Origin: an uncultured Pelagibacteraceae bacterium | Lineage (GTDB): Bacteria > Pseudomonadota > Alphaproteobacteria > Pelagibacterales > Pelagibacteraceae | Reading direction: 5' to 3' | Assembly (NCBI GenBank): GCA_902633335.1 | Contig: CACPFY010000002.1 | Span: forward strand, 62,001 to 126,000 | DNA length: 64,000 nucleotides | Part shown: positions 1 through 64,000 of the stretch, in pieces | Layout of the letters: every line of letters begins with the position of its first letter | Position numbering within the stretch: the first letter of the stretch is position 1 | Position numbers and translations under genes: made by a program | The notes under the pieces: generated by a model | Seen by the model: only the letters and a program-made list of their open reading frames with translations | Databases searched by the model: none | What the model was told of the DNA's origin: nothing

Positions 1-2054
1 GCTACATCCAATGCGTTGCTAGTGATAAATTCTCTTCTTGGAGCAACTTCGTCGCCCATTAAAATACTAATTATTTTTTGATCTTCTTTTGACTTTTCTT
101 TTGTTCCGTTAGAATATTGGACCTTTAGTAAGTTTCTATTATCAGGATTCAAAGTAGTTTGCCACAATTCTTCAGGGTTCATCTCACCTAGTCCTTTAAA
201 TCTTTGGATTGAAAGTTTTTGTTTTTCTTCTTCGACAATCTTATTTAATTCTTTTTTTGACAACTTTCCCTTCTTATCTTTAGCATTTGAATTTTTAATA
301 ATGAAATTTTCTAAATCCTTTTCGTCTTTCATATAATAGCTTTTATTATTTTTTGTTATTTTGAATAAAGGTGGTTGAGCTAAATATAAATTTCCATTTT
401 CAATTAAGCTGTTAAATGGATGGTTATTAAAGAAAGTCAACAACAAGGTCCTAATGTGAGAACCATCTACATCAGCATCAGTCATAATAACTATCTTTTC
501 ATAACGTAGATTATCAATATTAAAATCTTTAGACCCTGTTCCCAATGCGTTAATTAATGTTACTATTTCGCTTGATGACATCATTTTAGAGAGAGCTTTA
601 GTCTCATTTTCAGATGTTTTACCAGCATTCCTTCCATTCATATTAACGTAAGTATTTAGAATTTTTCCTCTAAGGGGCAAAACTGCCTGAAATTCTCTGT
701 TTCTTCCTTGTTTTGCTGACCCACCAGCAGAATCTCCCTCTACAATATAAAGTTCAGTCCCTTCTTTTTTGGATATCTGGCAGTCAGCTAGTTTTCCAGG
801 TAAGCCTGTTATTTCAAAGCTACCTTTTCTTCGTATATTATCTCTCGCTTTTCTTGCGACATCTCTAGCGACTGCAGCTTGAGTGATTTTTTCTAAGACA
901 TTTCTTATAATAGAAGGATTTTGATCAAACCACATCGAAATTTTATCATTAATTATACTCTCAACAATTAATCTTATTTCTGATGAAACAAGTTTATCTT
1001 TTGTTTGAGAAGAAAATTTCGGATCTGGCATTTTAATTGATAGAACAACGGTTAGTCCCTCTTTTATATCCTCTCCTGTAAGAGATAATTTATTTTTTTT
1101 ATTATGTTCGTTAGAATATTTATTAATAACTCTCGTCAACGCACTTCTAAAACCTAGCAGGTGTGTTCCACCATCTTTTTGATGAATATTATTTGTAAAT
1201 GCTAACACCTCTTCTGAATAACCAGCATTCCACTCTAATGAGCATTCTACATCAACATTATTTTTGCTTGAGGAAATGTATATAGGTTTTTTAAAAACTG
1301 CCTTCTCGTTTTTATTAGATAAAATAGGTTTTTTTTGGTTAATAAATTGAACAAATTCTAATATACCGCCCTCATATTTATTTTCATATTTTTTAATTTT
1401 TGAAGAAGTTTTATCAATTAATGTTAGGCTAATTCCTTTGTTTAAAAATGCTAACTCTTTCATTCTTTTTTGCAAGATAGATGAGCTAAATTTAACGGAT
1501 GAAAATATCTCTTTTGACGGTAAAAATGTTATATTTGTTCCTCTCTTTGTAGATTTTCCAATTTTTTTTAAAGGTTTTAAAGATTTTCCATTTTCAAATT
1601 CTATAAAATATTCCATACCTTCTCTAAATATTCTTAATTCAAGTCTTTCAGATAATGCATTTACAACAGAAACTCCGACACCGTGTAATCCCCCTGAAAC
1701 CTTATAAGAGTCATGATCAAATTTTCCCCCTGCATGTAATTGGGTCATAATTACTTCTGCAGCTGACATTTTTTCACTTTTATGCATATCTATAGGTATG
1801 CCTCTACCATCGTCTTCAACAGTAACAGTGTTGTCATTATTTATGAAAACTGAAATATTTTTACAGTATCCTCCTAATGCCTCGTCTATTGAATTATCTA
1901 ATACTTCAAATACCATATGGTGCAAACCTGTACCATCATCAGTATCACCGATGTACATTCCTGGTCTTTTTCTTACTGCATCAAGTCCTTTAAGAACTTT
2001 AATTGATGATGCGCTGTAATCGTTTTTTTTGTTTAATTGAGATTGTTTTGACAT
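1..2054 (-). CDS. gyrB: DNA gyrase subunit B (3' end cut by window edge)
   Basis: ATP-driven subunit of the type II topoisomerase that introduces negative supercoils. It is absent from the ORF track because its stop lies outside the window; I translated it from the ATG at 2054-2052. The first residues are MSKQSQLNKK. The GHKL ATPase signatures follow (DNSIDEALGG, GGLHGVGVSVVNAL), then the TOPRIM acidic residues (EGDSAGGSAKQG, DADVDGSHI), and near the window edge the conserved QRFKGLGEMNPEELW and PRREFI. The last visible codons read SNALDV, so only a few residues are missing. It lies downstream of dnaN in the same direction with a 132-base gap and no recF between them. The family assignment is certain. 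Confidence 0.97.
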   Translation of the reverse strand, partial: MSKQSQLNKKNDYSASSIKVLKGLDAVRKRPGMYIGDTDDGTGLHHMVFEVLDNSIDEALGGYCKNISVFINNDNTVTVEDDGRGIPIDMHKSEKMSAAEVIMTQLHAGGKFDHDSYKVSGGLHGVGVSVVNALSERLELRIFREGMEYFIEFENGKSLKPLKKIGKSTKRGTNITFLPSKEIFSSVKFSSSILQKRMKELAFLNKGISLTLIDKTSSKIKKYENKYEGGILEFVQFINQKKPILSNKNEKAVFKKPIYISSSKNNVDVECSLEWNAGYSEEVLAFTNNIHQKDGGTHLLGFRSALTRVINKYSNEHNKKNKLSLTGEDIKEGLTVVLSIKMPDPKFSSQTKDKLVSSEIRLIVESIINDKISMWFDQNPSIIRNVLEKITQAAVARDVARKARDNIRRKGSFEITGLPGKLADCQISKKEGTELYIVEGDSAGGSAKQGRNREFQAVLPLRGKILNTYVNMNGRNAGKTSENETKALSKMMSSSEIVTLINALGTGSKDFNIDNLRYEKIVIMTDADVDGSHIRTLLLTFFNNHPFNSLIENGNLYLAQPPLFKITKNNKSYYMKDEKDLENFIIKNSNAKDKKGKLSKKELNKIVEEEKQKLSIQRFKGLGEMNPEELWQTTLNPDNRNLLKVQYSNGTKEKSKEDQKIISILMGDEVAPRREFITSNALDV

Positions 2055-2072
2055 TTATTTTTTAATTATATT

Positions 2073-2102
2073 TTTATATCATTTTTTGTTGACAAGATAC
2101 AA
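2073..2102 (-). promoter_or_regulatory. candidate gyrB promoter
   Basis: In the 132-base dnaN-gyrB gap, the minus strand reads TTGTAT, 18 bases, TATAAA, ending about 20 bases before the gyrB ATG. This resembles a sigma-70 promoter and would let gyrB be expressed apart from dnaA-dnaN. The rest of the gap is A/T-rich and shows no ORF or strong hairpin. In such AT-rich DNA, near-matches arise by chance, so confidence is low. Confidence 0.35.
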
Positions 2103-2186
2103 TCAACTACTCTTCAAACCTTCTATTATTCTTAATTACCAACGGTTTTAGATGAGTTTTTAAAAAAAAAAATTAAAATTAATTTT

Positions 2187-3302
2187 TTAAATTTTCATTG
2201 GCATTATTACGAAAAAACTGTTTTTATCTGAATTATCAAATACTAAAACGGGTGACGTCGAGTCTTTAAGGCTAAATGTAAGGTTCTTATCTTCAATTTC
2301 AGTAGCAATATCAATTAGATATTTTGAATTAAATCCTATAACAATATCTTCTCCGTTATATTTTGCTGCAACAACCTCATTTCCGTCTCCAGAGTTAGTA
2401 CTATTAACCGATAATTTTAATTTATCTCGACTTAATTCGAGTTTGACACCTTCCTTCCTATCAATTGAAACGGACGCAACTCTTTCAACTGAGCTTATAA
2501 AATCTGCAGAAGATACGGTCAATGTTTTGGTATTTTCTTTTGGAACAACTTTTTGATAATCAGGAAATTTGCCATCTATAACTTTTGAAATTAAACTAAT
2601 TTTTCCTAGTGTAAATTTGATTTTATTAGCATTAGCTTGAATAGTAAGTTTTTCCTCAATATTATCCAATAAGGAACACAATTGAAAAACAGTTTTCCTT
2701 GGGACTATTATTGAAGCAAAATTTTTAATATCATTTACTAAAATACTACTGGATGAAAGTCTATGGCTGTCAGTAGCGACTCCAGTTAAAAACATATTTT
2801 TATTAGATTCTGTAGCATGTAAATAAATACCATTTAAATAATGTCTTGTATCATCATTTGAAATCGATATTTTTGTTTTGTTTAGCAAAGATAAAAAATT
2901 ATTTTTATCTAACTCTATTTTTTCACTCTCAAACTTATCATCAAAAGTTGGAAAATTACTAGGTGGAAGACATAGTAAATTAAAATCCGAATTTTTTGAT
3001 TTAAGACTTAATTTATTTTCAGATTTAAGAGAGAAATTTATTTCCGTGCCTGCAGGTATTTTTCTTAAAATGTCAAAAAGAACATTAGCAGAGGTCGTTG
3101 TATTCCCTTCTTGAACAACTTTTAATTGAGATATCTCGTCATAAAAAACGATGTCTAAATCTGTAGCTACAATTTCCAATTTGTTATTTCTTAAATTTAA
3201 AAGTACATTAGAAAGAATAGGGAGTGTATTTTTTTTTTCAACTACGCCTTGAACGAAATTCAATGATTTAAGTAGTACGTCTCTATTAATATCAAATTGC
3301 AT
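2187..3302 (-). CDS. dnaN: DNA polymerase III beta subunit (sliding clamp)
   Basis: Ring-shaped processivity clamp that tethers polymerase III and other enzymes to DNA. The 371 residues match the usual length and cover three clamp folds, from MQFDINRDVLLKSLNFVQGV at the N terminus to the typical VLVFDNSD...FVIMPMKI C terminus, which ends in the hydrophobic M-P-M pattern of beta clamps. It starts 4 bases after the dnaA stop and is probably co-transcribed with dnaA, the standard bacterial order. Confidence 0.97.
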   Translation of the reverse strand: MQFDINRDVLLKSLNFVQGVVEKKNTLPILSNVLLNLRNNKLEIVATDLDIVFYDEISQLKVVQEGNTTTSANVLFDILRKIPAGTEINFSLKSENKLSLKSKNSDFNLLCLPPSNFPTFDDKFESEKIELDKNNFLSLLNKTKISISNDDTRHYLNGIYLHATESNKNMFLTGVATDSHRLSSSSILVNDIKNFASIIVPRKTVFQLCSLLDNIEEKLTIQANANKIKFTLGKISLISKVIDGKFPDYQKVVPKENTKTLTVSSADFISSVERVASVSIDRKEGVKLELSRDKLKLSVNSTNSGDGNEVVAAKYNGEDIVIGFNSKYLIDIATEIEDKNLTFSLKDSTSPVLVFDNSDKNSFFVIMPMKI

Positions 3303-3306
3303 CGGA

Positions 3307-4701
3307 TTAATTTTCTAACAAAATGTTTTTAATTTGAATAAGGTTCTTTTTCATCTCTTCATCTTTTTCCGACAATTTCGTTATAGTCTTTACCGCATGG
3401 ATAACAGTAGTGTGATCTCTATTAGCAAATCTTCTACCAATTTCCGGCAAAGATCTGGTTGTTAATCTTTTTGCAAGAAACATAGCAATCTGCCTCGGAC
3501 GAGCAAGTGGTCTGGATCTTCTCTGAGATAACATATCATTTAATGAAATATTAAAAAAATTTGAAACTGTATTTTGAATTTTATCAATAGTTATTATCTT
3601 TGCCTGACTAAAAACATCTTTTAAAATATTCTTACAATCATTTGTGCTCAATATTTTTTTATGTAAACGACTAAATGCAATTACTCTATTTAAAACACCA
3701 ATTAATTCTCTAATATTGGTTTTTGCTTCTGAGGCGATAAAATTAATAACTTCTTGGGATAAATTAATATGTTCCTTAAATTGATTTTGGATGTGACTAA
3801 TTCTATTTGCAATAATATTTTTTTTAAGTTCTAAATCCGGTACATCAATATCTATTATTAATCCACCTGAGAGTCTTGATTTAATTCTTTCTTGGACCCT
3901 GTCAAGTTTCATAGGGGGCCTGTCTGCGGAAATTATTATTTGAGATCCCTTTTCTAAAAGACTATTAAATGTATGAAAAAATTCCTCTTGTAGGCTTTCT
4001 TTACCTCTAATGAATTGAATATCATCAATTATAAAAACTGAAGATTTTCTAAAAAAATCTTTAAAATTTACCATATCATTTTTCTTTATAGATTTTATAA
4101 AATGATACATAAATCTCTCAGCTGAAATAAACATAACTTCTTTATTTGATTGTAATTCTAAACCTATAGCATTAAGCAAATGAGTTTTGCCTAGACCAAC
4201 ACCGCCATATATATACAAAGGATTGTATCGCGATGTGTGTTCGCATACCTTTTTGGAATAAGATAATGCTACTTCATTACTTGTACCTTTGATAAAATTT
4301 TCAAAATTGAGGTTCGGATTAAGTCTATTGTAATTTAAGATTGAATCTTTTATTTCTGTAACTTTATTAAAATCCTCAATCTTAAATTCTTCTGCTTTGT
4401 TATTCTTTTGATCTTCAATTATTTTAAATTCAATTCTACTTAAGCTAAGTTTATAATTTTTTACAAGCTCTAATATTTTATCTAAATATCTTGAAACGAT
4501 CCAATCTCTAAAAAATCTAGTTGGTACGCCTAAAATTAGGTAATCGTTGTATTCTTTTATTAAAGAAATATTTTTTAGCCAACTACTATAAATTTCTTCG
4601 CCAAAGTTCTTTTTAAATTCGGATTGTAAGTCAGACCAATCCAATGTTTTTTCCTCTTCTGAAACAAATATATTCTCTTGATTGGTAGATTTATTTTTCA
4701 T
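3307..4701 (-). CDS. dnaA: Chromosomal replication initiator DnaA
   Basis: AAA+ ATPase that binds DnaA boxes and melts the origin. Domain I is at about residues 20-100. The Walker A motif GGVGLGKT is near 166-173, Walker B is IIDDIQF, and the C-terminal DNA-binding signature includes RDHTTVIHAVKTI. At 464 residues it is of normal length, with a short low-complexity linker. The neighbours dnaN and rpsT are conserved in alphaproteobacteria. In this phylum the origin is often not beside dnaA, and I see no cluster of DnaA boxes in the flanking gaps; the chromosome-partitioning genes lie about 52 kb away in this window. Confidence 0.98.
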   Translation of the reverse strand: MKNKSTNQENIFVSEEEKTLDWSDLQSEFKKNFGEEIYSSWLKNISLIKEYNDYLILGVPTRFFRDWIVSRYLDKILELVKNYKLSLSRIEFKIIEDQKNNKAEEFKIEDFNKVTEIKDSILNYNRLNPNLNFENFIKGTSNEVALSYSKKVCEHTSRYNPLYIYGGVGLGKTHLLNAIGLELQSNKEVMFISAERFMYHFIKSIKKNDMVNFKDFFRKSSVFIIDDIQFIRGKESLQEEFFHTFNSLLEKGSQIIISADRPPMKLDRVQERIKSRLSGGLIIDIDVPDLELKKNIIANRISHIQNQFKEHINLSQEVINFIASEAKTNIRELIGVLNRVIAFSRLHKKILSTNDCKNILKDVFSQAKIITIDKIQNTVSNFFNISLNDMLSQRRSRPLARPRQIAMFLAKRLTTRSLPEIGRRFANRDHTTVIHAVKTITKLSEKDEEMKKNLIQIKNILLEN

Positions 4702-4907
4702 GATTAAATTTTGATCGAAAGTTTAAAAACCCCATTTTTAAAAAACTTTCAAGAAATATTTTTAATTTTCAAAAAAAAAATCAATTTTGGTTGTAGACTT
4801 AACGTGAAGATAGAAATTTTAATTTACAACCCAGAACAGAAAATAAAATCTATATTTTGTTTTAGAAACTAAATAAGCTAAAAAATTAACAACTAAAAAT
4901 TGTTTAT
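4702..4907. promoter_or_regulatory. rpsT-dnaA intergenic region with dnaA leader hairpin
   Basis: One of the two longest gaps in the window (206 bases). It holds no ORF, tRNA-like sequence or DnaA-box cluster that I can see. At 4718-4749 an inverted repeat (AAAGTTTAAAAA facing TTTTTAAAAAACTTT, with three extra A on one side) would form an A/T-rich hairpin with a GGGG loop in the dnaA leader, 17-48 bases before the ATG. Just after the rpsT stop, the minus strand has a weak AACAA/TTGTT hairpin followed by AATTTTTT, a possible poor terminator for rpsT. Confidence 0.35.
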
Positions 4908-5162
4908 TTAAGAAATTTTTTTTGAAACTTTTGAAATTTTTCGAGCGGCGGTTTTTTTATTAATGACACCCTTTTTAGCAACCTGCATTAGAATTGACTG
5001 AAACAAAGGGAAATATTGTTTAACTTTCTTTTTGTCGCCCTTTTTAATCAATGTTTCCATGTGTTTAACTGCAGACTTGTATTTACTTTTTCTTATTCTA
5101 TTAACTGAAGTCTGTTTTTTTACTCTTCTAACTCTTCTTATTGCAGATTTTGTATTTGGCAT
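4908..5162 (-). CDS. rpsT: 30S ribosomal protein S20
   Basis: Small basic protein that binds 16S rRNA early in 30S assembly. The 84 residues begin MPNTKSAIRRVRRVKKQTSVN, as in other S20 proteins, and are rich in Lys and Arg throughout, with the conserved KKGVINKKTAARKISKVSKK tail. It lies between mutM and dnaA in the same orientation, an order common in alphaproteobacteria. The gap to mutM is 44 bases. Confidence 0.96.
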   Translation of the reverse strand: MPNTKSAIRRVRRVKKQTSVNRIRKSKYKSAVKHMETLIKKGDKKKVKQYFPLFQSILMQVAKKGVINKKTAARKISKVSKKIS

Positions 5163-5206
5163 GATTGTTATTTTGTATATATGCCCTATAAATCTTGGTC
5201 AACTTA

Positions 5207-6073
5207 TTATTTTTGGCATATTGCACAAAAAAAAGTTGATCTATTAGAAATTACGGTTCTTTTAATTATTCCTATACAATTTGACCGAGTGCAGGACTTT
5301 CCTTGCCTTCCGTATACATTAAAATGTTGTTGAAAATTTCCTTTTTTACCCTCTGTATTATTAAAATTTTTAATTGATGATCCACCCTTTTTAATTGCTT
5401 TAGCCAAAACCTTTTTAATGCTTGAGATAAGAATATAAATTTTTTTATTTGAGATATTTTTCACGATAATCTTTGGACTTAACTTACTTAAAAAAATGGC
5501 TTCATTCACATAGATGTTACCTAAGCCAGATACAAATTTTTGACTCATTAGTAAATCTTTCAAAAATAGCTTTCTTTTTTTTATGTTTTTTTTAAAATAA
5601 TCAAAATTAAACTCCTTTGAGAGAGGCTCTGGTCCAAGATTTAGTATATGTGAACTAAATGGTATGTCTTTTGTCTTAAAAATTTTTATGAATCCAAACT
5701 TTCTTACATCATTATAAATAAGTATAATTTTTTTATTAAATTTAAATTTTAAATGATTGTGAGCAGGTTTTGTGTCAATTAAATTATAATAAAAACTCGT
5801 TTTATATTCATTTTTATTATCGTCAACTATTATGAATTTTCCGGTCATTCCTAAGTGCACCATGATTGTGTGATCGTTGTCTAGATTAATAAATAAATAT
5901 TTTGATCTTCTAGTAATTGATAAGATTTTTGATTTAACCATTTTTTTCATCAATTTTACATCAATCTTATATCTTAAAAATTTATTGCTTATTTCTATAT
6001 TTTTTATTGTTAAATCATATATTATCTTTTTAAGTGACTTTTTAACAACTTCAACTTCTGGTAATTCTGGCAT
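5207..6073 (-). CDS. mutM: Formamidopyrimidine-DNA glycosylase (Fpg)
   Basis: Base-excision repair enzyme that removes 8-oxoguanine and other oxidised purines and nicks the abasic site. The N terminus MPELPEVE supplies the catalytic Pro2 and Glu3. A conserved middle section (LLMSQKFVSGLGNIYVNEA) and a C-terminal zinc finger (CTRSNC...CAIC) complete the family signature over 288 residues. Its ATG lies only 10 bases from the divergent ubiE ATG, and neither has a Shine-Dalgarno sequence. Confidence 0.96.
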   Translation of the reverse strand: MPELPEVEVVKKSLKKIIYDLTIKNIEISNKFLRYKIDVKLMKKMVKSKILSITRRSKYLFINLDNDHTIMVHLGMTGKFIIVDDNKNEYKTSFYYNLIDTKPAHNHLKFKFNKKIILIYNDVRKFGFIKIFKTKDIPFSSHILNLGPEPLSKEFNFDYFKKNIKKRKLFLKDLLMSQKFVSGLGNIYVNEAIFLSKLSPKIIVKNISNKKIYILISSIKKVLAKAIKKGGSSIKNFNNTEGKKGNFQQHFNVYGRQGKSCTRSNCIGIIKRTVISNRSTFFCAICQK

Positions 6074-6083
6074 ATAATTAATT

Positions 6084-6791
6084 ATGAATTTTCTTTATGA
6101 AGATAAATCTAAACTAGTAAAAAAAGTTTTCAATAAAGTTTATGACACATATGATTTAATGAATGATATAATGTCACTTGGTACACATAGAATGTGGAAA
6201 AAAAATCTTGTTTCTTGGATAAACCCAAAAAAAAATAATAAAATTATAGACGTTGCTTCCGGCACGGGTGATATTGCAAAATTATGTTCTGAGAATACAA
6301 ATAATAGTTGTGAGATAGTATGTGTTGAGCCAAATGAAAAAATGCTTCAACAAGGAAAAAACAAATTAGGAAATTTTAATAACATAAAATGGAAAATGTC
6401 ATCGGCTGAAAGTCTGCCTTTCGAAGATGAGACTTTTGATTATTATACAATTAGTTTTGGAATAAGAAATGTTTCAAATTTTGATAAATCTTTAAATGAA
6501 GCTTATAGAGTCTTGAAAAATGGAGGAAGATTTTTTTGCCTAGAATTTTCAAAAGTTGAAAATGAAATATTAAAAATTATATATGAAAATTATTCCAAGA
6601 TTATTCCTTCTGTTGGCAAATTTGTTGCAGGTGACGACATGCCGTATAAATATTTAGTAAAAAGTATAGAAAAATTTTATAATCAAGAAGAATTTTCAAA
6701 TAAACTTCTTGATGCAGGTTTTGCTAAGGTAAATTATAGAAACCTTACAAATGGAATAGCTGCAATACATTCTGGTTGGAAAATTGAATGA
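6084..6791 (+). CDS. ubiE: Ubiquinone/menaquinone biosynthesis C-methyltransferase UbiE
   Basis: SAM-dependent enzyme that methylates the benzoquinone ring during ubiquinone synthesis. The 235 residues include the family N-terminal YDTYDLMNDIMSLGTHRMWK, the SAM-binding motif DVASGTGDIAKL and the FGIRNVSN and FFCLEFSKVE motifs of UbiE/COQ5. Its stop overlaps the ubiB ATG by four bases (ATGA), so the two are probably translationally coupled. Overall arrangement ubiE-ubiB-coaBC is typical of alphaproteobacteria. Confidence 0.96.
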   Translation: MNFLYEDKSKLVKKVFNKVYDTYDLMNDIMSLGTHRMWKKNLVSWINPKKNNKIIDVASGTGDIAKLCSENTNNSCEIVCVEPNEKMLQQGKNKLGNFNNIKWKMSSAESLPFEDETFDYYTISFGIRNVSNFDKSLNEAYRVLKNGGRFFCLEFSKVENEILKIIYENYSKIIPSVGKFVAGDDMPYKYLVKSIEKFYNQEEFSNKLLDAGFAKVNYRNLTNGIAAIHSGWKIE

Positions 6792-8356
6792 TGATAAAAA
6801 GATTAATTTTATTAGTTAAAATAGCTCGAAAATTGGCTTCTTCAGGAGCAATAGATACCATAAACCAATTATATAAATTGCCACTCACATTAAAAATATT
6901 TTTTGACATTATTTCAATTGGATCAAAAAAAAAAATTATAAGTCATACTAGATCATCAGGTGAAAAATTATGTGATGCTTTAGAGGGGATGGGAACCACT
7001 TTTATAAAATTAGGGCAATTTTTAGCCACGCGTCCAGATATAATTGGTAACGATTTAGCTCGAGACTTAGAAAAATTACAAGATAAACTTCCTCCATTTA
7101 GTTTTGATGAAGCAAAAAAAATTCTTAAAAATGAGGTTGGTGATAATCAATTTTCTAATATTCTTAATATTTCAAAACCTATAGCTGCAGCTTCAATAGC
7201 TCAAGTTCATTTAGCTACAATAAAAATTAAAGATAAAGAGAACGAAGTGGCAATAAAAATTTTAAGGCCTAACATTGAGAAGATTTTTAATGAAGAATTA
7301 GACGCTTTAATGTTGTTTGCTTACATTATTGAAGCTATATTAAAAAAGACAAGAAGACTTAAGCTTGTCGAAGTTGTACATCTTTTAAGAGAAATCACAA
7401 ATATTGAGATGGACTTAAGATTTGAGGCTGCAGCTGCAAATGAATTATTTGAAAATACAAAAAATGATAAAGGTTTTAAAGTTCCAAAAATTTATTGGCA
7501 ATATACATCGAAAAAAGTTTTAACTTTAGATAAAGTTGACGGAGTTTCAATTAGAGATCACCGAGCTCTGAAAGAAAAAAATATAGATTTAAAAAACATC
7601 GCAGAAAATTTAATACAACATTTTTTGAGACAAGCAGTGAGAGATGGATTTTTCCATGCTGATATGCATGAAGGAAATTTATTTGTAGATGGTGAGAGCA
7701 ATATTGTACCGGTAGACTTTGGGATCATGGGAAGATTAGATAAATACAACAAAAAATATCTAGCTGAAATTCTATATGGATTTATAAAAAGGGATTACGT
7801 CAAAGTAGCAGAGGTTCATTTTCAAGCTGGATTGGTTCCTAAGACAGCTTCAAAGGAAGAGTTTGCTCAAGCCCTAAGATCAGTTGGTGAACCTATATTT
7901 GGGCAAAACATAAAAGATATATCAGGAGGTAATTTACTTTCACAACTATTTGAAATTACAGAAAAATTTAATATGGCAACTCAAACACAACTTTTATTAC
8001 TGCAGAAAACAATGGTCGTTGTTGAGGGAGTTGCAAGAAAATTATATCCAGATACAAACATCTGGAATGTTTCAAAACCAATTCTTGAAAATTGGCTGGA
8101 AAGTCTAAAAGGACCAAAAGCAACAATTACAAGTGCAATTGATACCTCTGGAGAAATTTTAAAAAGAATACCTGATCTTCCTGATTTTATGGATAAAGCA
8201 AATCATGCATTACAGCTAATTGCAGAGGGTAAACTAAACCTAGCCAATAGTCGCAATGCTTCTCTTGAAATGGAAAAATTAAGATTAAAAAGTTTCAGAA
8301 ATAATATTTTAATTTCAATATTAGGTATTGTAATTATATCATTTGTAGTATTTTAA
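6788..8356 (+). CDS. ubiB: Ubiquinone biosynthesis accessory kinase-like protein UbiB
   Basis: Atypical ABC1/ADCK-family kinase-like ATPase required for ubiquinone synthesis, anchored in the inner membrane. The 522 residues include the KxGQ-type motif (FIKLGQFLATRPD), the Ala-rich loop (AAASIAQVH), the catalytic HADMHEGNLF and the metal-binding VDFGIMGRL. A hydrophobic C-terminal segment after about residue 503 is the expected membrane anchor. It overlaps ubiE by four bases. Confidence 0.95.
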   Translation: MMIKRLILLVKIARKLASSGAIDTINQLYKLPLTLKIFFDIISIGSKKKIISHTRSSGEKLCDALEGMGTTFIKLGQFLATRPDIIGNDLARDLEKLQDKLPPFSFDEAKKILKNEVGDNQFSNILNISKPIAAASIAQVHLATIKIKDKENEVAIKILRPNIEKIFNEELDALMLFAYIIEAILKKTRRLKLVEVVHLLREITNIEMDLRFEAAAANELFENTKNDKGFKVPKIYWQYTSKKVLTLDKVDGVSIRDHRALKEKNIDLKNIAENLIQHFLRQAVRDGFFHADMHEGNLFVDGESNIVPVDFGIMGRLDKYNKKYLAEILYGFIKRDYVKVAEVHFQAGLVPKTASKEEFAQALRSVGEPIFGQNIKDISGGNLLSQLFEITEKFNMATQTQLLLLQKTMVVVEGVARKLYPDTNIWNVSKPILENWLESLKGPKATITSAIDTSGEILKRIPDLPDFMDKANHALQLIAEGKLNLANSRNASLEMEKLRLKSFRNNILISILGIVIISFVVF

Positions 8357-8364
8357 TTACTTAG

Positions 8365-9591
8365 ATGAAAACTAAAAATAAAAAAATTTTAATTGTAATA
8401 GGTGGTGGAATATCAGCTTATAAATCATTAGATCTAATAAGATTTTTAAAAAAGGATGGTTATGAAGTCAAAACTGTTCTTACAAGAAGTGGTAAGCAAT
8501 TTGTAACTCCATTATCCTTAGTTTCCTTATCAGGAGGTAAAGTTTACGAAAATTTATTTGATAAAGAGAACGAGGCTGAAATAGATCATATAGCTTTATC
8601 TAGATGGGCAGATTTAATTTTAGTAGTTCCTGCAACAGCGAATATAATAAGCAAGTTAGGCCAAGGTAAAGCTGAAGATTTAGCTTCAACAATCCTGTTA
8701 GCTTCAAATAAAGATATTATTTTGGTGCCTGCAATGAATGTTAGAATGTGGGGTCATAAAGCTACTCAAGAAAACTGCAAAAAACTTATCACTTATGGTT
8801 ATAAATTTTTAGGCCCAACCGAAGGGCAAATGGCGTGTGGAGAATTTGGAAAGGGTAAAATGTTAAGCCCTAAAAAAATATATACAGAAATAAAAAATTA
8901 TTTTTATAAAAGGGACATTGTAAAAAATAAAAAATTTAAAGCTTTAGTTACGACTGGCCCAACTAGGGAATATCTTGATCCAGTTCGTTTTATCTCAAAT
9001 GAGTCTAGCGGAAAACAAGGGTATGAGATAGCATTAGCTTTAAAAAGGATGGGTGTAAAAACTACCTTGATAGTAGGACCATCAAACCTTCAAATAGAAA
9101 AGGGTTTAAAAGTTATAAAAGTAAAAACGTCAGATGAAATGTTTAATGCGGTAAAAAAAAGCTTGCCTGTTGATGTGGCAGTTTGTACTGCTGCTGTTTC
9201 AGACTTTAAACCGTCAACTTTTCGAAAAAATAAAATAAAAAAAAATAAATCAAAAGAAACAATAGATTTAGATGGCACTATAGATATCTTGAATTATATT
9301 GGCAAAAATAATCAATACCGTCCAAAATTGGTTATAGGTTTTTCAGCTGAAACTGAAAAACTTTTACATAATTCAAAGATAAAATTAAAAAACAAAAATG
9401 CTGATTGGATCATAGCAAACGATGTCTCAAAAAAAGATATAGGTTTTAATAAGGATTATAATGCAGTTACAATTATACGCTCTGACGGTAAAGTATGTCA
9501 AATAAAAAAAAACAAAAAAAGTTTTATTGCTTCAATAATATCTGGGGAGATAATCAAAAATTTATTAATTAATGACAAAAGTCTTAATTAA
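8365..9591 (+). CDS. coaBC: Bifunctional phosphopantothenoylcysteine decarboxylase / phosphopantothenate-cysteine ligase
   Basis: Performs two steps of coenzyme A synthesis: joining cysteine to phosphopantothenate (CoaB) and decarboxylating the product with FMN (CoaC). The N-terminal flavoprotein half (about 1-185) has GGGISAYKSLDLIR, the PAMN motif and the substrate clamp ACGEFGKGKML. The C-terminal synthetase half starts near residue 195 with VTTGPTREYLDPVRFISN and has AAVSDFKP. It lies 8 bases after ubiB. The dut gene often found next in this cluster is not present. Confidence 0.95.
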   Translation: MKTKNKKILIVIGGGISAYKSLDLIRFLKKDGYEVKTVLTRSGKQFVTPLSLVSLSGGKVYENLFDKENEAEIDHIALSRWADLILVVPATANIISKLGQGKAEDLASTILLASNKDIILVPAMNVRMWGHKATQENCKKLITYGYKFLGPTEGQMACGEFGKGKMLSPKKIYTEIKNYFYKRDIVKNKKFKALVTTGPTREYLDPVRFISNESSGKQGYEIALALKRMGVKTTLIVGPSNLQIEKGLKVIKVKTSDEMFNAVKKSLPVDVAVCTAAVSDFKPSTFRKNKIKKNKSKETIDLDGTIDILNYIGKNNQYRPKLVIGFSAETEKLLHNSKIKLKNKNADWIIANDVSKKDIGFNKDYNAVTIIRSDGKVCQIKKNKKSFIASIISGEIIKNLLINDKSLN

Positions 9592-9593
9592 AT

Positions 9594-10337
9594 ATGAAAA
9601 TTTCTAACAAAGAGTATCAAAAGTTTTCAAAACAAATAATTTTAAAGAAGATTGGGATTATTGGACAACAAAAGTTAAAGTCTGCAAAGGTGCTTGTGTT
9701 AGGTATGGGTGGACTAGGGTGTCCCCTCTCAATTTATTTAGCTAGTCTGGGCATCGGAACAATTGGAATAGTAGATAACGATAAAGTTGAATTATCTAAT
9801 TTAAATCGACAAATTATTTACAGTATAGACGATATTGGAAAATATAAAGTTAATGTGGCTAAAAATAAAATTAAAATAATTAATAAAAATACAATTATCA
9901 AATCATATAAGATCCGAGTAAACAAAACCAATATTGAGAAACTTATAAAAAATTTCGATATACTGTGCGATGGAACAGATAATTTCAAAACCAGACTACT
10001 TATAAATGATCACGCTCATAAACAAAAAAAAATCTTAATTTCTGCAGCTGTAAGTGGATTTGATGGTCATATCTTTAAGTTTAATTTTAAAAAAAAGACA
10101 CCTTGCTATAGATGCTTTCTGCCAGAGATTCCAGAACAAATTAATAATTGTGAGACAGAAGGTGTCATACCAACAATAACTGGCGTCATGGGTACTTTGC
10201 AGGCTAATGAGGTAGTGAATTCAATACTTAACTTCAATTCAAAAATGGAAAAAAAAATGATTGTTTTTAATTCAATTAAAATGAGTTTTAGAACTATACA
10301 TTTAAGTAGAAATAAAAATTGCAGTAATAAATGCTGA
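9594..10337 (+). CDS. moeB: MoeB/ThiF/HesA-family adenylyltransferase
   Basis: E1-like enzyme that adenylates the C-terminal Gly-Gly of a sulfur-carrier protein such as MoaD or ThiS. The 247 residues have the ATP-binding VLGMGGLGCPLS, the VELSNLNRQI segment, the CDGTDNFKTR motif and a zinc site made of CYRC plus a terminal CSNKC. The partner (MoaD or ThiS) cannot be told from sequence and neither is nearby, so the symbol is provisional. It overlaps the next gene by 7 bases and starts 2 bases after coaBC. Confidence 0.85.
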   Translation: MKISNKEYQKFSKQIILKKIGIIGQQKLKSAKVLVLGMGGLGCPLSIYLASLGIGTIGIVDNDKVELSNLNRQIIYSIDDIGKYKVNVAKNKIKIINKNTIIKSYKIRVNKTNIEKLIKNFDILCDGTDNFKTRLLINDHAHKQKKILISAAVSGFDGHIFKFNFKKKTPCYRCFLPEIPEQINNCETEGVIPTITGVMGTLQANEVVNSILNFNSKMEKKMIVFNSIKMSFRTIHLSRNKNCSNKC

Positions 10338-10762
10338 GACTAATTATCATTTTTTATTTTGTTTTCAGCACTTTAGCCAGCGAAGAATATTTTTTGTCTT
10401 TGAGAAATGACAAAGTAAATTTGAGATTAGGTCCATCTTTTGATTATCCTATAAAAATAATTTACAAAAAAAAATACTTGCCAGTTTTAATAAAAGAGAA
10501 ATCAGAAAATTTTAGAAAAATACAAGATCACGAAAATAATTCTGGGTGGATACATATTTCTCAATTATCAAAAAAAAAATCTGTTATAGCGTTAAAAGAT
10601 TTAATTTTATATAATAGACCTACAATATATTCAAAGCCTTTGGTAAATATCGAAACCGGCCGTTTACTTTTAGTTTCAAAATGTAAGGATAATTGGTGTA
10701 AAGTTAAATCTGGTAAATATTCAGGATGGATTAAAAATAAAGAAATTTGGGGTAGGTTATAA
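10331..10762 (+). CDS. Secreted bacterial SH3-like domain protein
   Basis: A 143-residue protein with an N-terminal signal peptide (hydrophobic stretch LIIIFYFVFS, then a likely cleavage near Ala-Ser). Two SH3-like units follow, each with an N-L-R or N-R-P turn and a GWI segment (VNLRLGPSFDYP...SGWIHISQL; LYNRPTIYSKP...SGWIKNKE). Such domains usually bind peptidoglycan or other wall components in the periplasm; the exact ligand is unknown. It overlaps the MoeB gene by 7 bases and is the last gene of the ubiE operon, converging on the DUF2061 gene with two bases between. Confidence 0.82.
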   Translation: MLRLIIIFYFVFSTLASEEYFLSLRNDKVNLRLGPSFDYPIKIIYKKKYLPVLIKEKSENFRKIQDHENNSGWIHISQLSKKKSVIALKDLILYNRPTIYSKPLVNIETGRLLLVSKCKDNWCKVKSGKYSGWIKNKEIWGRL

Positions 10763-10764
10763 AA

Positions 10765-11010
10765 TTATTTTGATGCAACTTTAGAAGCCCAAAATTTATC
10801 TAATAAAAAATACCAAACTGTATTAGCTAATGGTTCAACTATTGCATCTGTTAAAGCTATCATAAATGAAACATCGGCTACAAGCATCAAGACAGTTATT
10901 GCTATTAAAAAATGTCCAATAGTGTAAACGAGTGTTCTTAAAAGTGAGCCTTTATTATTTTCGTAAATTTTTCTAGCTGCACCATGTATACCTTGTGTAA
11001 ATTCAGTCAT
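10765..11010 (-). CDS. DUF2061-family small membrane protein
   Basis: An 81-residue protein of unknown function matching the DUF2061 pattern: an R-T-L-x-Y-T-I start to a membrane helix (LLRTLVYTIGHFLIAITVLML), a second hydrophobic segment, and a conserved terminal NTVWYFLLDKFWA. Two transmembrane helices are visible. It lies one base after the katG stop in the same direction, so it is probably transcribed with katG and may share its regulation. A role in oxidative stress is only inferred from position. Confidence 0.75.
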   Translation of the reverse strand: MTEFTQGIHGAARKIYENNKGSLLRTLVYTIGHFLIAITVLMLVADVSFMIALTDAIVEPLANTVWYFLLDKFWASKVASK

Positions 11011-11011
11011 A

Positions 11012-13189
<2,178 letters not shown>

Positions 13190-13200
13190 TTAGTTCAATA

Positions 13201-13234
13201 TCTAGTTTATAATAATTCTAAACTAGAAAGTCAA
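13201..13234 (-). promoter_or_regulatory. katG promoter with embedded candidate Irr box (ICE)
   Basis: On the minus strand TTGACT (13234-13229), 17 bases and TATAAA (13211-13206) form a sigma-70-type promoter with a short leader to the katG ATG at 13183. The spacer and -10 overlap TTTATAATAATTCTAAA (13206-13222, plus strand), which matches the rhizobial iron-control element TTTAGAA-N3-TTCTAAA at all but one position. The repeat extends outward: TCTAGTTTA and TAAACTAGA give a 27-base palindrome with one mismatched pair. A protein bound here would block RNA polymerase. The irr gene is next door, so Irr control of katG is the natural inference. Confidence 0.75.
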
Positions 13235-13244
13235 TAAGAGATGG

Positions 13245-13664
13245 TTATTTTTGAATTCTGATTACAACTTCAAGATTTTTTATTTTTTTACCTTTTGGTG
13301 GGACTGGAACTTTGCTTAATTTTATTTGGCTATAATGAATATCAGTAAGTTCTTTGCTTCCTTCATCGTAAAAGTGGTGGTGCGACTTAATGTTAGTATC
13401 ATAATAGCTTTTATTTTTACTTGTTAAAATTTCTTTTAGATACCCAGCGCTAGTAAACGCTTCGACTGTATTATAAATTGTTGCCAAAGAAACTTTGGTA
13501 GTTCCATTTTTATTTATTTTTTTGTTTAATGTCTCAACTGTAAAATGAAAAGTTTTTTTTCTATCAAATAAAAACTGGCAAATTTTTAACCTCTGTTTTG
13601 TGGGTCTAAGATTTGAGGATCTTAATTTTTGGACATACATTTTTAAATTATCACTAATAATCAT
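13245..13664 (-). CDS. irr: Iron response regulator Irr (Fur superfamily)
   Basis: Fur-family transcription factor that in rhizobia senses heme and represses iron-demanding genes. The 139 residues have the N-terminal winged helix (LRPTKQRLKICQFLF, ATIYNTVEAFTSAGYLKE), the His-rich heme/metal motif SHHHFYDEG with three His at about 95-97, and the Irr-type C terminus (VPVPPKGKKIKNLEVVIRIQK). There are no Cys pairs for the structural zinc of classical Fur. Gene order irr-fabA-fabB-fabI also occurs in rhizobia, which supports Irr over PerR. Likely targets are the adjacent katG promoter and its own promoter. Confidence 0.85.
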   Translation of the reverse strand: MIISDNLKMYVQKLRSSNLRPTKQRLKICQFLFDRKKTFHFTVETLNKKINKNGTTKVSLATIYNTVEAFTSAGYLKEILTSKNKSYYDTNIKSHHHFYDEGSKELTDIHYSQIKLSKVPVPPKGKKIKNLEVVIRIQK

Positions 13665-13669
13665 TGATT

Positions 13670-13698
13670 TTGCTTACTTTATAGTTTTAAACTATTTA
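13670..13698 (+). promoter_or_regulatory. irr/fabA divergent promoter region with palindrome
   Basis: The 77-base gap between irr and fabA carries the perfect palindrome ATAGTTTTAAACTAT (13681-13695). On the plus strand it fills the spacer of a possible fabA promoter (TTGCTT, 17 bases, TATTTA). On the minus strand it lies just after a possible irr promoter (TTGATT, 16 bases, TATAAA), near the expected transcript start. Its AGTTT/AAACT half-sites echo the outer arms of the katG palindrome. It could be an Irr autoregulatory site, but it is not a canonical Irr box. Confidence 0.45.
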
Positions 13699-13741
13699 TA
13701 TATAATTAACTACTTTAATCAAGTAAAACCATATTTAAAAA

Positions 13742-14248
13742 ATGAAGCAAAAGAATAGTTATAATTATCAAGATTTAATTGATTGTGGTAATGGTATTCT
13801 TTTTGGTGAAGGTAATGCAAAATTACCACTGCCTCCGATGCTTATGTTTGACAGAATTACAAAAATTGAAAATAGCACAGGAACTTTCAATCGAGGCTAT
13901 CTGGAAGCCGAATTAGATATTAAGGATGATCTTTGGTTTTTTAAATGTCATTTTCAAAAAGATCCGGTGATGCCAGGTTGTCTTGGTTTAGATGCAATGT
14001 GGCAATTAGTTGGTTTTTATCTTGGTTGGACAGGTGAACCCGGAAAAGGGAGAGCTTTGGGGGTAAGCACAGTTAAATTTACTGGTGAAGTTTTAAAAAA
14101 AGTTAAGATGGCCACTTATAAAATAAATATAAAAAGAATTTTAAAAAAAGAGGGTGCTGTAGTAGGATTAGCTAATGGCACATTAGATGCTGATGGAAAA
14201 GTAATCTATGTAGCAGAAAATTTGAAAGTAGGTTTGTTTAAGTCATGA
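13742..14248 (+). CDS. fabA: 3-hydroxydecanoyl-ACP dehydratase/isomerase FabA
   Basis: Introduces the cis double bond at the C10 stage of fatty-acid synthesis by dehydration and isomerisation. The 168 residues show the hot-dog fold signatures: [10 protein letters not shown] near the N terminus, the catalytic His in [30 protein letters not shown], and FTGEVLK. Its stop overlaps the fabB ATG by four bases. It heads the fabA-fabB-fabI operon, divergent from irr. Confidence 0.97.
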
Positions 14249-15456
14249 GAAGGGTAGTAATTACAGGTCTTGGTATAGTATCTTGTCTTGGTAATAATCA
14301 AGAAGAAGTCCATCAATCCTTAATAAATTCTAAATCAGGCATTTCTTATGCGGACGAATACAAAGAACATAATCTTAAAAGCCATGTACACGGTAAACCA
14401 AATATTAAACTTTCAGATTTTGTAGATAGAAAAACAATTAGATTCATGGGGTCTGGCTCAGCTTATAATTATATTGCTATGAAAGAAGCAATTTCAGACT
14501 CTGGTTTAAAGGAAAAAGAGGTAAGTAACTTTAAAACTGGAATAATTATGGGTTCAGGTGGTCCATCTATTGAGAATGTAATTCTTGCTGCAGATAAAAC
14601 TAGAGCTAAAACTCCAAAATTAATGGGTCCATTTATTGTGCCTAGAACAATGGGTAGTACAGCTTCTGCCACACTAGCAGTGCCATTTAAGATTAAAGGA
14701 ACAAATTATACAATGAGCTCTGCCTGTGCAACTAGTGGACACTGTATTGGAAATGCAATGGAATTAATTCAAATTGGAAAACAAGATATTATATTTGCAG
14801 GAGGAAGTGAAGAGGTCCATTGGGCGATGACTGCTATGTTTGATGCAATGACAGCTTTATCCTCAAAATATAATGATAAACCTGAAACTGCTTCACGGGC
14901 TTATGACAAAACCAGGGATGGATTTGTTATTGCTGGTGGAGCTGGAGTATTAGTGCTTGAGGAATATGAACATGCAAAAGCCAGAGGAGCAAAAATTTAT
15001 GCTGAGTTAACTGGCTATGGTGCAACATCTGATGGTTATGACATGGTTGCTCCATCTGGTGAAGGTGCTGTAAGATGTATGCAAATGGCCATGGCTACCG
15101 CTAGAAATAAAATTGATTATATAAATACACACGGAACATCAACCCCTGTAGGAGATATTACAGAGCTCAACGCAGTTCAAAAGACTTTTGGAGAAAAAAT
15201 TCCAAAAATTAGTTCTACAAAGTCTTTATCGGGACACCCTTTAGGAGCCGCATCAGTGCATGAAGCGATTTATTGTCTAATTATGATGAAAAATAATTTT
15301 ATTGCTGGTTCTGCAAATATAAGTGAAATGGATGAAGAGGCAAAAAAATTCCCTATAGTTACAAAAACTGAAAAAGGGGCTAAGCTTAACACTGTAATGT
15401 CTAATAGCTTTGGTTTTGGAGGCACAAACGCTGCTTTGATTTTTGAGAAATTATAA
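14245..15456 (+). CDS. fabB: 3-oxoacyl-ACP synthase I (FabB)
   Basis: Condensing enzyme that elongates unsaturated acyl-ACP, the partner of FabA. The 403 residues carry the Cys-His-His triad: the nucleophile in [12 protein letters not shown], the His in [11 protein letters not shown] and the His in [14 protein letters not shown]. The glycine-rich [12 protein letters not shown] closes the protein. Direct linkage to fabA identifies it as FabB rather than FabF. Confidence 0.96.
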
Positions 15457-15458
15457 TT

Positions 15459-16244
15459 ATGAGTTTAATGAAGGGTAAAAAAGGATTGATAATGGGTGTT
15501 GCAAATGAGAGATCAATTGCATGGGGAATTTCTCAGAAACTTGCAGAAGCGGGTGCTGAATTAGCTTTTACATATTTAGGAGACGCTTTGAAAAAGAGAG
15601 TTATACCTTTGGCTGAAAAACTTAATTCAAAAGTTACATTTAGTTGTGATGTTGAAAAAAAAGATGAGGTTATTAAACTTTTTGAGAATGTAAAGTCTAA
15701 ATGGGGTAAAATTGACTTCGTAGTTCACGCAGTTGCCTTTTCAGATAAATCGGAATTATCAGGCGAGTATTTAAATACTTCAAGAGAAAATTTTTTAAAA
15801 AGTATGCTTATTTCTTGTTTTTCCTTTACTGAAGTATCAAAAGAGGCCTCTAAAATAATGAAAGATGGGGGAAGTTTGTTGACTCTTACTTATGAATCAA
15901 ACAAAGCGATTCCAAATTATAATGTAATGGGGGTGTGTAAATCTGCTTTGGAAGCTAGTGTAAAATACTTAGCAAGAGATCTTGGTCAAAAAAAAATAAG
16001 AGTGAATGCTATAAGCGCAGGACCAATTAAAACTTTGGCAGCATCTGCAATAGGAGATGCAAAATTTCTATATAAATGGAATGAAGATCATTCTTTTTTA
16101 AAAAGAAACGTTGATATTCACGATGTGGGTAATTCAGCGCTTTATTTGTTAAGTGATTTGGCTAATGGTGTTACAGGAGAAATACATTATGTTGACGCTG
16201 GGTACAATAAAGTAGGGATGCCAGATCCAAAAAATATATCTTAA
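15459..16244 (+). CDS. fabI: Enoyl-ACP reductase (NADH) FabI
   Basis: Catalyses the last step of each fatty-acid elongation cycle, reducing enoyl-ACP with NADH. The 261 residues have the FabI-type cofactor motif (GVANERSIAWGIS), a Tyr-x6-Met/Lys active site in AIPNYNVMGVCKSALEASVKYLA and the RVNAISAGPIKTLAASAI segment. It starts two bases after fabB. A FabI adjacent to FabAB is also found in rhizobia. Confidence 0.95.
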   Translation: MSLMKGKKGLIMGVANERSIAWGISQKLAEAGAELAFTYLGDALKKRVIPLAEKLNSKVTFSCDVEKKDEVIKLFENVKSKWGKIDFVVHAVAFSDKSELSGEYLNTSRENFLKSMLISCFSFTEVSKEASKIMKDGGSLLTLTYESNKAIPNYNVMGVCKSALEASVKYLARDLGQKKIRVNAISAGPIKTLAASAIGDAKFLYKWNEDHSFLKRNVDIHDVGNSALYLLSDLANGVTGEIHYVDAGYNKVGMPDPKNIS

Positions 16245-16321
16245 CTTGCAAAAATTACATTACTAATTTGCATAAATAGAAAAACCAAAAAAACTAAAAA
16301 AGATTAGAAGTAAAGGTTAGA

Positions 16322-16837
16322 ATGAAAGATTTAAATAAAAAAGTAAGAGAAAAATTTGAGAACTTCTTTGATTGGATTAAAGGTGCTGAACTAGTTGAGC
16401 TTAAATCTTGTAATCCAGATGAGGATCCAATCAGACCGGAACTAGACAATGATTTTAGAACAAGTCATGGACGAAAAATTTATGGAGTAAAATACAAAAA
16501 TGAAATCTGTGCTATAATGTGCTTTGGTTTTACAAACGATATTCCGAAATCGGTTGATGAGTTAGACCTAATGACAAGGGATGCTCATTTACAAAGTATT
16601 AGAAGAGATCAAAAAGTAGGAAGAATAGCTATAGCTTACACTGTCTGGTCCAAAAAAAAGGGTGGCGGAAAACTCATTGTTAAAGAGGTATTTAAAAAAA
16701 TTAAAAATTCTAACCATCTAAACAGATTAGTAACACTGTCTCCTTTAACTGATATGGCTAGAAATTTTCATTTAAGAAATGGAGCAATTGAACTCCAAGT
16801 TAATAAAGAAACTCAAAATTTCGAGTATAAAATTTAA
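16322..16837 (+). CDS. GNAT-fold-like protein of unknown function
   Basis: A 171-residue protein I cannot name. The centre resembles an acetyltransferase core: a beta strand (GRIAIAYTVWSKKKG) followed by GGGKLIVKEVFKKI, where the acetyl-CoA-binding loop would lie, and then VTLSPLTDMARNFHLRNGAIEL, like the closing R/K-NGF segment of GNAT enzymes. The phrase TLSP is also seen in the GNAT-like part of malonyl-CoA decarboxylase, which is suggestive next to fatty-acid genes but weak. There is no signal peptide or membrane segment. It lies 77 bases after fabI, with AAAGG before the ATG, and converges on pnp. Confidence 0.55.
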   Translation: MKDLNKKVREKFENFFDWIKGAELVELKSCNPDEDPIRPELDNDFRTSHGRKIYGVKYKNEICAIMCFGFTNDIPKSVDELDLMTRDAHLQSIRRDQKVGRIAIAYTVWSKKKGGGKLIVKEVFKKIKNSNHLNRLVTLSPLTDMARNFHLRNGAIELQVNKETQNFEYKI

Positions 16838-16842
16838 ATTTA

Positions 16843-18915
16843 TTAAGCTACGGCTTGTTTTATTGAAAGTTTAACTTTACCTCTATCAAAACCAAGAACT
16901 TTTACGGATACTTCATCTCCTTCTTTAACAACATCAGATACTTTGGCTACTCTTTTGCCTGCTAGTTCAGAGATATGAACTAGGCCATCCTGTTTACCAA
17001 GAAAATTAACAAAAGCACCGAACTCCATAATTTTTACAACTTTACCTTTGTAAATTTTCCCCACTTCAGGTTTTGCTATAAGAGACTTAATAATATCAAT
17101 AGCTGTATTTCTTGATTTTTCATCTGGTGCCGCCACAGTAACCTCTCCAGTGTCTTTAACATCTACCTTGGCTCCAGATTTTTCTACTATTTCTCGGATG
17201 GTTGCCCCGCCTTTTCCAATTACTGTTGCTATGTCTTTTTTATCAACCTTTATTGTTTCCATCTTTGGAGTATGTTTTGAAAATTCTTTTCTTGATGTCT
17301 TTATCGCTTTATTCATTTCAGCTAAAATATACTCTCTGCCGGCTTTAGCTTGTTTTAAGGCCTGTTCCATAATTTCGAAGGTAATTCCTGTTATTTTAAT
17401 ATCCATTTGCAATGATGTGATTCCATCTTTAGTGCCAGCAACTTTGAAATCCATGTCTCCTAGGTGATCTTCATCTCCCAAAATGTCTGATAAAACTGAA
17501 AAATTTTCTCCCTCTTTAATTAAGCCCATAGCTATTCCTGCGACTGGTTCTTTTATTGGCACTCCAGCATCCATAAGTGATAATGATGTTCCACACACTG
17601 TTGCCATCGAAGAAGATCCATTTGACTCTGTTATTTCAGATACAACTCTTAAAGTATAAGGAAAATTTTCTTTTAAAGGTAAAGATGAGTTGATAGCTCT
17701 CCAAGCAAGTTTACCATGACCTATTTCTCTTCTACCAGTTCCTATTCTTCCACATTCACCTACAGAAAAAGGTGGAAAATTATAGTGTAACATGAAGCTC
17801 GATCGTTGCATGCCATCTAGGCTTTCAAGTCTTTGTTCATCATCAGACATGCCTAAAGTCGTAACTACTAATGCTTGAGTTTCTCCTCTTGTAAATAAGG
17901 CTGAACCATGCGTTCTTGGTAAGACACCTACTTCACACTCAATTTTTCTAACATCATCAAGGCCTCTTCCATCGATTCTTTTTTTGTCTTTTAAAATTGC
18001 TGTTCTTACAATATCTTTTTCGAGAGATTTTAGTTGAGCCATAGCTTGGTTTTCTGTAACATTTTCATCATCTTTAAACATTTCTTTACATTTTGAATCA
18101 ATTTCTGAAATCGCTGTAGATCTTTTTTTCTTATCTACTTCTTTAAAAGCTTTTCGAAGATCTGTTTCAAATTCTTTTGTTATTTTTTTCTTAATTTCAG
18201 AATTATCAACTTCTTCAATTTCCCATTTTGGTTTAGATGCTTTTTTTGCCAACTGTTCTATTAAATTAATGATTGGAATAAATTTTTCATGTCCAAATTT
18301 CACTGCATCTAACATTATTTTTTCTGATAACCCCGAAGTCTCAGATTCTACCATTAAAACTGCATCTTTTGTTCCGGCTACAACTAGATCTAATTCAGAA
18401 GTTTTTAACTCCTCTTGCGATGGATTTAGTAAATATTTTCCATCTTTAAATCCAACTCTGCTTGCAGCTATTGGTCCTTGAAAAGGAAGGCCAGATATTG
18501 ACAGGGCGGCTGATGAAGCAATAATAGAGAGTATATCTGGTTGGTTTTCGCCATCATAAGATAACACTGTAGGTAATAATTGCACTTCGTTCATAAAACT
18601 AGACGGAAATAACGGCCTAATGGGTCTATCGATCAATCTAGAAATCAAAGTTTCAGCTTCGGTTGGTCTAGCTTCTCTTTTAAAGTAACCTCCAGGTATT
18701 TTTCCTGCAGCATAATACTTTTCTTGATAATTAACAGATAAAGGAAAATAGTCTTGACCTTCGTTAAGTTTTTTTGCACCTACAGCTGTTGCTATTACAA
18801 CTGTTTCACCTAATTTCGCTATTATTGCTCCATCAGCTTGTCTGGCAACTTTACCAGTTTCTAAAACTAATTTTTTTCCTCCAAAATCTATTTCTTCCTT
18901 TTGAATTTTAAACAT
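16843..18915 (-). CDS. pnp: Polyribonucleotide nucleotidyltransferase (PNPase)
   Basis: 3'-to-5' phosphorolytic exoribonuclease of the RNA degradosome. The 690 residues contain two RNase PH-like domains separated by a helical linker, the second with [15 protein letters not shown] and the active-site [25 protein letters not shown] domain ([21 protein letters not shown]) and an S1 domain ([28 protein letters not shown]) follow. Its ATG overlaps the rpsO stop by one base. It is the last gene of the nusA operon. Confidence 0.98.
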
Positions 18916-19175
18916 TATTTTCTAAGACTTAATTGTTTTATAATTTTTTCATATGAGTCAGGTTTTTTTCTCTTGAGATAACTCAATAATTTTTTTCTTT
19001 TATTTACTGACTTTGATAAACCTATCGTAGAATGCTTATCTTTTTTAAATTTTTTAAAATGGACTGCTAATTTTTCAATTTTACTGCTAAGCAAACCAAT
19101 TTGTATCTCAGCGGAGCCAACATCGGACTTGTTAATTGCAAGTGACTTAATTATATCTTTTTTTGTTTGTTTCAT
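18915..19175 (-). CDS. rpsO: 30S ribosomal protein S15
   Basis: Primary 16S rRNA-binding protein of the small subunit. The 86 residues hold the S15 core: [43 protein letters not shown] and a terminal [20 protein letters not shown]. The chosen ATG lies inside the end of rbfA (29-base overlap), which gives the standard N-terminal length. The truB gene that normally separates rbfA from rpsO in this operon is absent. Confidence 0.95.
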
Positions 19176-19548
19176 CTTTTTTATTTTCTTTAATCAACCT
19201 TTCTATTTTTTCTGCATATTCGAAAGATCTATCTTCAATAAAGTTGAGTTTTGGAAGAAACTTTAAACTTAGCTTTTTTGATAATGCTTTTCTAACAAGA
19301 TGAGCGTTATCAGTCAATACACCTACGATTTCTTTCATATCTATTCCACCTAGTGGTATCACATAAACTCTAGCAGTTTTCAAGTCTGGGGTCATTCTTA
19401 CTTCTGTTACCGTTATAAATCGCGAATTAAACGACGATATCTTTGTCTCGTTTTTAATGAATATTTCACCAATACTTTGTTTAACCAGCTCTCCTACTCT
19501 TAGTTGCCTTTGGGAATATCCTTTATTAGAAAAACCACTATTAATCAT
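19147..19548 (-). CDS. rbfA: Ribosome-binding factor A
   Basis: Assists late maturation of the 30S subunit and 16S rRNA 5' end. The 133 residues show the family features SQRQLRVGELVKQSIGEIF, VTEVRMTPDLKTARVYV and a C-terminal LKFLPKLNFIEDRSFEYAEKIERLI. Its ATG overlaps the infB stop by four bases and its 3' end overlaps rpsO by 29 bases. Confidence 0.95.
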   Translation of the reverse strand: MINSGFSNKGYSQRQLRVGELVKQSIGEIFIKNETKISSFNSRFITVTEVRMTPDLKTARVYVIPLGGIDMKEIVGVLTDNAHLVRKALSKKLSLKFLPKLNFIEDRSFEYAEKIERLIKENKKDETNKKRYN

Positions 19549-21224
19549 ATAGTCCTCTCTATTTTTTGTATCTGATATGATTCTATTATATCTTTCTCTT
19601 TAAAATCTATGAAATCCCTTAAACTTATTCCGCATTCTAAGCCATTTTTAACTTCTTTAACTGCATTTTTTTCTCTAAAAATACTTATAATTTCACCATC
19701 ATAAACAACTGTGCCATCCCTAACTATTCTTGCCTTGGATTTATTTCGTATTTCGCCATCTATTACTTTAGATCCAGCAATTTTTCCAAATTTTGAAACT
19801 TTAAAAATTTTTTGTACCTCAGCAGAGCCGAGTGAAATTTCTTTTGTATCTGGCTCCAATAGCCCTGAAAGTCTTTTCTCGATATACTCAATAGCCTCGT
19901 ATATTATGTTAAAATATTTTATTTCAATTTTTTGCTCTTCCGATATTTTTTTTGCTTCTCTGTTTGCCTTTACATTAAATCCAATGAGGACTGCTTTTGA
20001 AGCTTTAGCTAGGGATATATCTGTTTCATTGATCATGCCTATTTCTGACAAAATAATTTTTGGTTTTACTTCAGGGTGCTCTATTTTTTCAATCGACATT
20101 TTGAGTGCCTCGCTAGAACCGTGAACATCAGATTTTATGATAACATTTAATTCCTCTACTTCTTCACCTTTATCAAATATTGCAGATTTGTCATTTATCA
20201 TAATCTTATTTTTAGATGAATTTTCATTTTTAAATTCTGAAATTTCTTTAGCTTTATCCTCACTTTCAGTTACCAAAAATTCAGCACCTGAAAATGCTGT
20301 GTCATTCATCCCTAGAATTTCGACAGGCATAGATGGATAAGCTTCATTAACTAGGGCTCCTTCATGATTAATCATAGCTCTAATTTTTCCCCAGGTTTTA
20401 CCACACACAAAATAATCACCTTTTTTAAGAGTTCCATTAGAAACTAAAATTGTTGATACAGGGCCTTTCCCTTTGTCAATTTTTGACTCTATCACTACCC
20501 CAGTAGCTTTATCCGATACAGATGCCTTTAAATCTAAAATTTCTGATTGTAATAGTATACTTTCTTTTAACTTTTCTAGATTCATCTTTTTAGTAGCTGA
20601 CACCTCAACAAATAAAGTATCACCACTTAGATCTTCAGCTACTAACTCATACTTCATTAAATCATTTTTTATTTTTGTAATATTTTTGTTTGGTAAGTCA
20701 GATTTGTTAATAGCTACAATTATAGGAACTTTTGCTGCCTTAGCGTGATTTATAGCCTCTATTGTTTGTGGTTTTATTCCATCGTCTGCTGCCACAACTA
20801 AAACTACAATATCTGTAATCTTAGAACCTCTGGCTCTCATTTCTGTAAAAGCTGCGTGCCCAGGAGTATCAATAAACGTTATAAACTGGTTATCATTCGC
20901 TTTTACCTGGTAAGCTCCAATATGTTGGGTGATACCACCAAATTCATCGGAAACAACATTAGTTTGTCTTAATGCATCGAGAAGTGAAGTTTTTCCATGA
21001 TCAACATGGCCCATTATAGTAACAACTGGAGGCCTCTTCTCAATTTTTCCTCCCATTGATTTATTCTTAATGATTTCCTCGGGTTGAAAATTTTCTATTA
21101 TCGCTTTGTGTCCAAATTCTTTAACAATATATTCTGCAGTATCCTTATCTATAGTATGATTGATAGTTGCCATCACTTTCATATTTAATAAAAATTTTAT
21201 TATGTCGTTTGATTTTTCTGCCAT
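19545..21224 (-). CDS. infB: Translation initiation factor IF-2, main part (gene interrupted upstream)
   Basis: GTPase that places initiator tRNA on the 30S subunit. This ORF of 559 residues, as given by the track, holds the conserved IF2 N-domain end, the G domain ([30 protein letters not shown]) and the beta-barrel and C-terminal domains. The upstream part of the protein is in another reading frame (21337-21741). The intact gene would span 19545-21741; an extra A in a short run at 21344-21349 splits it. The ATG at 21224 is simply the first Met in this frame and may not be a real start. Confidence 0.9.
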
Positions 21225-21336
21225 CCGGTTAGATAATTCTTGAATAGTAATTTGCTCAGGAATTTTAACTTCTCTTATAACTTTTTTATATTCTTTCTTC
21301 TCATCAGAGTCTGGATTAATTTTTTTCTCTTTTAAT

Positions 21337-21741
21337 CTAGCTCTTTTTTACTGCAGCTAGGCTTCGTTGTTTAATTTCAATCTCTTCTACATTAAGCGCT
21401 CTTGATACTGTAAGTTTAAAATCCCTTTTATCTATTGGAGTTTTTAACTTTAATTTACTTTTACCAGTTGGTTTTTCATCTTTCTTAACAAATGCTTTGG
21501 TTGCTTGCTGTTCAACGAATTTTCTAGTGAATTTTTTACTTTTATTTACTTGATTTTTGAAGTTTTGATCAGAAGAGTTATTTCTTCTGGTATTTTTTTG
21601 TGTTTTAAATATATTTTTTTTATCACTATTTATGGAATAGGATTTAATATTTTCTTTTTTTGAAAGAGAGCTTGTGTCAATTTTTTTTTTTAGATTTGAC
21701 GAAATTGTTAACGTTTTTTTTTTTTCTTTTTCCTTATCCAT
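21337..21741 (-). CDS. infB: IF-2 N-terminal segment, separated by frameshift
   Basis: A 134-residue ORF starting 2 bases after nusA and ending in a premature TAG. The first 100 residues are a Lys/Ser/Asn-rich, low-complexity linker, as in other IF-2 N termini. The last part, DFKLTVSRALNVEEIEIKQRSLAAV, is the conserved IF-2-associated segment that should run straight on into RARLKEKK in the downstream frame. It is the beginning of infB rather than a separate gene. The ylxR gene often found between nusA and infB is absent. Confidence 0.85.
   Translation of the reverse strand: MDKEKEKKKTLTISSNLKKKIDTSSLSKKENIKSYSINSDKKNIFKTQKNTRRNNSSDQNFKNQVNKSKKFTRKFVEQQATKAFVKKDEKPTGKSKLKLKTPIDKRDFKLTVSRALNVEEIEIKQRSLAAVKKS
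21344..21349 (-). other. infB: Apparent +1 frameshift in infB (run of six A)
   Basis: The coding strand reads GCAGTAAAAAAGAGCTAG. Removing one A gives GCA GTA AAA AGA GCT AGA, encoding the expected AVKRAR and joining the two infB ORFs. As written, the upstream frame meets TAG just after the run and the downstream frame is closed by TAA just before it, so the fault maps exactly to this run. Confidence 0.85.
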
Positions 21742-21743
21742 AA

Positions 21744-23297
21744 TTATTTGTATATTATATCTCTAGCAGACATTATTAATTGATCTGCTTCTTCTCTTGT
21801 TAAAGAAAATTCTTCCAAGTAACCTTGTAGTCTTATTTTTTTACCTTTTATTTCGTCAAATCCACCTACTAATTCATCGGTCGACAAATCTGCAAAATCG
21901 GACAATTTCTTAATATTTTTTTGACCTAATATCACTAACATGCCTTGCGTCAATCCTTTTAAATTAATAAGTTTATCTTCAACCCCTAATTCTATTAGTC
22001 TTTTTCCGACCTCTTCTTTTAATTTTATTAAACTATCCTTTGATCTTGTTATTAGTTCTTTAGCAGTATCTTCATCTATTGCTTCTATTTTTGAAATATC
22101 TTCAGATTTTGCTTGCGATATTTCCTCAATACTTTGAAATCCTTCTGAAACTAATAGCTGTCCCAATGTTTCATCGACTTCTAAATTTTTAATGAGTGCC
22201 TCTGTTTTATCTTTGAATTCTGCTTGTCTTCTTTCCGAGTCCTCTTTATCAGTTAGAATGTCAATTTCGAAATTTGTTAGCTTAGAAGCCAATCTTACAT
22301 TCTGGCCTCTTCTTCCAATAGCTTTACTTAGATTTTCCTCACTGAGGATAACATCAATTTTTTTGTTAGATTGATCTATCAAAACTCTTTGAATTTCAGC
22401 GGGAGATAATGCTTCTGAGATAAGAGTTGGTAAATCTTCAGTCCATTTTATAATATCAATTTTCTCACCATGTAACTCATTTACAATTGTTTGAACTCTA
22501 CTTCCCCTCATTCCAACACAAGCTCCAACAGGATCAATCGAAGTATCTTTTGAATAAACACAAATTTTAGCTCTACTACCTGGATCTCTAGCAACTGATC
22601 TTATTTCTATAATCCCCTCATATATTTCAGGAACTTCTTGAAAAAATAGTTTTGCAAGGAACTGGGGGTGAGCTCTTGATAAAAATATTTGATGGCCTTT
22701 AAGTTCTTTTTTTACCTCGTAACAATATGCCTTAACTCTTTCACCTGTTTTTAATACTTCTCTAGGGATTAGCTCATCTTTTTTTATAACTCCTTCTGCT
22801 TTTCCTAAATCAACTATTACGTTTCCATATTCTAATCTTTTAATTATACCGCTTAATATAAGTCCCTGCTTATCTATAAAGTCTTCATACTGTCTATTTT
22901 TTTCTGCTTCTCTAACTTTTGAATTTATGACTTGTTTAGCGCTTTGAGCGGCTATTCTTCCAAAGTCAATTTGTGGAAGATCCTCATATATTTTATCTCC
23001 AACTTTTAGAGGTTCGGATTTATTTTTATTAGCAGAGTTAGCGTCCTTTTGCGTTATTTCTCGACTGGGATCTTCTACTGTCTCAACAACATCTAAGACT
23101 TTTTTAATACTTATGTTTCCAGTCTCTCTATCAATCTTCACAAGAATATTATTATTTTGGCCAAATTTGGTTAGAGCAGCCTTTTGTATTGCACTTTCCA
23201 TAGAACCAATAACAATGTCTTTATCTATTGATTTCTCATTTGCCACTGCATCAACAATTCTTAACAATTCAAGTTTATCTAGTCCTCTGTTTAACAT
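21744..23297 (-). CDS. nusA: Transcription termination/antitermination factor NusA
   Basis: RNA polymerase-binding protein that modulates pausing, termination and antitermination. I prefer the ATG at 23297 (MLNRGLDKLELLRIVDAVA, 517 residues) because AGGAGA sits 7 bases upstream. The longer track ORF adds 12 residues read from the leader hairpin. Domains in order: the N-terminal RNAP-binding domain, S1 (GIIKRLEYGNVIVDLG), two KH domains (VGACVGMRGSRVQTIVNEL; KAIGRRGQNVRLASKL) and C-terminal helix-hairpin-helix repeats. It heads the nusA-infB-rbfA-rpsO-pnp operon. Confidence 0.96.
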   Translation of the reverse strand: MLNRGLDKLELLRIVDAVANEKSIDKDIVIGSMESAIQKAALTKFGQNNNILVKIDRETGNISIKKVLDVVETVEDPSREITQKDANSANKNKSEPLKVGDKIYEDLPQIDFGRIAAQSAKQVINSKVREAEKNRQYEDFIDKQGLILSGIIKRLEYGNVIVDLGKAEGVIKKDELIPREVLKTGERVKAYCYEVKKELKGHQIFLSRAHPQFLAKLFFQEVPEIYEGIIEIRSVARDPGSRAKICVYSKDTSIDPVGACVGMRGSRVQTIVNELHGEKIDIIKWTEDLPTLISEALSPAEIQRVLIDQSNKKIDVILSEENLSKAIGRRGQNVRLASKLTNFEIDILTDKEDSERRQAEFKDKTEALIKNLEVDETLGQLLVSEGFQSIEEISQAKSEDISKIEAIDEDTAKELITRSKDSLIKLKEEVGKRLIELGVEDKLINLKGLTQGMLVILGQKNIKKLSDFADLSTDELVGGFDEIKGKKIRLQGYLEEFSLTREEADQLIMSARDIIYK

Positions 23298-23309
23298 TTT
23301 TAATCTCCT

Positions 23310-23336
23310 AAAAAAAAATGGGCTAGTGCCCATTTT
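23310..23336 (-). terminator. Hairpin with T-run in the nusA leader (terminator or attenuator)
   Basis: On the minus strand AAAATGGGC, a four-base loop ACTA, GCCCATTTT and a run of nine T form a textbook intrinsic terminator. It ends just before the nusA Shine-Dalgarno sequence (AGGAGA). It may simply end metK transcripts. However, the promoter at 23358-23386 starts transcripts upstream of it, so polymerase must read through to express nusA. Confidence 0.75.
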
Positions 23337-23357
23337 GTAGTTTTAAAAATTTTCCTA

Positions 23358-23386
23358 TTAATAAAGAAAAATTAAGGTTTTTTCAA
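23358..23386 (-). promoter_or_regulatory. nusA operon promoter
   Basis: Minus strand TTGAAA (23386-23381), 17 bases, TATTAA (23363-23358): close to the sigma-70 consensus with ideal spacing. It sits between the metK stop and the leader hairpin, so transcripts would start near 23351 and run into the hairpin before nusA. Confidence 0.6.
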
Positions 23387-23388
23387 GA

Positions 23389-24558
23389 TTACACCTTTTT
23401 AAAAAGTGACGTTTTATCGGTTTTTTCCCAGGAAAATTCGCCTTTATCAGTTGGTTTTCTTCCAAAGTGTCCATAAGATGACGTTATTTCGTAAATCGGC
23501 TTATTAAGCTTCAATAATTCCCTTATTCCTCTAGGCGATAAATCAAAATTATTTTTAATAATTTTTTCAACCTCTACAATTTTATCTTGGTCTTTTTCTC
23601 CTAATTTTACATATATAGAAAGTGGTTTTGAAACTCCTATCGCATAGGATAGCTGAATCAAACATTTATCGGTTAAACCAGACGCAACAACGTTTTTTGC
23701 TAAATATCTAGAAACATAGGCTGCGGATCTATCGACTTTTGTAGGGTCTTTACCGGAAAAAGCTCCTCCTCCATGTGGAGCAGCTCCTCCATAAGTGTCT
23801 ACAATTATTTTTCTACCAGTGAGACCAGTATCTCCATCGGGACCACCAATAACAAATTGTCCTGTGGGATTGATATAAATTTCTGAATTTTTAAGATCTA
23901 TTAATAATTCTTTCGGAATAGATTTGTTTATATAAGGAAGAATTATTTCTCTTACTTTTTCCTGATTGAGTTCTTTTGAATGCTGAGTTGATATTACAAC
24001 TGATGTTACCTTTTTAGGTTTTCCATTTTCGTACTCCATGGTTACTTGACTTTTAGAGTCAGGTTCTATCCCTGTTAAAGTTCCAGATTTTCTATCTTGC
24101 GCCATTAATCTCAAAATTTTATGTGAGTAAAATATCGGTGCTGGCATTAAATCTTCTGTTTCACTGCATGCGTATCCAAACATAATTCCTTGATCTCCAG
24201 CTCCTTCATCCTTGTTATCTTTGGAGTCTACTCCCATTGCTATGTCTGTTGATTGTTCGTGAAGATGAGACTCAATTTTGGTTTGCTCTTTCCAAGAAAA
24301 TCCTTCTTGGTCGTAGCCTATATCTTGAATACAATTCCTTACTTTTTCAATAATTTCATTTTTATTAATGTTTGGTCCACGTATTTCTCCTGCAAGGATA
24401 ACTTTATTTGTTGTTGTCAATGTTTCACAAGCCACTCGAGAGAATGGATCTCTAGATAAATAACTATCAACTACCATATCTGAAATTCTGTCACATACTT
24501 TGTCAGGATGACCTTCTGATACTGATTCACTTGTAAATAAATAATTTTTTTTAGTCAT
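23389..24558 (-). CDS. metK: S-adenosylmethionine synthetase
   Basis: Makes S-adenosylmethionine from methionine and ATP. The 389 residues begin with [20 protein letters not shown]. They include [12 protein letters not shown], the P-loop-like [19 protein letters not shown] and the C-terminal SYGHFGR. Its ATG overlaps the end of lnt by 8 bases. There is no leader of its own and hence no room for a SAM riboswitch directly upstream. The trmB and rimP genes that often follow metK in alphaproteobacteria are absent. Confidence 0.97.
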
Positions 24559-26113
24559 TTTTTTTCAATCTAAAGAAGATAAAACAATATGTAAATAAAA
24601 GAGCAAAAAATATCAAATCATTTTTATTTCCTTCTTTTTTTTCAAATACTGGTAACTTATACTCTAAATTCCCTGTTTCATTGTTTTTTAAAGCCTTTAT
24701 AATTTGACCTTTATTATTTATCACCGCACTGATGCCTTTGTTTGCTGATCTTAAAACGAAAGAGTCACTTTCGATTGCTCTGAATATTGATTTTGAAAAA
24801 TGTTGGTACGGGCCTATAGTGTCTCCAAACCAGGCATCTTCTGAAATATTAATTAATAAATTGCTCTTTTGTTTTATTTTTTGAATTAACTCTGGAAAAA
24901 TTATTTCATAACAAATCAGAGGTATTATATTTAAATTCTCATAAAAAAAAGTATTTGTTATACTTCCTTTGCTGAAGGATCCAAAACCCTCGGTAATTTT
25001 TTTTAATCCAATTTTTTCCAAATATGTATTGAAAGGCAAAAACTCGCCGAAAGGTACTAATTTAATTTTATTATACTGAAATTTCTTATCTAAATTATTA
25101 TCTACTATAATCATACTATTAAAAAACTTATTTTTCTCTTTATCTAACGTATTTATACCTAGTACTATTAAGTGATTTTTAGAAAAATTTTCTTTTATTA
25201 AACCTTTATATTTTTCAATTTCAAAAAAATATTTTCCAGACAATGCTCCCTCAGGCCAAATAAACAGAGTTTTTTTATTTTTTTCAGTATTACTATATCT
25301 TATTAGTTTTTTTACTCGATCAAGTGTTTCCTTTTCTGATAAATTATATTTTAATTCAAAATTTGGTGAAACTATTTTAATATTTACAAACTTGTTTTCA
25401 TTTACGTATTTTTGAATTTGTTTATTATTATTATTTAATATGTAATTTCCATATAAATAATTAGCCAAAAAAGATGTGAAAAATATCAATATTATTAAAC
25501 TTTTGAATTTAAATTTTTTTAAAAAGAATATTGCGGGTGTACAATAAAATGTAATTGCCAATAAATTAAATGCAAATAATCCGATAGGATTTAAAATTTG
25601 TATGATTTCTGTAAACCATGACCAACTATAAGCCCAAAGATTCCAAGGAAATCCAGTGAAAATTTTTGCTCTAAGATAATCAGCCGAAGATATTGAGGCG
25701 CAAAACAAAAAAAAAGACTTAATATCGTATTCTAAATATTTTCCAACAACTATTGAACCTAAGCCATAAAATAAACCCAATGCCAGTGGTATTAATATTA
25801 TTGTGAATGGTATTAAATTTTTAAAAGATTGATCAAATTGTAAAGAGTTCGAAATCCAATATGTTCCGGTTAAAAAAAAACCAACGCCAAAAAAATAACC
25901 TACATAAAAAATATTTATTAAATGTGGTTTTTTTCTATATTTATTTTTTGACCTCTTATTAATATTGCATAAAATAAAAAAAAGACATGGAAATATAATA
26001 AAATTAATTATTGTTAAATTAAATGGTTGAAATGAAAAAACTGAAATACATCCTAATAAAAGAGGAATTACTAATACCATCAATATTCTATTATTGAGAA
26101 AAAAATTGATCAT
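24551..26113 (-). CDS. lnt: Apolipoprotein N-acyltransferase
   Basis: Inner-membrane enzyme that adds the third acyl chain to lipoproteins. The 520 residues start with several hydrophobic membrane segments (about 1-230), followed by a nitrilase-like domain. That domain has the catalytic Glu in [12 protein letters not shown], the Lys in [15 protein letters not shown] and the Cys in [12 protein letters not shown] final transmembrane segment lies near the C terminus. It abuts ybeY and overlaps metK. The corC gene that often lies between ybeY and lnt is missing. Confidence 0.94.
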
Positions 26114-26572
26114 CTAGTTAAGCTTTCTAAGAAATTTTTTTTCTATTAAATTCATCTTTTTATAACTATTATCTTTTTTATGATCATATCCGAATAAGTG
26201 AACTAGACCGTGAATCCACAATATATTAAAGTGCTTTTTAAATAAATTTATTGAAGAAGTGTTTATTTTGTTTGAATTAATTATTATATCTCCTAAATAT
26301 ATTTCTTTATTTAATCTCGTTAATTCATGAAATTTTTTTTTTGTCTGATTGGGAAAAGATAAAATATCCGTTGGTTTATTTTTTTTCCTGAATTTTTTAT
26401 TTAAATATTTTATTTCTTTTGAATTAGACAATTTCAAACTAAACGAGTAATTTTTTTTTCCAAAAAATTTTTCATTCTGGATTCTTTTAATTTTACGTTT
26501 TAAATAACTTTCTGGATTTTTTATAAATTTAAGCCAAGTTTTATCTTTGACAATAACATTAATCTTTATCAT
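26114..26572 (-). CDS. ybeY: Endoribonuclease YbeY
   Basis: Metal-dependent RNase involved in 16S rRNA 3'-end maturation and ribosome quality control. The 152 residues have the zinc-binding motif HGLVHLFGYDH near the C terminus and the conserved PTDILSFPN in the middle. It overlaps phoH by 14 bases and abuts lnt with no gap, consistent with one transcript. Confidence 0.93.
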   Translation of the reverse strand: MIKINVIVKDKTWLKFIKNPESYLKRKIKRIQNEKFFGKKNYSFSLKLSNSKEIKYLNKKFRKKNKPTDILSFPNQTKKKFHELTRLNKEIYLGDIIINSNKINTSSINLFKKHFNILWIHGLVHLFGYDHKKDNSYKKMNLIEKKFLRKLN

Positions 26573-27560
26573 TAATATTTTTATTGAAAGCTTGAATAAT
26601 TTTAGTCACTAAAGGATGTCTGACCACATCTTTATGATTAAATTCTATCAATTTAATTTCTTTTACTTTGTTAAGAATTTTTTTTGTTTTCAGCAGCCCA
26701 GATTGGGATTTATTAATTAAATCTATTTGTGAAGGATCCCCGTTTACTACGATTTTCGAATTTTCACCTATTCTTGTTAAAAACATTTTAATTTGAGTTA
26801 AAGTTGCATTCTGAGCTTCGTCCAGTATAGCAAAAGAATTTTTAAGAGTTCTTCCTCTCATAAACGCCAGAGGTGCTATTTCAATTTCACCAGACTCAAT
26901 TTTCTTATTAATCTTTTCAAAGCCAAAAAGATCGTAGAGAGCATCGTAAAGTGGTCTTAAATATGGATCTACTTTTTCTTTCATATCACCAGGTAAAAAT
27001 CCCAGCTTTTCGCCTGCTTCTACCGCTGGTCTTGATAAAATTACTTTTTCTACTTTCTTTTCAAATAACATAGTCATAGCAACTGAAACAGCTAAAAAAC
27101 TTTTTCCGGTTCCTGCTGGACCTAAAGCAATTGTAATATCTTTATCTGTTAGGGCCTTAATATATTCAGATTGTTTTTTTGATCTTGCTATAACTGTTTT
27201 CTTTGGGGTTTTTATTAATTGATCTAAATTATGAACGTTGGATTTAAAATTCGTATTTCTCTCTTTTACTGATAGCACTAAATCCTGTTTTTCAATTAAA
27301 TTAGTTTTTAAATATTTATTTATTAAAAATTTTATAGCATCTGATGCTCTGTTGATTTCATCATTATTTCCTTTGATTGTAATCGAATTCCCTCTAAAAA
27401 AAATCTTTGTCTTTGTCAATTTTTCTAATTCGTTTAAATTACTGTTAAACTCACCTACAACTGATACCAAAATATCATTATTGTGTACTTTGATGTTAAT
27501 TGTTTCCTTATCTATTTTTTTAATACCGTAATTTTTATCAAAATTTTCTATTTTGGACAT
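26559..27560 (-). CDS. phoH: PhoH-family ATPase
   Basis: Cytoplasmic ATPase (ybeZ type) usually paired with YbeY and linked to RNA metabolism. The 333 residues have an N-terminal KH-like region and a PhoH domain with Walker A (LGPAGTGKSFLAV), Walker B (FAILDEAQNATL) and the motif RGRTLKNSF. It lies between miaB and ybeY, the usual order. The name comes from E. coli phosphate starvation; that role should not be assumed here. Confidence 0.93.
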   Translation of the reverse strand: MSKIENFDKNYGIKKIDKETINIKVHNNDILVSVVGEFNSNLNELEKLTKTKIFFRGNSITIKGNNDEINRASDAIKFLINKYLKTNLIEKQDLVLSVKERNTNFKSNVHNLDQLIKTPKKTVIARSKKQSEYIKALTDKDITIALGPAGTGKSFLAVSVAMTMLFEKKVEKVILSRPAVEAGEKLGFLPGDMKEKVDPYLRPLYDALYDLFGFEKINKKIESGEIEIAPLAFMRGRTLKNSFAILDEAQNATLTQIKMFLTRIGENSKIVVNGDPSQIDLINKSQSGLLKTKKILNKVKEIKLIEFNHKDVVRHPLVTKIIQAFNKNINDKD

Positions 27561-27562
27561 AT

Positions 27563-28918
27563 TTAAGCTGCGAGAAAGTTATCGGTATCAATTAATTCAC
27601 CATAAATTGTATGTTGGGAAAATTTTTTAATAAGGACTCTTTTTTCCTGACCAATCACGTTTTTTTTTGAATAAACTATAACCGGATTTTGATATTCGTC
27701 TCTTCCAAAATATTTATATTTTTCTTTGCTCATTTTATTTTCGAACAGAACTTTAACTACTTTGTTTAAAAGTTTTTTTTTATAATTTAATTTAATTTTT
27801 TCAGCAATATTCTGAAATATTGTGAGTCTTTCTCTAGCTAATTTTTCATCAACTTTTTCCATATCGCTTGCTGGTGTTCCTGGTCTTGGGCTAAAGATAA
27901 AAGAGTAAGAATTAATAAATTTAACTGTTTTCATTAATTCACAGGTTTTATCAAAATCATCTTTTTTTTCACCAGGATAAGCAATTATAAAGTCACTAGC
28001 AAATTCTATTTTGGAATTTTTTTCTTTAAGATTAGTTATTATTTCCAGATATTGTTTTACACTATGTTTTCTATTCATGGTTTTAAGTATTTTATCAGAG
28101 CCTGATTGAACTGGGAGATGTAATAAAGGCATAAGTTTAGGACATTTTTTATGTGTCTCGATTAAATCACTTGTCATATCTTTCGGGTGAGAGGTATAAT
28201 ATCGAATCCTCAAAAGGTCTTTTTTTTCCTGAAGCGCATAAATAATGTCTGAAAGGCGTTTATTTTTTTTGTTGTAGGCATTTACGTTCTGTCCTAATAA
28301 AGTTATTTCTCGTGATCCATTGCTTATAAGCCTATCCGCCTCATCTAAAATTTCTTCAAAACTTCTAGAATATTCTGGGCCCCTTGTGTAAGGAACTACG
28401 CAAAATTTGCAAAATTTATCACAACCTTCCTGTATAGTTAAAAATGATGATACTTTAGAATTGCTATTATTTGTTGAATTAAGTTCATCAAACTTCTTTA
28501 TTGTTTCAAAATTCGTAATATCAAATTGACCTTTTTTATTTTCTATATCTTTTATAACTTTATTAATGGTTTGATAGGACTGTGGACCGATGACAGCATC
28601 CACGTAACGATCTTTTTTCAATATTAAATCACCCTCAGCTTGAGCTACACATCCAGTAATTATAAGAATAGGTTTTTTTTTATTTCTATATTCTTTTTTT
28701 ACTCTTCCTATATCGTGAAATACTTTTTCGGTTGCCTTTTCTCTTATATGACAAGTATTAATTATGTAACAATCTGCTTCTGATATTATTTTGGTTGGAA
28801 AATAATTAATTTTTTTTGTAATATCTAAAATTCGATTACTATCATACTCGTTCATCTGACAGCCAAAAGTTTTTATGAATATTTTTTTTTTCAAGTTACT
28901 TTCTTTTTTTTGATCCAT
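27563..28918 (-). CDS. miaB: tRNA-2-methylthio-N6-dimethylallyladenosine synthase
   Basis: Radical-SAM methylthiotransferase that modifies A37 of tRNAs reading UNN codons. The 451 residues show three parts: an N-terminal UPF0004 domain with cysteines (FGCQMNEYDS, NTCHIREKA), a radical-SAM CxxxCxxC (EGCDKFCKFC) and a C-terminal TRAM domain. Its start overlaps the end of the Fur-family gene by 23 bases. Confidence 0.96.
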   Translation of the reverse strand: MDQKKESNLKKKIFIKTFGCQMNEYDSNRILDITKKINYFPTKIISEADCYIINTCHIREKATEKVFHDIGRVKKEYRNKKKPILIITGCVAQAEGDLILKKDRYVDAVIGPQSYQTINKVIKDIENKKGQFDITNFETIKKFDELNSTNNSNSKVSSFLTIQEGCDKFCKFCVVPYTRGPEYSRSFEEILDEADRLISNGSREITLLGQNVNAYNKKNKRLSDIIYALQEKKDLLRIRYYTSHPKDMTSDLIETHKKCPKLMPLLHLPVQSGSDKILKTMNRKHSVKQYLEIITNLKEKNSKIEFASDFIIAYPGEKKDDFDKTCELMKTVKFINSYSFIFSPRPGTPASDMEKVDEKLARERLTIFQNIAEKIKLNYKKKLLNKVVKVLFENKMSKEKYKYFGRDEYQNPVIVYSKKNVIGQEKRVLIKKFSQHTIYGELIDTDNFLAA

Positions 28919-29321
28919 AAAGCTCTAGCTTGTGGTCAACTAAATTATAGCCAAGCTTTTTTGCAATTTTAATTTGTAACTCCTCAATATCTTTATCTAC
29001 AAATTCAACAATTTCTCCAGTGTTGACATCAATTAGGTGGTCGTGATGTTGTTCCGTTGACGGCTCATATCTGGATTTACCTTCTTTAAAATCGTGTCTC
29101 TCAATAATGCCTGACTCCTCAAATAATTTTAAAGTTCTATAAACTGTTGCTATACTAATTTTTTTGTCAATCAAACTTACTCTTTTATGTAATTCGTCTA
29201 CATCTGGATGATCTTTTGAGCCAAAAGTTAACTTGGAGTCTGAAATTACCTTGGCTATTATTCGCCTTTGCTCAGTCAACCTCACCCCTCTTTTTTTACA
29301 CTTTTCCTCAATTACACTCAT
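28896..29321 (-). CDS. fur: Fur-family metalloregulator (Fur/Mur)
   Basis: Winged-helix repressor that senses iron or manganese. The 141 residues have the helix region RGVRLTEQRRIIAKVIS, the recognition segment SIATVYRTLKLFEESGIIERHD and the metal motif EQHHDHLIDV. The C-terminal Cys pairs of classical Fur are absent, as in alphaproteobacterial Mur-type proteins, so the sensed metal is uncertain. Its place directly upstream of miaB is conserved in alphaproteobacteria. It is the second Fur-superfamily gene in the window, distinct from irr. Confidence 0.88.
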   Translation of the reverse strand: MSVIEEKCKKRGVRLTEQRRIIAKVISDSKLTFGSKDHPDVDELHKRVSLIDKKISIATVYRTLKLFEESGIIERHDFKEGKSRYEPSTEQHHDHLIDVNTGEIVEFVDKDIEELQIKIAKKLGYNLVDHKLELYGSKKRK

Positions 29322-29335
29322 AAGTTCAATACCTT

Positions 29336-29716
29336 CTATTCGTAAATTGGATTAACCATTTTATTTTTTAATTGTTTATTTTTTATCAAAATTTCAATAT
29401 TTTCAAGTTTAAATTCCGATAATTGATTGTTTTTATAACCATATAATTTAGAACCAAGCACAATTTGAATTCCTTTTGCCACAGATAAAGATATTCTTAT
29501 AGAAGAATAGCTCCCTGGCCCCATATTAACTATTATTGAGTATTTTTCACTGAATTCAACTTTATACTTTTTCGCAAAATTAATGATATTACTAACAAGT
29601 TGGTTGTTAGAGTTAATATTGTTTTGTAATTTTTCTTTAAAAAATTTATTATCAGACTTTAAACCTATTGAATTATTTTTGCCTGTGCAACTAATTATTA
29701 AAAAATTATTAATCAT
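29336..29716 (-). CDS. tsaB: Shortened TsaB-like tRNA threonylcarbamoyladenosine protein
   Basis: TsaB is the scaffold partner of TsaD in making the t6A base of tRNA. This protein has only 126 residues against roughly 200-230 usually. The first half is recognisable: the N-terminal IISCTGKNNSIGL ATPase-like strand and the family motif MGPGSYSSIRISLSVAKGIQ. The second lobe is almost absent, yet the C terminus VNPIYE resembles the usual PxYLR ending, which suggests internal shrinkage rather than a frameshift. The rimI gene usually between tsaB and fur is missing. Confidence 0.75.
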   Translation of the reverse strand: MINNFLIISCTGKNNSIGLKSDNKFFKEKLQNNINSNNQLVSNIINFAKKYKVEFSEKYSIIVNMGPGSYSSIRISLSVAKGIQIVLGSKLYGYKNNQLSEFKLENIEILIKNKQLKNKMVNPIYE

Positions 29717-30728
29717 TATTTTTTCTTATTTTTTTATTGCCTTAAATCTACAGTCATCAGAGGCAGTTATAGATGATTATGGCATAATTGCTATAATGTA
29801 TCATCGATTTGAAGAAAATAAATACCCCTCAACAAATATTAGGATAAATGACTTCAAAAGCCATCTTGAGATGATAAAGAAAAATGAAATTAAATTTATC
29901 AATCCTTTAAATTTTGAGGAAGAGCTTATAAATAACAAAAAACAGAGAAAATTATTGCTTACAATTGATGATGGTTATCAGTCCTTCTATGAAAAAGCTT
30001 GGCCAATTTTAAAAGATTTAAAGATCCCCTTTATTTTATTTATTAGTACTAGAGAAGTGGGAAAAAAAGGATACATGAGCTGGGAAAATATAAGAGAAAT
30101 AGAAAAATATGATTTTGTAGAAATTGGAAATCATAGTCATACTCATGAATATTTAATTGATTTTACAAATGAAGAGATAAGAAAAGATTTAACAAAATCT
30201 ATAAATATATTTAAAAAAGAGCTTGGAAAAAACTCAATTTTTTTTTCTTATCCTTTTGGTGAATACAGCACTGACTTAAAAAAGATTGTAATTGATCTTG
30301 GTTTTAAATATGCTTTTGGTCAACACTCTGGGGTAGTTGACCATACTAAAAATTATTTCGAAATGCCACGATTTCCAATTAATGAAAAATATGGGAAAAC
30401 CAAGAGATTTAAAACAATACTCAAAACTTTACCTTTTCCCTTTAAATCAATACAACCAGAAAATAGATATATAAGTGACGATAACAATCCACCAAAAGTT
30501 AGAATTGAATTCTATGAAAATTTAAAAAATTTAAATAATATTAATTGCTTTTCAAATGAAGAAGATAATTGGAGAAATTCAAAGATTAAGTTCGATGGAA
30601 AATTTAATTTAAATATAACTTTAGAAGGAAAATTTGTTACTGAGCGAGGCAGGATAAATTGCTCTTTAAGAGAGAATAATAATTTTTATAGATGGCTCGG
30701 TATTCAGTTTGTTGTAAAAGAGAATTAA
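29685..30728 (+). CDS. Secreted polysaccharide deacetylase (NodB family)
   Basis: Metal-dependent deacetylase of the carbohydrate esterase 4 fold. Motifs: MYHRFEENKYPS, the catalytic LTIDDGYQSF with the Asp pair, and the metal-binding EIGNHSHTHEYL. A C-terminal beta-rich part of about 90 residues follows. I prefer the GTG at 29685 (347 residues), which places a signal peptide (hydrophobic LLIIIFSYFFIALNL) at the N terminus; the track start at 29583 would add residues read from tsaB. Its 5' end overlaps the divergent tsaB start. The substrate could be peptidoglycan or another envelope glycan and is not shown by sequence. Confidence 0.85.
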   Translation: MQLIIKKLLIIIFSYFFIALNLQSSEAVIDDYGIIAIMYHRFEENKYPSTNIRINDFKSHLEMIKKNEIKFINPLNFEEELINNKKQRKLLLTIDDGYQSFYEKAWPILKDLKIPFILFISTREVGKKGYMSWENIREIEKYDFVEIGNHSHTHEYLIDFTNEEIRKDLTKSINIFKKELGKNSIFFSYPFGEYSTDLKKIVIDLGFKYAFGQHSGVVDHTKNYFEMPRFPINEKYGKTKRFKTILKTLPFPFKSIQPENRYISDDNNPPKVRIEFYENLKNLNNINCFSNEEDNWRNSKIKFDGKFNLNITLEGKFVTERGRINCSLRENNNFYRWLGIQFVVKEN

Positions 30729-30730
30729 TT

Positions 30731-32257
30731 TTAAAGCTGTATATCTTTTTTAACAACAGAATTAGTTAGCTGAACTGTTTCAAAATCTGACAAATCATTT
30801 TGTTTTATAATTTGTTCAAGAATATCGGTATATTCTTTCCCTGTTTGTGCATATCTATCTAGAGTGTCAGTTAAGTTAAGTCCTTTTATACTTTTATTTC
30901 TTTTTCTGTAGGTATATCTTTTTTCTCTAAATTCTGCATAACCTTTGTGAGTATTCAAATTATTTTTATAAGCTTTTACAGATGCTCGTAATATTGGAAA
31001 TCTTAATATCTTGTGATTTTCGTGCTTGCCTTTATTTAAAGGCTCAATACCTTGACCTGTCCATGTCCATTGTCCAAATATAGCATTACCTTCTAATGCA
31101 AATCTTGAAGTGCCCCAACCACTTTCTTTTGCAGCCTGCGCTAAAGCTATAGACACTGGAATAATATCCATTCTTTTATCTAGTTCTGTAATATCTGAAT
31201 TTTTTACTTTATATTCTCGTAACTTTAATCTTAACCAAGATTTTTCTTTATCTGTAGTCATTTTTTTAGAAGTAATTCTTTTAAGCTTTATTTTGTCATC
31301 TAAAATTTTATCATTTTCAGCCACTACTAAAGGTAATACAATTTTAATAAATGTTTCTTTTTTAAGTTTTGTATCTTTTATTTCGTCAAGATCTTTTGGA
31401 AACTGGGTGAAGTATATTGGTTTTACTCTTTTTTGATATCTAACAGTTTTTAAATCGTACTCTACATCTTTAAAAAGACTTAATACTGTTTCTGTTTTAA
31501 TATTTAAATTTGGTAGAACTAACTCCGTAACTTGGCTTGGTGATTTTTCTTTTTTAACTTCAGGTTTTTTGACCTGTTTTTCTTCAATTCTTTTTTGTGG
31601 TTTTGTCTCAGTTTGCTTTTTAACTTGTTTTTGTTTTTCAATTTTTTTTGGTTTATCTTTCTCAACTTGTACTAATTGGGTGGTATTATTTTCATTAAAA
31701 TTTTCTTTTAATGTGAAAAAAATTATACCAATTGCACACACAAAAACTACAATTCCAAATCCTTTAATTAATTTGTTTGTTTTTGTTTTTTCAACTTCAG
31801 AGGTATAGAAACTGCTAAACGTATCTACTAGTGCATCTGAAATAAAAGTAGAAACTATGTTATATACTTTAGGAATTGTATTCAAAATACCAATTCCAAG
31901 ATTTCCTGAACTTCGCCATAACCCAACAAAGAAATTTCCTACGCCGCCAGTAGTATCATCGTATAAGCCTGTAGCCCCTTTTCTGGTTTTTTTGAAAAAT
32001 CTTCCAACGCCTTCGGATGTATCACTATATAACCCGGTAACTCCTTTTCCTGCTTTCGAAATGGGATTTGAAAAAGTTTTTTTAAAAAAACTTACGTTGA
32101 AATCCTTTGGTATCGGAACATTATTCTTTTTTAAAATATGTTCAATCTGATGAGTGGTAAGATTTTTTTTTCTTTTTATATAATTTTGAATTTCTGCAAT
32201 TTTATATATCTTGCTTAACTCTAATAACTTATCCCTATAACTTAAATTTTTCTTCAT
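30731..32257 (-). CDS. Membrane-anchored Bax-like glucosaminidase-family protein with N-terminal repeats
   Basis: The C-terminal half resembles the Bax/FlgJ glucosaminidase family, with the catalytic Glu region ALAQAAKESGWGTSRFA and IFGQWTWTGQG. The N-terminal 160 residues contain two copies of an 18-residue unit (71-88 and 93-110, pattern KGxTGLYxDTxxGVGxFF). A transmembrane helix lies at about 164-183, then a Lys/Pro/Glu/Gln-rich linker to about 240. So the catalytic part is probably periplasmic and the repeat part cytoplasmic. Length is 508 residues. The likely substrate is peptidoglycan, by family. Confidence 0.75.
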   Translation of the reverse strand: MKKNLSYRDKLLELSKIYKIAEIQNYIKRKKNLTTHQIEHILKKNNVPIPKDFNVSFFKKTFSNPISKAGKGVTGLYSDTSEGVGRFFKKTRKGATGLYDDTTGGVGNFFVGLWRSSGNLGIGILNTIPKVYNIVSTFISDALVDTFSSFYTSEVEKTKTNKLIKGFGIVVFVCAIGIIFFTLKENFNENNTTQLVQVEKDKPKKIEKQKQVKKQTETKPQKRIEEKQVKKPEVKKEKSPSQVTELVLPNLNIKTETVLSLFKDVEYDLKTVRYQKRVKPIYFTQFPKDLDEIKDTKLKKETFIKIVLPLVVAENDKILDDKIKLKRITSKKMTTDKEKSWLRLKLREYKVKNSDITELDKRMDIIPVSIALAQAAKESGWGTSRFALEGNAIFGQWTWTGQGIEPLNKGKHENHKILRFPILRASVKAYKNNLNTHKGYAEFREKRYTYRKRNKSIKGLNLTDTLDRYAQTGKEYTDILEQIIKQNDLSDFETVQLTNSVVKKDIQL

Positions 32258-32800
32258 TTAAATCGCCTCTACTGAATTAACTTCTTTAACATAATGTTTC
32301 AATAAATTTTGTACACCTTGCTTTAAAGTCATAATGGAACTAGGACATCCTGAGCAAGCACCTTGTAATTCTACTTTAACAACGCCATTTTCAAAAGATT
32401 TAAATTTTATATCTCCTCCATCTCTTGCTACTGCCGGTCTTATCTTTGTATTTAAAACATCCTTAATTTTAGAAATAGTCTCATTATCATCAGATTTTTT
32501 TTCTATTTTATTATCAGTTAAAATTGGATCTTCAGATTTTTCAAAATAATCATTTAATTGTGAAATGATCATCGGTTTTAAACTATCCCAAGATGCATTT
32601 TGCTCTTTTTTTACTGTCAGAAAATTGTCTGAAATTAAAACAAGTTCAACTCCTGAAAAATTTAATAACTCTTTTATGAAAGGAATTTTTATATTATTTA
32701 AATTTGATTTTTTAAACTCTTCTGTTCCAACTTTTGACAAAATTTTCTGTGATAAAAATTTTAACGAATTCGGATTTGGTGTTTGTTCTACTTGTATCAT
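32258..32800 (-). CDS. nfuA: NifU-like iron-sulfur carrier (NfuA type)
   Basis: Carries and delivers iron-sulfur clusters. The 180 residues have the N-terminal Nfu domain (VEQTPNPNSLKFL) and the C-terminal NifU domain with the cluster-binding CxxC in GACSGCPSSIMTLKQGV. This two-domain order is the standard alphaproteobacterial form. It ends next to the Bax-like gene start with no gap and follows trpS in the same direction. Confidence 0.93.
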   Translation of the reverse strand: MIQVEQTPNPNSLKFLSQKILSKVGTEEFKKSNLNNIKIPFIKELLNFSGVELVLISDNFLTVKKEQNASWDSLKPMIISQLNDYFEKSEDPILTDNKIEKKSDDNETISKIKDVLNTKIRPAVARDGGDIKFKSFENGVVKVELQGACSGCPSSIMTLKQGVQNLLKHYVKEVNSVEAI

Positions 32801-32815
32801 AGTATGATATTTATA

Positions 32816-33817
32816 TTACACAAATCCTACTATTTCACGTATCTTTTTTAGGTTTTCCTCAGCTATAATATTGGCTTTTTGTTTGCCTTTTTTTAATACA
32901 TCTTCAAGGTGTTTTTGTTCTTTCATTAGTTTCCCAATATTCTTTCCGATTGGACTTATTGTCTCAACAAGTTTTTCAGATAATTTTGTTTTTAAGGAAG
33001 AAAAATCTTTTCCAATAAATTCATTAATTGTAGTTTCAATTTTTTGGTTAGATAGATCTGAGTATATACTTAGTAAATTATATGCCTCCGGTCTTTTTTC
33101 GTAATCTTTTATGTTTTCAGTAATCGGATCTGTATCAGTTTTTGCTTTTTTTATTTTTTTCACTATTTCATCAGAACTATCTTTTAAGTTTATTCTAGAA
33201 TAATCAGATTCTTCTGATTTGCTCATTTTTTTTGTTCCATCCCTTAAACTCATTACACGAGAAATATTTTTTTGAATTAAGGGTTCTGGTAAAGGAAAAA
33301 AATCTTTTTTATTAAAATCGTTATTAAATTTTTGAGCAATATCTCTTGACAATTCTAAGTGCTGCTTCTGATCAGCACCAACAGGCACATGTGTAGCTTT
33401 ATATAATAAAATGTCTGCGGCCATTAAATTTGGATAAATGTATAAACCAACGCTTGCCTTTTCCTTATCTTTGCCAGCTTTATCCTTAAATTGCGTCATA
33501 CGATTTAACCATCCTACTCTACAAATACAATTTAAAATCCAAGCAAGTTCTGCATGGCCACTCACTGATGATTGATTAAAAATTATACTCTTATTCGGAT
33601 CTAGCCCCGAAGCTAAAAAACCTGCTGTAGTTTCTAAAATATTTGAGTTCAATTCTTTGGGGTTTTGAAATGTTGTAATAGCGTGTAAATCAACTACGCA
33701 ATATAAACAATTCTTTGACTTTTGAAGCGAAACAAAATTTTTTAAAGCTCCTAGATAATTTCCTAGGTGTAAATTACCAGTAGGTTGAACCCCAGAAAAT
33801 ACTAATTCCTTTTTCAT
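32816..33817 (-). CDS. trpS: Tryptophanyl-tRNA synthetase
   Basis: Class I aminoacyl-tRNA synthetase for tryptophan. The 333 residues have the HIGH-type motif ([16 protein letters not shown]), the KMSKS motif (TKKMSKS) and [17 protein letters not shown]. It starts one base after murJ, the order murJ-trpS being common in alphaproteobacteria. Confidence 0.97.
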
Positions 33818-33818
33818 A

Positions 33819-35345
33819 CTAATTAGTTTTAAAACTTCTTAAATTGAGTATTTTTAAAAAATAACAAATTAAAAAATACAATAAAGCTACGAAGATTACT
33901 ATAAATAATAAGTATAAAATTTTATAATCACTAGAATAACTCAAGTTTTTTGCAAAAAAATTTAAGTTTTTGTGAAAAACATAAGACATAATAGAAGTGG
34001 AAAATACTATCTTCATAAATTTAGTATAAAACGTTGGTTCAATTTTTAAATATCCAATTTTTAAAAGAGTATATAGGTAATAAAGAACCCCAATCCAAGT
34101 AGATAGAGTTGTTGCAATTGGAATAATTATAAATCCAATTTGTTTAAAAAATAAAACACTAATGACAATGTTGATAATGACAACAACTGATGAGATTTTG
34201 AATGGTGTCATCGTGTTATCTCTAGCAAAAAAGAAATTTGCAAATATTTTTAATGCTGCAAACGCTGGTATACCATAACCAAAGTAACTCAATGCAAGTG
34301 ATGTTTGTTCAATGTCATTTTCTGTAAAAGATCCATAACCAAACAAAGCATTTACTATTTCATCAGAGCCAATAATTAAAGCTATGCTTGCTGGCAATGA
34401 TAATAATAAAGATAATTCTAAAGACTTATTTTGAATCTTATTTGCTTCATTAATTTTTTTATTTTTAATTAATTTGCTCAGTAGTGGTAGTGATACAGTG
34501 CTCACCGCAATACCAGCTATAGCAAGATTAATTTGATAAACTCTATCTGCATAGTAAAGATAAGAAACTGCCCCAGATTGAAATGATGCTATAATCGTTC
34601 CTACCAAGATACTTATTTGTATTACTCCAGAGGAAAAAATACTAGGCAAAAGTTTTTTTAAAAAAAATTTTACTTTTTGTCTTATTTTGTTTTTAAAAAC
34701 TAAAGAGGGCTGATAATATTTTGAAGCAAAAAAAATTAAAAAAATCAATTGTATAAGACCTGATATTGAAACCCCGTAAGATAAATTCAGTGCGTAATCT
34801 AAATTATAATTATATGAAATAATTAAAGATAATATTAAAATTAAATTTAAAAAAATTGGTGCAGCTGCAGCGGCAGCAAACTTATTTTCAGTGTTTAAAA
34901 TTCCGGCGAAAAAAGAAGATAAGCTTACAAAGGCTAAAAAGGGGAAAGTAATTCTAGTTAAATCCACGGCTAAATTAAATTTAGTATTATCTTCTATAAA
35001 TCCTGGAGCAATTAGATAAACTACATACGGAGTAAGAATTTCTACTATTAAAACTACTATTAGAAGGCCCAAGGTCAATAAAGTCAAAACTTCATCTGCA
35101 AATCTTTTGCCTTGTGCCTTGCTTTTCAATTTTTCAGAAGCATAACTTGGAATAAATGCTGCATTAAATGTGCCTTCTGCAAATAATCTTCTGAAAGTAT
35201 TAGGAAGCCTGAACGCTACAAAAAAAGCATCAGCGTATATAGAAGTTCCTAAAAATATTGCTATCAATATATCCCTGAAATAACCGAGAACTCGGCTCAG
35301 CATAGTATAAAAACTAAATACAGTAGTAGAGGATAATAAATTCAT
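33819..35345 (-). CDS. murJ: Lipid II flippase MurJ
   Basis: Inner-membrane transporter that flips lipid II for peptidoglycan synthesis. The 508 residues form about 14 hydrophobic segments, with the typical N terminus ([20 protein letters not shown]) and the motif [21 protein letters not shown]. The mutS and glnD genes that often lie beyond murJ are absent; maeB is the divergent neighbour across 57 bases. Confidence 0.96.
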
Positions 35346-35402
35346 AATTAAGACAAAATTTTTAGTGATATATTCACTTATATATTACATACTCAAAATC
35401 TG

Positions 35403-37688
35403 ATGACAAAAAAATCAAAAATTGATCATTATACAGATAAAGAGGCTTTAGATTTTCATATAGGGAATAAGTCTGGCAAAATTGAGGTTAATTCTTCAAA
35501 ACCCCTTATTTCAAAAAGAGATTTATCACTCGCTTATTCGCCTGGGGTAGCTGCACCAGTCAAAGAAATTTCTAAAGACTCTGCAAAAGCCTACGACTAC
35601 ACCTCTAAAGGAAATTTAGTAGCAGTTATTAGTAACGGCTCCGCAATTCTTGGTTTAGGAAATTTAGGCTCATTAGCTTCAAAGCCTGTGATGGAGGGTA
35701 AAGCAGTATTGTTTAAAAGGTTTGCAGACATAGACTCCATTGATATTGAAATAGATAACTCAAATTCAGCTGAAATTATTTCAACAATTAAAAACATAGC
35801 AGGCACTTTTGGTGGTATAAATCTTGAGGATATTGCTGCTCCTGATTGTTTCATTATAGAACAGAAGTTAAAAGAAATTTTAGATATACCTGTCTTTCAC
35901 GACGATCAACATGGAACAGCAATTATAACAACAGCAGCATTAATAAATGCATTAGATATTTCAAAGAAAAAAGTTAACGAAGTTAAAATAGTTGTGAACG
36001 GAGCAGGTGCTTCGGCAATAGCATGTACAAATTTATTTAAAAAAATAGGCGTAAAAAGTGAAAATGTAATTATGTGTGATCGAAAAGGTGTAATTTACAA
36101 AGGAAGAAGTCAAGTAGATCAATTCAAATCTGCTCATGCTGTTGAAACTAAACTTAGAACCTTAGAGCAGGCTATGAAAGGAGCCGATGTATTTCTAGGG
36201 CTATCCGCAAAAGATGTTGTTAATCGAAACATGATTAAATCAATGGCAAAAAATCCCATAGTATTCGCGTGTGCGAATCCAGATCCTGAGATTAAACCAG
36301 AAATAATAAATGAAGTACGTAGTGATGTAATAATTGCAACTGGAAGATCAGACTATCCTAATCAAGTTAATAATTTAATAGGTTTTCCATATATTTTTAG
36401 GGGGGCATTGGATGTAAGGGCTAAGATTATTAACGACGAAATGAAAGTTGCTGCAGCTAATGCAATTGCATTACTAGCAAGAGAAGATGTACCAGATGAG
36501 GTTGTTGCAGCTTATGGAGGTGAAAGACCAAAGTATGGAAAAGAATATATTATACCGTCAACATTTGACCCTAGATTAGTTCGAAGAATTCCTTCTGCTG
36601 TAGCTGAAGCTGCAATGAAAAGCGGTGTAGCGAAAAAGAAAATTGAAAATTTGGAGGACTATAAAGATCAACTTTCTGCAAGATTAGATCCATCCATGTC
36701 TTTGATGCAAGGTATAAATGCAAACATTAAAAAAAGCCCTAAGAGGGTTGTTTTTGCGGAAGGCGAAGACCAAAATATGCTTAAAGCAGCTATTGAATTT
36801 GGAAAAAATAAATTAGGAACTCCGGTTGTAATAGGAAATGAAAAAAGAGTTAAAGAAACTCTTAAAAATATAGGTTTAGATGAAAATTTTAAAATTGAAA
36901 TCGTCAATTCAACAAATAAAGAAAAGAGAGAAAAATATACAAAGTATTTATACGAAAAACTTCAAAGGACAGGACAACTTGAAAGAGATGTAGATCGTTT
37001 AGTTAGAAATGACAGGATAGCCTTCGGTTCTTCCATGATTGCTTGTAAAGATGCAGATGCAATGGTTACTGGTAATATAAGACATTACGCTGCTTCTGTA
37101 GAAAAATTAAAATATGTTTGTGATGCAAGAAAAGGAGAGCCTATATTTGGAATGACATTGATGGTTTTTAAAGGTAGAACTGTTTTAGTTGCTGATACAA
37201 ATGTAGAAGATTTTCCATCAGCTGAAAGATTAGTAGAGATTTCAAAATCTTGTGTAAGGGTATCTAAATTATTTGGTTTTGATCCTAAGGTTGCTTTTTT
37301 ATCTCATTCTACTTTTGGTAAGCCAATTTCTAGAAATACTAAGCATGTTAGAGATGCAATAGATTTATTGAAAGGGGAAAAAGTTGATTTTGATTTTGAC
37401 GGAGAAATGCAGCCGGATGTAGCCTTAAATCCAATATACCAAGAGGTTTATCCCTTTTCAAAAATAGTTGGAAAAGCAAATATTTTAATTATGCCTGCTT
37501 TACACAGTGCTGCAATATCAACTAAATTAATGAAATCATTTGGAGGCGCTAAACTAATTGGACCATTATTAATTGGATTAGATTTGCCGATTGAAGTGGC
37601 ACCGTTGCGATCTAGTACATCTGATATTTTAAATCTTGCTTCAATTGCAGCTTATTCAGCTGAAATAATTGATTATAATAAAAACTAA
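35403..37688 (+). CDS. maeB: NADP-dependent malic enzyme with phosphotransacetylase-like domain
   Basis: Oxidatively decarboxylates malate to pyruvate, giving NADPH. The 761 residues split into a malic-enzyme half (about 1-430: LAYSPGVAAPVKEI, HDDQHGTAII, NAD(P)-binding VNGAGASAIAC) and a C-terminal phosphotransacetylase-like half (from about 440: RVVFAEGEDQNML). That second half usually lacks transferase activity and acts in regulation. The last four bases overlap the opposing BON-protein gene. Confidence 0.95.
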   Translation: MTKKSKIDHYTDKEALDFHIGNKSGKIEVNSSKPLISKRDLSLAYSPGVAAPVKEISKDSAKAYDYTSKGNLVAVISNGSAILGLGNLGSLASKPVMEGKAVLFKRFADIDSIDIEIDNSNSAEIISTIKNIAGTFGGINLEDIAAPDCFIIEQKLKEILDIPVFHDDQHGTAIITTAALINALDISKKKVNEVKIVVNGAGASAIACTNLFKKIGVKSENVIMCDRKGVIYKGRSQVDQFKSAHAVETKLRTLEQAMKGADVFLGLSAKDVVNRNMIKSMAKNPIVFACANPDPEIKPEIINEVRSDVIIATGRSDYPNQVNNLIGFPYIFRGALDVRAKIINDEMKVAAANAIALLAREDVPDEVVAAYGGERPKYGKEYIIPSTFDPRLVRRIPSAVAEAAMKSGVAKKKIENLEDYKDQLSARLDPSMSLMQGINANIKKSPKRVVFAEGEDQNMLKAAIEFGKNKLGTPVVIGNEKRVKETLKNIGLDENFKIEIVNSTNKEKREKYTKYLYEKLQRTGQLERDVDRLVRNDRIAFGSSMIACKDADAMVTGNIRHYAASVEKLKYVCDARKGEPIFGMTLMVFKGRTVLVADTNVEDFPSAERLVEISKSCVRVSKLFGFDPKVAFLSHSTFGKPISRNTKHVRDAIDLLKGEKVDFDFDGEMQPDVALNPIYQEVYPFSKIVGKANILIMPALHSAAISTKLMKSFGGAKLIGPLLIGLDLPIEVAPLRSSTSDILNLASIAAYSAEIIDYNKN

Positions 37689-38266
37689 ATTTTATTTCTA
37701 CTAAGCTCAGATACTAAATAAATAGAAGGAATTACTTTTTCAACGTCATATATCTTCTCAGCTTCTAATAGAACTTCTTTTTTTTCATCATTATTCATTG
37801 CGATACCAAAAATATAAATTTTTTTGTTAATTGTTTCTATAGTGTAATTTCTAGCTTTAGTTTTTTTATTGAAAATTAAAGCAGTTCTCAATTGGCTTGT
37901 GATAAGAATATCTTTAGCTGTCTGTTTAAAATTAGAGTCCCCTTTTATTGTTATTGCATTTTTTACTTCTCTAACACCTTTTGTTTCCCAGGCTAATTTT
38001 GTAATTTTAATTTTCTCTTCCGGCTCGTCAACTTTTCCGGACAAGAAAATTCGACCGTCTAGCACTTCGACTTGAATACTCAAAAAATATTTCTTCTCAT
38101 TCAAAGATAATCTCGCGACTAAATTTTTTTGCATTATTGTGTCGTCTATTTGCATGCCAATAGTTCTTGGGTCAAAAGTTATATCAACTCCTGCACCCCA
38201 TCGACCCGCAGATGAACAGCTCGTTAAAAATATTATTATTAAAATTATTGATAAATAAATTCTCAT
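37685..38266 (-). CDS. BON-domain outer-membrane lipoprotein (DolP/YraP-like)
   Basis: A 193-residue lipoprotein with signal peptide and lipobox LTSC, followed by two BON domains (IQVEVLDGRIFLSGKVDEPEE; YTIETINKKIYIFGIAMNN). BON domains bind phospholipid, and DolP maintains outer-membrane integrity in E. coli. The neighbours rsmI and an LpoA-like gene match the E. coli yraL-yraM-yraN-diaA-yraP cluster, supporting the DolP assignment. It starts within the end of rsmI (4-base overlap). Confidence 0.85.
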   Translation of the reverse strand: MRIYLSIILIIIFLTSCSSAGRWGAGVDITFDPRTIGMQIDDTIMQKNLVARLSLNEKKYFLSIQVEVLDGRIFLSGKVDEPEEKIKITKLAWETKGVREVKNAITIKGDSNFKQTAKDILITSQLRTALIFNKKTKARNYTIETINKKIYIFGIAMNNDEKKEVLLEAEKIYDVEKVIPSIYLVSELSRNKI

Positions 38267-39093
38267 TTTTTATTCTTTATGCAAAGGTTGTAAATAATTT
38301 TTTTTGATACTCCTTCTTTTTTAGATATCAATTCGACTGTATCTTTTACAGTATAATTTTTTAGATATTTTTTAACTAAAGAATCTATTTTATCATTGTC
38401 GGTTGTTAATAACTCCTTTTTTATTTTTTCAGAAATAATAATTGTTAACTCTCCTTTTAATTGTGTTTTAAAAAGAGTTAAGTTATCAATAGATTGTCTA
38501 TAATAGGTTTCATATTTTTTTGTCATTTCCCTTGCTATAAATATATTTCTTCCGGAAAAATATTTTTTGAAGTGTTTGATGTAAAAATTTATTTTTATTG
38601 CTGGAACAAAAAACACTAGTGAAAATCCTTCAATATTGAGTTTTTTTAATGCTTTATTTAATTCATTTTCAGTCTTGGGAAGAAAACCATAAAATGAAAA
38701 TTTATCTCCGAAACCTGATAAACTTACAGCTGATGAAATAGCTGAAGGCCCCGGGACAGTAAAGATTTGATGTTCATTTTTAATACATTCATTAATAATG
38801 ATATTTCCAGGGTCTGATAATACTGGTGTACCTGCATCTGAAATTAAAGACAAAATTTTGCCCTCATTTAAATATTGTATAATTTTAATTAAAGATTTTT
38901 TCTCATTAAACTTATGATAAGGAATTAATCTACTTTTTATGTTAAATTTATTTAAAAGTTTTGAAGAGTGTCTCGTATCTTCACAAAGTATAAAGTCTGA
39001 GTTTTTTAAAATTTTTATTGCTCGAAGGGTAATATCTTCTAAATTTCCAATTGGCGTAGAAACAATATATAAACCTTTTTTGAAATCACTCAT
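38263..39093 (-). CDS. rsmI: 16S rRNA 2'-O-ribose C1402 methyltransferase RsmI
   Basis: SAM-dependent tetrapyrrole-methylase-fold enzyme that methylates C1402 in the ribosomal decoding centre. The 276 residues carry the family opening GLYIVSTPIGNLEDITLRA, the motifs CEDTRHSSKLL and SDAGTPVLSDPG, and the VPGPSAISSAVSLSG loop. Its ATG is 6 bases from the divergent LpoA-like ATG. Confidence 0.96.
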   Translation of the reverse strand: MSDFKKGLYIVSTPIGNLEDITLRAIKILKNSDFILCEDTRHSSKLLNKFNIKSRLIPYHKFNEKKSLIKIIQYLNEGKILSLISDAGTPVLSDPGNIIINECIKNEHQIFTVPGPSAISSAVSLSGFGDKFSFYGFLPKTENELNKALKKLNIEGFSLVFFVPAIKINFYIKHFKKYFSGRNIFIAREMTKKYETYYRQSIDNLTLFKTQLKGELTIIISEKIKKELLTTDNDKIDSLVKKYLKNYTVKDTVELISKKEGVSKKIIYNLCIKNKK

Positions 39094-39099
39094 AATCTA

Positions 39100-40254
39100 A
39101 TGTTTAAAAAAATAACTATTATTACTTATATATTATTATTCTTTAATTTTAACTCTTTTGCAGATGAAAATGAAAAATATCTTAAAGTAGGTCTACTAGC
39201 ACCATTTAGTGGGGAATACAAAAATTTGGGTCAATCGATAATGCTTTCACTTCAGCTTGCGCTAGATGAAATTGGTGATGAAAATATAAAGATTTATCCA
39301 AGAGACTCGGGTTTTAATAACTCAGAAAAATTAATTCAGTCTGTTGAGACTCTAAGGGAAGAAAATATAAAGATTGTGATCGGACCTATTAGTCATAAAG
39401 ATTTTAAACACTTATCAAGTTTTAAAGATATGATTTTTATTTCTCCATCAAATATTGATCCCAAGATTCAAAATAATATTTTAAGTGTGGGTGTCAGCCT
39501 AGAGTCACAAATTAAATCTATCGAGAATTTTATTAAAGAAAAGAAAAGAAAAAAAACTATAATCATGTATCCGAAAAACGAATATACGCCTCTTATTGAT
39601 GCAAAAATAAACAGTATAAATATTAATAATAAAAAGATATTTAGATATAGTTCTGACCCCAAAGTTCTCACAAGTGATATCGAAAAATTAACTAATTATA
39701 AACAAAGAAAAAGAAATTTAGTTTCAAGGGTAAAAATATTGGAAGAAAAAGATGATGAAGCTTCAAAAATAGAACTCAAAAGATTAGAGCAAAGATATAC
39801 TATTGGTAAAGTAAATTTTGACTCTGTGGTAATAATTGATTTCGGTGATAGCCTAAAAAGTGTGCTGACTTCATTAGTCTATTCGGATGTTGATCAAAAA
39901 GAAGTTTTAATAGTAACTGTCAATCAATGGTTTGATAAAAGTATTTTTTTAGAAAACTCTATAGAGAATTTATACTATCCATCTGTAGATATTAAAAATT
40001 TTCAAAAATACAAAAAAAAATATTCAAAAATATATGGTTTACAACCAACTGAAATTACTATTTTAACATATGATGCTCTTGGACTTATTTATTACATATG
40101 GAATAAAAAAAATTATAAAATTACTTCTATAAAAGATTTTATTATAAAAGATAATATTAAAGGTAAAATTGGAACTTTTAGTATCAAAGAAGGTAAATTA
40201 ATTCAAAAACTTAATATTTATAAAGTGTCAGATAAAAAATTTATTAAATTTTAA
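39100..40254 (+). CDS. LpoA/LppC-like periplasmic binding-fold protein
   Basis: A 384-residue secreted protein with a signal peptide (MFKKITIITYILLFF...SFA) and a type 1 periplasmic binding fold (VGLLAPFSGEYKNLGQSIMLSLQLALDEI; VIGPISHKDFK; LTYDALGLIYYIW). Alphaproteobacterial members are annotated as penicillin-binding-protein activators because of similarity to the C-terminal half of LpoA and because of the rsmI neighbour. No lipobox Cys is visible, unlike E. coli LpoA. An ABC-transporter solute-binding role is an alternative, but no permease is nearby. Confidence 0.75.
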   Translation: MFKKITIITYILLFFNFNSFADENEKYLKVGLLAPFSGEYKNLGQSIMLSLQLALDEIGDENIKIYPRDSGFNNSEKLIQSVETLREENIKIVIGPISHKDFKHLSSFKDMIFISPSNIDPKIQNNILSVGVSLESQIKSIENFIKEKKRKKTIIMYPKNEYTPLIDAKINSININNKKIFRYSSDPKVLTSDIEKLTNYKQRKRNLVSRVKILEEKDDEASKIELKRLEQRYTIGKVNFDSVVIIDFGDSLKSVLTSLVYSDVDQKEVLIVTVNQWFDKSIFLENSIENLYYPSVDIKNFQKYKKKYSKIYGLQPTEITILTYDALGLIYYIWNKKNYKITSIKDFIIKDNIKGKIGTFSIKEGKLIQKLNIYKVSDKKFIKF

Positions 40255-40827
40255 TTTATTTTTTAATTTCTTAAAAGCTCTACTTCTATGATCAATTTTC
40301 ATTTTTTTGGATGTACTAATTTGGCCAAACGAAAGCTTAGAATTTTTAGGAATAAAAATTGGATCATACCCAAATCCTTTGTTTCCTAACATTTTATAAG
40401 AAATATTTCCATCAACTATGCCGATAGAAGTAATTATTTTTTTTTTGTTTAATTTTATTGATAAACTGCAAATGAATCTTGCCCTTCTGTTCTTTTTATC
40501 TTTAATCTTTTTTAAGATCTTAAGCATTGCTTTTTTAAAACTTCCACTTCTTTTTGCCCATCTTGCCGAATAAATTCCTGGTTTTTTTTTTAATACTGAT
40601 ATTTCTAATCCAGAGTCGTCTGATAAGGATATTAGTTTAGATTTTTTATAAAAATAATTAGCTTTAAGCTCTGAATTTGATCTAAAAGTTTTGCCCGTTT
40701 CTCTTGGAGCCTTAATTTTTAAACTTTTTGGTGAGATTTTTTTTATTTTTTTGCTAATTAATTTACTTATTTCTCTAAATTTTCCATCATTATGGGTGCC
40801 TATAAGCAATAATTCATTTTTTTTCAT
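40228..40827 (-). CDS. rdgB: Non-canonical purine NTP pyrophosphatase (RdgB/HAM1)
   Basis: House-cleaning enzyme that hydrolyses ITP, dITP and XTP to protect DNA. The 199 residues show GTHNDGKFREI, the catalytic SLSDDSGLEIS and the GNKGFGYDPIFIP motif. Its 3' end overlaps the opposing LpoA-like gene by 27 bases. In many alphaproteobacteria rdgB lies near hrcA-grpE, as here; hrcA is absent. Confidence 0.95.
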   Translation of the reverse strand: MKKNELLLIGTHNDGKFREISKLISKKIKKISPKSLKIKAPRETGKTFRSNSELKANYFYKKSKLISLSDDSGLEISVLKKKPGIYSARWAKRSGSFKKAMLKILKKIKDKKNRRARFICSLSIKLNKKKIITSIGIVDGNISYKMLGNKGFGYDPIFIPKNSKLSFGQISTSKKMKIDHRSRAFKKLKNKLKFNKFFI

Positions 40828-40870
40828 TTAATACTAGTAATTGTGGTTTTCAATATTATATAGCAGTTAT

Positions 40871-41440
40871 ATGAGTAAATTTAACAAAGACGAAAATAAA
40901 AATAAAGAGGATAATAAGTCTACGACTAGTGAGGGGACAGATGTAAAAGTCGAGCTCACTATTGAAGAAAAACTAAAACGATCTGAGGAAAAACTTTTAA
41001 GATCTTTGGCAGACTCTGAAAATCAAAGAAGGAGATTTGAAAAGGAAATTAAGGATGCTTTTGATTTTGGGGGCTTTAATTTTGCTAAAGAAATGTTAAC
41101 TTCGCTAGATAATCTACAAAGAGCAAAAAAATCAATTCAAGATGATGAGGTGCTTAAAAAAAGTAAAGAATTTGAAAAATTTCTCAAAAATATTGAAATA
41201 ATTGAAAAAGATTTAATTTCTACTTTTGAAAAAAATAAAATCACAAAAATTGATTGTTTGAATAAAATTTTTGATCCAAATTTTCATCAAGCAATGTTAG
41301 AAATTGAAGATGATAAGGTTGATCAGGGCACTATTTTACAAGAAATTCAACCAGGTTTTATGTTTGGTGAGAGATTATTGAGACCATCTTTTGTAGGAAT
41401 ATCAAAGAAAAAGGGTGAAAAAAATGACAAAAATAAATAA
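40871..41440 (+). CDS. grpE: Nucleotide exchange factor GrpE
   Basis: Releases ADP from DnaK. I use the ATG at 40871 (MSKFNKDENKNKEDN, 189 residues); the track start 30 bases upstream would add residues translated from the rdgB-grpE gap. An acidic/Lys N-terminal tail and a long coiled-coil helix (EEKLLRSLADSENQRRRFEKE) precede the C-terminal beta domain (FDPNFHQAML, ILQEIQPGFMFGERLLRPSFVGIS). It is followed by dnaK across 59 bases that contain a heat-shock promoter. Confidence 0.94.
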   Translation: MSKFNKDENKNKEDNKSTTSEGTDVKVELTIEEKLKRSEEKLLRSLADSENQRRRFEKEIKDAFDFGGFNFAKEMLTSLDNLQRAKKSIQDDEVLKKSKEFEKFLKNIEIIEKDLISTFEKNKITKIDCLNKIFDPNFHQAMLEIEDDKVDQGTILQEIQPGFMFGERLLRPSFVGISKKKGEKNDKNK

Positions 41441-41448
41441 AAAAACGC

Positions 41449-41476
41449 CTTGTAGAATAGCATTTAAACCCCATAT
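41449..41476 (+). promoter_or_regulatory. RpoH (sigma-32) heat-shock promoter of dnaK
   Basis: Between grpE and dnaK the plus strand reads CTTGTAG, 13 bases, CCCCATAT. This matches the sigma-32 consensus CTTGAAA-N(11-16)-CCCCATNT with two mismatches, in a genome where CCCC is rare. The transcript would start near 41483 and give a short leader with AAGGAAAA before the dnaK ATG. Confidence 0.8.
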
Positions 41477-41499
41477 AGGAACTGTAAACAAAGGAAAAC

Positions 41500-43425
41500 A
41501 TGAGTAGAGTTATAGGAATAGATTTAGGAACAACGAATTCTTGTGTAGCTATAATGGATGGTACACAAGCTAAGGTATTAGAAAATGCTGAGGGTACGAG
41601 AACTACGCCTTCGGTAGTTGCTTTTTTAGAGAAAGAGGAAAAATTAGTTGGTCAACCCGCGAAAAGACAGGCGGTAACAAATCCTGAGGACACTATATTT
41701 GCGGTTAAAAGACTTATAGGTAGAAAGTTTGATGGGCCCTCAGTACAAAAAGATATTTCAAAAGTCCCTTATAAAATAATTAAATCTGAGAACGGTGATG
41801 CTTGGGTGGAGGGCAAAGGAAAGAAATATTCACCCGCTCAAATTTCAGCATTCGTTCTTCAGAAAATGAAAGAAACAGCAGAAAAATATTTAGGTCAAGC
41901 AGTTACAAAAGCAGTTATAACTGTACCTGCTTATTTTAACGACTCTCAAAGACAAGCAACAAAAGATGCTGGTAAAATTGCAGGATTAGAAGTTCTAAGG
42001 ATTATAAACGAACCAACTGCAGCCTCTTTAGCTTATGGTTTAGATAAAAAAGGCGGAAAAAAAATAGCAGTTTATGATTTAGGTGGAGGTACGTTTGACG
42101 TATCAATTTTAGAAATTGGTGATGGTGTATTTGAAGTAAAATCCACTAATGGAGATACCTTCCTAGGTGGTGAAGATTTCGACGATACTATTGTTGAATA
42201 TTTAATTAATGAATTTAAAAAAGACAATGGAATAGATCTAAAATCGGATAAGCTAGCATTACAAAGATTAAAAGAAGCTGCAGAAAAAGCAAAAATTGAA
42301 CTTTCATCAGCGACTCAAACTGAGATAAATTTACCATTTATTACAGCAGATAAATCTGGTCCAAAACACTTAAACTTAAAATTTACTAGAGCAAAATTAG
42401 AGGCTTTGGTTCAGGGTTTAATTGAGAGAACATTAACGCCTTGTAAAACAGCTTTAAAAGACTCTGGTTTTTCAGCTGCAGAAATTAATGAAGTAGTTTT
42501 AGTTGGAGGAATGACTAGAATGCCAAAGATTATAGAGACAGTAAAAAACTTTTTCGGGAAAGAACCTAACAAAAGTGTAAACCCGGATGAAGTTGTTGCA
42601 ATGGGTGCAGCAATTCAAGCTGGTGTGCTACAAGGTGATGTAAAAGATGTTTTGCTTTTGGATGTTACACCGTTGTCATTAGGTATTGAGACTTTGGGTG
42701 GCGTATCTACAAAACTTATAGATAAGAATACAACAATTCCTACTAAAAAAAGCCAAGTGTTTTCTACGGCAGAAGATAATCAGCCTGCAGTTTCTATTAG
42801 AGTTCTACAAGGTGAAAGAGAGATGGCAGCTGATAACAAGCTTTTAGGAAATTTTGAATTAGTTGGTATACCTCCGGCGGCGAGAGGAACTCCTCAAATT
42901 GAAGTGACTTTTGACATTGACGCAAATGGCATAGTAAGTGTTTCGGCAAAAGATAAAGGAACTGGAAAAGAACAGAAGATACAAATTCAAGCATCGGGCG
43001 GTTTATCTGAAGAAGAGATAAATAAAATGGTTAAAGATGCCGAAGCAAACAAAGAAGCTGATAAGAAAAAAAGAGATGGTGTTGATGCAAGAAATCAAGC
43101 AGACAGCATTGTCTTCTCAACTGAAAAGAGTTTAAAAGAACACGGTGATAAAGTTTCAGCTGAAGAGAAAAAAGCTATTGAGGCTGGTGTTTCTGATCTT
43201 AAAGAGGCCTTAAAAGGCACGGACACAGAGGATATAAAGAAAAAAACCCAAAGCCTTATTCAGGTTTCAATGAAACTTGGTGAAGCAATTTATAAGAGCC
43301 AACAAAAAGATCAGCCTAAAGATGATAAAAACAATAAAGATTCTAAAGATAAAGGCAATGATAAAGAGAATGTTGTTGACGCTGACTTCGAAGACGTAAA
43401 AGAAGACAAAGAAAAAAGCGCCTAG
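41500..43425 (+). CDS. dnaK: Chaperone DnaK (Hsp70)
   Basis: ATP-driven folding chaperone. The 641 residues have the ATPase signatures [28 protein letters not shown] and [11 protein letters not shown], the interdomain linker [13 protein letters not shown] and a substrate-binding domain. The C-terminal tail is rich in Lys and Asp and ends in a variant of the usual EEVK-type motif ([12 protein letters not shown]). It is transcribed with dnaJ. Confidence 0.98.
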
Positions 43426-43448
43426 GATAAAAAAAGGAGCAATTTCTT

Positions 43449-44576
43449 GTGGCAAAAAGAGATTATTATGAAATCTTAGGTGTATCTAAATCCGCTTCAA
43501 AGGATGAAATTAAAAAAGCTTATCGTAAACTAGCATTAAAATATCACCCTGATAAAAATAAAGGCGATAAAGCTTCGGAAGATAAATTTAAAGAGGCTAG
43601 TGAAGCTTATCATGTTTTATCTGACGATAAAAGAAAGACTAATTATGATCAATTCGGCCACGCGGCTTTTGAGGGTGGCGGAAATCAAGGATTTGGTAAT
43701 TTTGATTTTGGTTCATCATTCTCCGATATTTTTGAAGATTTTTTTGGTGACGATGTATTTGGAGGTGGAAGAAGATCTGGAAGAAGATCATCAAATAGAG
43801 GTAATGATTTAAGGTATGATGTTTCTATAAGTATGGAAGAGGCATATTCTGGTCTGAACAAAAAAGTAAATTACACCACTTACAAAAAATGTTCTAGATG
43901 TACAGGACAAGGATCTGAGCCTGGTTCAAAACCAATAACATGTAAATATTGCAGTGGTAGGGGTAAAGTAAGATCAAATCAAGGATTTTTTACAATCCAG
44001 CAAACTTGTCCTCAATGCAGTGGGTATGGTGAAACTATTAGCAATCCTTGCAAGCAGTGTAGTGGTAATGGCAAAGTACAAAGTAAAGAAAGTGTTTCAG
44101 TAAAAATTCCTAAAGGTGTTGATGATGGAACAAGAATTAGAGTCTCTGGCAAAGGAGAGGCTGGGAGCAAGGGAGGTTCTACAGGAGATTTATATTTATT
44201 CATTTCGGTTGATAATCATAATATTTTTAAAAGATCGGATGAACATTTGTATTTTGAGCTGCCTATTACATTTGCAGATGCTGCGTTAGGCACTTCTGTA
44301 GAAGTACCATCTATAGACGGCGGTAGAGCAAAGATTAAAATTCCTGCTGGAACACAACATGGAAAGCAACTCAGACTTAAAGGTAAAGGTATGCCGTTAC
44401 TTAGAGGTAGTGGTTGCGGTGACTTATATATAAAAATTATTACAGAGGTTCCATCAAGCTTAAATTCTAAGCAAAAGGAACTTTTAGAAGAGTTTAGAAA
44501 AATAGAATCAGAAAAATCTAGTCCAATTATTAAAAGTTTTTTTGAAAAAGCAAAACAATTCTGGAAAAAATCTTAA
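43449..44576 (+). CDS. dnaJ: Chaperone DnaJ (Hsp40)
   Basis: Co-chaperone that stimulates DnaK ATPase activity. The 375 residues start at a GTG with AAGGAGC just upstream. Domains: J domain with HPD ([10 protein letters not shown]), a Gly/Phe-rich region, four CxxCxGxG zinc repeats ([32 protein letters not shown]) and the C-terminal substrate-binding domains. Confidence 0.97.
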
Positions 44577-44582
44577 TTAATC

Positions 44583-44750
44583 ATGCCTATGCAAGAAATT
44601 ATGTCTGCTGTCTTTCTAATAGCAGTATTGTTTTTAGTTCTTCCCTCTTTTTTAAATACCAACAGAAAACGAAAGCAATTAATTCAAAATTTATCTATTT
44701 GGGCTATAATTGTACTAATTATTGTTGTAATTATTAATCTAATTATATAA
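44583..44750 (+). CDS. Small two-helix membrane protein, 55 residues (not in ORF track)
   Basis: An uninterrupted ORF fills the dnaJ-dapB gap: it begins MPMQEIMSAVFLIAVLFLVL, then has a basic loop (NTNRKRKQ) and a second hydrophobic helix (IWAIIVLIIVVIINLII). Its TAA overlaps the dapB ATG (TAATG), a coupling arrangement seen elsewhere in this window. The two hydrophobic segments around a positive loop make a real membrane protein likely. I do not recognise a family. The position matches nothing specific, and no Shine-Dalgarno sequence is visible. Confidence 0.65.
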   Translation: MPMQEIMSAVFLIAVLFLVLPSFLNTNRKRKQLIQNLSIWAIIVLIIVVIINLII

Positions 44751-45526
44751 TGAAAAAAATCAATTTAGCTATAACTGGCTGTTTAGGAAGAATGGGACAG
44801 CAACTTGTTAGATCTACTAAGAATAATAAAAATTTCAAAATAGTTTCTCTAACAGAGAGCAGAATTATTACAAAGAAAATTTCTGGTATTAAGCTTGAAT
44901 TAAATACTATTAATGCTTTTAAAAAAGCAAATGTGATTGTAGACTTCACGGTACCAAAATGTACTATGCAAGTTTTAAAAATTGCTTCTAAATTAAAGAA
45001 AAGAATTGTGATCGGTACAACTGGTTTTTCTAAAAAAGAGGAGAATTTAATAAAAAAATACTCTAAAAAAATACCAATTCTGAAAGCTGGAAATATGAGT
45101 TTAGGTGTAAATCTTTTAATGTATTTAACAGAAATAGCCTCTAAATCTTTAAGTAATAATTTTCTTACAAAAGTTTACGAAGTTCACCATAAGCATAAAA
45201 AAGATTATCCCTCTGGAACAGCTTTAATGTTAGGTAAAGGTATAGCTGACGGAAAAAATAAGAACTTTTACAGCTTAATAGGAAAAAAATATTTAAATAA
45301 AAAAACTTTTCCTTACGGAAAAAAGATAAATTTTAACTCTATTCGAAAAGGTAAAATTATTGGAGAACATGAGGTGAAATTCTCTAGTGGTAAAGAAATT
45401 GTAACTTTAAATCACGAGTCTTTCGATAGGGCTTTATATTCTGAGGGTGCATTGACTGCATCCAAGTGGTTGATGAAAAAAAAGCCAGGTCTTTATTCGA
45501 TGAGGGATCTTTTAAACTTTAAGTGA
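44750..45526 (+). CDS. dapB: 4-hydroxy-tetrahydrodipicolinate reductase
   Basis: Second committed enzyme of the lysine and diaminopimelate pathway, using NAD(P)H. The 258 residues have the nucleotide-binding ITGCLGRMGQQLV, VIVDFTVP, GTTGFSKKE and the catalytic EVHHKHKKDYPSGTALMLG. It is closely packed: its ATG overlaps the small upstream ORF, and its TGA overlaps the GTG start of nth. Confidence 0.96.
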   Translation: MKKINLAITGCLGRMGQQLVRSTKNNKNFKIVSLTESRIITKKISGIKLELNTINAFKKANVIVDFTVPKCTMQVLKIASKLKKRIVIGTTGFSKKEENLIKKYSKKIPILKAGNMSLGVNLLMYLTEIASKSLSNNFLTKVYEVHHKHKKDYPSGTALMLGKGIADGKNKNFYSLIGKKYLNKKTFPYGKKINFNSIRKGKIIGEHEVKFSSGKEIVTLNHESFDRALYSEGALTASKWLMKKKPGLYSMRDLLNFK

Positions 45527-46176
45527 AAAAAAAAAAGAAATCTAAAATTATTCAGAGAATATTGAATAATACATATCCTAATGTCCCTGTTCCTCTAAAC
45601 TATAGAAATATCTTTACTCTTCTTGTTTCTGTATTGCTTTCGGCACAATGTACTGATGTAAACGTAAATAATGTAACAAAGAATATTTATCCTAAATATA
45701 ATCATCCAAAACACTTTGTTAAGCTAGGTAGAAAAAAAATAGAAAAATTAATTAGAAAGATTGGAATTTTCAGAGTAAAAGCTAAAAGTATTTATTATCT
45801 CTCAAGAACTTTAGTTGAAAAATATAAAAGTAAAGTGCCACGTACTTACGAAGAACTTGAGCAACTTCCTGGTGTCGGGCATAAAACTGCAAGTGTAGTA
45901 ATGTCCCAAGGGTTTGGCTACCCAGCGTTTCCTGTGGATACTCATATTCATCGACTTGCCCAAAGATGGGGATTGACCAATGGTAAGAATGTTCTTCAGA
46001 CGGAGAAAGATTTAAAAGCTATATTTCCAAAGAAAAATTGGAATAGACTTCATCTACAAATTATCTGGTATGGTAGAGAATACTGTAAAGCTAGAGAATG
46101 CTTTGGATTATCTTGCAAAATTTGTAAAAGCTGTTACCCAAATAGAAAAAAGAAATTTATTGCAAAAAAAGCTTGA
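45523..46176 (+). CDS. nth: Endonuclease III (DNA glycosylase/AP lyase)
   Basis: Base-excision repair glycosylase for oxidised pyrimidines. The 217 residues start at a GTG overlapping the dapB stop. The helix-hairpin-helix with catalytic Lys (LPGVGHKTASVVM) and the catalytic Asp (FPVDTHIHRLAQRWGL) are intact. The C-terminal cluster cysteines read CKARECFGLSCKICKSC, with spacing unlike the common C-x6-C-x2-C-x5-C, so the cluster ligands are uncertain. Confidence 0.94.
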   Translation: MKKKKKSKIIQRILNNTYPNVPVPLNYRNIFTLLVSVLLSAQCTDVNVNNVTKNIYPKYNHPKHFVKLGRKKIEKLIRKIGIFRVKAKSIYYLSRTLVEKYKSKVPRTYEELEQLPGVGHKTASVVMSQGFGYPAFPVDTHIHRLAQRWGLTNGKNVLQTEKDLKAIFPKKNWNRLHLQIIWYGREYCKARECFGLSCKICKSCYPNRKKKFIAKKA

Positions 46177-46177
46177 T

Positions 46178-47104
46178 ATGAAAATTTTAGGTATTGGAAA
46201 TGCTATCGTTGACGTTATTTGTAAAATCGATGACAACTTCTTGAACGCGAATGGGCTTATTAAAAGCACGATGAAACTGGTTGACGAAAATGAGTTCAAC
46301 AAACTTATTCAAAATTTAAAGATTGAAAAGACTGTTTCTGGTGGTTCAGTGGCCAATTCTATAGTTGGACTCTCTCAGCTTGGCAATGAAGTAGGTTTTA
46401 TTGGTAAGGTAAATGATGACGATTTTGGCAAAAAATATTTAGAAGGACTTGAAAAAGAAAAAGTTAAATATTGCTATGATATTAAGCAAGAGAAAGTGCC
46501 TACCGGAACTTGTTTAATTTTGATTACTCCAGATTCTGAGAGAACTATGTGCACTTTTCTAGGGACAGCAGGTAAAATAAATGAAAAGGATATTGACGAA
46601 AAAATAGTTAAACAAAGTGAAATTACTTTTCTTGAAGGATACTTGTGGGACAAAGGTGATCCACAAAAAGCTTTTAATAAAGCAATAAGTAATTCTTCCA
46701 AATCTGCTATGTCTCTTTCTGATTTATTTTGTGTTGAAAGACATAAAACTTACTTTTTAGATTTAGTCCAAAATAAATTGAATATTATTTTTGCAAATGA
46801 ACAAGAAATCACCGCTTTAATAGAAGCTAAAAATTTTAAAGATATTATTTCGTTCGCTAAAGAGATTAAAAAATTAATAGTGGTTACTCGAGGGGAGAAT
46901 GGTGCGATAGCTATTAAGGACGATCAGGTTGTAGAATGCGATGCAGAAAAAAATTTAAAAATTGTAGATCTTACAGGAGCAGGAGATTTGTTTGCTGCTG
47001 GTTTCTTACACGGATACGTAAACAACTTATCTTTGAAAGATAGTTTAAAAAAAGGAACAGATCTTTCATCTAAAATTATTCAACAAGTTGGAGCAAGACT
47101 ATAA
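46178..47104 (+). CDS. PfkB-family carbohydrate/nucleoside kinase (adenosine kinase-like)
   Basis: Ribokinase-fold kinase. I use the ATG at 46178 (MKILGIGNAIVDVICKIDD, 308 residues), one base after nth; the track start at 46070 adds residues from another frame of nth. Motifs: SGGSVANSIVGLSQLGNEVGFIGKV near the N terminus and the anion-hole/catalytic DLTGAGDLFAAGFLHG at the C terminus. Alphaproteobacterial homologues are usually called adenosine kinase, but sequence alone does not fix the sugar or nucleoside. Confidence 0.9.
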   Translation: MKILGIGNAIVDVICKIDDNFLNANGLIKSTMKLVDENEFNKLIQNLKIEKTVSGGSVANSIVGLSQLGNEVGFIGKVNDDDFGKKYLEGLEKEKVKYCYDIKQEKVPTGTCLILITPDSERTMCTFLGTAGKINEKDIDEKIVKQSEITFLEGYLWDKGDPQKAFNKAISNSSKSAMSLSDLFCVERHKTYFLDLVQNKLNIIFANEQEITALIEAKNFKDIISFAKEIKKLIVVTRGENGAIAIKDDQVVECDAEKNLKIVDLTGAGDLFAAGFLHGYVNNLSLKDSLKKGTDLSSKIIQQVGARL

Positions 47105-47113
47105 TAGTTAATT

Positions 47114-47236
47114 TTACTCAGAGTGCTTATTCTTTTTTTTCCTCTTAAAACTGCCTTTGCCTTTTTTAGGTTTAACAATTCTTGTTCGATATTTTGGAGT
47201 CAACAAGTCTTTTGCAAATTTATTTCTTTTTTTCAA
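47114..47236 (-). CDS. arfA: ArfA-like alternative ribosome-rescue factor, 40 residues (not in ORF track)
   Basis: A small basic ORF in the gap between the PfkB gene and the OmpR-type gene. It begins at a TTG that overlaps the upstream stop (ATTTGA), giving MKKRNKFAKDLL followed by TPKYRTRIVKPKKGKGSFKR and a Lys-rich tail. The PxYRxRVVKxKKGKGSYxRK pattern is the ArfA signature. ArfA recruits release factor 2 to free ribosomes stalled on mRNAs without a stop codon. The non-ATG start and the overlap suggest translation coupled to the regulator gene. It is too short and lacks an ATG, hence its absence from the track. Confidence 0.75.
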   Translation of the reverse strand: MKKRNKFAKDLLTPKYRTRIVKPKKGKGSFKRKKKNKHSE

Positions 47237-47868
47237 ATTGTGTAACCCTTTTTTTCATTCTTAATAAACTTCTCATCTTTAAATACTTCTTTAATCTTTT
47301 TTCTAAGTCTATAAATATGAGTTTCTACTGTATGTGTGTCAGCATCTTCAGAATACTTCCAAATTGTTGATAATATTTCTTTTTTTTTAATAAAATTTTT
47401 TTTGTAAAGTAATTCTATCAAATCTATTTCTTTTTCGGTTAATTCTAATGTGAGGTCATTTTTAATTAACTTTCTTAAGTTTTTGTCTAGTTTGTAATCA
47501 TTTATTTTTAAAGATGAGTTGATCTTGAACTCTTTTTTTACAATGTTATTTATTATAATCTTATTAATCTGATCTACAGATGCTGGCAGAGATAATTTAT
47601 CAACATCTTTTAAACCACTAGGTTTTTTAGAGCTATAAAAGATAATTTTATTAATATTAGAATTTTTTATTACTTCTCTAAAATTTTTATCAATTAATGC
47701 ATCTTCGTGAATTATTAAGCCTTTATAATTTTTAAGGTTTTTATTATCTTTAAAATTATCAACGACTTGTAGATTGAAATTAAAATGATTTTTAAGCTCT
47801 ATTAAAGAATTATTAAATTCTTTATTTCCTAATGCTAAAATGATATTTTTTTTATCAATCATGGACAT
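47233..47868 (-). CDS. OmpR/PhoB-type regulator with degenerate receiver domain
   Basis: A 211-residue protein with a clear C-terminal winged helix of the OmpR class (LTLELTEKEIDLIELLYKK, ILSTIWKYSEDADTHTVETHIYRLRKKI, NEKKGYTI). The N-terminal 115 residues have receiver-like spacing, but the acidic pocket (ALGNKEF), the phospho-acceptor Asp (GLIIHEDALID) and the Lys (SLPASVDQI) are not conserved. It should therefore act without phosphorylation. No sensor kinase is nearby. Its start codon overlaps that of the divergent YkuD gene. Confidence 0.8.
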   Translation of the reverse strand: MSMIDKKNIILALGNKEFNNSLIELKNHFNFNLQVVDNFKDNKNLKNYKGLIIHEDALIDKNFREVIKNSNINKIIFYSSKKPSGLKDVDKLSLPASVDQINKIIINNIVKKEFKINSSLKINDYKLDKNLRKLIKNDLTLELTEKEIDLIELLYKKNFIKKKEILSTIWKYSEDADTHTVETHIYRLRKKIKEVFKDEKFIKNEKKGYTI

Positions 47869-48352
47869 AATATTAAAAAAAAATTTTATTTATCTTAAAG
47901 ACTATAAGGCAAAATGTGCAATAGGTAAAAGAGGAATTACAAGTAAAAAATTTGAAGGGGATAAATGTACTCCAAGAGGCCGCTTTAAATTTAAATATAT
48001 TTTTTATAGAAAAGAAAGGATTAAAAAAATAGATACAATCTTCAAACTTATACCTATAAAGAAAAACTTTGGTTGGTGTGATGATGTAAGGTCAAAATCT
48101 TATAATAAATTTATAAAGTTTCCTTTTAAATATAGAGCTGAAAAATTATATCTTAAAAATAATATCTATGATATTATTGTGGTTATAGATTACAATTTAA
48201 AACCAATAAAAAAAAATAAAGGTAGCGCAATTTTTTTACATATCGCAAAAAAAAATTACTCTCCTACTTTAGGTTGTGTTGCAATATCAAAGAGTAATAT
48301 GCTGAAATTGTTATCAATAATTGGTAAAAACACATTTTTAAAAATTCTTTAG
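47861..48352 (+). CDS. L,D-transpeptidase-like (YkuD) domain protein
   Basis: The 163-residue protein (from the ATG at 47861; the track start at 47840 adds seven residues) has the YkuD fold motifs TPRGRFKFKYIFYR and the catalytic block IFLHIAKKNYSPTLGCVAIS, in which His and Cys are the active residues. Such enzymes make 3-3 peptidoglycan crosslinks or attach proteins to the wall. I see no clear signal peptide, which is odd for an enzyme that should act in the periplasm. The start codon overlaps that of the divergent OmpR-type gene. Confidence 0.85.
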   Translation: MDIILKKNFIYLKDYKAKCAIGKRGITSKKFEGDKCTPRGRFKFKYIFYRKERIKKIDTIFKLIPIKKNFGWCDDVRSKSYNKFIKFPFKYRAEKLYLKNNIYDIIVVIDYNLKPIKKNKGSAIFLHIAKKNYSPTLGCVAISKSNMLKLLSIIGKNTFLKIL

Positions 48353-48996
48353 CTTCTAGCTCCAAATATAGAACTGCCAATTCTGACATGAGTAGCTCCG
48401 TATTTAATAGCTGATAAGTAATCGTTAGACATTCCTAAGCTAAGGTTATGAAAATTATATTGTTGGTTTAATTCAGATATTTTTTTAAAATGTTTTTCCG
48501 GTTTTTGATCATTAGGAGGTATAGCCATAAGACCTAATATTAATAAATTTAACTCATTAACACAGTGATCGTAAAAGCTTTTTAAGTCATTAATTTCTAA
48601 TCCACCCTTTTGGTCCTCTGAGCCAAGATTTAATTGAATGAAATAACCTAAATTCTTTCCTTGCTGTTTCTGTCTTTTACTTAATTCATTCGCTAATTTT
48701 ACGCTATCCAATGAATGTATGAAGTCAAATAACTCAACAGCTTTTTTTGCTTTGTTAGATTGTAAACTTCCAATCATATGTAGCTTTAAATCTTTGATAT
48801 TTTTTTTTACCTCACTCCATTTTTTTTCTGCTTCCTGTACTTTATTTTCACCAAAATGCCTATGGCCGTGACTCACTAAAGGCATAATGTCAGAAATAGG
48901 AAATGTTTTACTAACAGCAATGATTTCAACCTCTTTGGATATAGAGCTATTTTTAATTTCTTGTTTTATTTTCTCTAAACTGGTTATTATAGTCAT
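48349..48996 (-). CDS. yggS: Pyridoxal phosphate homeostasis protein (YggS/PLPBP)
   Basis: Cytoplasmic PLP-binding protein with an alanine-racemase-like barrel that maintains PLP balance. The 215 residues have the Lys that binds PLP (IIAVSKTFP), HFGENKVQEA, HMIGSLQSNKAKKAV, SLGMSNDYLSAIKYGATHVRIGSSIFG. Its ATG directly abuts the divergent ThiE-like ATG with no intervening base. Its 3' end overlaps the YkuD gene by four bases. Confidence 0.95.
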   Translation of the reverse strand: MTIITSLEKIKQEIKNSSISKEVEIIAVSKTFPISDIMPLVSHGHRHFGENKVQEAEKKWSEVKKNIKDLKLHMIGSLQSNKAKKAVELFDFIHSLDSVKLANELSKRQKQQGKNLGYFIQLNLGSEDQKGGLEINDLKSFYDHCVNELNLLILGLMAIPPNDQKPEKHFKKISELNQQYNFHNLSLGMSNDYLSAIKYGATHVRIGSSIFGARS

Positions 48997-49572
48997 ATGT
49001 TGGTGCTTAAAAAAAAATACTACTTATTTTTGGAAAATACTAGGGGTTTTGATTTAAATTTAATAAAAATTAGGAATAAATTTAATATAATCTATAGAAA
49101 CCAAAACAATATAGAAAGTTTAGAAGATCTTAAAAAATTTAGAATAAGCTGTAAGAAAAAAAATGTAGCTTTTTATGTGGCAAATAATACTGACTTATTA
49201 ATTAAATTAAAAGCTGATGGATTGTATATATCTGCTCATAATAAAAATTTACTCTTGAATAATTTTTCAATGAAAGGTTTTAACATTATTGGATCTGCTC
49301 ATAATCAAAAAGAAATTAATTTAAAAATTACGCAAGGGTGTAAAGTAGTAATTTTTTCGAGACTTTTTGAAACTTCTTATAGCTTTAAAAAAGGTTATTT
49401 AGGTGTACAAAAGTTTAATTTGATCTCTCTAAGAAATATGCTCGAATTAGTTCCTCTTGGTGGAATTAACGAAACAAATCTCTGTAAATTAAAAACTGTA
49501 AAATCTACCTCATTTGCTTGTTTAACACCCATAAAAAAAAAGCCGGCTAAAATAATTAACCGGCTTTTTTAA
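48997..49572 (+). CDS. ThiE/TenI-like barrel protein, possibly not a classical thiamine-phosphate synthase
   Basis: The 191-residue protein follows the ThiE/TenI barrel: ADGLYISAHN in place of GVHLGQ-D, IIGSAHNQKEI like the GxSxH loop, and VPLGGINETNL as the phosphate-binding GGI. The N-terminal substrate strand that usually reads QLRxK is not recognisable, nor is the usual catalytic F-x-T-x-T-K (here SRLFETSYSFKKGYLG). Function may therefore have drifted. The last codons lie inside an intrinsic terminator. It converges on the porin gene. Confidence 0.65.
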   Translation: MLVLKKKYYLFLENTRGFDLNLIKIRNKFNIIYRNQNNIESLEDLKKFRISCKKKNVAFYVANNTDLLIKLKADGLYISAHNKNLLLNNFSMKGFNIIGSAHNQKEINLKITQGCKVVIFSRLFETSYSFKKGYLGVQKFNLISLRNMLELVPLGGINETNLCKLKTVKSTSFACLTPIKKKPAKIINRLF

Positions 49573-49573
49573 T
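49534..49573. terminator. Bidirectional intrinsic terminator at the ThiE-like/porin junction
   Basis: AAAAAAGCCGG (plus strand) and CCGGCTTTTTT about 13 bases later form a perfect GC-cored stem flanked by A and T runs on both sides, so it can stop transcripts from either direction. The stem overlaps the last codons and stop of the ThiE-like gene. It ends about 18 bases from the porin stop. Confidence 0.85.
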
Positions 49574-49590
49574 TTTTTCTAACTAACTAA

Positions 49591-50676
49591 TTAGAATGCA
49601 AGAGTCAATGCTAAGATCGTCTCTGTTACGTCCGTATTGTTCGAGTAGCTGTCATTAGTTACTTCTGAATTTGAAAGTCCTAATGTTGCTCCACCGATTG
49701 TATACGCTACGTCGATAGTAGTGATTTCCATCTCTACATCGCTTCTAGTAGTAGTATTTGCTAAAGCAGCTTTCTTCTTTTGCACTTTTGTTGAACTCTC
49801 TTCAGTGAAAGAGATAGAAAGATTGTCATTTACTGCAAAACCGATTGAATATGCATCGTTTTCGTAGTGTTGAACTGCAGCTGAGTCTTTTGTTGTAAAG
49901 ACACCTTTTTGCTGCGCTGCTGCGTGCAATGTTTCACCATAACCTAATGACACTTGACCAAGTGTGTAGTTCGCTGAATATGAACCACCTTCTCTTGTTT
50001 GTCTGTCATCTACGCTGCCTAAATCACCAAAAGTGTAGTAAGAAGCTTTTAGGCTTAAGCCGTCGATAGGCGCCATAGTTAGTGCGTATTGCTTCATAGA
50101 ACCAGCGTGTGTAACACCTGTTGTAGAGTGAACAGAGTCGTTAGCTGTTCCACCTGCTCTACCTGGAGTCATCGCTGCTTTGAAAGTAATACCTAATGGT
50201 AATACATCTGCTGGAGTGTGGTACTGAATGTTATTGTATGAGTTGATGTTCGCTCCATACTGCATAGTAGAAGTAGTCGCTGAACCTCCACCATAACCTG
50301 TGTCAGAACCTACGCCGTAAGCAGAGTTATCAAAACCGTACTTAGTTGATAATGGACACTCAGATACACAAATTTTGAATGTACCGTAGTCAGTTCCGAT
50401 TGCTACGTTAGCATCGTCCTGTACTGTTGCACCGTCAATGTCTTGTGCATATGACCATGTCATACCGTTGTCAAGTTCGCCAGATGCAGTTAAAGAAAAT
50501 TCGTTAGATATACCAACTCCTTTTCCAGATGCATGCGTACCTGATGTTCCGTCTTGTCCCATAATAGTGTAAGTTGCCTTAGCACCACCAGTTACTGCAA
50601 ACTCACCAGCAAAAGCTGATGTTGAAAGAGCTACTGAAGTCAAAACTGAGAACAATATTTTTGTTAATTTACTCAT
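49591..50676 (-). CDS. Outer-membrane porin
   Basis: A 361-residue secreted beta-barrel protein. It starts with a signal peptide (LTKILFSVLTSVALSTSAFA, cleavage after Ala) and then alternating-residue strands, ending in the porin-type C-terminal Phe (LALTLAF). It is rich in Gly, Ser and Thr and has higher GC and less A/T-biased codons than its neighbours, as expected of a strongly expressed gene. A strong Shine-Dalgarno sequence (AGGAGAAAC) precedes the ATG. The diffusing solutes cannot be read from the sequence. The gene stands alone with its own promoter and terminator. Confidence 0.85.
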   Translation of the reverse strand: MSKLTKILFSVLTSVALSTSAFAGEFAVTGGAKATYTIMGQDGTSGTHASGKGVGISNEFSLTASGELDNGMTWSYAQDIDGATVQDDANVAIGTDYGTFKICVSECPLSTKYGFDNSAYGVGSDTGYGGGSATTSTMQYGANINSYNNIQYHTPADVLPLGITFKAAMTPGRAGGTANDSVHSTTGVTHAGSMKQYALTMAPIDGLSLKASYYTFGDLGSVDDRQTREGGSYSANYTLGQVSLGYGETLHAAAQQKGVFTTKDSAAVQHYENDAYSIGFAVNDNLSISFTEESSTKVQKKKAALANTTTRSDVEMEITTIDVAYTIGGATLGLSNSEVTNDSYSNNTDVTETILALTLAF

Positions 50677-50698
50677 TTGTTTCTCCTTTGTTTAAAAC

Positions 50699-50714
50699 GT
50701 TAATTATAATTAAC
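50699..50714. promoter_or_regulatory. Perfect palindrome in the porin leader
   Basis: GTTAATTATAATTAAC is a perfect 16-base palindrome located 23 bases before the porin ATG, just ahead of its Shine-Dalgarno sequence. It could be an operator, or form an RNA hairpin that affects translation. In AT-rich DNA short A/T palindromes occur by chance, so this is only moderately supported. Confidence 0.45.
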
Positions 50715-50783
50715 AGGATATTTATCTTCCTTTTTGAAGGTGAATTGTACGAAAACTTAGTAAATAACACCAAATTCTAAATA

Positions 50784-50805
50784 GGTGTGATAATTATACC
50801 ACACC
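50784..50805 (-). promoter_or_regulatory. Porin promoter with palindromic operator
   Basis: On the minus strand a consensus TATAAT (50798-50793) lies inside the inverted repeat GGTGTG...CACACC (50784-50805), so a bound repressor would cover the -10 box. A GGTGTT copy follows a few bases downstream. The -35 hexamer is not clear. The leader to the ATG would be about 110 bases, long for this genome, in line with regulated expression. Confidence 0.55.
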
Positions 50806-50881
50806 AAAAAAGGCCCTATTTACCTTCATTTTCATTGGATTTTGAACTAACAATGCTATTTAATGGTCTGAGATCCAAAAA

Positions 50882-51391
50882 ATGAGAAATTTTATCAAAA
50901 TAATTGCATGTTTTATTCTTTTTTCATCAATAGTTTCTTGTGGAGGTTTTAAAAAAGTTGATTCGAGAAAAGTACCCATCTCTGGTCCCGAAAGAGCAAA
51001 ACAAAATGTGAAAGAAGGTCGAGGGATTAGCCTTGGAAAGGCTGTGGGTAGAGGATCTACTAATTATGAATTCAGCACTTCTAATCCAATGTGGAGAGCT
51101 ACTCTTGATGTTTTAGATTTTTTACCTCTTAGCACAGTAGATTATTCAGGAGGAGTTATTATCTCAGATTGGTACACAGATAACTCAAATAAAAATCAGG
51201 CACTTAAAATTACAGTTAGATTTTTATCTAATACAATACAAACAAATAGTATCAAAGTTACCGTACATAGTAAAAAATGCTCTGTTAATCAAACATGTAA
51301 TGTTGAGATATTTAAGTCAAGAATACAAGAAGAACTTGTTGCGTCAATTTTAAGAGAGGCATCAATTTTAGAAAAACAAAAAAAAAAATAA
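50882..51391 (+). CDS. DUF3576 lipoprotein
   Basis: A 169-residue lipoprotein with a signal peptide and lipobox SIVSC; the mature N terminus is CGGFKKVDSRKVP. The body matches the DUF3576 pattern (NPMWRATLDVLDFLPLSTVDYSGGVIISDWY; a C-terminal EELVASILREASILEK). Its position directly upstream of leuS is characteristic of alphaproteobacteria. Function is unknown; by location it is an outer-membrane or periplasmic lipoprotein. leuS follows after 12 bases. Confidence 0.87.
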   Translation: MRNFIKIIACFILFSSIVSCGGFKKVDSRKVPISGPERAKQNVKEGRGISLGKAVGRGSTNYEFSTSNPMWRATLDVLDFLPLSTVDYSGGVIISDWYTDNSNKNQALKITVRFLSNTIQTNSIKVTVHSKKCSVNQTCNVEIFKSRIQEELVASILREASILEKQKKK

Positions 51392-51403
51392 AAAATAATT
51401 TTT

Positions 51404-53932
51404 ATGGACAGACTTAATTTTCAAGCAATTGAAAAAAAATGGCAATCTACGTTTAAAACTGAAAAACTTTATAATAAAAAAAGTGCAAAAAAGTTTTATT
51501 GCTTAGAGATGTTCCCTTACCCATCAGGAAAAATTCATATGGGGCATGTAAGAAATTATACAATTGGAGATGTTATTGCCAGGTTTAAATTTATGAACGG
51601 ATATAATGTTTTACATCCGATGGGCTGGGATGCTTTTGGTTTACCTGCAGAAAATGCTGCAAAAGAAAATAATTTACATCCAAAAGAATGGACAAAAAAA
51701 AATATATCAGAAATGAAACGACAGCTTAAGCTCATGGGTTTATCAATCGATTGGGATTTAGAGGTGTCTACTTGTGATGAAAAATATTACAAACATCAAC
51801 AAGAAATATTTATTGATTTTTATAATAAAGGATTTGTAAAAAGAAAGGAAAATTATGTCAATTGGGATCCAAAGGAACAAACAGTTTTAGCAAATGAACA
51901 GGTTGTAAATGGCAGAGGCTGGCGATCTGGAGCAGTAGTTGAACGTAAAAAACTCTCACAATGGTTTTTTGATATTACAAAATTTTCTGAGGATTTGTTG
52001 CAAGGGTTAGATGAACTAAAAAATTGGCCTGAGAAAGTTAAGATTATGCAAAAAAATTGGATAGGTAAGTCTACGGGTTGTGAGATAAAATTTAATATTG
52101 ATGGGGTCAATCAAAACATTAATGTTTTCACTACTCGTCCAGATACGATATTTGGGGCATCTTTTTTAGCGGTTTCAGTTGATCATCCTATCTGTAAAAA
52201 TTTTGCAAATGATGAAAGTTATAATAAATTTAAAAATGAATGTCTTAAAGTTGGAACTACAGAAGAAGCTTTGGCAAATGCTGAAAAAATCGGCTTTAAT
52301 ACAAAATTATTCGCAACTCATCCATTTATAAAAGGAAAAAAATTACCTGTTTATGTTGCTAATTTTATCTTAATGGACTACGGCACTGGTGCTATATTTG
52401 GTTGTCCAGCTCATGATCAGAGAGATTTAGACTTTGCAAAAAAATATAAGTTGGAAATAAAAGAAGTTGTTTCTGACAACCCTTCAAAACCTAAAAACTT
52501 TGATAAATTACTAGAAGCTTACGTGGGTGATGGCAAAATGATTAATTCTGATTTTTTAAATGGCTTAAACGTAGAACAAGCAAAATCAAAAATTATTAAA
52601 GAGATCGAAAAGTTGAAACTTGGAGAGAAAAAAATTACTTTTAGATTAAAAGACTGGGGAATATCAAGACAAAGATACTGGGGTTGTCCTATACCAATGA
52701 TACATTTAGAAGATGGTTCTATAGTGCCAGTAGATAAAAGCGAATTACCTATAAAACTACCAGAGGACATAGATTTAAATCAAAGCGGGAACCCACTTGA
52801 AAGTCACAAAAGTTGGAAAAATACTTTTCATAAAAAAACAGGAAAGCCTGCAATTAGAGAAACGGATACCTTGGACACTTTCGTGGACTCATCTTGGTAT
52901 TTTTTAAGATTTTGCTCACCCGAGATTAAATCAGAACCTTTTGATATTAAAAAGGTAAATTACTGGATGCCAGTTGATCAGTATATAGGGGGAATAGAGC
53001 ACGCAATATTACACTTGCTTTACTCCAGATTCTTTATGAGAGCATTAAAAAAAAACAACAATGAAATTAAAACAAATGAGCCTTTTAAGGGCTTATTTAC
53101 TCAGGGCATGGTTTGTCATGAAACCTATAAAGACAAAAATGGAAAATGGCTTAACCCATCAGAAGTTGAAAAAAACTCTAATGGAAAATTTTTTAAAATA
53201 TCTGATAAGTCAGAAGTAAAAGTTGGCCCTTCCGAATCTATGTCTAAATCAAAAAAAAATGTTATAGATCCAGAAAATATGATCAAGTCTTATGGTGCTG
53301 ACGCAGTAAGATGGTTTATACTTTCCGATAGCCCTCCAGAAAAAGACATTCAATGGTCTAATCAAGGTGTGAATGCTGCTTACAATTTCTTACAAAAGAT
53401 TTATAACCTCTGCAACATTGTGAATAAAAAAGTATCAAACAAAAATTCTTTTGATAAAGATTTTGACTTAAAAATAAATTCATATGTAAATAAAATTACA
53501 AAATCTATAAATAATTTTAATTTAAATGTAGTGGTAGCAAATGTTTATGAGATTTATAATTTATTTAATGATCATCTTGAAAAGGACATTTCAGATAAAT
53601 GTTTGAAATTAAATTTAATAAAACTAATGAAAATTCTTATACCTTTTACACCTCATATTGCCTATGAGTGTCTTGAAATGTTGGGTGAAAAGGAAATTAA
53701 AAATTGGCCTAAAATTGATAATAGTTTAATTTTGAAAGAAAAAATAAAGTTGGCAATACAAATTAACGGAAAAACAAGAGATATAATTGAAATAGAAAAA
53801 GGTATTGATCAAATAACAATTGAAAAACTATGCAAAAAAAATAACAAAATAAAAGATAAAATTTTGAATAAGTCGATCAGTAGAATTATTTTTGTACAAA
53901 ATAGAATTATAAACTTTATAATAAAAAAATGA
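51404..53932 (+). CDS. leuS: Leucyl-tRNA synthetase
   Basis: Class I synthetase charging tRNA-Leu, with an editing domain. The 842 residues include the HIGH motif ([16 protein letters not shown]), the editing-domain threonine-rich [14 protein letters not shown], and the KMSKS motif ([15 protein letters not shown]). Its TGA overlaps the lptE ATG by four bases. The leuS-lptE-holA-parB order is conserved in alphaproteobacteria. Confidence 0.98.
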
Positions 53933-54396
53933 ATCCTAAATTAATATTAATTTTTTTTTCAATTATCTTTTTAACTAGCTCTTGTTCTTATCAAAAAATG
54001 AATTCTATTGACCAAAAAAAATTTGATATCCAAGAATTTGAAGTAACTGGTGGAGCAAGAGAATCTTTTGTTTTACAAAAAAAGATACAAAGATTTTCTA
54101 ATAAAAATAGTCCGAATAAAATTAAAATTTTAGTAGATTTATCAAAAAGCAAGACAATTGAGGAAAAAAACATCCAGAATAAGGTGATTAAATACAATTT
54201 GTCATTGTCTGCAAATATTAAAATTATTGAACTAAACACTAACAAGGAGATTAAAAGAAATCTAACTTTTAGTGAAGTATATAATGTAAGTGATAGCTAT
54301 TCGGCTACTATAAATAATTCTAAAGAAGCAAATAATTCGTTGATAGACAAAATGGTAAATGAAATACTAGATCAGTTAAGAATTTATTATAGCTAA
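53929..54396 (+). CDS. lptE: LPS-assembly lipoprotein LptE
   Basis: Outer-membrane lipoprotein that plugs LptD and delivers lipopolysaccharide to the surface. The 155 residues have a signal peptide and lipobox LTSSC, and the conserved late segment [17 protein letters not shown], which resembles the LptE beta-strand pattern. Sequence conservation is weak, as in the whole family; the assignment rests on the position between leuS and holA. It overlaps leuS by four bases. Confidence 0.8.
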
Positions 54397-54397
54397 A

Positions 54398-55399
54398 ATG
54401 ATATTTAAAAGTTTTGAAATAGAAAATAATATAGAAAAAATCCTGAAATTTAAGTTTATACTTCTATATGGTGAAAATATAGGTCTCAAAGAGATATTAA
54501 AAAAAAAAATTATCAACTACAGTAATGATGCAGATATAATAAACTTATATCAAGAAGATCTAACAAAAAACAAAAATGTGTTATTATCAGAAATTAAGAA
54601 TATTTCATTATTTGTACCAAAAAAAATTATTATCGTTAATCAAATAAATGAGAAATTTTTTTCTGAAGTAGAAGGCTTTCTTGATAGTAAAGAAAATGTA
54701 ACAATTATACTGATCGCAGATTTGTTAGACAAAAAATCAGAATTAAGAAATCTTTTTGAAAATGAAAGTAATTTGGCAGTGGTTCCATGCTATAACGATA
54801 ATGATATCACCTTAAGAAAATTGGTTCAGACTGAATTAAAAGATTTTAAGAATTTAAATTCTAATACATTAAATATGATATTAAGTTATTCAAATTCAAA
54901 TAGAAAAACTATTCTAAACAACTTAGAAAAAATTAAATCTTTTTTTGACAAAAAAGAATTGTCAGAAGAGAGTTTAGAAATATTATTAAATTCAGATAGG
55001 AATGAAATCTTTGAAAATATTAGGGATGCGGCACTAGACGGAAATAAAACGAAACTTAATCATCTCTTTAGTAGTTTTGCTTTCTCAAATGATGAGTCTT
55101 TTCTGTACTTAAACATAATCAACTATAGATTAACTAAACTTCTAGATATACATAAGCAAAATGTCAAAAATAATGATTTCAATGTTACAATGAGCAAAAT
55201 GAGGCCACCAATTTTCTGGAAAGATAAACCTGTGTTCCAGAGATTGTTAAAAAAGTGGGATATATCAAGCGTTATAGACGCTTTGAGATACTTAGGAGAA
55301 ATTGAGAGAAAATTAAGAAAAAATAGCAGTTTGAATAATTTAACAATGGTGAAAAACTCAATTACCAATATTTGTACTAATTCTTGGACTTATTTTTAA
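54398..55399 (+). CDS. holA: DNA polymerase III delta subunit
   Basis: Clamp-loader subunit that opens the beta clamp. The 333 residues show the delta pattern: a central segment where delta contacts the clamp, then ISLFVPKKIIIVNQINEKFF, and a C-terminal RLTKLLDIHK...MRPPIFWKDKPVFQRLLKKW region. It starts one base after lptE. Its 3' end overlaps the opposing parB by 23 bases. Confidence 0.9.
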   Translation: MIFKSFEIENNIEKILKFKFILLYGENIGLKEILKKKIINYSNDADIINLYQEDLTKNKNVLLSEIKNISLFVPKKIIIVNQINEKFFSEVEGFLDSKENVTIILIADLLDKKSELRNLFENESNLAVVPCYNDNDITLRKLVQTELKDFKNLNSNTLNMILSYSNSNRKTILNNLEKIKSFFDKKELSEESLEILLNSDRNEIFENIRDAALDGNKTKLNHLFSSFAFSNDESFLYLNIINYRLTKLLDIHKQNVKNNDFNVTMSKMRPPIFWKDKPVFQRLLKKWDISSVIDALRYLGEIERKLRKNSSLNNLTMVKNSITNICTNSWTYF

Positions 55400-56231
55400 G
55401 TAATCGAGAAATAAGTTCTAATTGATCTAAGTTTTTATATTCAATAGTTAATTTCCCAGAATTATTTTTTTTATTGCGAATGTTAACTTTGAGTCCTAAA
55501 GATCTTTCTATATCTCTTTGAGCATCAAAAACGTTTGGATCAACTGTAAAAGATTGGGATTTTCTTTTTTTTATACTTTCGATAGATCTTGCTGATAATT
55601 TTTTTGATACTATTTCTTCAGCAATACTAGATGCGTTCTGCATACCTATTAATGGTCTAGCTTGTCCTGCTGTCAATTCACCCTGCTCTAACATTGCAAT
55701 AATATCTTTTGGAAGATTTAATAATCGCAATGTATTGCTAATATGACTTCTGCTTCTAGACATCATATTAGCAATTTTATCTTGGTCATAACCAAACTCT
55801 TCGTTTAATCTTTTATACCCATTTGCTTCTTCAATAATATTTAAATCTTCTCTTTGAATGTTTTCAACAATAGCAACTTCTAAAGTTTCACTATCATTTA
55901 AATCTAAAATTATTATAGGTACTTTATGTAAACCAGCTTTTTGCGCAGCTAACCATCTTCTCTCACCTGCTACAATTTCATATGGTTCAGATGATGACTT
56001 ATTTTTCCGAACTGCAATTGGTTGAATAATTCCATTTTTTTTTATTGAATTAGATAATTCCTCTAGCTTACTTTCATCAAATATCGATCTGGGTTGATAT
56101 TTGTTTCTGGCTAATTCACCTATAAGAGCTTTTTGAACATTGTCCTCATTTTTGCTTGTATTTTCTAGCTTTTTTTGATCCCCAAACAAAGCTGATAACC
56201 CTTTTCCTAAACCTTTTTTTTTCGCGTTCAT
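55377..56231 (-). CDS. parB: Chromosome-partitioning protein ParB
   Basis: CTP-dependent DNA clamp that loads at parS and spreads. The 284 residues start GLGKGLSALFGDQ, then IGELARNKYQPR, the CTP-binding block VAGERRWLAAQKAG and a HTH region (ANMMSRSRSHISNTLRLLNLP). A C-terminal dimerisation tail follows. Its ATG overlaps the parA stop by four bases. Two parS-like sites lie in the nearby rsmG gene. Confidence 0.96.
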   Translation of the reverse strand: MNAKKKGLGKGLSALFGDQKKLENTSKNEDNVQKALIGELARNKYQPRSIFDESKLEELSNSIKKNGIIQPIAVRKNKSSSEPYEIVAGERRWLAAQKAGLHKVPIIILDLNDSETLEVAIVENIQREDLNIIEEANGYKRLNEEFGYDQDKIANMMSRSRSHISNTLRLLNLPKDIIAMLEQGELTAGQARPLIGMQNASSIAEEIVSKKLSARSIESIKKRKSQSFTVDPNVFDAQRDIERSLGLKVNIRNKKNNSGKLTIEYKNLDQLELISRLLKNKSKN

Positions 56232-57022
56232 GCTGCACTGCCTATTTTATTAGTTTGGCTTTTGAATTCTTCTGCTAGTTTAAAATATGCTTTACTTCCA
56301 CTACATGTCTTATCATATGTAACACATGGTTGACCGTGAGATGGAGCTTCGGACAATCTTACATTTCTGGGAATTACAGATTGGTATACTTTTTCTTTAA
56401 AATAATTTCTCGCTTCCTTATCAACCTGAGACGATAATTTATTTCTTTTATCAAACATAGTGAGTAAAATTCCTCTTACACTTAAAGATGGATTTAAATT
56501 TACTTTTATTCTATCTATTGTTTTTACAAGTTGTGTTATTCCCTCTAAAGCAAAAAATTCTGTTTGAAGTGGAACTAATATTTCATTTGCGGAGACTAAA
56601 GCCATTATCGTTAATAAACTTAATGATGGAGGACAATCTATAAAAATATTATCGTACTCATTTATTATTTCAGAATTGTTCTTCAGTATCTCTTTGAGTA
56701 TAAAAGCTCTATTTTCATCGTTAGCAGTTTCGACTTCTAATCCTGAAAGATTCACATTAGATCCAAAAATATCTAGGTTGCTAATATTTGTTTTCTGTAA
56801 ACCTTCTTTTAAATTTATTTTTTTAATAAGGAGATTATATATATTTTTATCATCATCATTATTTGACTTTCCTAGACCTGTTGTTGCATTTCCTTGAGGA
56901 TCTAAATCAATTACAAGATTATTTAGACCCAAAATGGACAAGGATGCTGCTAAATTTATAACAGTAGTGGTTTTTCCTACTCCGCCTTTTTGATTAATTA
57001 CTGCTATAATATTCGGTTTCAC
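56228..57022 (-). CDS. parA: Chromosome-partitioning ATPase ParA
   Basis: Deviant-Walker ATPase that moves ParB-parS complexes. The 264 residues have the deviant Walker A (NQKGGVGKTTTVINLAASL), the DLDPQGNATTGLG motif, the Walker B-like IFIDCPPSLSLLT and RNVRLSEAPSHGQPC. It starts 5 bases after rsmG in the standard order rsmG-parA-parB. Confidence 0.97.
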   Translation of the reverse strand: MKPNIIAVINQKGGVGKTTTVINLAASLSILGLNNLVIDLDPQGNATTGLGKSNNDDDKNIYNLLIKKINLKEGLQKTNISNLDIFGSNVNLSGLEVETANDENRAFILKEILKNNSEIINEYDNIFIDCPPSLSLLTIMALVSANEILVPLQTEFFALEGITQLVKTIDRIKVNLNPSLSVRGILLTMFDKRNKLSSQVDKEARNYFKEKVYQSVIPRNVRLSEAPSHGQPCVTYDKTCSGSKAYFKLAEEFKSQTNKIGSAA

Positions 57023-57027
57023 AAATT

Positions 57028-57648
57028 TTATTCTGCATTCAGAATAATTATTTTAGAATTATTATCTGTAATGCTATTTTCTAATCTATACTCATAATTT
57101 TTCATCTGGGAAGCTTTATTTATCTCTTGTTGTGCATTTTTTCCCTTCATAATGATAATTTTATGTTTTTTTACACAGTTTTCACGTGAAATATTCAATA
57201 TGTAGGGTATTTTCCGAAAAGCCCTACAGACTATATAATTAGATTGCACTTTAAGGGAATTCACATCACCGCATATAACTTTACACTTAAGACCCAATTT
57301 TTTTGTAATATTTGATAAAAAAGCAGATTTTAAGGGAGATTTCTCGAATAATTCCACGTGAAAATTATAATTTTGATAATAAACAGCTAAAATAATACCT
57401 GGAAAACCCCCTCCTGATCCAAGATCTGCTATCCCAGTACATTCTATATCATCTATAAATTTGATTAATTGTGCACTATCCAGAATGTGTCTAACCCAGA
57501 CCACATTTTCAGTACTTTTAGCGATTAAATTACGTTTTTTGTTGTAAATTAGGAGATTTTTAACAAAATCATCTAATTTTTTCATCTTAAGAGCGTCAAA
57601 TTTAAAGTTTTGAACTAGAATTCTTTTAGCATCAGTCTCAGTTATCAA
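57028..57648 (-). CDS. rsmG: 16S rRNA (guanine-N7) methyltransferase RsmG
   Basis: Methylates G527 of 16S rRNA. The 206 residues have the GidB signatures [11 protein letters not shown] and the SAM-binding [15 protein letters not shown], followed by [11 protein letters not shown]. It overlaps mnmG by four bases. The coding sequence contains two CACGTG palindromes in TTTCACGTGAAA-like contexts that may act as parS sites. Confidence 0.95.
57178..57193. promoter_or_regulatory. Candidate parS site 1 (ParB-binding)
   Basis: GTTTTCACGTGAAATA lies within rsmG, about 150 bases from parA. It matches the bacterial parS consensus TGTTTCACGTGAAACA at 13 of 16 positions and contains the perfect core TTTCACGTGAAA. 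CACGTG is rare in this AT-rich window; the only other copy I noticed is 172 bases away. Confidence 0.7.
57350..57365. promoter_or_regulatory. Candidate parS site 2 (ParB-binding)
   Basis: AATTCCACGTGAAAAT, also in rsmG, has the CACGTG core with flanks that match the parS consensus at 11 of 16 positions. It is weaker than site 1 but close by, and pairs of parS sites near parAB are usual. Confidence 0.5.
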
Positions 57649-59513
57649 GCTGAGATCCTTTTATTTTTAGATTTTATGTAACCTAGCAGTATTATAGCAG
57701 CAGCTGGAGTTACTCCATCAATTCTTAAAGCCTGACCCAACGTTTTAGGTCTCACTTTCTTTAACTTTGATTTAACCTCATTTGAAAGACCACTAAAGAT
57801 ATCATAATCAATCTTGTCAGGAATTTTTATACCTTCATCTTTTTTAAAAGCAGCTATATCATGAGACTGTCTTTTAAGATATCCAGAATAATGAGCATCG
57901 ATTTCAACTTGATCATCAAAACTAACTCCAAACGATGGTAACGTAGGCCATATCTGCCTTATTTTTGCCATATTTAAATTTCGCTGAGCCATTAGCTCAA
58001 TACCAGATCTTTTCACGCCATCTTGAGCAATTTTAATTTCATACTTACTCGCTTCATTAGGAGATATTAAATTTGAATGAAGATAATCTAAAATTTGTGT
58101 TAATTTTTTTTGTTTATCTAAAAATATTTTGGTTCTGTACTTTCCCACACAATTAATTTTAATACCTAATGGAGTTAACCTTTGATCTGCATTATCTGCT
58201 CTTAAAGATAATCTATATTCTGCTCTAGATGTAAACATGCGATATGGCTCTGATACACCTTTAGTAATTAAGTCATCTATCATCACTCCAATATAAGACT
58301 CGGATCTATCTAAAATAAATTCTTCTTTTTTTAAAATTTTAAGAGCAGCATTTATACCGGCAATTAGTCCCTGAGCAGCAGCTTCTTCATAACCAGTAGT
58401 TCCATTAATTTGTCCTGCAAGAAATAGCGACTTAATTTTTTTTGTCTCTAAAGTCGGATTTAGCTCTCTAGGATCTACATAATCGTACTCTATGGCGTAA
58501 CCAGCCCTTTTCATTTTAACGGTCTCTAAACCCTTGATTTTACTCAATATTTTGAGTTGGACCTCCTCTGGTAAAGATGTAGATATACCATTTGGGTAAA
58601 CAGTATTGTCCTTTAATCCTTCTGGTTCTAAGAAGATTTGATGTTTTTGTTTTTCTTTAAACTTAACAATCTTATCTTCAATGGATGGACAATATCTTGG
58701 TCCAACGCCTTTAATGTTACCAGAATACATCGCACTTCGATTAATATTATCACTAATAATTTTATGAACCTCATCATTTGTATATGTCATGCCACAAGAA
58801 ATTTGTTTGTTTTCTAGTTTAGACGTTAAGAAAGAAAAAAAGTAAGGATCATTATCGGCTGGCTGCATTTCTAAATCATCATAATTAATTGTAGACCCAT
58901 CCAGCCTAGGAGGTGTTCCAGTTTTAAGTCTACCTATTTTCATTTTGAATTTAGCAAGTTGTTCGCTTAGACCGGTAGATGGTTTTTCGTCGTATCTACC
59001 AGCAGGGATTTGAGTTTCACCAATATGTATTAATCCATTTAAAAATGTTCCAGTCGTCAAAATGAGTTCATTACATCTGATCTCATTACCACTCTGACAT
59101 AAGAATCCTTCGACCTGATTATTATTAAACAAAAATTGAACTACTGGATCAGCTATTACAGTTAAATTTTTATAATTTAATAAAATTTTTTGCATGTACT
59201 CTTTATAAAGCGCCCTATCTGATTGAGTTCGCGGTCCTCTAACTGCTGGACCTCTGCTTCTGTTCAATAATCGGAACTGAATACCTGATTTATCAGAGAC
59301 CACACCCATCACACCATCAAGTGCATCAATTTCACGAACCAAATGGCCTTTACCTAGTCCGCCTATGGCTGGATTACACGACATCTCACCAATAGTCTCA
59401 ATTTTATGTGTAAAAAGTGCAGTATTGACGCCCATTCTAGCGGATGCCGCAGCAGCCTCGCATCCCGCATGTCCACCACCTATAACTACTACATCATAGC
59501 TTTCTTTAGTCAT
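57645..59513 (-). CDS. mnmG: tRNA uridine-5-carboxymethylaminomethyl modification enzyme MnmG (GidA)
   Basis: FAD-dependent enzyme that with MnmE modifies U34 of certain tRNAs. The 622 residues have the FAD-binding [43 protein letters not shown] and the [14 protein letters not shown]-like segment. The C-terminal [11 protein letters not shown] is short but within family size. It lies between mnmE and rsmG, the standard gid arrangement. Confidence 0.97.
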
Positions 59514-59555
59514 GAGGTGAATGTAACGCTCTTAATTAATAATACAAGAGCTATT

Positions 59556-60884
59556 TTATTTGCCTATACAGAAGTCCTTAAATATAGATCCAAGTATTTC
59601 TTCTACGTCTACCTTGCCAACTATACTACCAAGGTGTCGTGTAGCCATTCTTAGATCTTCAGCAGCTAATTCTAAGTCTTTGTTTTGATCTTTCTTTAGA
59701 AACTTATCAATCTCTTTCAAACACTCATTTAGCTTAACTCTATGTCTCTCTCTTGTAATTAAAGTACTGTTATTTGATGAAAATTTTTTATTAAGTTTTT
59801 GTTTGATTAAATTTATTAACTTATCAATATTTTTATTATCTTTTACAGATGCTAGTACAGCATCTACATCAAATTTATGGTTTTCTTTAGCTTGAACATC
59901 AGATTTATTTAGTAAAACTATTGAGTCTTTATTAATCATAGACCTTATTTTGTCGCTAATTATTTTGTTTGAATTATCAATTACTACAATATTTAAATCG
60001 GCTTCTTTAAATTTACTTAACGCTAATGATATTCCCTTTTTTTCAACATCATTTTTTGCTTCTCTGATTCCAGCTGTATCTGCGAGAATAACTGGATAAC
60101 CATCTAAATTTAGATAGGTCTCAATGACATCTCTAGTTGTTCCAGCTTCATCAGAGACTATTGCTGCATCTCTTTTTGATAATAAATTTAATAAAGATGA
60201 TTTTCCAACATTGGTTTCGCCAACAATTGATACTCGGAATCCGTCTCTGATTTTTTCACCTACTTTATTATCATTAATAATTTTACTTATATCACTGTGT
60301 ATCGATTTAATTGATTTATGGGCTTCTTTTAGGACATTTTCAGGAAGGTCATCCTCAGCAAAATCAATTTTAGCCTCAATAAAAGAAAGTGACTTTATCA
60401 ATTTTGATCTTAAATCATCGTAATATTTGGAAACATGTCCATTAACTAAATTTACTGCTTGTTTTCTTTGTAGTTCGGTTTCAGAGTGTATTAGATCCCC
60501 AATACTCTCAGCTTTTAATAGGTCAATTTTATTATTATGAAAAGCTATTTTTGTAAATTCGCCAGGTTCTGCCATTCTGCAATTTTTTTGATTTGATAAT
60601 ACTTTTAAAAAATAGCTAATAATTGCGTTGCTTCCATGAACATGGAATTCCGCTAGGTCGTCACCTGTAAAACTATTTGGTTTTGGAAACCATAAGATTA
60701 AAGCTTCAGGATCAATAATAGTGCCATTACTTGGGTCAAAAAATTTACAGAGGTTTATCTCATTTTCTTTAATCTTCTTTTCTTTTGAAATAAGCTTACA
60801 AATACTTAAAGTATCAGGGCCTGACATTCTAATTATAGCTATACCGCATGGCCCTCTACCAGAGGACAAAGCAAAAATATTCAT
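59556..60884 (-). CDS. mnmE: tRNA modification GTPase MnmE (TrmE)
   Basis: Partner of MnmG, a folate- and GTP-binding enzyme. The 442 residues have the N-terminal ALSSGRGPCGIAIIRMSG, the embedded G domain (VGETNVGKSSLLNLL, DTAGIREA, NKSD) and the obligatory C-terminal CIGK motif. Its ATG overlaps the stop of the UbiH-like gene by one base (TAATG). Confidence 0.97.
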   Translation of the reverse strand: MNIFALSSGRGPCGIAIIRMSGPDTLSICKLISKEKKIKENEINLCKFFDPSNGTIIDPEALILWFPKPNSFTGDDLAEFHVHGSNAIISYFLKVLSNQKNCRMAEPGEFTKIAFHNNKIDLLKAESIGDLIHSETELQRKQAVNLVNGHVSKYYDDLRSKLIKSLSFIEAKIDFAEDDLPENVLKEAHKSIKSIHSDISKIINDNKVGEKIRDGFRVSIVGETNVGKSSLLNLLSKRDAAIVSDEAGTTRDVIETYLNLDGYPVILADTAGIREAKNDVEKKGISLALSKFKEADLNIVVIDNSNKIISDKIRSMINKDSIVLLNKSDVQAKENHKFDVDAVLASVKDNKNIDKLINLIKQKLNKKFSSNNSTLITRERHRVKLNECLKEIDKFLKKDQNKDLELAAEDLRMATRHLGSIVGKVDVEEILGSIFKDFCIGK

Positions 60885-62014
60885 TAGCTTAAACCTAGGT
60901 TTGCAACTCTTTTAGTAATTTTTTTTAATAATGTTGATTTAGAAAAATTATTTAAAATATTTTCTTTTATTGGATCTAAATATTTATTGCTCTTAAAAAA
61001 ATTTCTTGTTGTATCTATTCCTAGTCCCATTAGTAAGTTTTCTGGTTTCCTGCTATCTGATAAATCTTTTGGAATATTAGAACCTTTTATAGTTAAACCC
61101 AATCGAAGATTTTTAGAAACAAGTTCATTCAATTTTTCAATATCTCTTAAGATTAAATTAAATCCTTGTCCTGCTAAAGGGTGAACTACGTGTAATCCAT
61201 CTCCTAATATTATTGCATTTTTTTTATAATAGTTTTTTTTTAATGATAACTTTAAAGGATAACTTTGAATATTTCCTAAGGATATTTTATTTGTTTTTAA
61301 CAAATTTGATACTCTCGTTTTTAGATAGTTAGTAATGTTTTCTTTATTTTTTATAAAATATTTATCTTCAATACTCCATACCACTGAAAACTTGTTTTTG
61401 TTATAGGGTAGTATTGCAAGAGGTCCTTCCTTCAAAAAAAACTGTTGAGCTCCAATATCTTTAATCTGATGTTTTACAGAACAAGTTACAGAGTGCTCTT
61501 TGTAATTTTTTTGGATTTCCCTGTTGCTACTTATCTTTTTATAAATTGGAGAGTTTGAGCCCAAACATAAAACTAATAAATCATAAGATTTTGAAGAAAG
61601 ATTAGTAAAGATTTTATTTTCCGCTAGATCAATTGATTTTATTGTTTTTTTTTGAATTTTAATTTTAGTTTTTTTCAATAATTTAGATAAATGTTCTTTG
61701 GTCAATCTGTTTTCAAAAAAGAACATTAAATTCTTATTTTCATCGAAATTTAAAAAATTTTTTATCTGATTATTTTTTTCAAAAAAAAGATTAATTTTTT
61801 TTACAGGATAAAATAACTTTAAGTTGATATTTTTTATCGTAGATTTTAAAAATTCCATATTTTTCTCAGATATTGCTGTAACTCTTAAATCTTTGTTTTT
61901 AGAAGTATGATTTTCAAGTATTAAATCTATATCCAATCCTCTTTCACTTAAAACAAGAGCAGATATCAGACCAGTTAAACCGCCACCTACAATGCATATT
62001 TTATGTTTTTTCAT
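60884..62014 (-). CDS. UbiH/UbiF-family FAD-dependent ubiquinone hydroxylase
   Basis: Flavin monooxygenase family that hydroxylates the ubiquinone ring. The 376 residues have the Rossmann motif CIVGGGLTGLISALVLSERG, the DG-type segment and the family signature GDGLHVVHPLAGQGFNLILRD. Which ring position it acts on (UbiH, UbiF, UbiI or the alphaproteobacterial UbiL) cannot be settled from this sequence. It is the first gene of the mnmE-mnmG-rsmG-parAB run and diverges from ftsK across 34 bases. Confidence 0.85.
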   Translation of the reverse strand: MKKHKICIVGGGLTGLISALVLSERGLDIDLILENHTSKNKDLRVTAISEKNMEFLKSTIKNINLKLFYPVKKINLFFEKNNQIKNFLNFDENKNLMFFFENRLTKEHLSKLLKKTKIKIQKKTIKSIDLAENKIFTNLSSKSYDLLVLCLGSNSPIYKKISSNREIQKNYKEHSVTCSVKHQIKDIGAQQFFLKEGPLAILPYNKNKFSVVWSIEDKYFIKNKENITNYLKTRVSNLLKTNKISLGNIQSYPLKLSLKKNYYKKNAIILGDGLHVVHPLAGQGFNLILRDIEKLNELVSKNLRLGLTIKGSNIPKDLSDSRKPENLLMGLGIDTTRNFFKSNKYLDPIKENILNNFSKSTLLKKITKRVANLGLS

Positions 62015-62048
62015 AATAATGATAAAAAGTAAGTATTACGATTCGATA

Positions 62049-64000
62049 TGAATACAAACTTTTTAAATAGTTTAACAAATTTTTTAAAAAAACGAACCTT
62101 TGAGTTCGTTGGATTGATCCTAATTTCATTAGGAATAGCTTTAACAATTTCGTTCGCGACTTATTCTCCATCAGATCCTTCATTAATATATGGTCAATCT
62201 AGCTCAAATATAAAAAATTTCTTTGGGATATATGGAAGCAAGGTTTCAGATTTTTTGTTACAGAGTTTTGGTTTAATCTCATTTTTAATACTAGCTACTT
62301 TAATTTCATGGGGCTTAAAATTATTTATTGAAAAAGAGTTAAAAAATTTTATTTACAAATTATTTTTTTTAACTTTGTGTCTAATTTTTGGATCTACATT
62401 TTTACATATAACATTTAATAATTCTTTTTGGCTTCTTGATAATGGTAACTCAGGTTTTGTCGGAGAACTGGTATATAATTTTATATACCAATACACTCCA
62501 TTAATTGAAAATCAGTATACAAGTTTTGCTCTGATTGCTTTAACAATACTATTTTTTATTCTTAGCTCTGACATCAATTTAAAAAAAATTGTTTCAAATC
62601 TATTTTCATTTTCTTCTAGTAAAAAAAATACAGTTAACGAGAATGAAAATAGTGAGATAGTGTCAGAAAATATAGTGCATGATGAACAAAAAGAAACTCA
62701 ACAAAGTTTTTTCTTTGCTAAAGACCAGACAAAAACTTTAGAAAAGTCAAAAAAATTTCAACTACCATCGATTGATTTGCTAGAAAAAAATAGTTCAAAA
62801 TTATCTCCTCAGGAAATGAATAAAAATAGACCTGACGGAAAATTTATGGAAGGAATTTTACAAGACTTTGGAATTAATGGACAAATACAGAAAATTAATA
62901 ATGGACCAGTTGTAAGTTTATACGAGTTCGAACCTGCTGCTGGTGTTAAAGTTTCGAAAATTGTAAACCTATCTGATGACCTAGCAAGAAACACGAGCTC
63001 GACTTCAGCAAGAGTTGCGGTAATCCCCGGTAAAAATACTGTTGGAATAGAAATACCTAATGAAAAAAGAGAAGGAGTGTTTTTAAGAGAAATTATATCA
63101 AACGAGCGTTTTAAAAGTCGTGATTTAAAATTACCTATAGCTTTAGGGAAAAGTATTTCAGGGACTCCAATAATAGGTGATTTAACTTCAATGCCTCATT
63201 TATTAATTGCAGGTACAACAGGGTCTGGTAAATCTGTTTGTGTAAATACAATAATAACATCTTTGTTATACAAATTAAGTCCTGAGCTTTGTAAATTGAT
63301 TTTAATTGATCCAAAAATGCTAGAACTTTCTGCTTATGAAGGAATACCTCATTTATTATCTCCTGTAATTACTGATGCAAAAAAAGCCACTTCTGCTCTT
63401 GGTTGGACGGTTAAAGAAATGAACAATAGGTATAAACTTATGTCAAAAGTCGGAGTGAGAAATATTGATGGGTATAATGAAAAACACAAATTAAAAATGC
63501 CCTATATTGTTGTTGTGGTTGATGAAATGTCTGATCTTATGCTGGTGGCTGGAAAAGAAATTGAAAATTACATTCAAAAGTTATCTCAAATGGCACGAGC
63601 AGCTGGAATTCATATCATTATGGCAACTCAAAGACCTAGCGTTGATGTAATTACTGGGACCATTAAAGCTAATTTTCCAACAAGAGTTTCATTTCAGGTA
63701 AGCTCAAAAATAGACAGCAGAACAATATTAGGAGAACAAGGAGCAGAGCAATTGTTGGGTAAAGGAGATATGCTTTTTATGTCGTCTGCAAATAGAATTA
63801 TAAGAATTCATGGACCATATGTTTCAGAAAAAGAGATAGAAAAGATAAGTAGTGTTTTGCGCGCTCAAGGAGAACCAGATTATATTGAAGATATTACAGC
63901 TGGTTCTAGCACTACAGAACATAATAGTGATGTTTTAGATGGGGAAGAGGATAAACTTTATAACGAAGCAATAAATATTGTAAAATCTGAGGGAAAAGCT
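62049..64000 (+). CDS. ftsK: DNA translocase FtsK (3' end outside window)
   Basis: Septum-anchored motor that pumps chromosome ends to opposite cells and activates dif recombination. It runs off the window and so is not in the track. The ATG at 62049 gives MNTNFLNSLTNFLKKRTFEF. Several membrane helices follow in the first 180 residues, then a short Ser/Lys/Glu linker. The motor domain has LIAGTTGSGKSVCVNTII (Walker A), VVVVDEMSDLM (Walker B) and MARAAGIHIIMATQRPSVD. The linker is short for FtsK. The gamma domain is not visible because the window ends first. Confidence 0.95.

What the first reader, a model, noticed from the sequence alone, without database searches (positions are those of the whole stretch)
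13201..13234. Near-consensus Irr box (ICE) inside the katG promoter, next to irr
Seen: TTTATAATAATTCTAAA at 13206-13222, one mismatch from the rhizobial iron-control element TTTAGAA-N3-TTCTAAA, inside a 27-base palindrome with a single mismatched pair. It lies between a TTGACT -35 and a TATAAA -10 with 17-base spacing, upstream of katG. Known: Irr is a heme-responsive Fur-family regulator in alphaproteobacteria that binds ICE. Inferred: Irr controls a heme peroxidase here, linking iron or heme status to peroxide defence in a streamlined ocean bacterium that carries few regulators.
Basis: partly seen in the sequence, partly recalled or inferred. Interest (0 to 1): 0.75.

Follow-up and report, generated by a model that had tools for sequence, protein, structure and literature searches.

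The report
Irr-type operator in SAR11 catalase promoter
A palindromic DNA switch inside the promoter of a SAR11 ocean bacterium's catalase gene is almost certainly the docking site of the neighbouring regulator Irr: relatives that keep Irr keep the site and relatives that lost Irr lost it, so one local repressor seems to run peroxide defence in many of these very abundant cells.

Summary
Window 13201-13227 is a 27-bp palindrome with one mismatched pair, containing TTTAGAATTATTATAAA (minus strand) between TTGACT and TATAAA, 22 nt before katG and just after irr, in a Pelagibacteraceae (SAR11) genome.

Motif counts in this AT-rich window prove little; conservation does. The box is exact in 56 of 58 irr-katG promoters and in none of 22 katG promoters from genomes lacking irr, seven of which keep the fabA-katG neighbourhood. 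The regulator groups with alphaproteobacterial Irr, apart from Fur and PerR.

Beyond the finding: in Alphaproteobacteria the gene after irr is usually rubrerythrin, often behind an ICE. SAR11 genomes carry katG or rubrerythrin, never both (0 of 297), behind the same kind of box. So katG appears to have replaced another peroxidase inside an old Irr-controlled locus.

The box is half ICE, half PerR box; the fixed asymmetry coincides with the katG -10. Irr keeps all five PerR-type metal ligands and lacks the Cys-Pro heme motif. Published SAR11 data (rubrerythrin slightly up, Irr unchanged under iron limitation) argue against simple low-iron repression. Irr control of katG is well supported; the iron/heme signal is not. 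Peroxide-relieved repression is my best guess. No binding was measured.

The parts
13201..13227 (.). 27-bp palindrome, proposed Irr operator
   Evidence: one mismatched pair of 13; only one of this quality in the window
13206..13222 (-). box core TTTAGAATTATTATAAA: left half ICE-like, right half PerR-box-like
   Evidence: exact in 56 of 58 irr-katG spacers of SAR11 genomes; column identity 0.967 versus 0.686 around it
13206..13211 (-). TATAAA, proposed -10 of katG, overlapping the right half of the box
   Evidence: invariant in 56 aligned spacers; transcript start not mapped
13229..13234 (-). TTGACT, proposed -35 of katG
   Evidence: TTGAC invariant in 56 aligned spacers, 15-17 nt from TATAAA
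13245..13664 (-). irr, Fur-family regulator of the Irr type, 139 aa
   Evidence: best NCBIfam model IrrA 146.2 bits, cut-off 150; in one clade with alphaproteobacterial Irr, support 99/94
11012..13183 (-). katG, catalase-peroxidase, 723 aa, proposed Irr target
   Evidence: TIGR00198 1028.9 bits, cut-off 770
10765..11010 (-). DUF2061 small membrane protein, probably co-transcribed with katG
   Evidence: PF09834 28.5 bits; starts 1 nt after the katG stop
13678..13691 (-). TTTAAAACTATAAA, degenerate remnant of the autoregulatory box upstream of irr
   Evidence: exact boxes stand here in several relatives, for example L012, L013, L017, L019; 3 nt shorter here (read)
13742..14248 (+). fabA, divergent neighbour that marks the conserved irr locus (context)
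   Evidence: TIGR01749 255.7 bits, cut-off 238; next to irr in the SAR11 loci

Best explanation
The palindrome is the operator of the neighbouring Irr protein. Shown by sequence: a conserved palindrome overlapping the spacer and -10 of the katG promoter, next to an Irr gene, kept only where Irr is kept. Inferred: an Irr dimer sits on the box, covers the -10 and keeps RNA polymerase off; when peroxide (possibly through bound iron or heme) oxidises or unloads the metal site, Irr lets go and katG is made. katG stands in the slot that rubrerythrin holds after irr in most Alphaproteobacteria examined, so this is an old Irr-run peroxide-defence locus with a new enzyme. In this genome the box has one clear target, so Irr looks like a local repressor rather than a global iron regulator.
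For: Exact box in 56/58 irr-katG spacers and 0/22 irr-less katG promoters, p about 1e-17 with shared ancestry as a caveat. Box far more conserved than its surroundings. Irr clade 99/94, Fur and PerR outside. The same box type precedes irr itself, rubrerythrin and, in the sister family, a peroxiredoxin. irr followed by rubrerythrin in 24 of 30 other alphaproteobacterial loci, with an ICE of at most 2 mismatches within 150 nt in 15, about 0.02 expected. katG and rubrerythrin never together in 297 genomes, and 214 of 216 irr+ genomes have one of them. All five PerR-type ligands invariant in 71 SAR11 and 32 other Irr. Irr is degraded on H2O2 exposure in Bradyrhizobium (PMC4902296) and oxidised at a PerR-like site (PMC4700492).
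Against: No binding, expression or transcript-start data for this locus. The IrrA model is missed by 3.8 bits. The tree rests on 128 columns and short PerR fragments. In Rhodobacter sphaeroides purified Irr did not bind the katE promoter (PMC3413700), so catalase is not a general Irr target. In vitro, Bradyrhizobium Irr was not oxidised by H2O2 without heme (PMC4700492), which weakens a purely PerR-like signal. Repression rather than activation is inferred from the overlap with the -10.
Confidence: 0.7

Rival explanations
1. Irr binds the box but its signal is iron or heme, as in rhizobia: Irr represses katG when iron or heme is scarce and releases it when heme is available for the enzyme.
For: Irr of other Alphaproteobacteria senses heme, and Irr without the HRM can still bind heme (PMC3413700); the HHH cluster is invariant; some sister-family genomes have a box before an iron ABC binding protein.
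Against: No Cys-Pro heme motif in 71 SAR11 Irr. Under iron limitation in Ca. P. ubique Irr protein was unchanged and rubrerythrin rose 1.57-fold instead of falling (PMC2864753). The only clear target in this genome is katG.
Confidence: 0.2
2. The box is bound by the housekeeping Fur of this genome, or by both Fur and Irr, as an iron-dependent operator.
For: The genome carries three Fur-family genes, and Fur-family operators are all AT-rich palindromes.
Against: Genomes that keep Fur but lack irr lack the box: Fur does not preserve it.
Confidence: 0.06
3. The palindrome is the transcription terminator of irr or a chance AT palindrome kept for promoter reasons only.
For: It lies 17 nt after the irr stop and overlaps the -10 and spacer; AT palindromes are common here.
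Against: No GC stem or T-run; the same motif stands upstream of irr, rubrerythrin and a peroxiredoxin; katG promoters without irr do not keep it.
Confidence: 0.04

Closest known systems
Irr and the iron control element (ICE) of rhizobia
   Same: Fur-family regulator of the Irr clade; operator TTTAGAA-N3-TTCTAAA in target promoters; irr beside fabA in many Alphaproteobacteria
   Different: The katG box is a hybrid with a PerR-like right half; one clear target in this genome; no Cys-Pro heme motif; iron or heme response untested
irr-ICE-rubrerythrin locus of Alphaproteobacteria, with FeS protein and DUF3501
   Same: Same locus, same regulator, operator between irr and a peroxide-defence gene
   Different: The rubrerythrin operon is replaced by katG in the window's lineage
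PerR and the PerR box of Bacillus (peroxide repressor of katA and other genes)
   Same: Local Fur-family control of a peroxide enzyme; five metal ligands conserved; right half-site ATTATAA matches
   Different: Not in the PerR clade, lacks the structural zinc cysteines; peroxide response untested
Irr of Rhodobacter sphaeroides (RSP_3179)
   Same: Irr targets there, mbfA and ccpA, serve oxidative defence; the irr mutant is more peroxide resistant (PMC3413700)
   Different: There the catalase gene katE has no Irr box and was not bound by Irr; here katG carries the box

Membership tests
Irr (regulator) | Placement in the Irr clade, apart from Fur and PerR | tested here: met
   SAR11 plus other Irr 99/94, Fur on its own branch 99/99, PerR fragments outside
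Irr (regulator) | NCBIfam IrrA equivalog score over the curated cut-off | tested here: not met
   146.2 bits against 150, best of all models; four other SAR11 Irr score 131-148. A narrow miss of a database threshold rather than of a biological feature
Irr (regulator) | HHH cluster and conserved neighbourhood with fabA | tested here: met
   HHH in 71 of 71; fabA next to irr in the SAR11 loci and in part of the wider class
Irr (regulator) | Heme-regulatory motif Cys-Pro (Bradyrhizobium type; absent in several accepted Irr) | tested here: not met
   0 of 71 SAR11 Irr; not required, since R. sphaeroides and Brucella Irr lack it (PMC3413700)
Irr (regulator) | Response to iron or heme | not testable with these tools
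   Needs protein or expression work; indirect Ca. P. ubique data point away from low-iron repression
ICE (operator) | TTTAGAA-N3-TTCTAAA with few mismatches, in a promoter, conserved | tested here: met
   One mismatch, conserved in 56 of 58
ICE (operator) | Bound by Irr | not testable with these tools
   Only co-occurrence and co-loss with irr shown
PerR (regulator) | Structural zinc site of four Cys | tested here: not met
   Cys96 and Cys99 positions are Asp and Ser; one Cys in the whole protein
PerR (regulator) | Regulatory metal ligands H37 D85 H91 H93 D104 | tested here: met
   H40 D89 H95 H97 D108, invariant in 71 SAR11 and 32 other Irr
PerR (regulator) | Placement in the PerR clade | tested here: not met
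   PerR models at most 73.7 bits with cut-offs of 180-250

The most novel reading that the evidence does not exclude
SAR11 Irr has turned from an iron/heme regulator into a nearly single-target, PerR-like peroxide repressor: it senses peroxide at the PerR-type metal site and controls whichever peroxidase (KatG or rubrerythrin) occupies the slot after irr, on a hybrid ICE/PerR box fused with the -10.
Probability: 0.35. Interest if true: 0.68.

Novelty: new variant of a known kind. Interest (0 to 1): 0.52.

Why it matters
SAR11 is among the most abundant bacteria in the sea, and peroxide removal is a service shared between marine microbes; PMC3033426 took Pelagibacter to lack catalase. Here most sampled Pelagibacteraceae carry katG, usually under a local Irr switch, others carry rubrerythrin under the same kind of switch, a few have katG beside an OxyR-like gene, and some have neither enzyme. 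That gives a testable map of which cells detoxify peroxide and on what cue. It also shows a regulator and its DNA site outlasting the enzyme they control.

Tried and rejected
Motif counting in the window alone: not significant. A wider Irr regulon in this genome: of 29 other places within 2 mismatches of the hybrid box, 27 were examined and 26 lie inside ORFs; the one left, L089, has only a 155-aa ORF of no identified family downstream. The plain ICE gave fewer genome hits than its reversed control, 68 versus 120, so weak sites cannot be told from chance. Near-matches that recur in relatives, TTTAAAATTATTATAAA and TTTACAATCATTATAAA, lie inside conserved ORFs and reflect coding conservation. 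Reading the protein as PerR or Fur: rejected. An OxyR operator at this katG: no oxyR nearby; OxyR-like genes flank katG only in irr-less L132 and L133. The Rodionov 2006 regulon paper is not in the library, so an earlier prediction of katG or rubrerythrin in an Irr regulon cannot be excluded. Structure prediction was not run; the ligand question was answered by alignment.

Full report
OBSERVATION. Taken alone they are weak evidence: in this AT-rich window ICE matches at up to 3 mismatches are no more frequent than in shuffled sequence, and a palindrome of this quality is not very rare (0.3 expected).

GENOME. The window is part of contig C2 of a 949-kb, 81% complete genome. Its irr is up to 98% identical to irr in assemblies labelled uncultured Pelagibacteraceae, that is SAR11.

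CONSERVATION. In nearly all fetched loci fabA is divergent from irr and katG follows irr in the same direction. In 56 of 58 irr-katG spacers TTTAGAAYNATTATAAA is exact; the other two have 1 and 2 mismatches. Over 56 aligned spacers the box columns average 0.967 identity, the rest of the spacer 0.686, the flanking coding ends 0.81-0.82. TTGAC is invariant and lies 15-17 nt from the TATAAA that forms the right edge of the box.

NATURAL DELETIONS. Twenty-two katG promoters from genomes without irr were read (L132-L134, L308-L314, L316-L327). None has an exact box. Seven keep the fabA-katG neighbourhood with irr cut out: there the best remnant has 1 mismatch in L134, 2 in L314 and L322, and 3 to 5 in the rest. 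The contrast 56/58 against 0/22 gives p about 1e-17; genomes share ancestry, so this overstates independence. In two irr-less genomes katG is divergent from a LysR gene whose best family is OxyR (below that model's cut-off), with two cysteines nine residues apart: another regulator for the same enzyme.

THE SLOT AFTER irr. In 30 other alphaproteobacterial loci, taken by best IrrA score and so not a random sample, rubrerythrin lies within 500 nt downstream of irr in 24, and an ICE with at most 2 mismatches lies within 150 nt of the irr end in 15, against about 0.02 expected from base-shuffled regions. The sister family in the order keeps irr, rubrerythrin, a GlpC-like FeS protein and DUF3501, and spacers there carry a perfect or near-perfect ICE. 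Among 297 Pelagibacteraceae genomes 210 have katG and 47 rubrerythrin, with no overlap; all 47 rubrerythrin genomes have irr; 214 of 216 irr+ genomes have one enzyme or the other, against 43 of 81 irr- genomes (counts made by hand from the tables, irr+ meaning E below 1e-20; many genomes are incomplete). One exception, G589, lacks katG but keeps the exact box before an aspartyl/asparaginyl hydroxylase-like gene. The simplest reading is that katG replaced rubrerythrin in place under an old Irr operator. The direction is inferred from the wider distribution of irr-rubrerythrin, not from a reconciled tree.

WHY THE BOX IS ASYMMETRIC. ICE and PerR-box half-sites differ mainly at one base. Here the left half is TTTAGAA and the right half ATTATAAA, fixed in all 56. 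Before rubrerythrin in the sister family both halves are ICE (TTTAGAATGATTCTAAA). In katG promoters the right half is also the -10 TATAAA, which would account for the fixed change. This is inference: hybrid boxes in the reverse orientation also occur before some rubrerythrin genes.

REGULATOR. IrrA is the best NCBIfam model at 146.2 bits, just under its cut-off of 150; PerR models score 73.7 or less. The tree joins SAR11 Irr with other Irr at 99/94, with Fur and PerR outside; it has few columns, and the PerR rows are fragments copied from the alignments. All five PerR metal ligands and the HHH cluster are invariant in 71 SAR11 and 32 other Irr; the CxxC zinc cysteines and the Cys-Pro heme motif are missing.

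MECHANISM. Shown: geometry, conservation, co-loss with irr. Inferred: repression by covering the -10, relieved by oxidation. From papers: Irr is degraded on H2O2 exposure (PMC4902296); it is oxidised at a PerR-like site after heme conversion, though H2O2 alone did not oxidise heme-free Irr (PMC4700492); in Rhodobacter its targets mbfA and ccpA serve oxidative defence, but katE was not bound (PMC3413700). In Ca. P. ubique under iron limitation Irr protein was unchanged and rubrerythrin RNA rose 1.57-fold (PMC2864753). G372, one contig of 1,308,759 bases with rubrerythrin at 0.39 Mb, is probably that strain (its genome length is from my memory); it has irr then rubrerythrin, an exact box before irr and two tandem near-boxes between irr and rubrerythrin. 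This weak datum points away from repression at low iron.

REGULON. In the window's genome the katG box is the only exact match, and 26 of the 27 other near matches examined lie inside ORFs. Boxes before irr are exact in several clades but degenerate in the window. In some sister-family genomes further boxes precede a peroxiredoxin and an iron ABC binding protein, so the wider regulon mixes peroxide and iron.

VERDICT. A real operator, almost certainly for Irr, in the katG promoter. The iron/heme link remains open. It is a new variant of the Irr-ICE system rather than a new kind. Offshore SAR11 genera were recently reported to share katG (PMC12636525); I found no description of its regulation in the papers I could search.

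Noticed in passing
L258-L263, position 1001-1017: TTTAGAATNATTTTAAA stands 63-68 nt upstream of a TRAP-type transporter binding protein with a twin-arginine-like leader in six SAR11 genomes (G011, G019, G029, G030, G031, G036), always intergenic; possibly a further Irr site.
   Followed up: partly
L098, L099, L100, L102, L104 (sister family), position 1501-1517: An exact hybrid box lies between divergent peroxiredoxin and metallo-beta-lactamase-fold genes, 18 nt from the peroxiredoxin start.
   Followed up: partly
L095, L276 (and, at larger distance, L275): A one-mismatch box precedes the iron(III) ABC transporter binding protein gene in sister-family genomes; 18 nt upstream in L095 and L276, 114 nt in L275.
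   Followed up: partly
L132:1200-2078, L133:2734-3615: In irr-less SAR11 genomes katG is divergent from an OxyR-like LysR regulator with two cysteines nine residues apart.
   Followed up: partly
L315:2398-3172: G589 lacks katG; the Irr box now stands before an aspartyl/asparaginyl beta-hydroxylase-like gene. A similar-looking protein follows katG in L126.
   Followed up: partly
L274:1001-1017: G038 has irr-katG away from fabA, while a perfect ICE (TTTAGAATTATTCTAAA) remains 260 nt upstream of its fabA, where irr usually lies.
   Followed up: no
window 10765-11010: A DUF2061 membrane protein starts 1 nt after the katG stop; a homologue stays at this locus in L315, where katG is gone.
   Followed up: no
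L308, L309, L325: In irr-less genomes of another genus (g5) katG follows an FTR1-family iron permease gene directly.
   Followed up: no

Follow-up and report, generated by a model that had tools for sequence, protein, structure and literature searches.

Porin genes across SAR11 (Pelagibacterales) are preceded by two elements at a nearly fixed spacing: an upstream dyad whose halves vary independently, and an AT-rich palindrome whose arms change in concert and which lies directly behind the -10 signal. The explanation that we prefer, with a probability of roughly 0.6, is that an activator-type site at the dyad and an extended -10 drive a porin mRNA that is stabilised by a 5'-terminal stem-loop formed by the palindrome.

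The porin locus and the comparison set

The window, by which we mean the whole 64-kb stretch of DNA that was analysed, comes from a SAR11 genome assembled to 949 kb in 21 contigs and 81% complete. The region studied sits between a porin gene on the minus strand and a divergent DUF3576 gene on the plus strand, which is followed by leuS. Its features are as follows.

49591-50676, minus: porin gene, 361 aa with a signal peptide (open reading frame)
50683-50689, minus: Shine-Dalgarno sequence of the porin, AAAGGAG (sequence reading)
50699-50714, minus: perfect 16-bp AT-rich palindrome, GTTAATTATAATTAAC, predicted 5'-terminal mRNA stem-loop (comparative)
50714, minus: transcription start as predicted from the -10 element, to within a base or two
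50720-50727, minus: predicted extended -10, AGATAAAT (kept in close relatives; peaks of the hexamer and of the extended form)
50766-50771, minus: GGTGTT copy, judged not functional (absent from relatives)
50786-50803, minus: upstream dyad, TGTGGTATAATTATCACA, consensus TGTkRYA-N4-TRYmACA, predicted site of a dimeric regulator (comparative)
50835-50862, plus: likely divergent promoter, TTGGAT, 16 nt, TATTTA (sequence reading)
50882-51391, plus: divergent lipoprotein-like gene, DUF3576 (Pfam PF12100)

The porin of the window has no Pfam hits, and the homologues found through it match Porin_4. The upstream regions of these homologues, with protein identities down to approximately 24%, formed the comparison set, which covers the genus, other genera of the family and the sister family; the named relatives are uncultured Pelagibacteraceae and Pelagibacterales. 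A closer comparison used the 11 relatives whose leaders can be aligned with that of the window. The dyad and the AT-rich palindrome both recur across 143 of 144 related porin leaders, and the DUF3576 gene adjoins the porin in all 79 loci where this was scored. Second copies of tandem porins (L029, L030, L140, L142) have neither dyad nor palindrome, and are presumably read from the promoter of the first copy.

The upstream dyad

The repeat GGTGTG-ATAATTATAC-CACACC, with TATAAT embedded in it on the minus strand, is present at 50784-50805, as the original prediction had described it. The dyad within it has a single exact match in its own genome. A weight matrix built from 58 sites located a single clear site in all of the 77 training leaders (77/77), the training loci lacking one being L140 and L142, apparently second copies of tandem porins. 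All 44 held-out leaders also have a site, which is weaker in two of them. The dyad is found in other genera and in the sister family as well, and in the 11 close relatives it is still a dyad, with altered letters (TGTTGTAAATTTACAACA, TGTGGTATATATACCACA).

Across 66 leaders, with close relatives thinned, positions G2, T3, A16 and C17 of the dyad are invariant. The two halves otherwise vary independently, being identical in 4 leaders compared with 5 expected when halves are shuffled among leaders. Because they agree no more than shuffled halves do, each half would seem to be read alone, as by a protein dimer. The dyad thus has what is expected of an operator, namely inverted half-sites recognised separately and a fixed place relative to the promoter. 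It is most likely the binding site of a dimeric regulator, centred approximately 80 bp upstream of the predicted start.

The TyrR box is TGTAAA-N6-TTTACA, and the CRP site is TGTGA-N6-TCACA. The SAR11 dyad resembles these operators in its conserved TGT...ACA ends and in its location well upstream of the promoter; it differs from them in consensus and spacing and in being nearly specific to porins. To our knowledge its consensus and spacing match no described operator site.

Exact matches to the dyad in other SAR11 genomes mostly precede porins. In some SAR11 genomes this dyad, with no palindrome, precedes smaller genes resembling outer-membrane β-barrels (L313, L314, L319), two of which have weak Pfam matches and the third none. 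Matches before porins and before barrel-like genes point to a regulator of the outer membrane. The next best site in the window's own genome, of which about half was scanned, scored 11.7 compared with 22.6 and lies before an O-antigen-ligase-like gene; it was left uncounted as a second dyad. Most leaders also have an A-rich tract at a fixed distance, approximately 26-30 bp after the start of the dyad, and this tract is unclear in the window's own clade.

The window encodes an orphan winged-helix regulator (Trans_reg_C) at 47233-47868 on the minus strand, in which no receiver domain was recognised, and a winged-helix gene occurs in the porin neighbourhood in 66 of the 79 loci. Its proximity makes this protein a candidate for the regulator that binds the dyad. 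A RegB/ActS-type kinase was also considered as a lead to the regulator; it occurs in all 26 SAR11 genomes tested and is therefore uninformative.

On the other side of the dyad, the TTGGAT and TATTTA hexamers of the likely divergent promoter are both kept in most of the 11 relatives, and the sequence puts the dyad approximately 75 bp ahead of the start predicted for the DUF3576 gene. Since it is upstream of both predicted starts, it may serve both genes. The distance between the dyad and the DUF3576 gene is variable across loci, which makes control of that gene by the dyad less certain.

Promoter and predicted transcription start

The original prediction took the TATAAT inside the repeat to be the promoter, and the leader to be long. 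Relatives read TATTAA, TATATA, CAATTA or CATTTA in place of this TATAAT, and an extended -10 adjoins the palindrome instead. The 11 close relatives have AGATAAA/T upstream of the palindrome. When leaders are aligned on the palindrome, the first base of TATAAT-like hexamers falls most often 12-14 nt ahead of it (131 leaders). The extended form, TGnTATAAT, is commonest at -14 to -17, and a C-rich stretch comes after it. The gap between -10 and palindrome is the usual distance from a -10 to a start, so the mRNA is predicted to begin at the first base of the palindrome (50714). This gives a leader of 38 nt in the window, with a median of 37 nt over 117 leaders, which is short.

If the TATAAT of the dyad were nevertheless the -10, the leader would be approximately 110 nt long and would contain the palindrome as a hairpin at a fixed distance from the start; TGGTATAAT in the window does resemble an extended -10. 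We consider this very improbable, because relatives lose the TATAAT and keep the dyad, and because the -10 signal peaks just before the palindrome while no promoter-like column was found at a fixed place downstream of the position of the TATAAT. A further copy of the repeat half, GGTGTT, is present where it had been reported (50766-50771, minus strand); it is absent from relatives and we do not regard it as functional. Conservation in related porin leaders, the lack of which had been named as a ground for refutation, therefore holds for the dyad and the palindrome and fails for the TATAAT and the GGTGTT copy.

The palindrome at the predicted start

The perfect palindrome GTTAATTATAATTAAC, already noted before the Shine-Dalgarno sequence in the original prediction, is present at 50699-50714. 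It has one exact copy in the genome and is unchanged in the 11 close relatives. Within the window alone, sequences with up to three mismatches to it are no more frequent than expected by chance, and it is the comparison between genomes that reveals an excess. Arms of at least 8 bp occur in 62 of 79 training leaders, where the remaining sequence of these loci would lead one to expect 0.74. In a scan of 144 leaders along the distance from the dyad, 95 had a palindrome with arms of this length at a centre distance of 86-93, and most other distance intervals yielded 0-1 leaders; the 4 leaders at distance 0 are the few perfect dyads.

The distance between the centres of dyad and palindrome is nearly fixed, mostly 85-92 bp with a mode of 87-88, and is 88.0 in the window. 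The palindrome usually lies just upstream of the Shine-Dalgarno sequence, at 23-40 nt from the ATG across leaders. Being locked to the dyad and loose with respect to the ATG, it takes its position from the promoter, not from the ribosome-binding site.

The sequence itself turns over rapidly: there are more than 50 different palindromes (for example AAATTGTAATTACAATTT, GTTTTAATTATTAAAAC, AGTTAAATATTTAACT, GTTTATTTAAATAAAC, TTTAATAATAATTATTAAA and ATTCATATGAAT), and at least 8 leaders have only short ones with arms of 5-6. A DNA operator would be expected to have a shared half-site, and these more than 50 palindromes have none in common. The arms are identical over 8 bases in 20 of 37 unique cases with an even centre and in all 15 with an odd centre, where approximately one is expected from shuffled arms. 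The inner pairs were used to pick the centre in this test, so that a fair comparison is confined to the distance-window scan and, in the even class, to the outermost pairs, 7-8, which agree in 62-68% of cases compared with 31-38%. The concerted arms in more than 50 palindromes and the position-specific excess over control windows indicate that the pairing of the stem is conserved and not its sequence. G-U and A-C mismatches in the arms are too few to separate selection on RNA from selection on DNA.

These observations bear on whether a second dimeric protein, probably a repressor, could have its DNA operator in the palindrome, at +1 to +16, with the symmetry reflecting two equal half-sites. 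Such a site would account for symmetry that runs through the centre and for a position fixed relative to the promoter. Against this, more than 50 unrelated sequences in one genus would require a constantly shifting specificity while the dyad stays the same, and the halves of a protein site drift separately, as they do in the dyad, whereas the arms of the palindrome move together. We therefore regard a second operator as unlikely.

Folding and symmetry of the palindrome

Folding predictions for 15 °C contain the stem in 106 of 117 leaders. The stems are weak, with a median of -1.1 kcal/mol at 37 °C and -3.8 kcal/mol at 15 °C. Folded as a single sequence, the window's leader is no more stable than its shuffles, and the evidence for the stem is comparative. 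A scan of the 64-kb window with Rfam 15 gave no family at the gathering score, and thus no match to a catalogued leader RNA or riboswitch.

Approximately 10 leaders (including L105, L198, L217, L242, L244 and L248) have an asymmetric loop on a stem that is kept. This minority suggests that the stem is the core feature, and favours a stem-loop as the functional form. Most leaders are symmetric also where the loop would be: this is so for 23 of 28 four-nucleotide loops, compared with 25% expected for loops of A and T, and for 21 of 22 three-nucleotide loops, compared with 50%. The symmetry through the centre thus goes beyond what a hairpin loop needs. Together with the weakness of the stem and the leaders whose palindromes are short, it counts against a plain 5' stem-loop.

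Pairing between molecules would explain directly why complementarity spans the centre, and is alone in doing so: a porin mRNA would pair head to head with a second one, or with a different RNA that has the same segment, and the duplex would affect decay or translation. The predicted homodimer, at approximately -20.7 kcal/mol compared with -3.8 kcal/mol for the hairpin at 15 °C, is consistent with this. An RNA-RNA duplex would explain both the symmetry and the sequence turnover, where a DNA operator would explain the symmetry only. The asymmetric loops of some leaders argue against it, and we know of no precedent in bacterial mRNAs. We give this reading little credence, and as little to its stronger form, in which selection on the start of the porin mRNA, and perhaps on that of the proteorhodopsin mRNA, has favoured head-to-head pairing of two copies over their full length, and not a hairpin. 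If that were true, the cell would sense the concentration of its own porin mRNA with no regulatory protein.

The symmetric centres might also be a by-product of mutation, if template switching during replication rewrote whole palindromes and selection kept only the stem. This would account for the wholesale turnover and for the perfect centres, and as regards function it is compatible with the stem-loop that we favour. It too appears highly unlikely, as related leaders differ by single symmetric pairs (GTTTTAATTATTAAAAC and GTTTTAAATTTTAAAAC), apparently stepwise, and hairpins in the amino-acid-binding-protein leaders of the same genomes have asymmetric loops.

Palindromes in other SAR11 leaders

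In the approximately half of the genome that was read, the longest palindromes before genes include those before the genes for proteorhodopsin and for an amino-acid-binding protein. Palindromes before genes are weakly above a control stretch in this genome, with only 62 genes passing the filter. The proteorhodopsin leaders (L324-L351; in the window's own genome upstream of C1:43701-44468, minus strand) have TAGTTTA-W4-TAAACTA approximately 40 nt before the start codon. Among the relatives compared the centre is TTAA, ATAT or TATA, and is always palindromic. With its fixed outer half-sites around a variable and yet palindromic centre, this leader is a point in favour of the DNA-operator alternative.

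The leaders of the SBP_bac_3 amino-acid-binding proteins (L354-L383; in the window's own genome upstream of C3:73032-74078, plus strand) have ordinary covarying hairpins with varied loops (for example GAAACTTCGTTTC), many of them asymmetric. The hairpin lies approximately 7 nt after a -10-like hexamer and is followed by an invariant palindrome, TATTGTTAACAATA. An ordinary hairpin so close behind a -10-like signal in these genomes speaks for the stem-loop reading of the porin leader. Genes of the proteorhodopsin kind and of the binding-protein kind are highly transcribed in SAR11 (Table 2 of PMC5069720). These leaders suggest that many abundant SAR11 mRNAs may carry a stem-loop at the 5' end, as sampled in about half of one genome.

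Discussion

In the mechanism that we propose, a dimeric regulator would bind the TGTkRYA-N4-TRYmACA dyad, approximately 80 bp ahead of the start; it would most simply be an activator, and may act on the divergent DUF3576 gene too. RNA polymerase would use the extended -10 directly before the palindrome, so that the palindrome would come first in the mRNA and form a short AU stem-loop at its very 5' terminus. By analogy with ompA, decay enzymes would then find no single-stranded 5' end to act on, and the Shine-Dalgarno sequence would stay free. The layered control of an outer-membrane protein put forward in the original prediction survives in that the order has kept both the operator-like dyad and, apart from it, a palindrome at the predicted start; the mechanics proposed for it do not.

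The E. coli ompA mRNA is stabilised by a 5'-terminal stem-loop (Emory et al., 1992, as cited in PMC7509114). The SAR11 porin leader is similar in placing a stem-loop at the predicted 5' end of the mRNA of an outer-membrane protein, with the ribosome-binding site free downstream. It differs from ompA in that the stem is AU-rich, weak and mostly palindromic through its centre, its sequence turns over fast, and the start is a predicted one.

A survey of structured RNAs in Pelagibacter reports SAR11 leader elements (PMC2704228), and the porin is absent from it. It is also absent from a study that searched for inverted repeats upstream of light-regulated SAR11 genes (PMC3090418). That study discarded repeats with no C or G, and would thus have missed many palindromes of the porin type. 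Nor is the porin in Table 2 of a Red Sea study of transcription starts (PMC5069720). We found no description of the porin-leader element in the literature searched, which scarcely covers subscription journals, and an earlier description is possible.

SAR11 ranks with the most abundant groups of ocean cells, and few of its regulators are known. Across the order its porin genes keep one layout, an operator-like site followed approximately 88 bp further on by a self-complementary predicted start, in which the letters vary and the mirror symmetry stays. Arms that change together through the centre are at odds with a simple hairpin and with a simple protein site alike, and this misfit poses a sharp and testable question. 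The conserved layout offers a concrete route to the regulator of the SAR11 outer membrane, and also makes it possible to test whether 5'-terminal stem-loops protect abundant SAR11 mRNAs.
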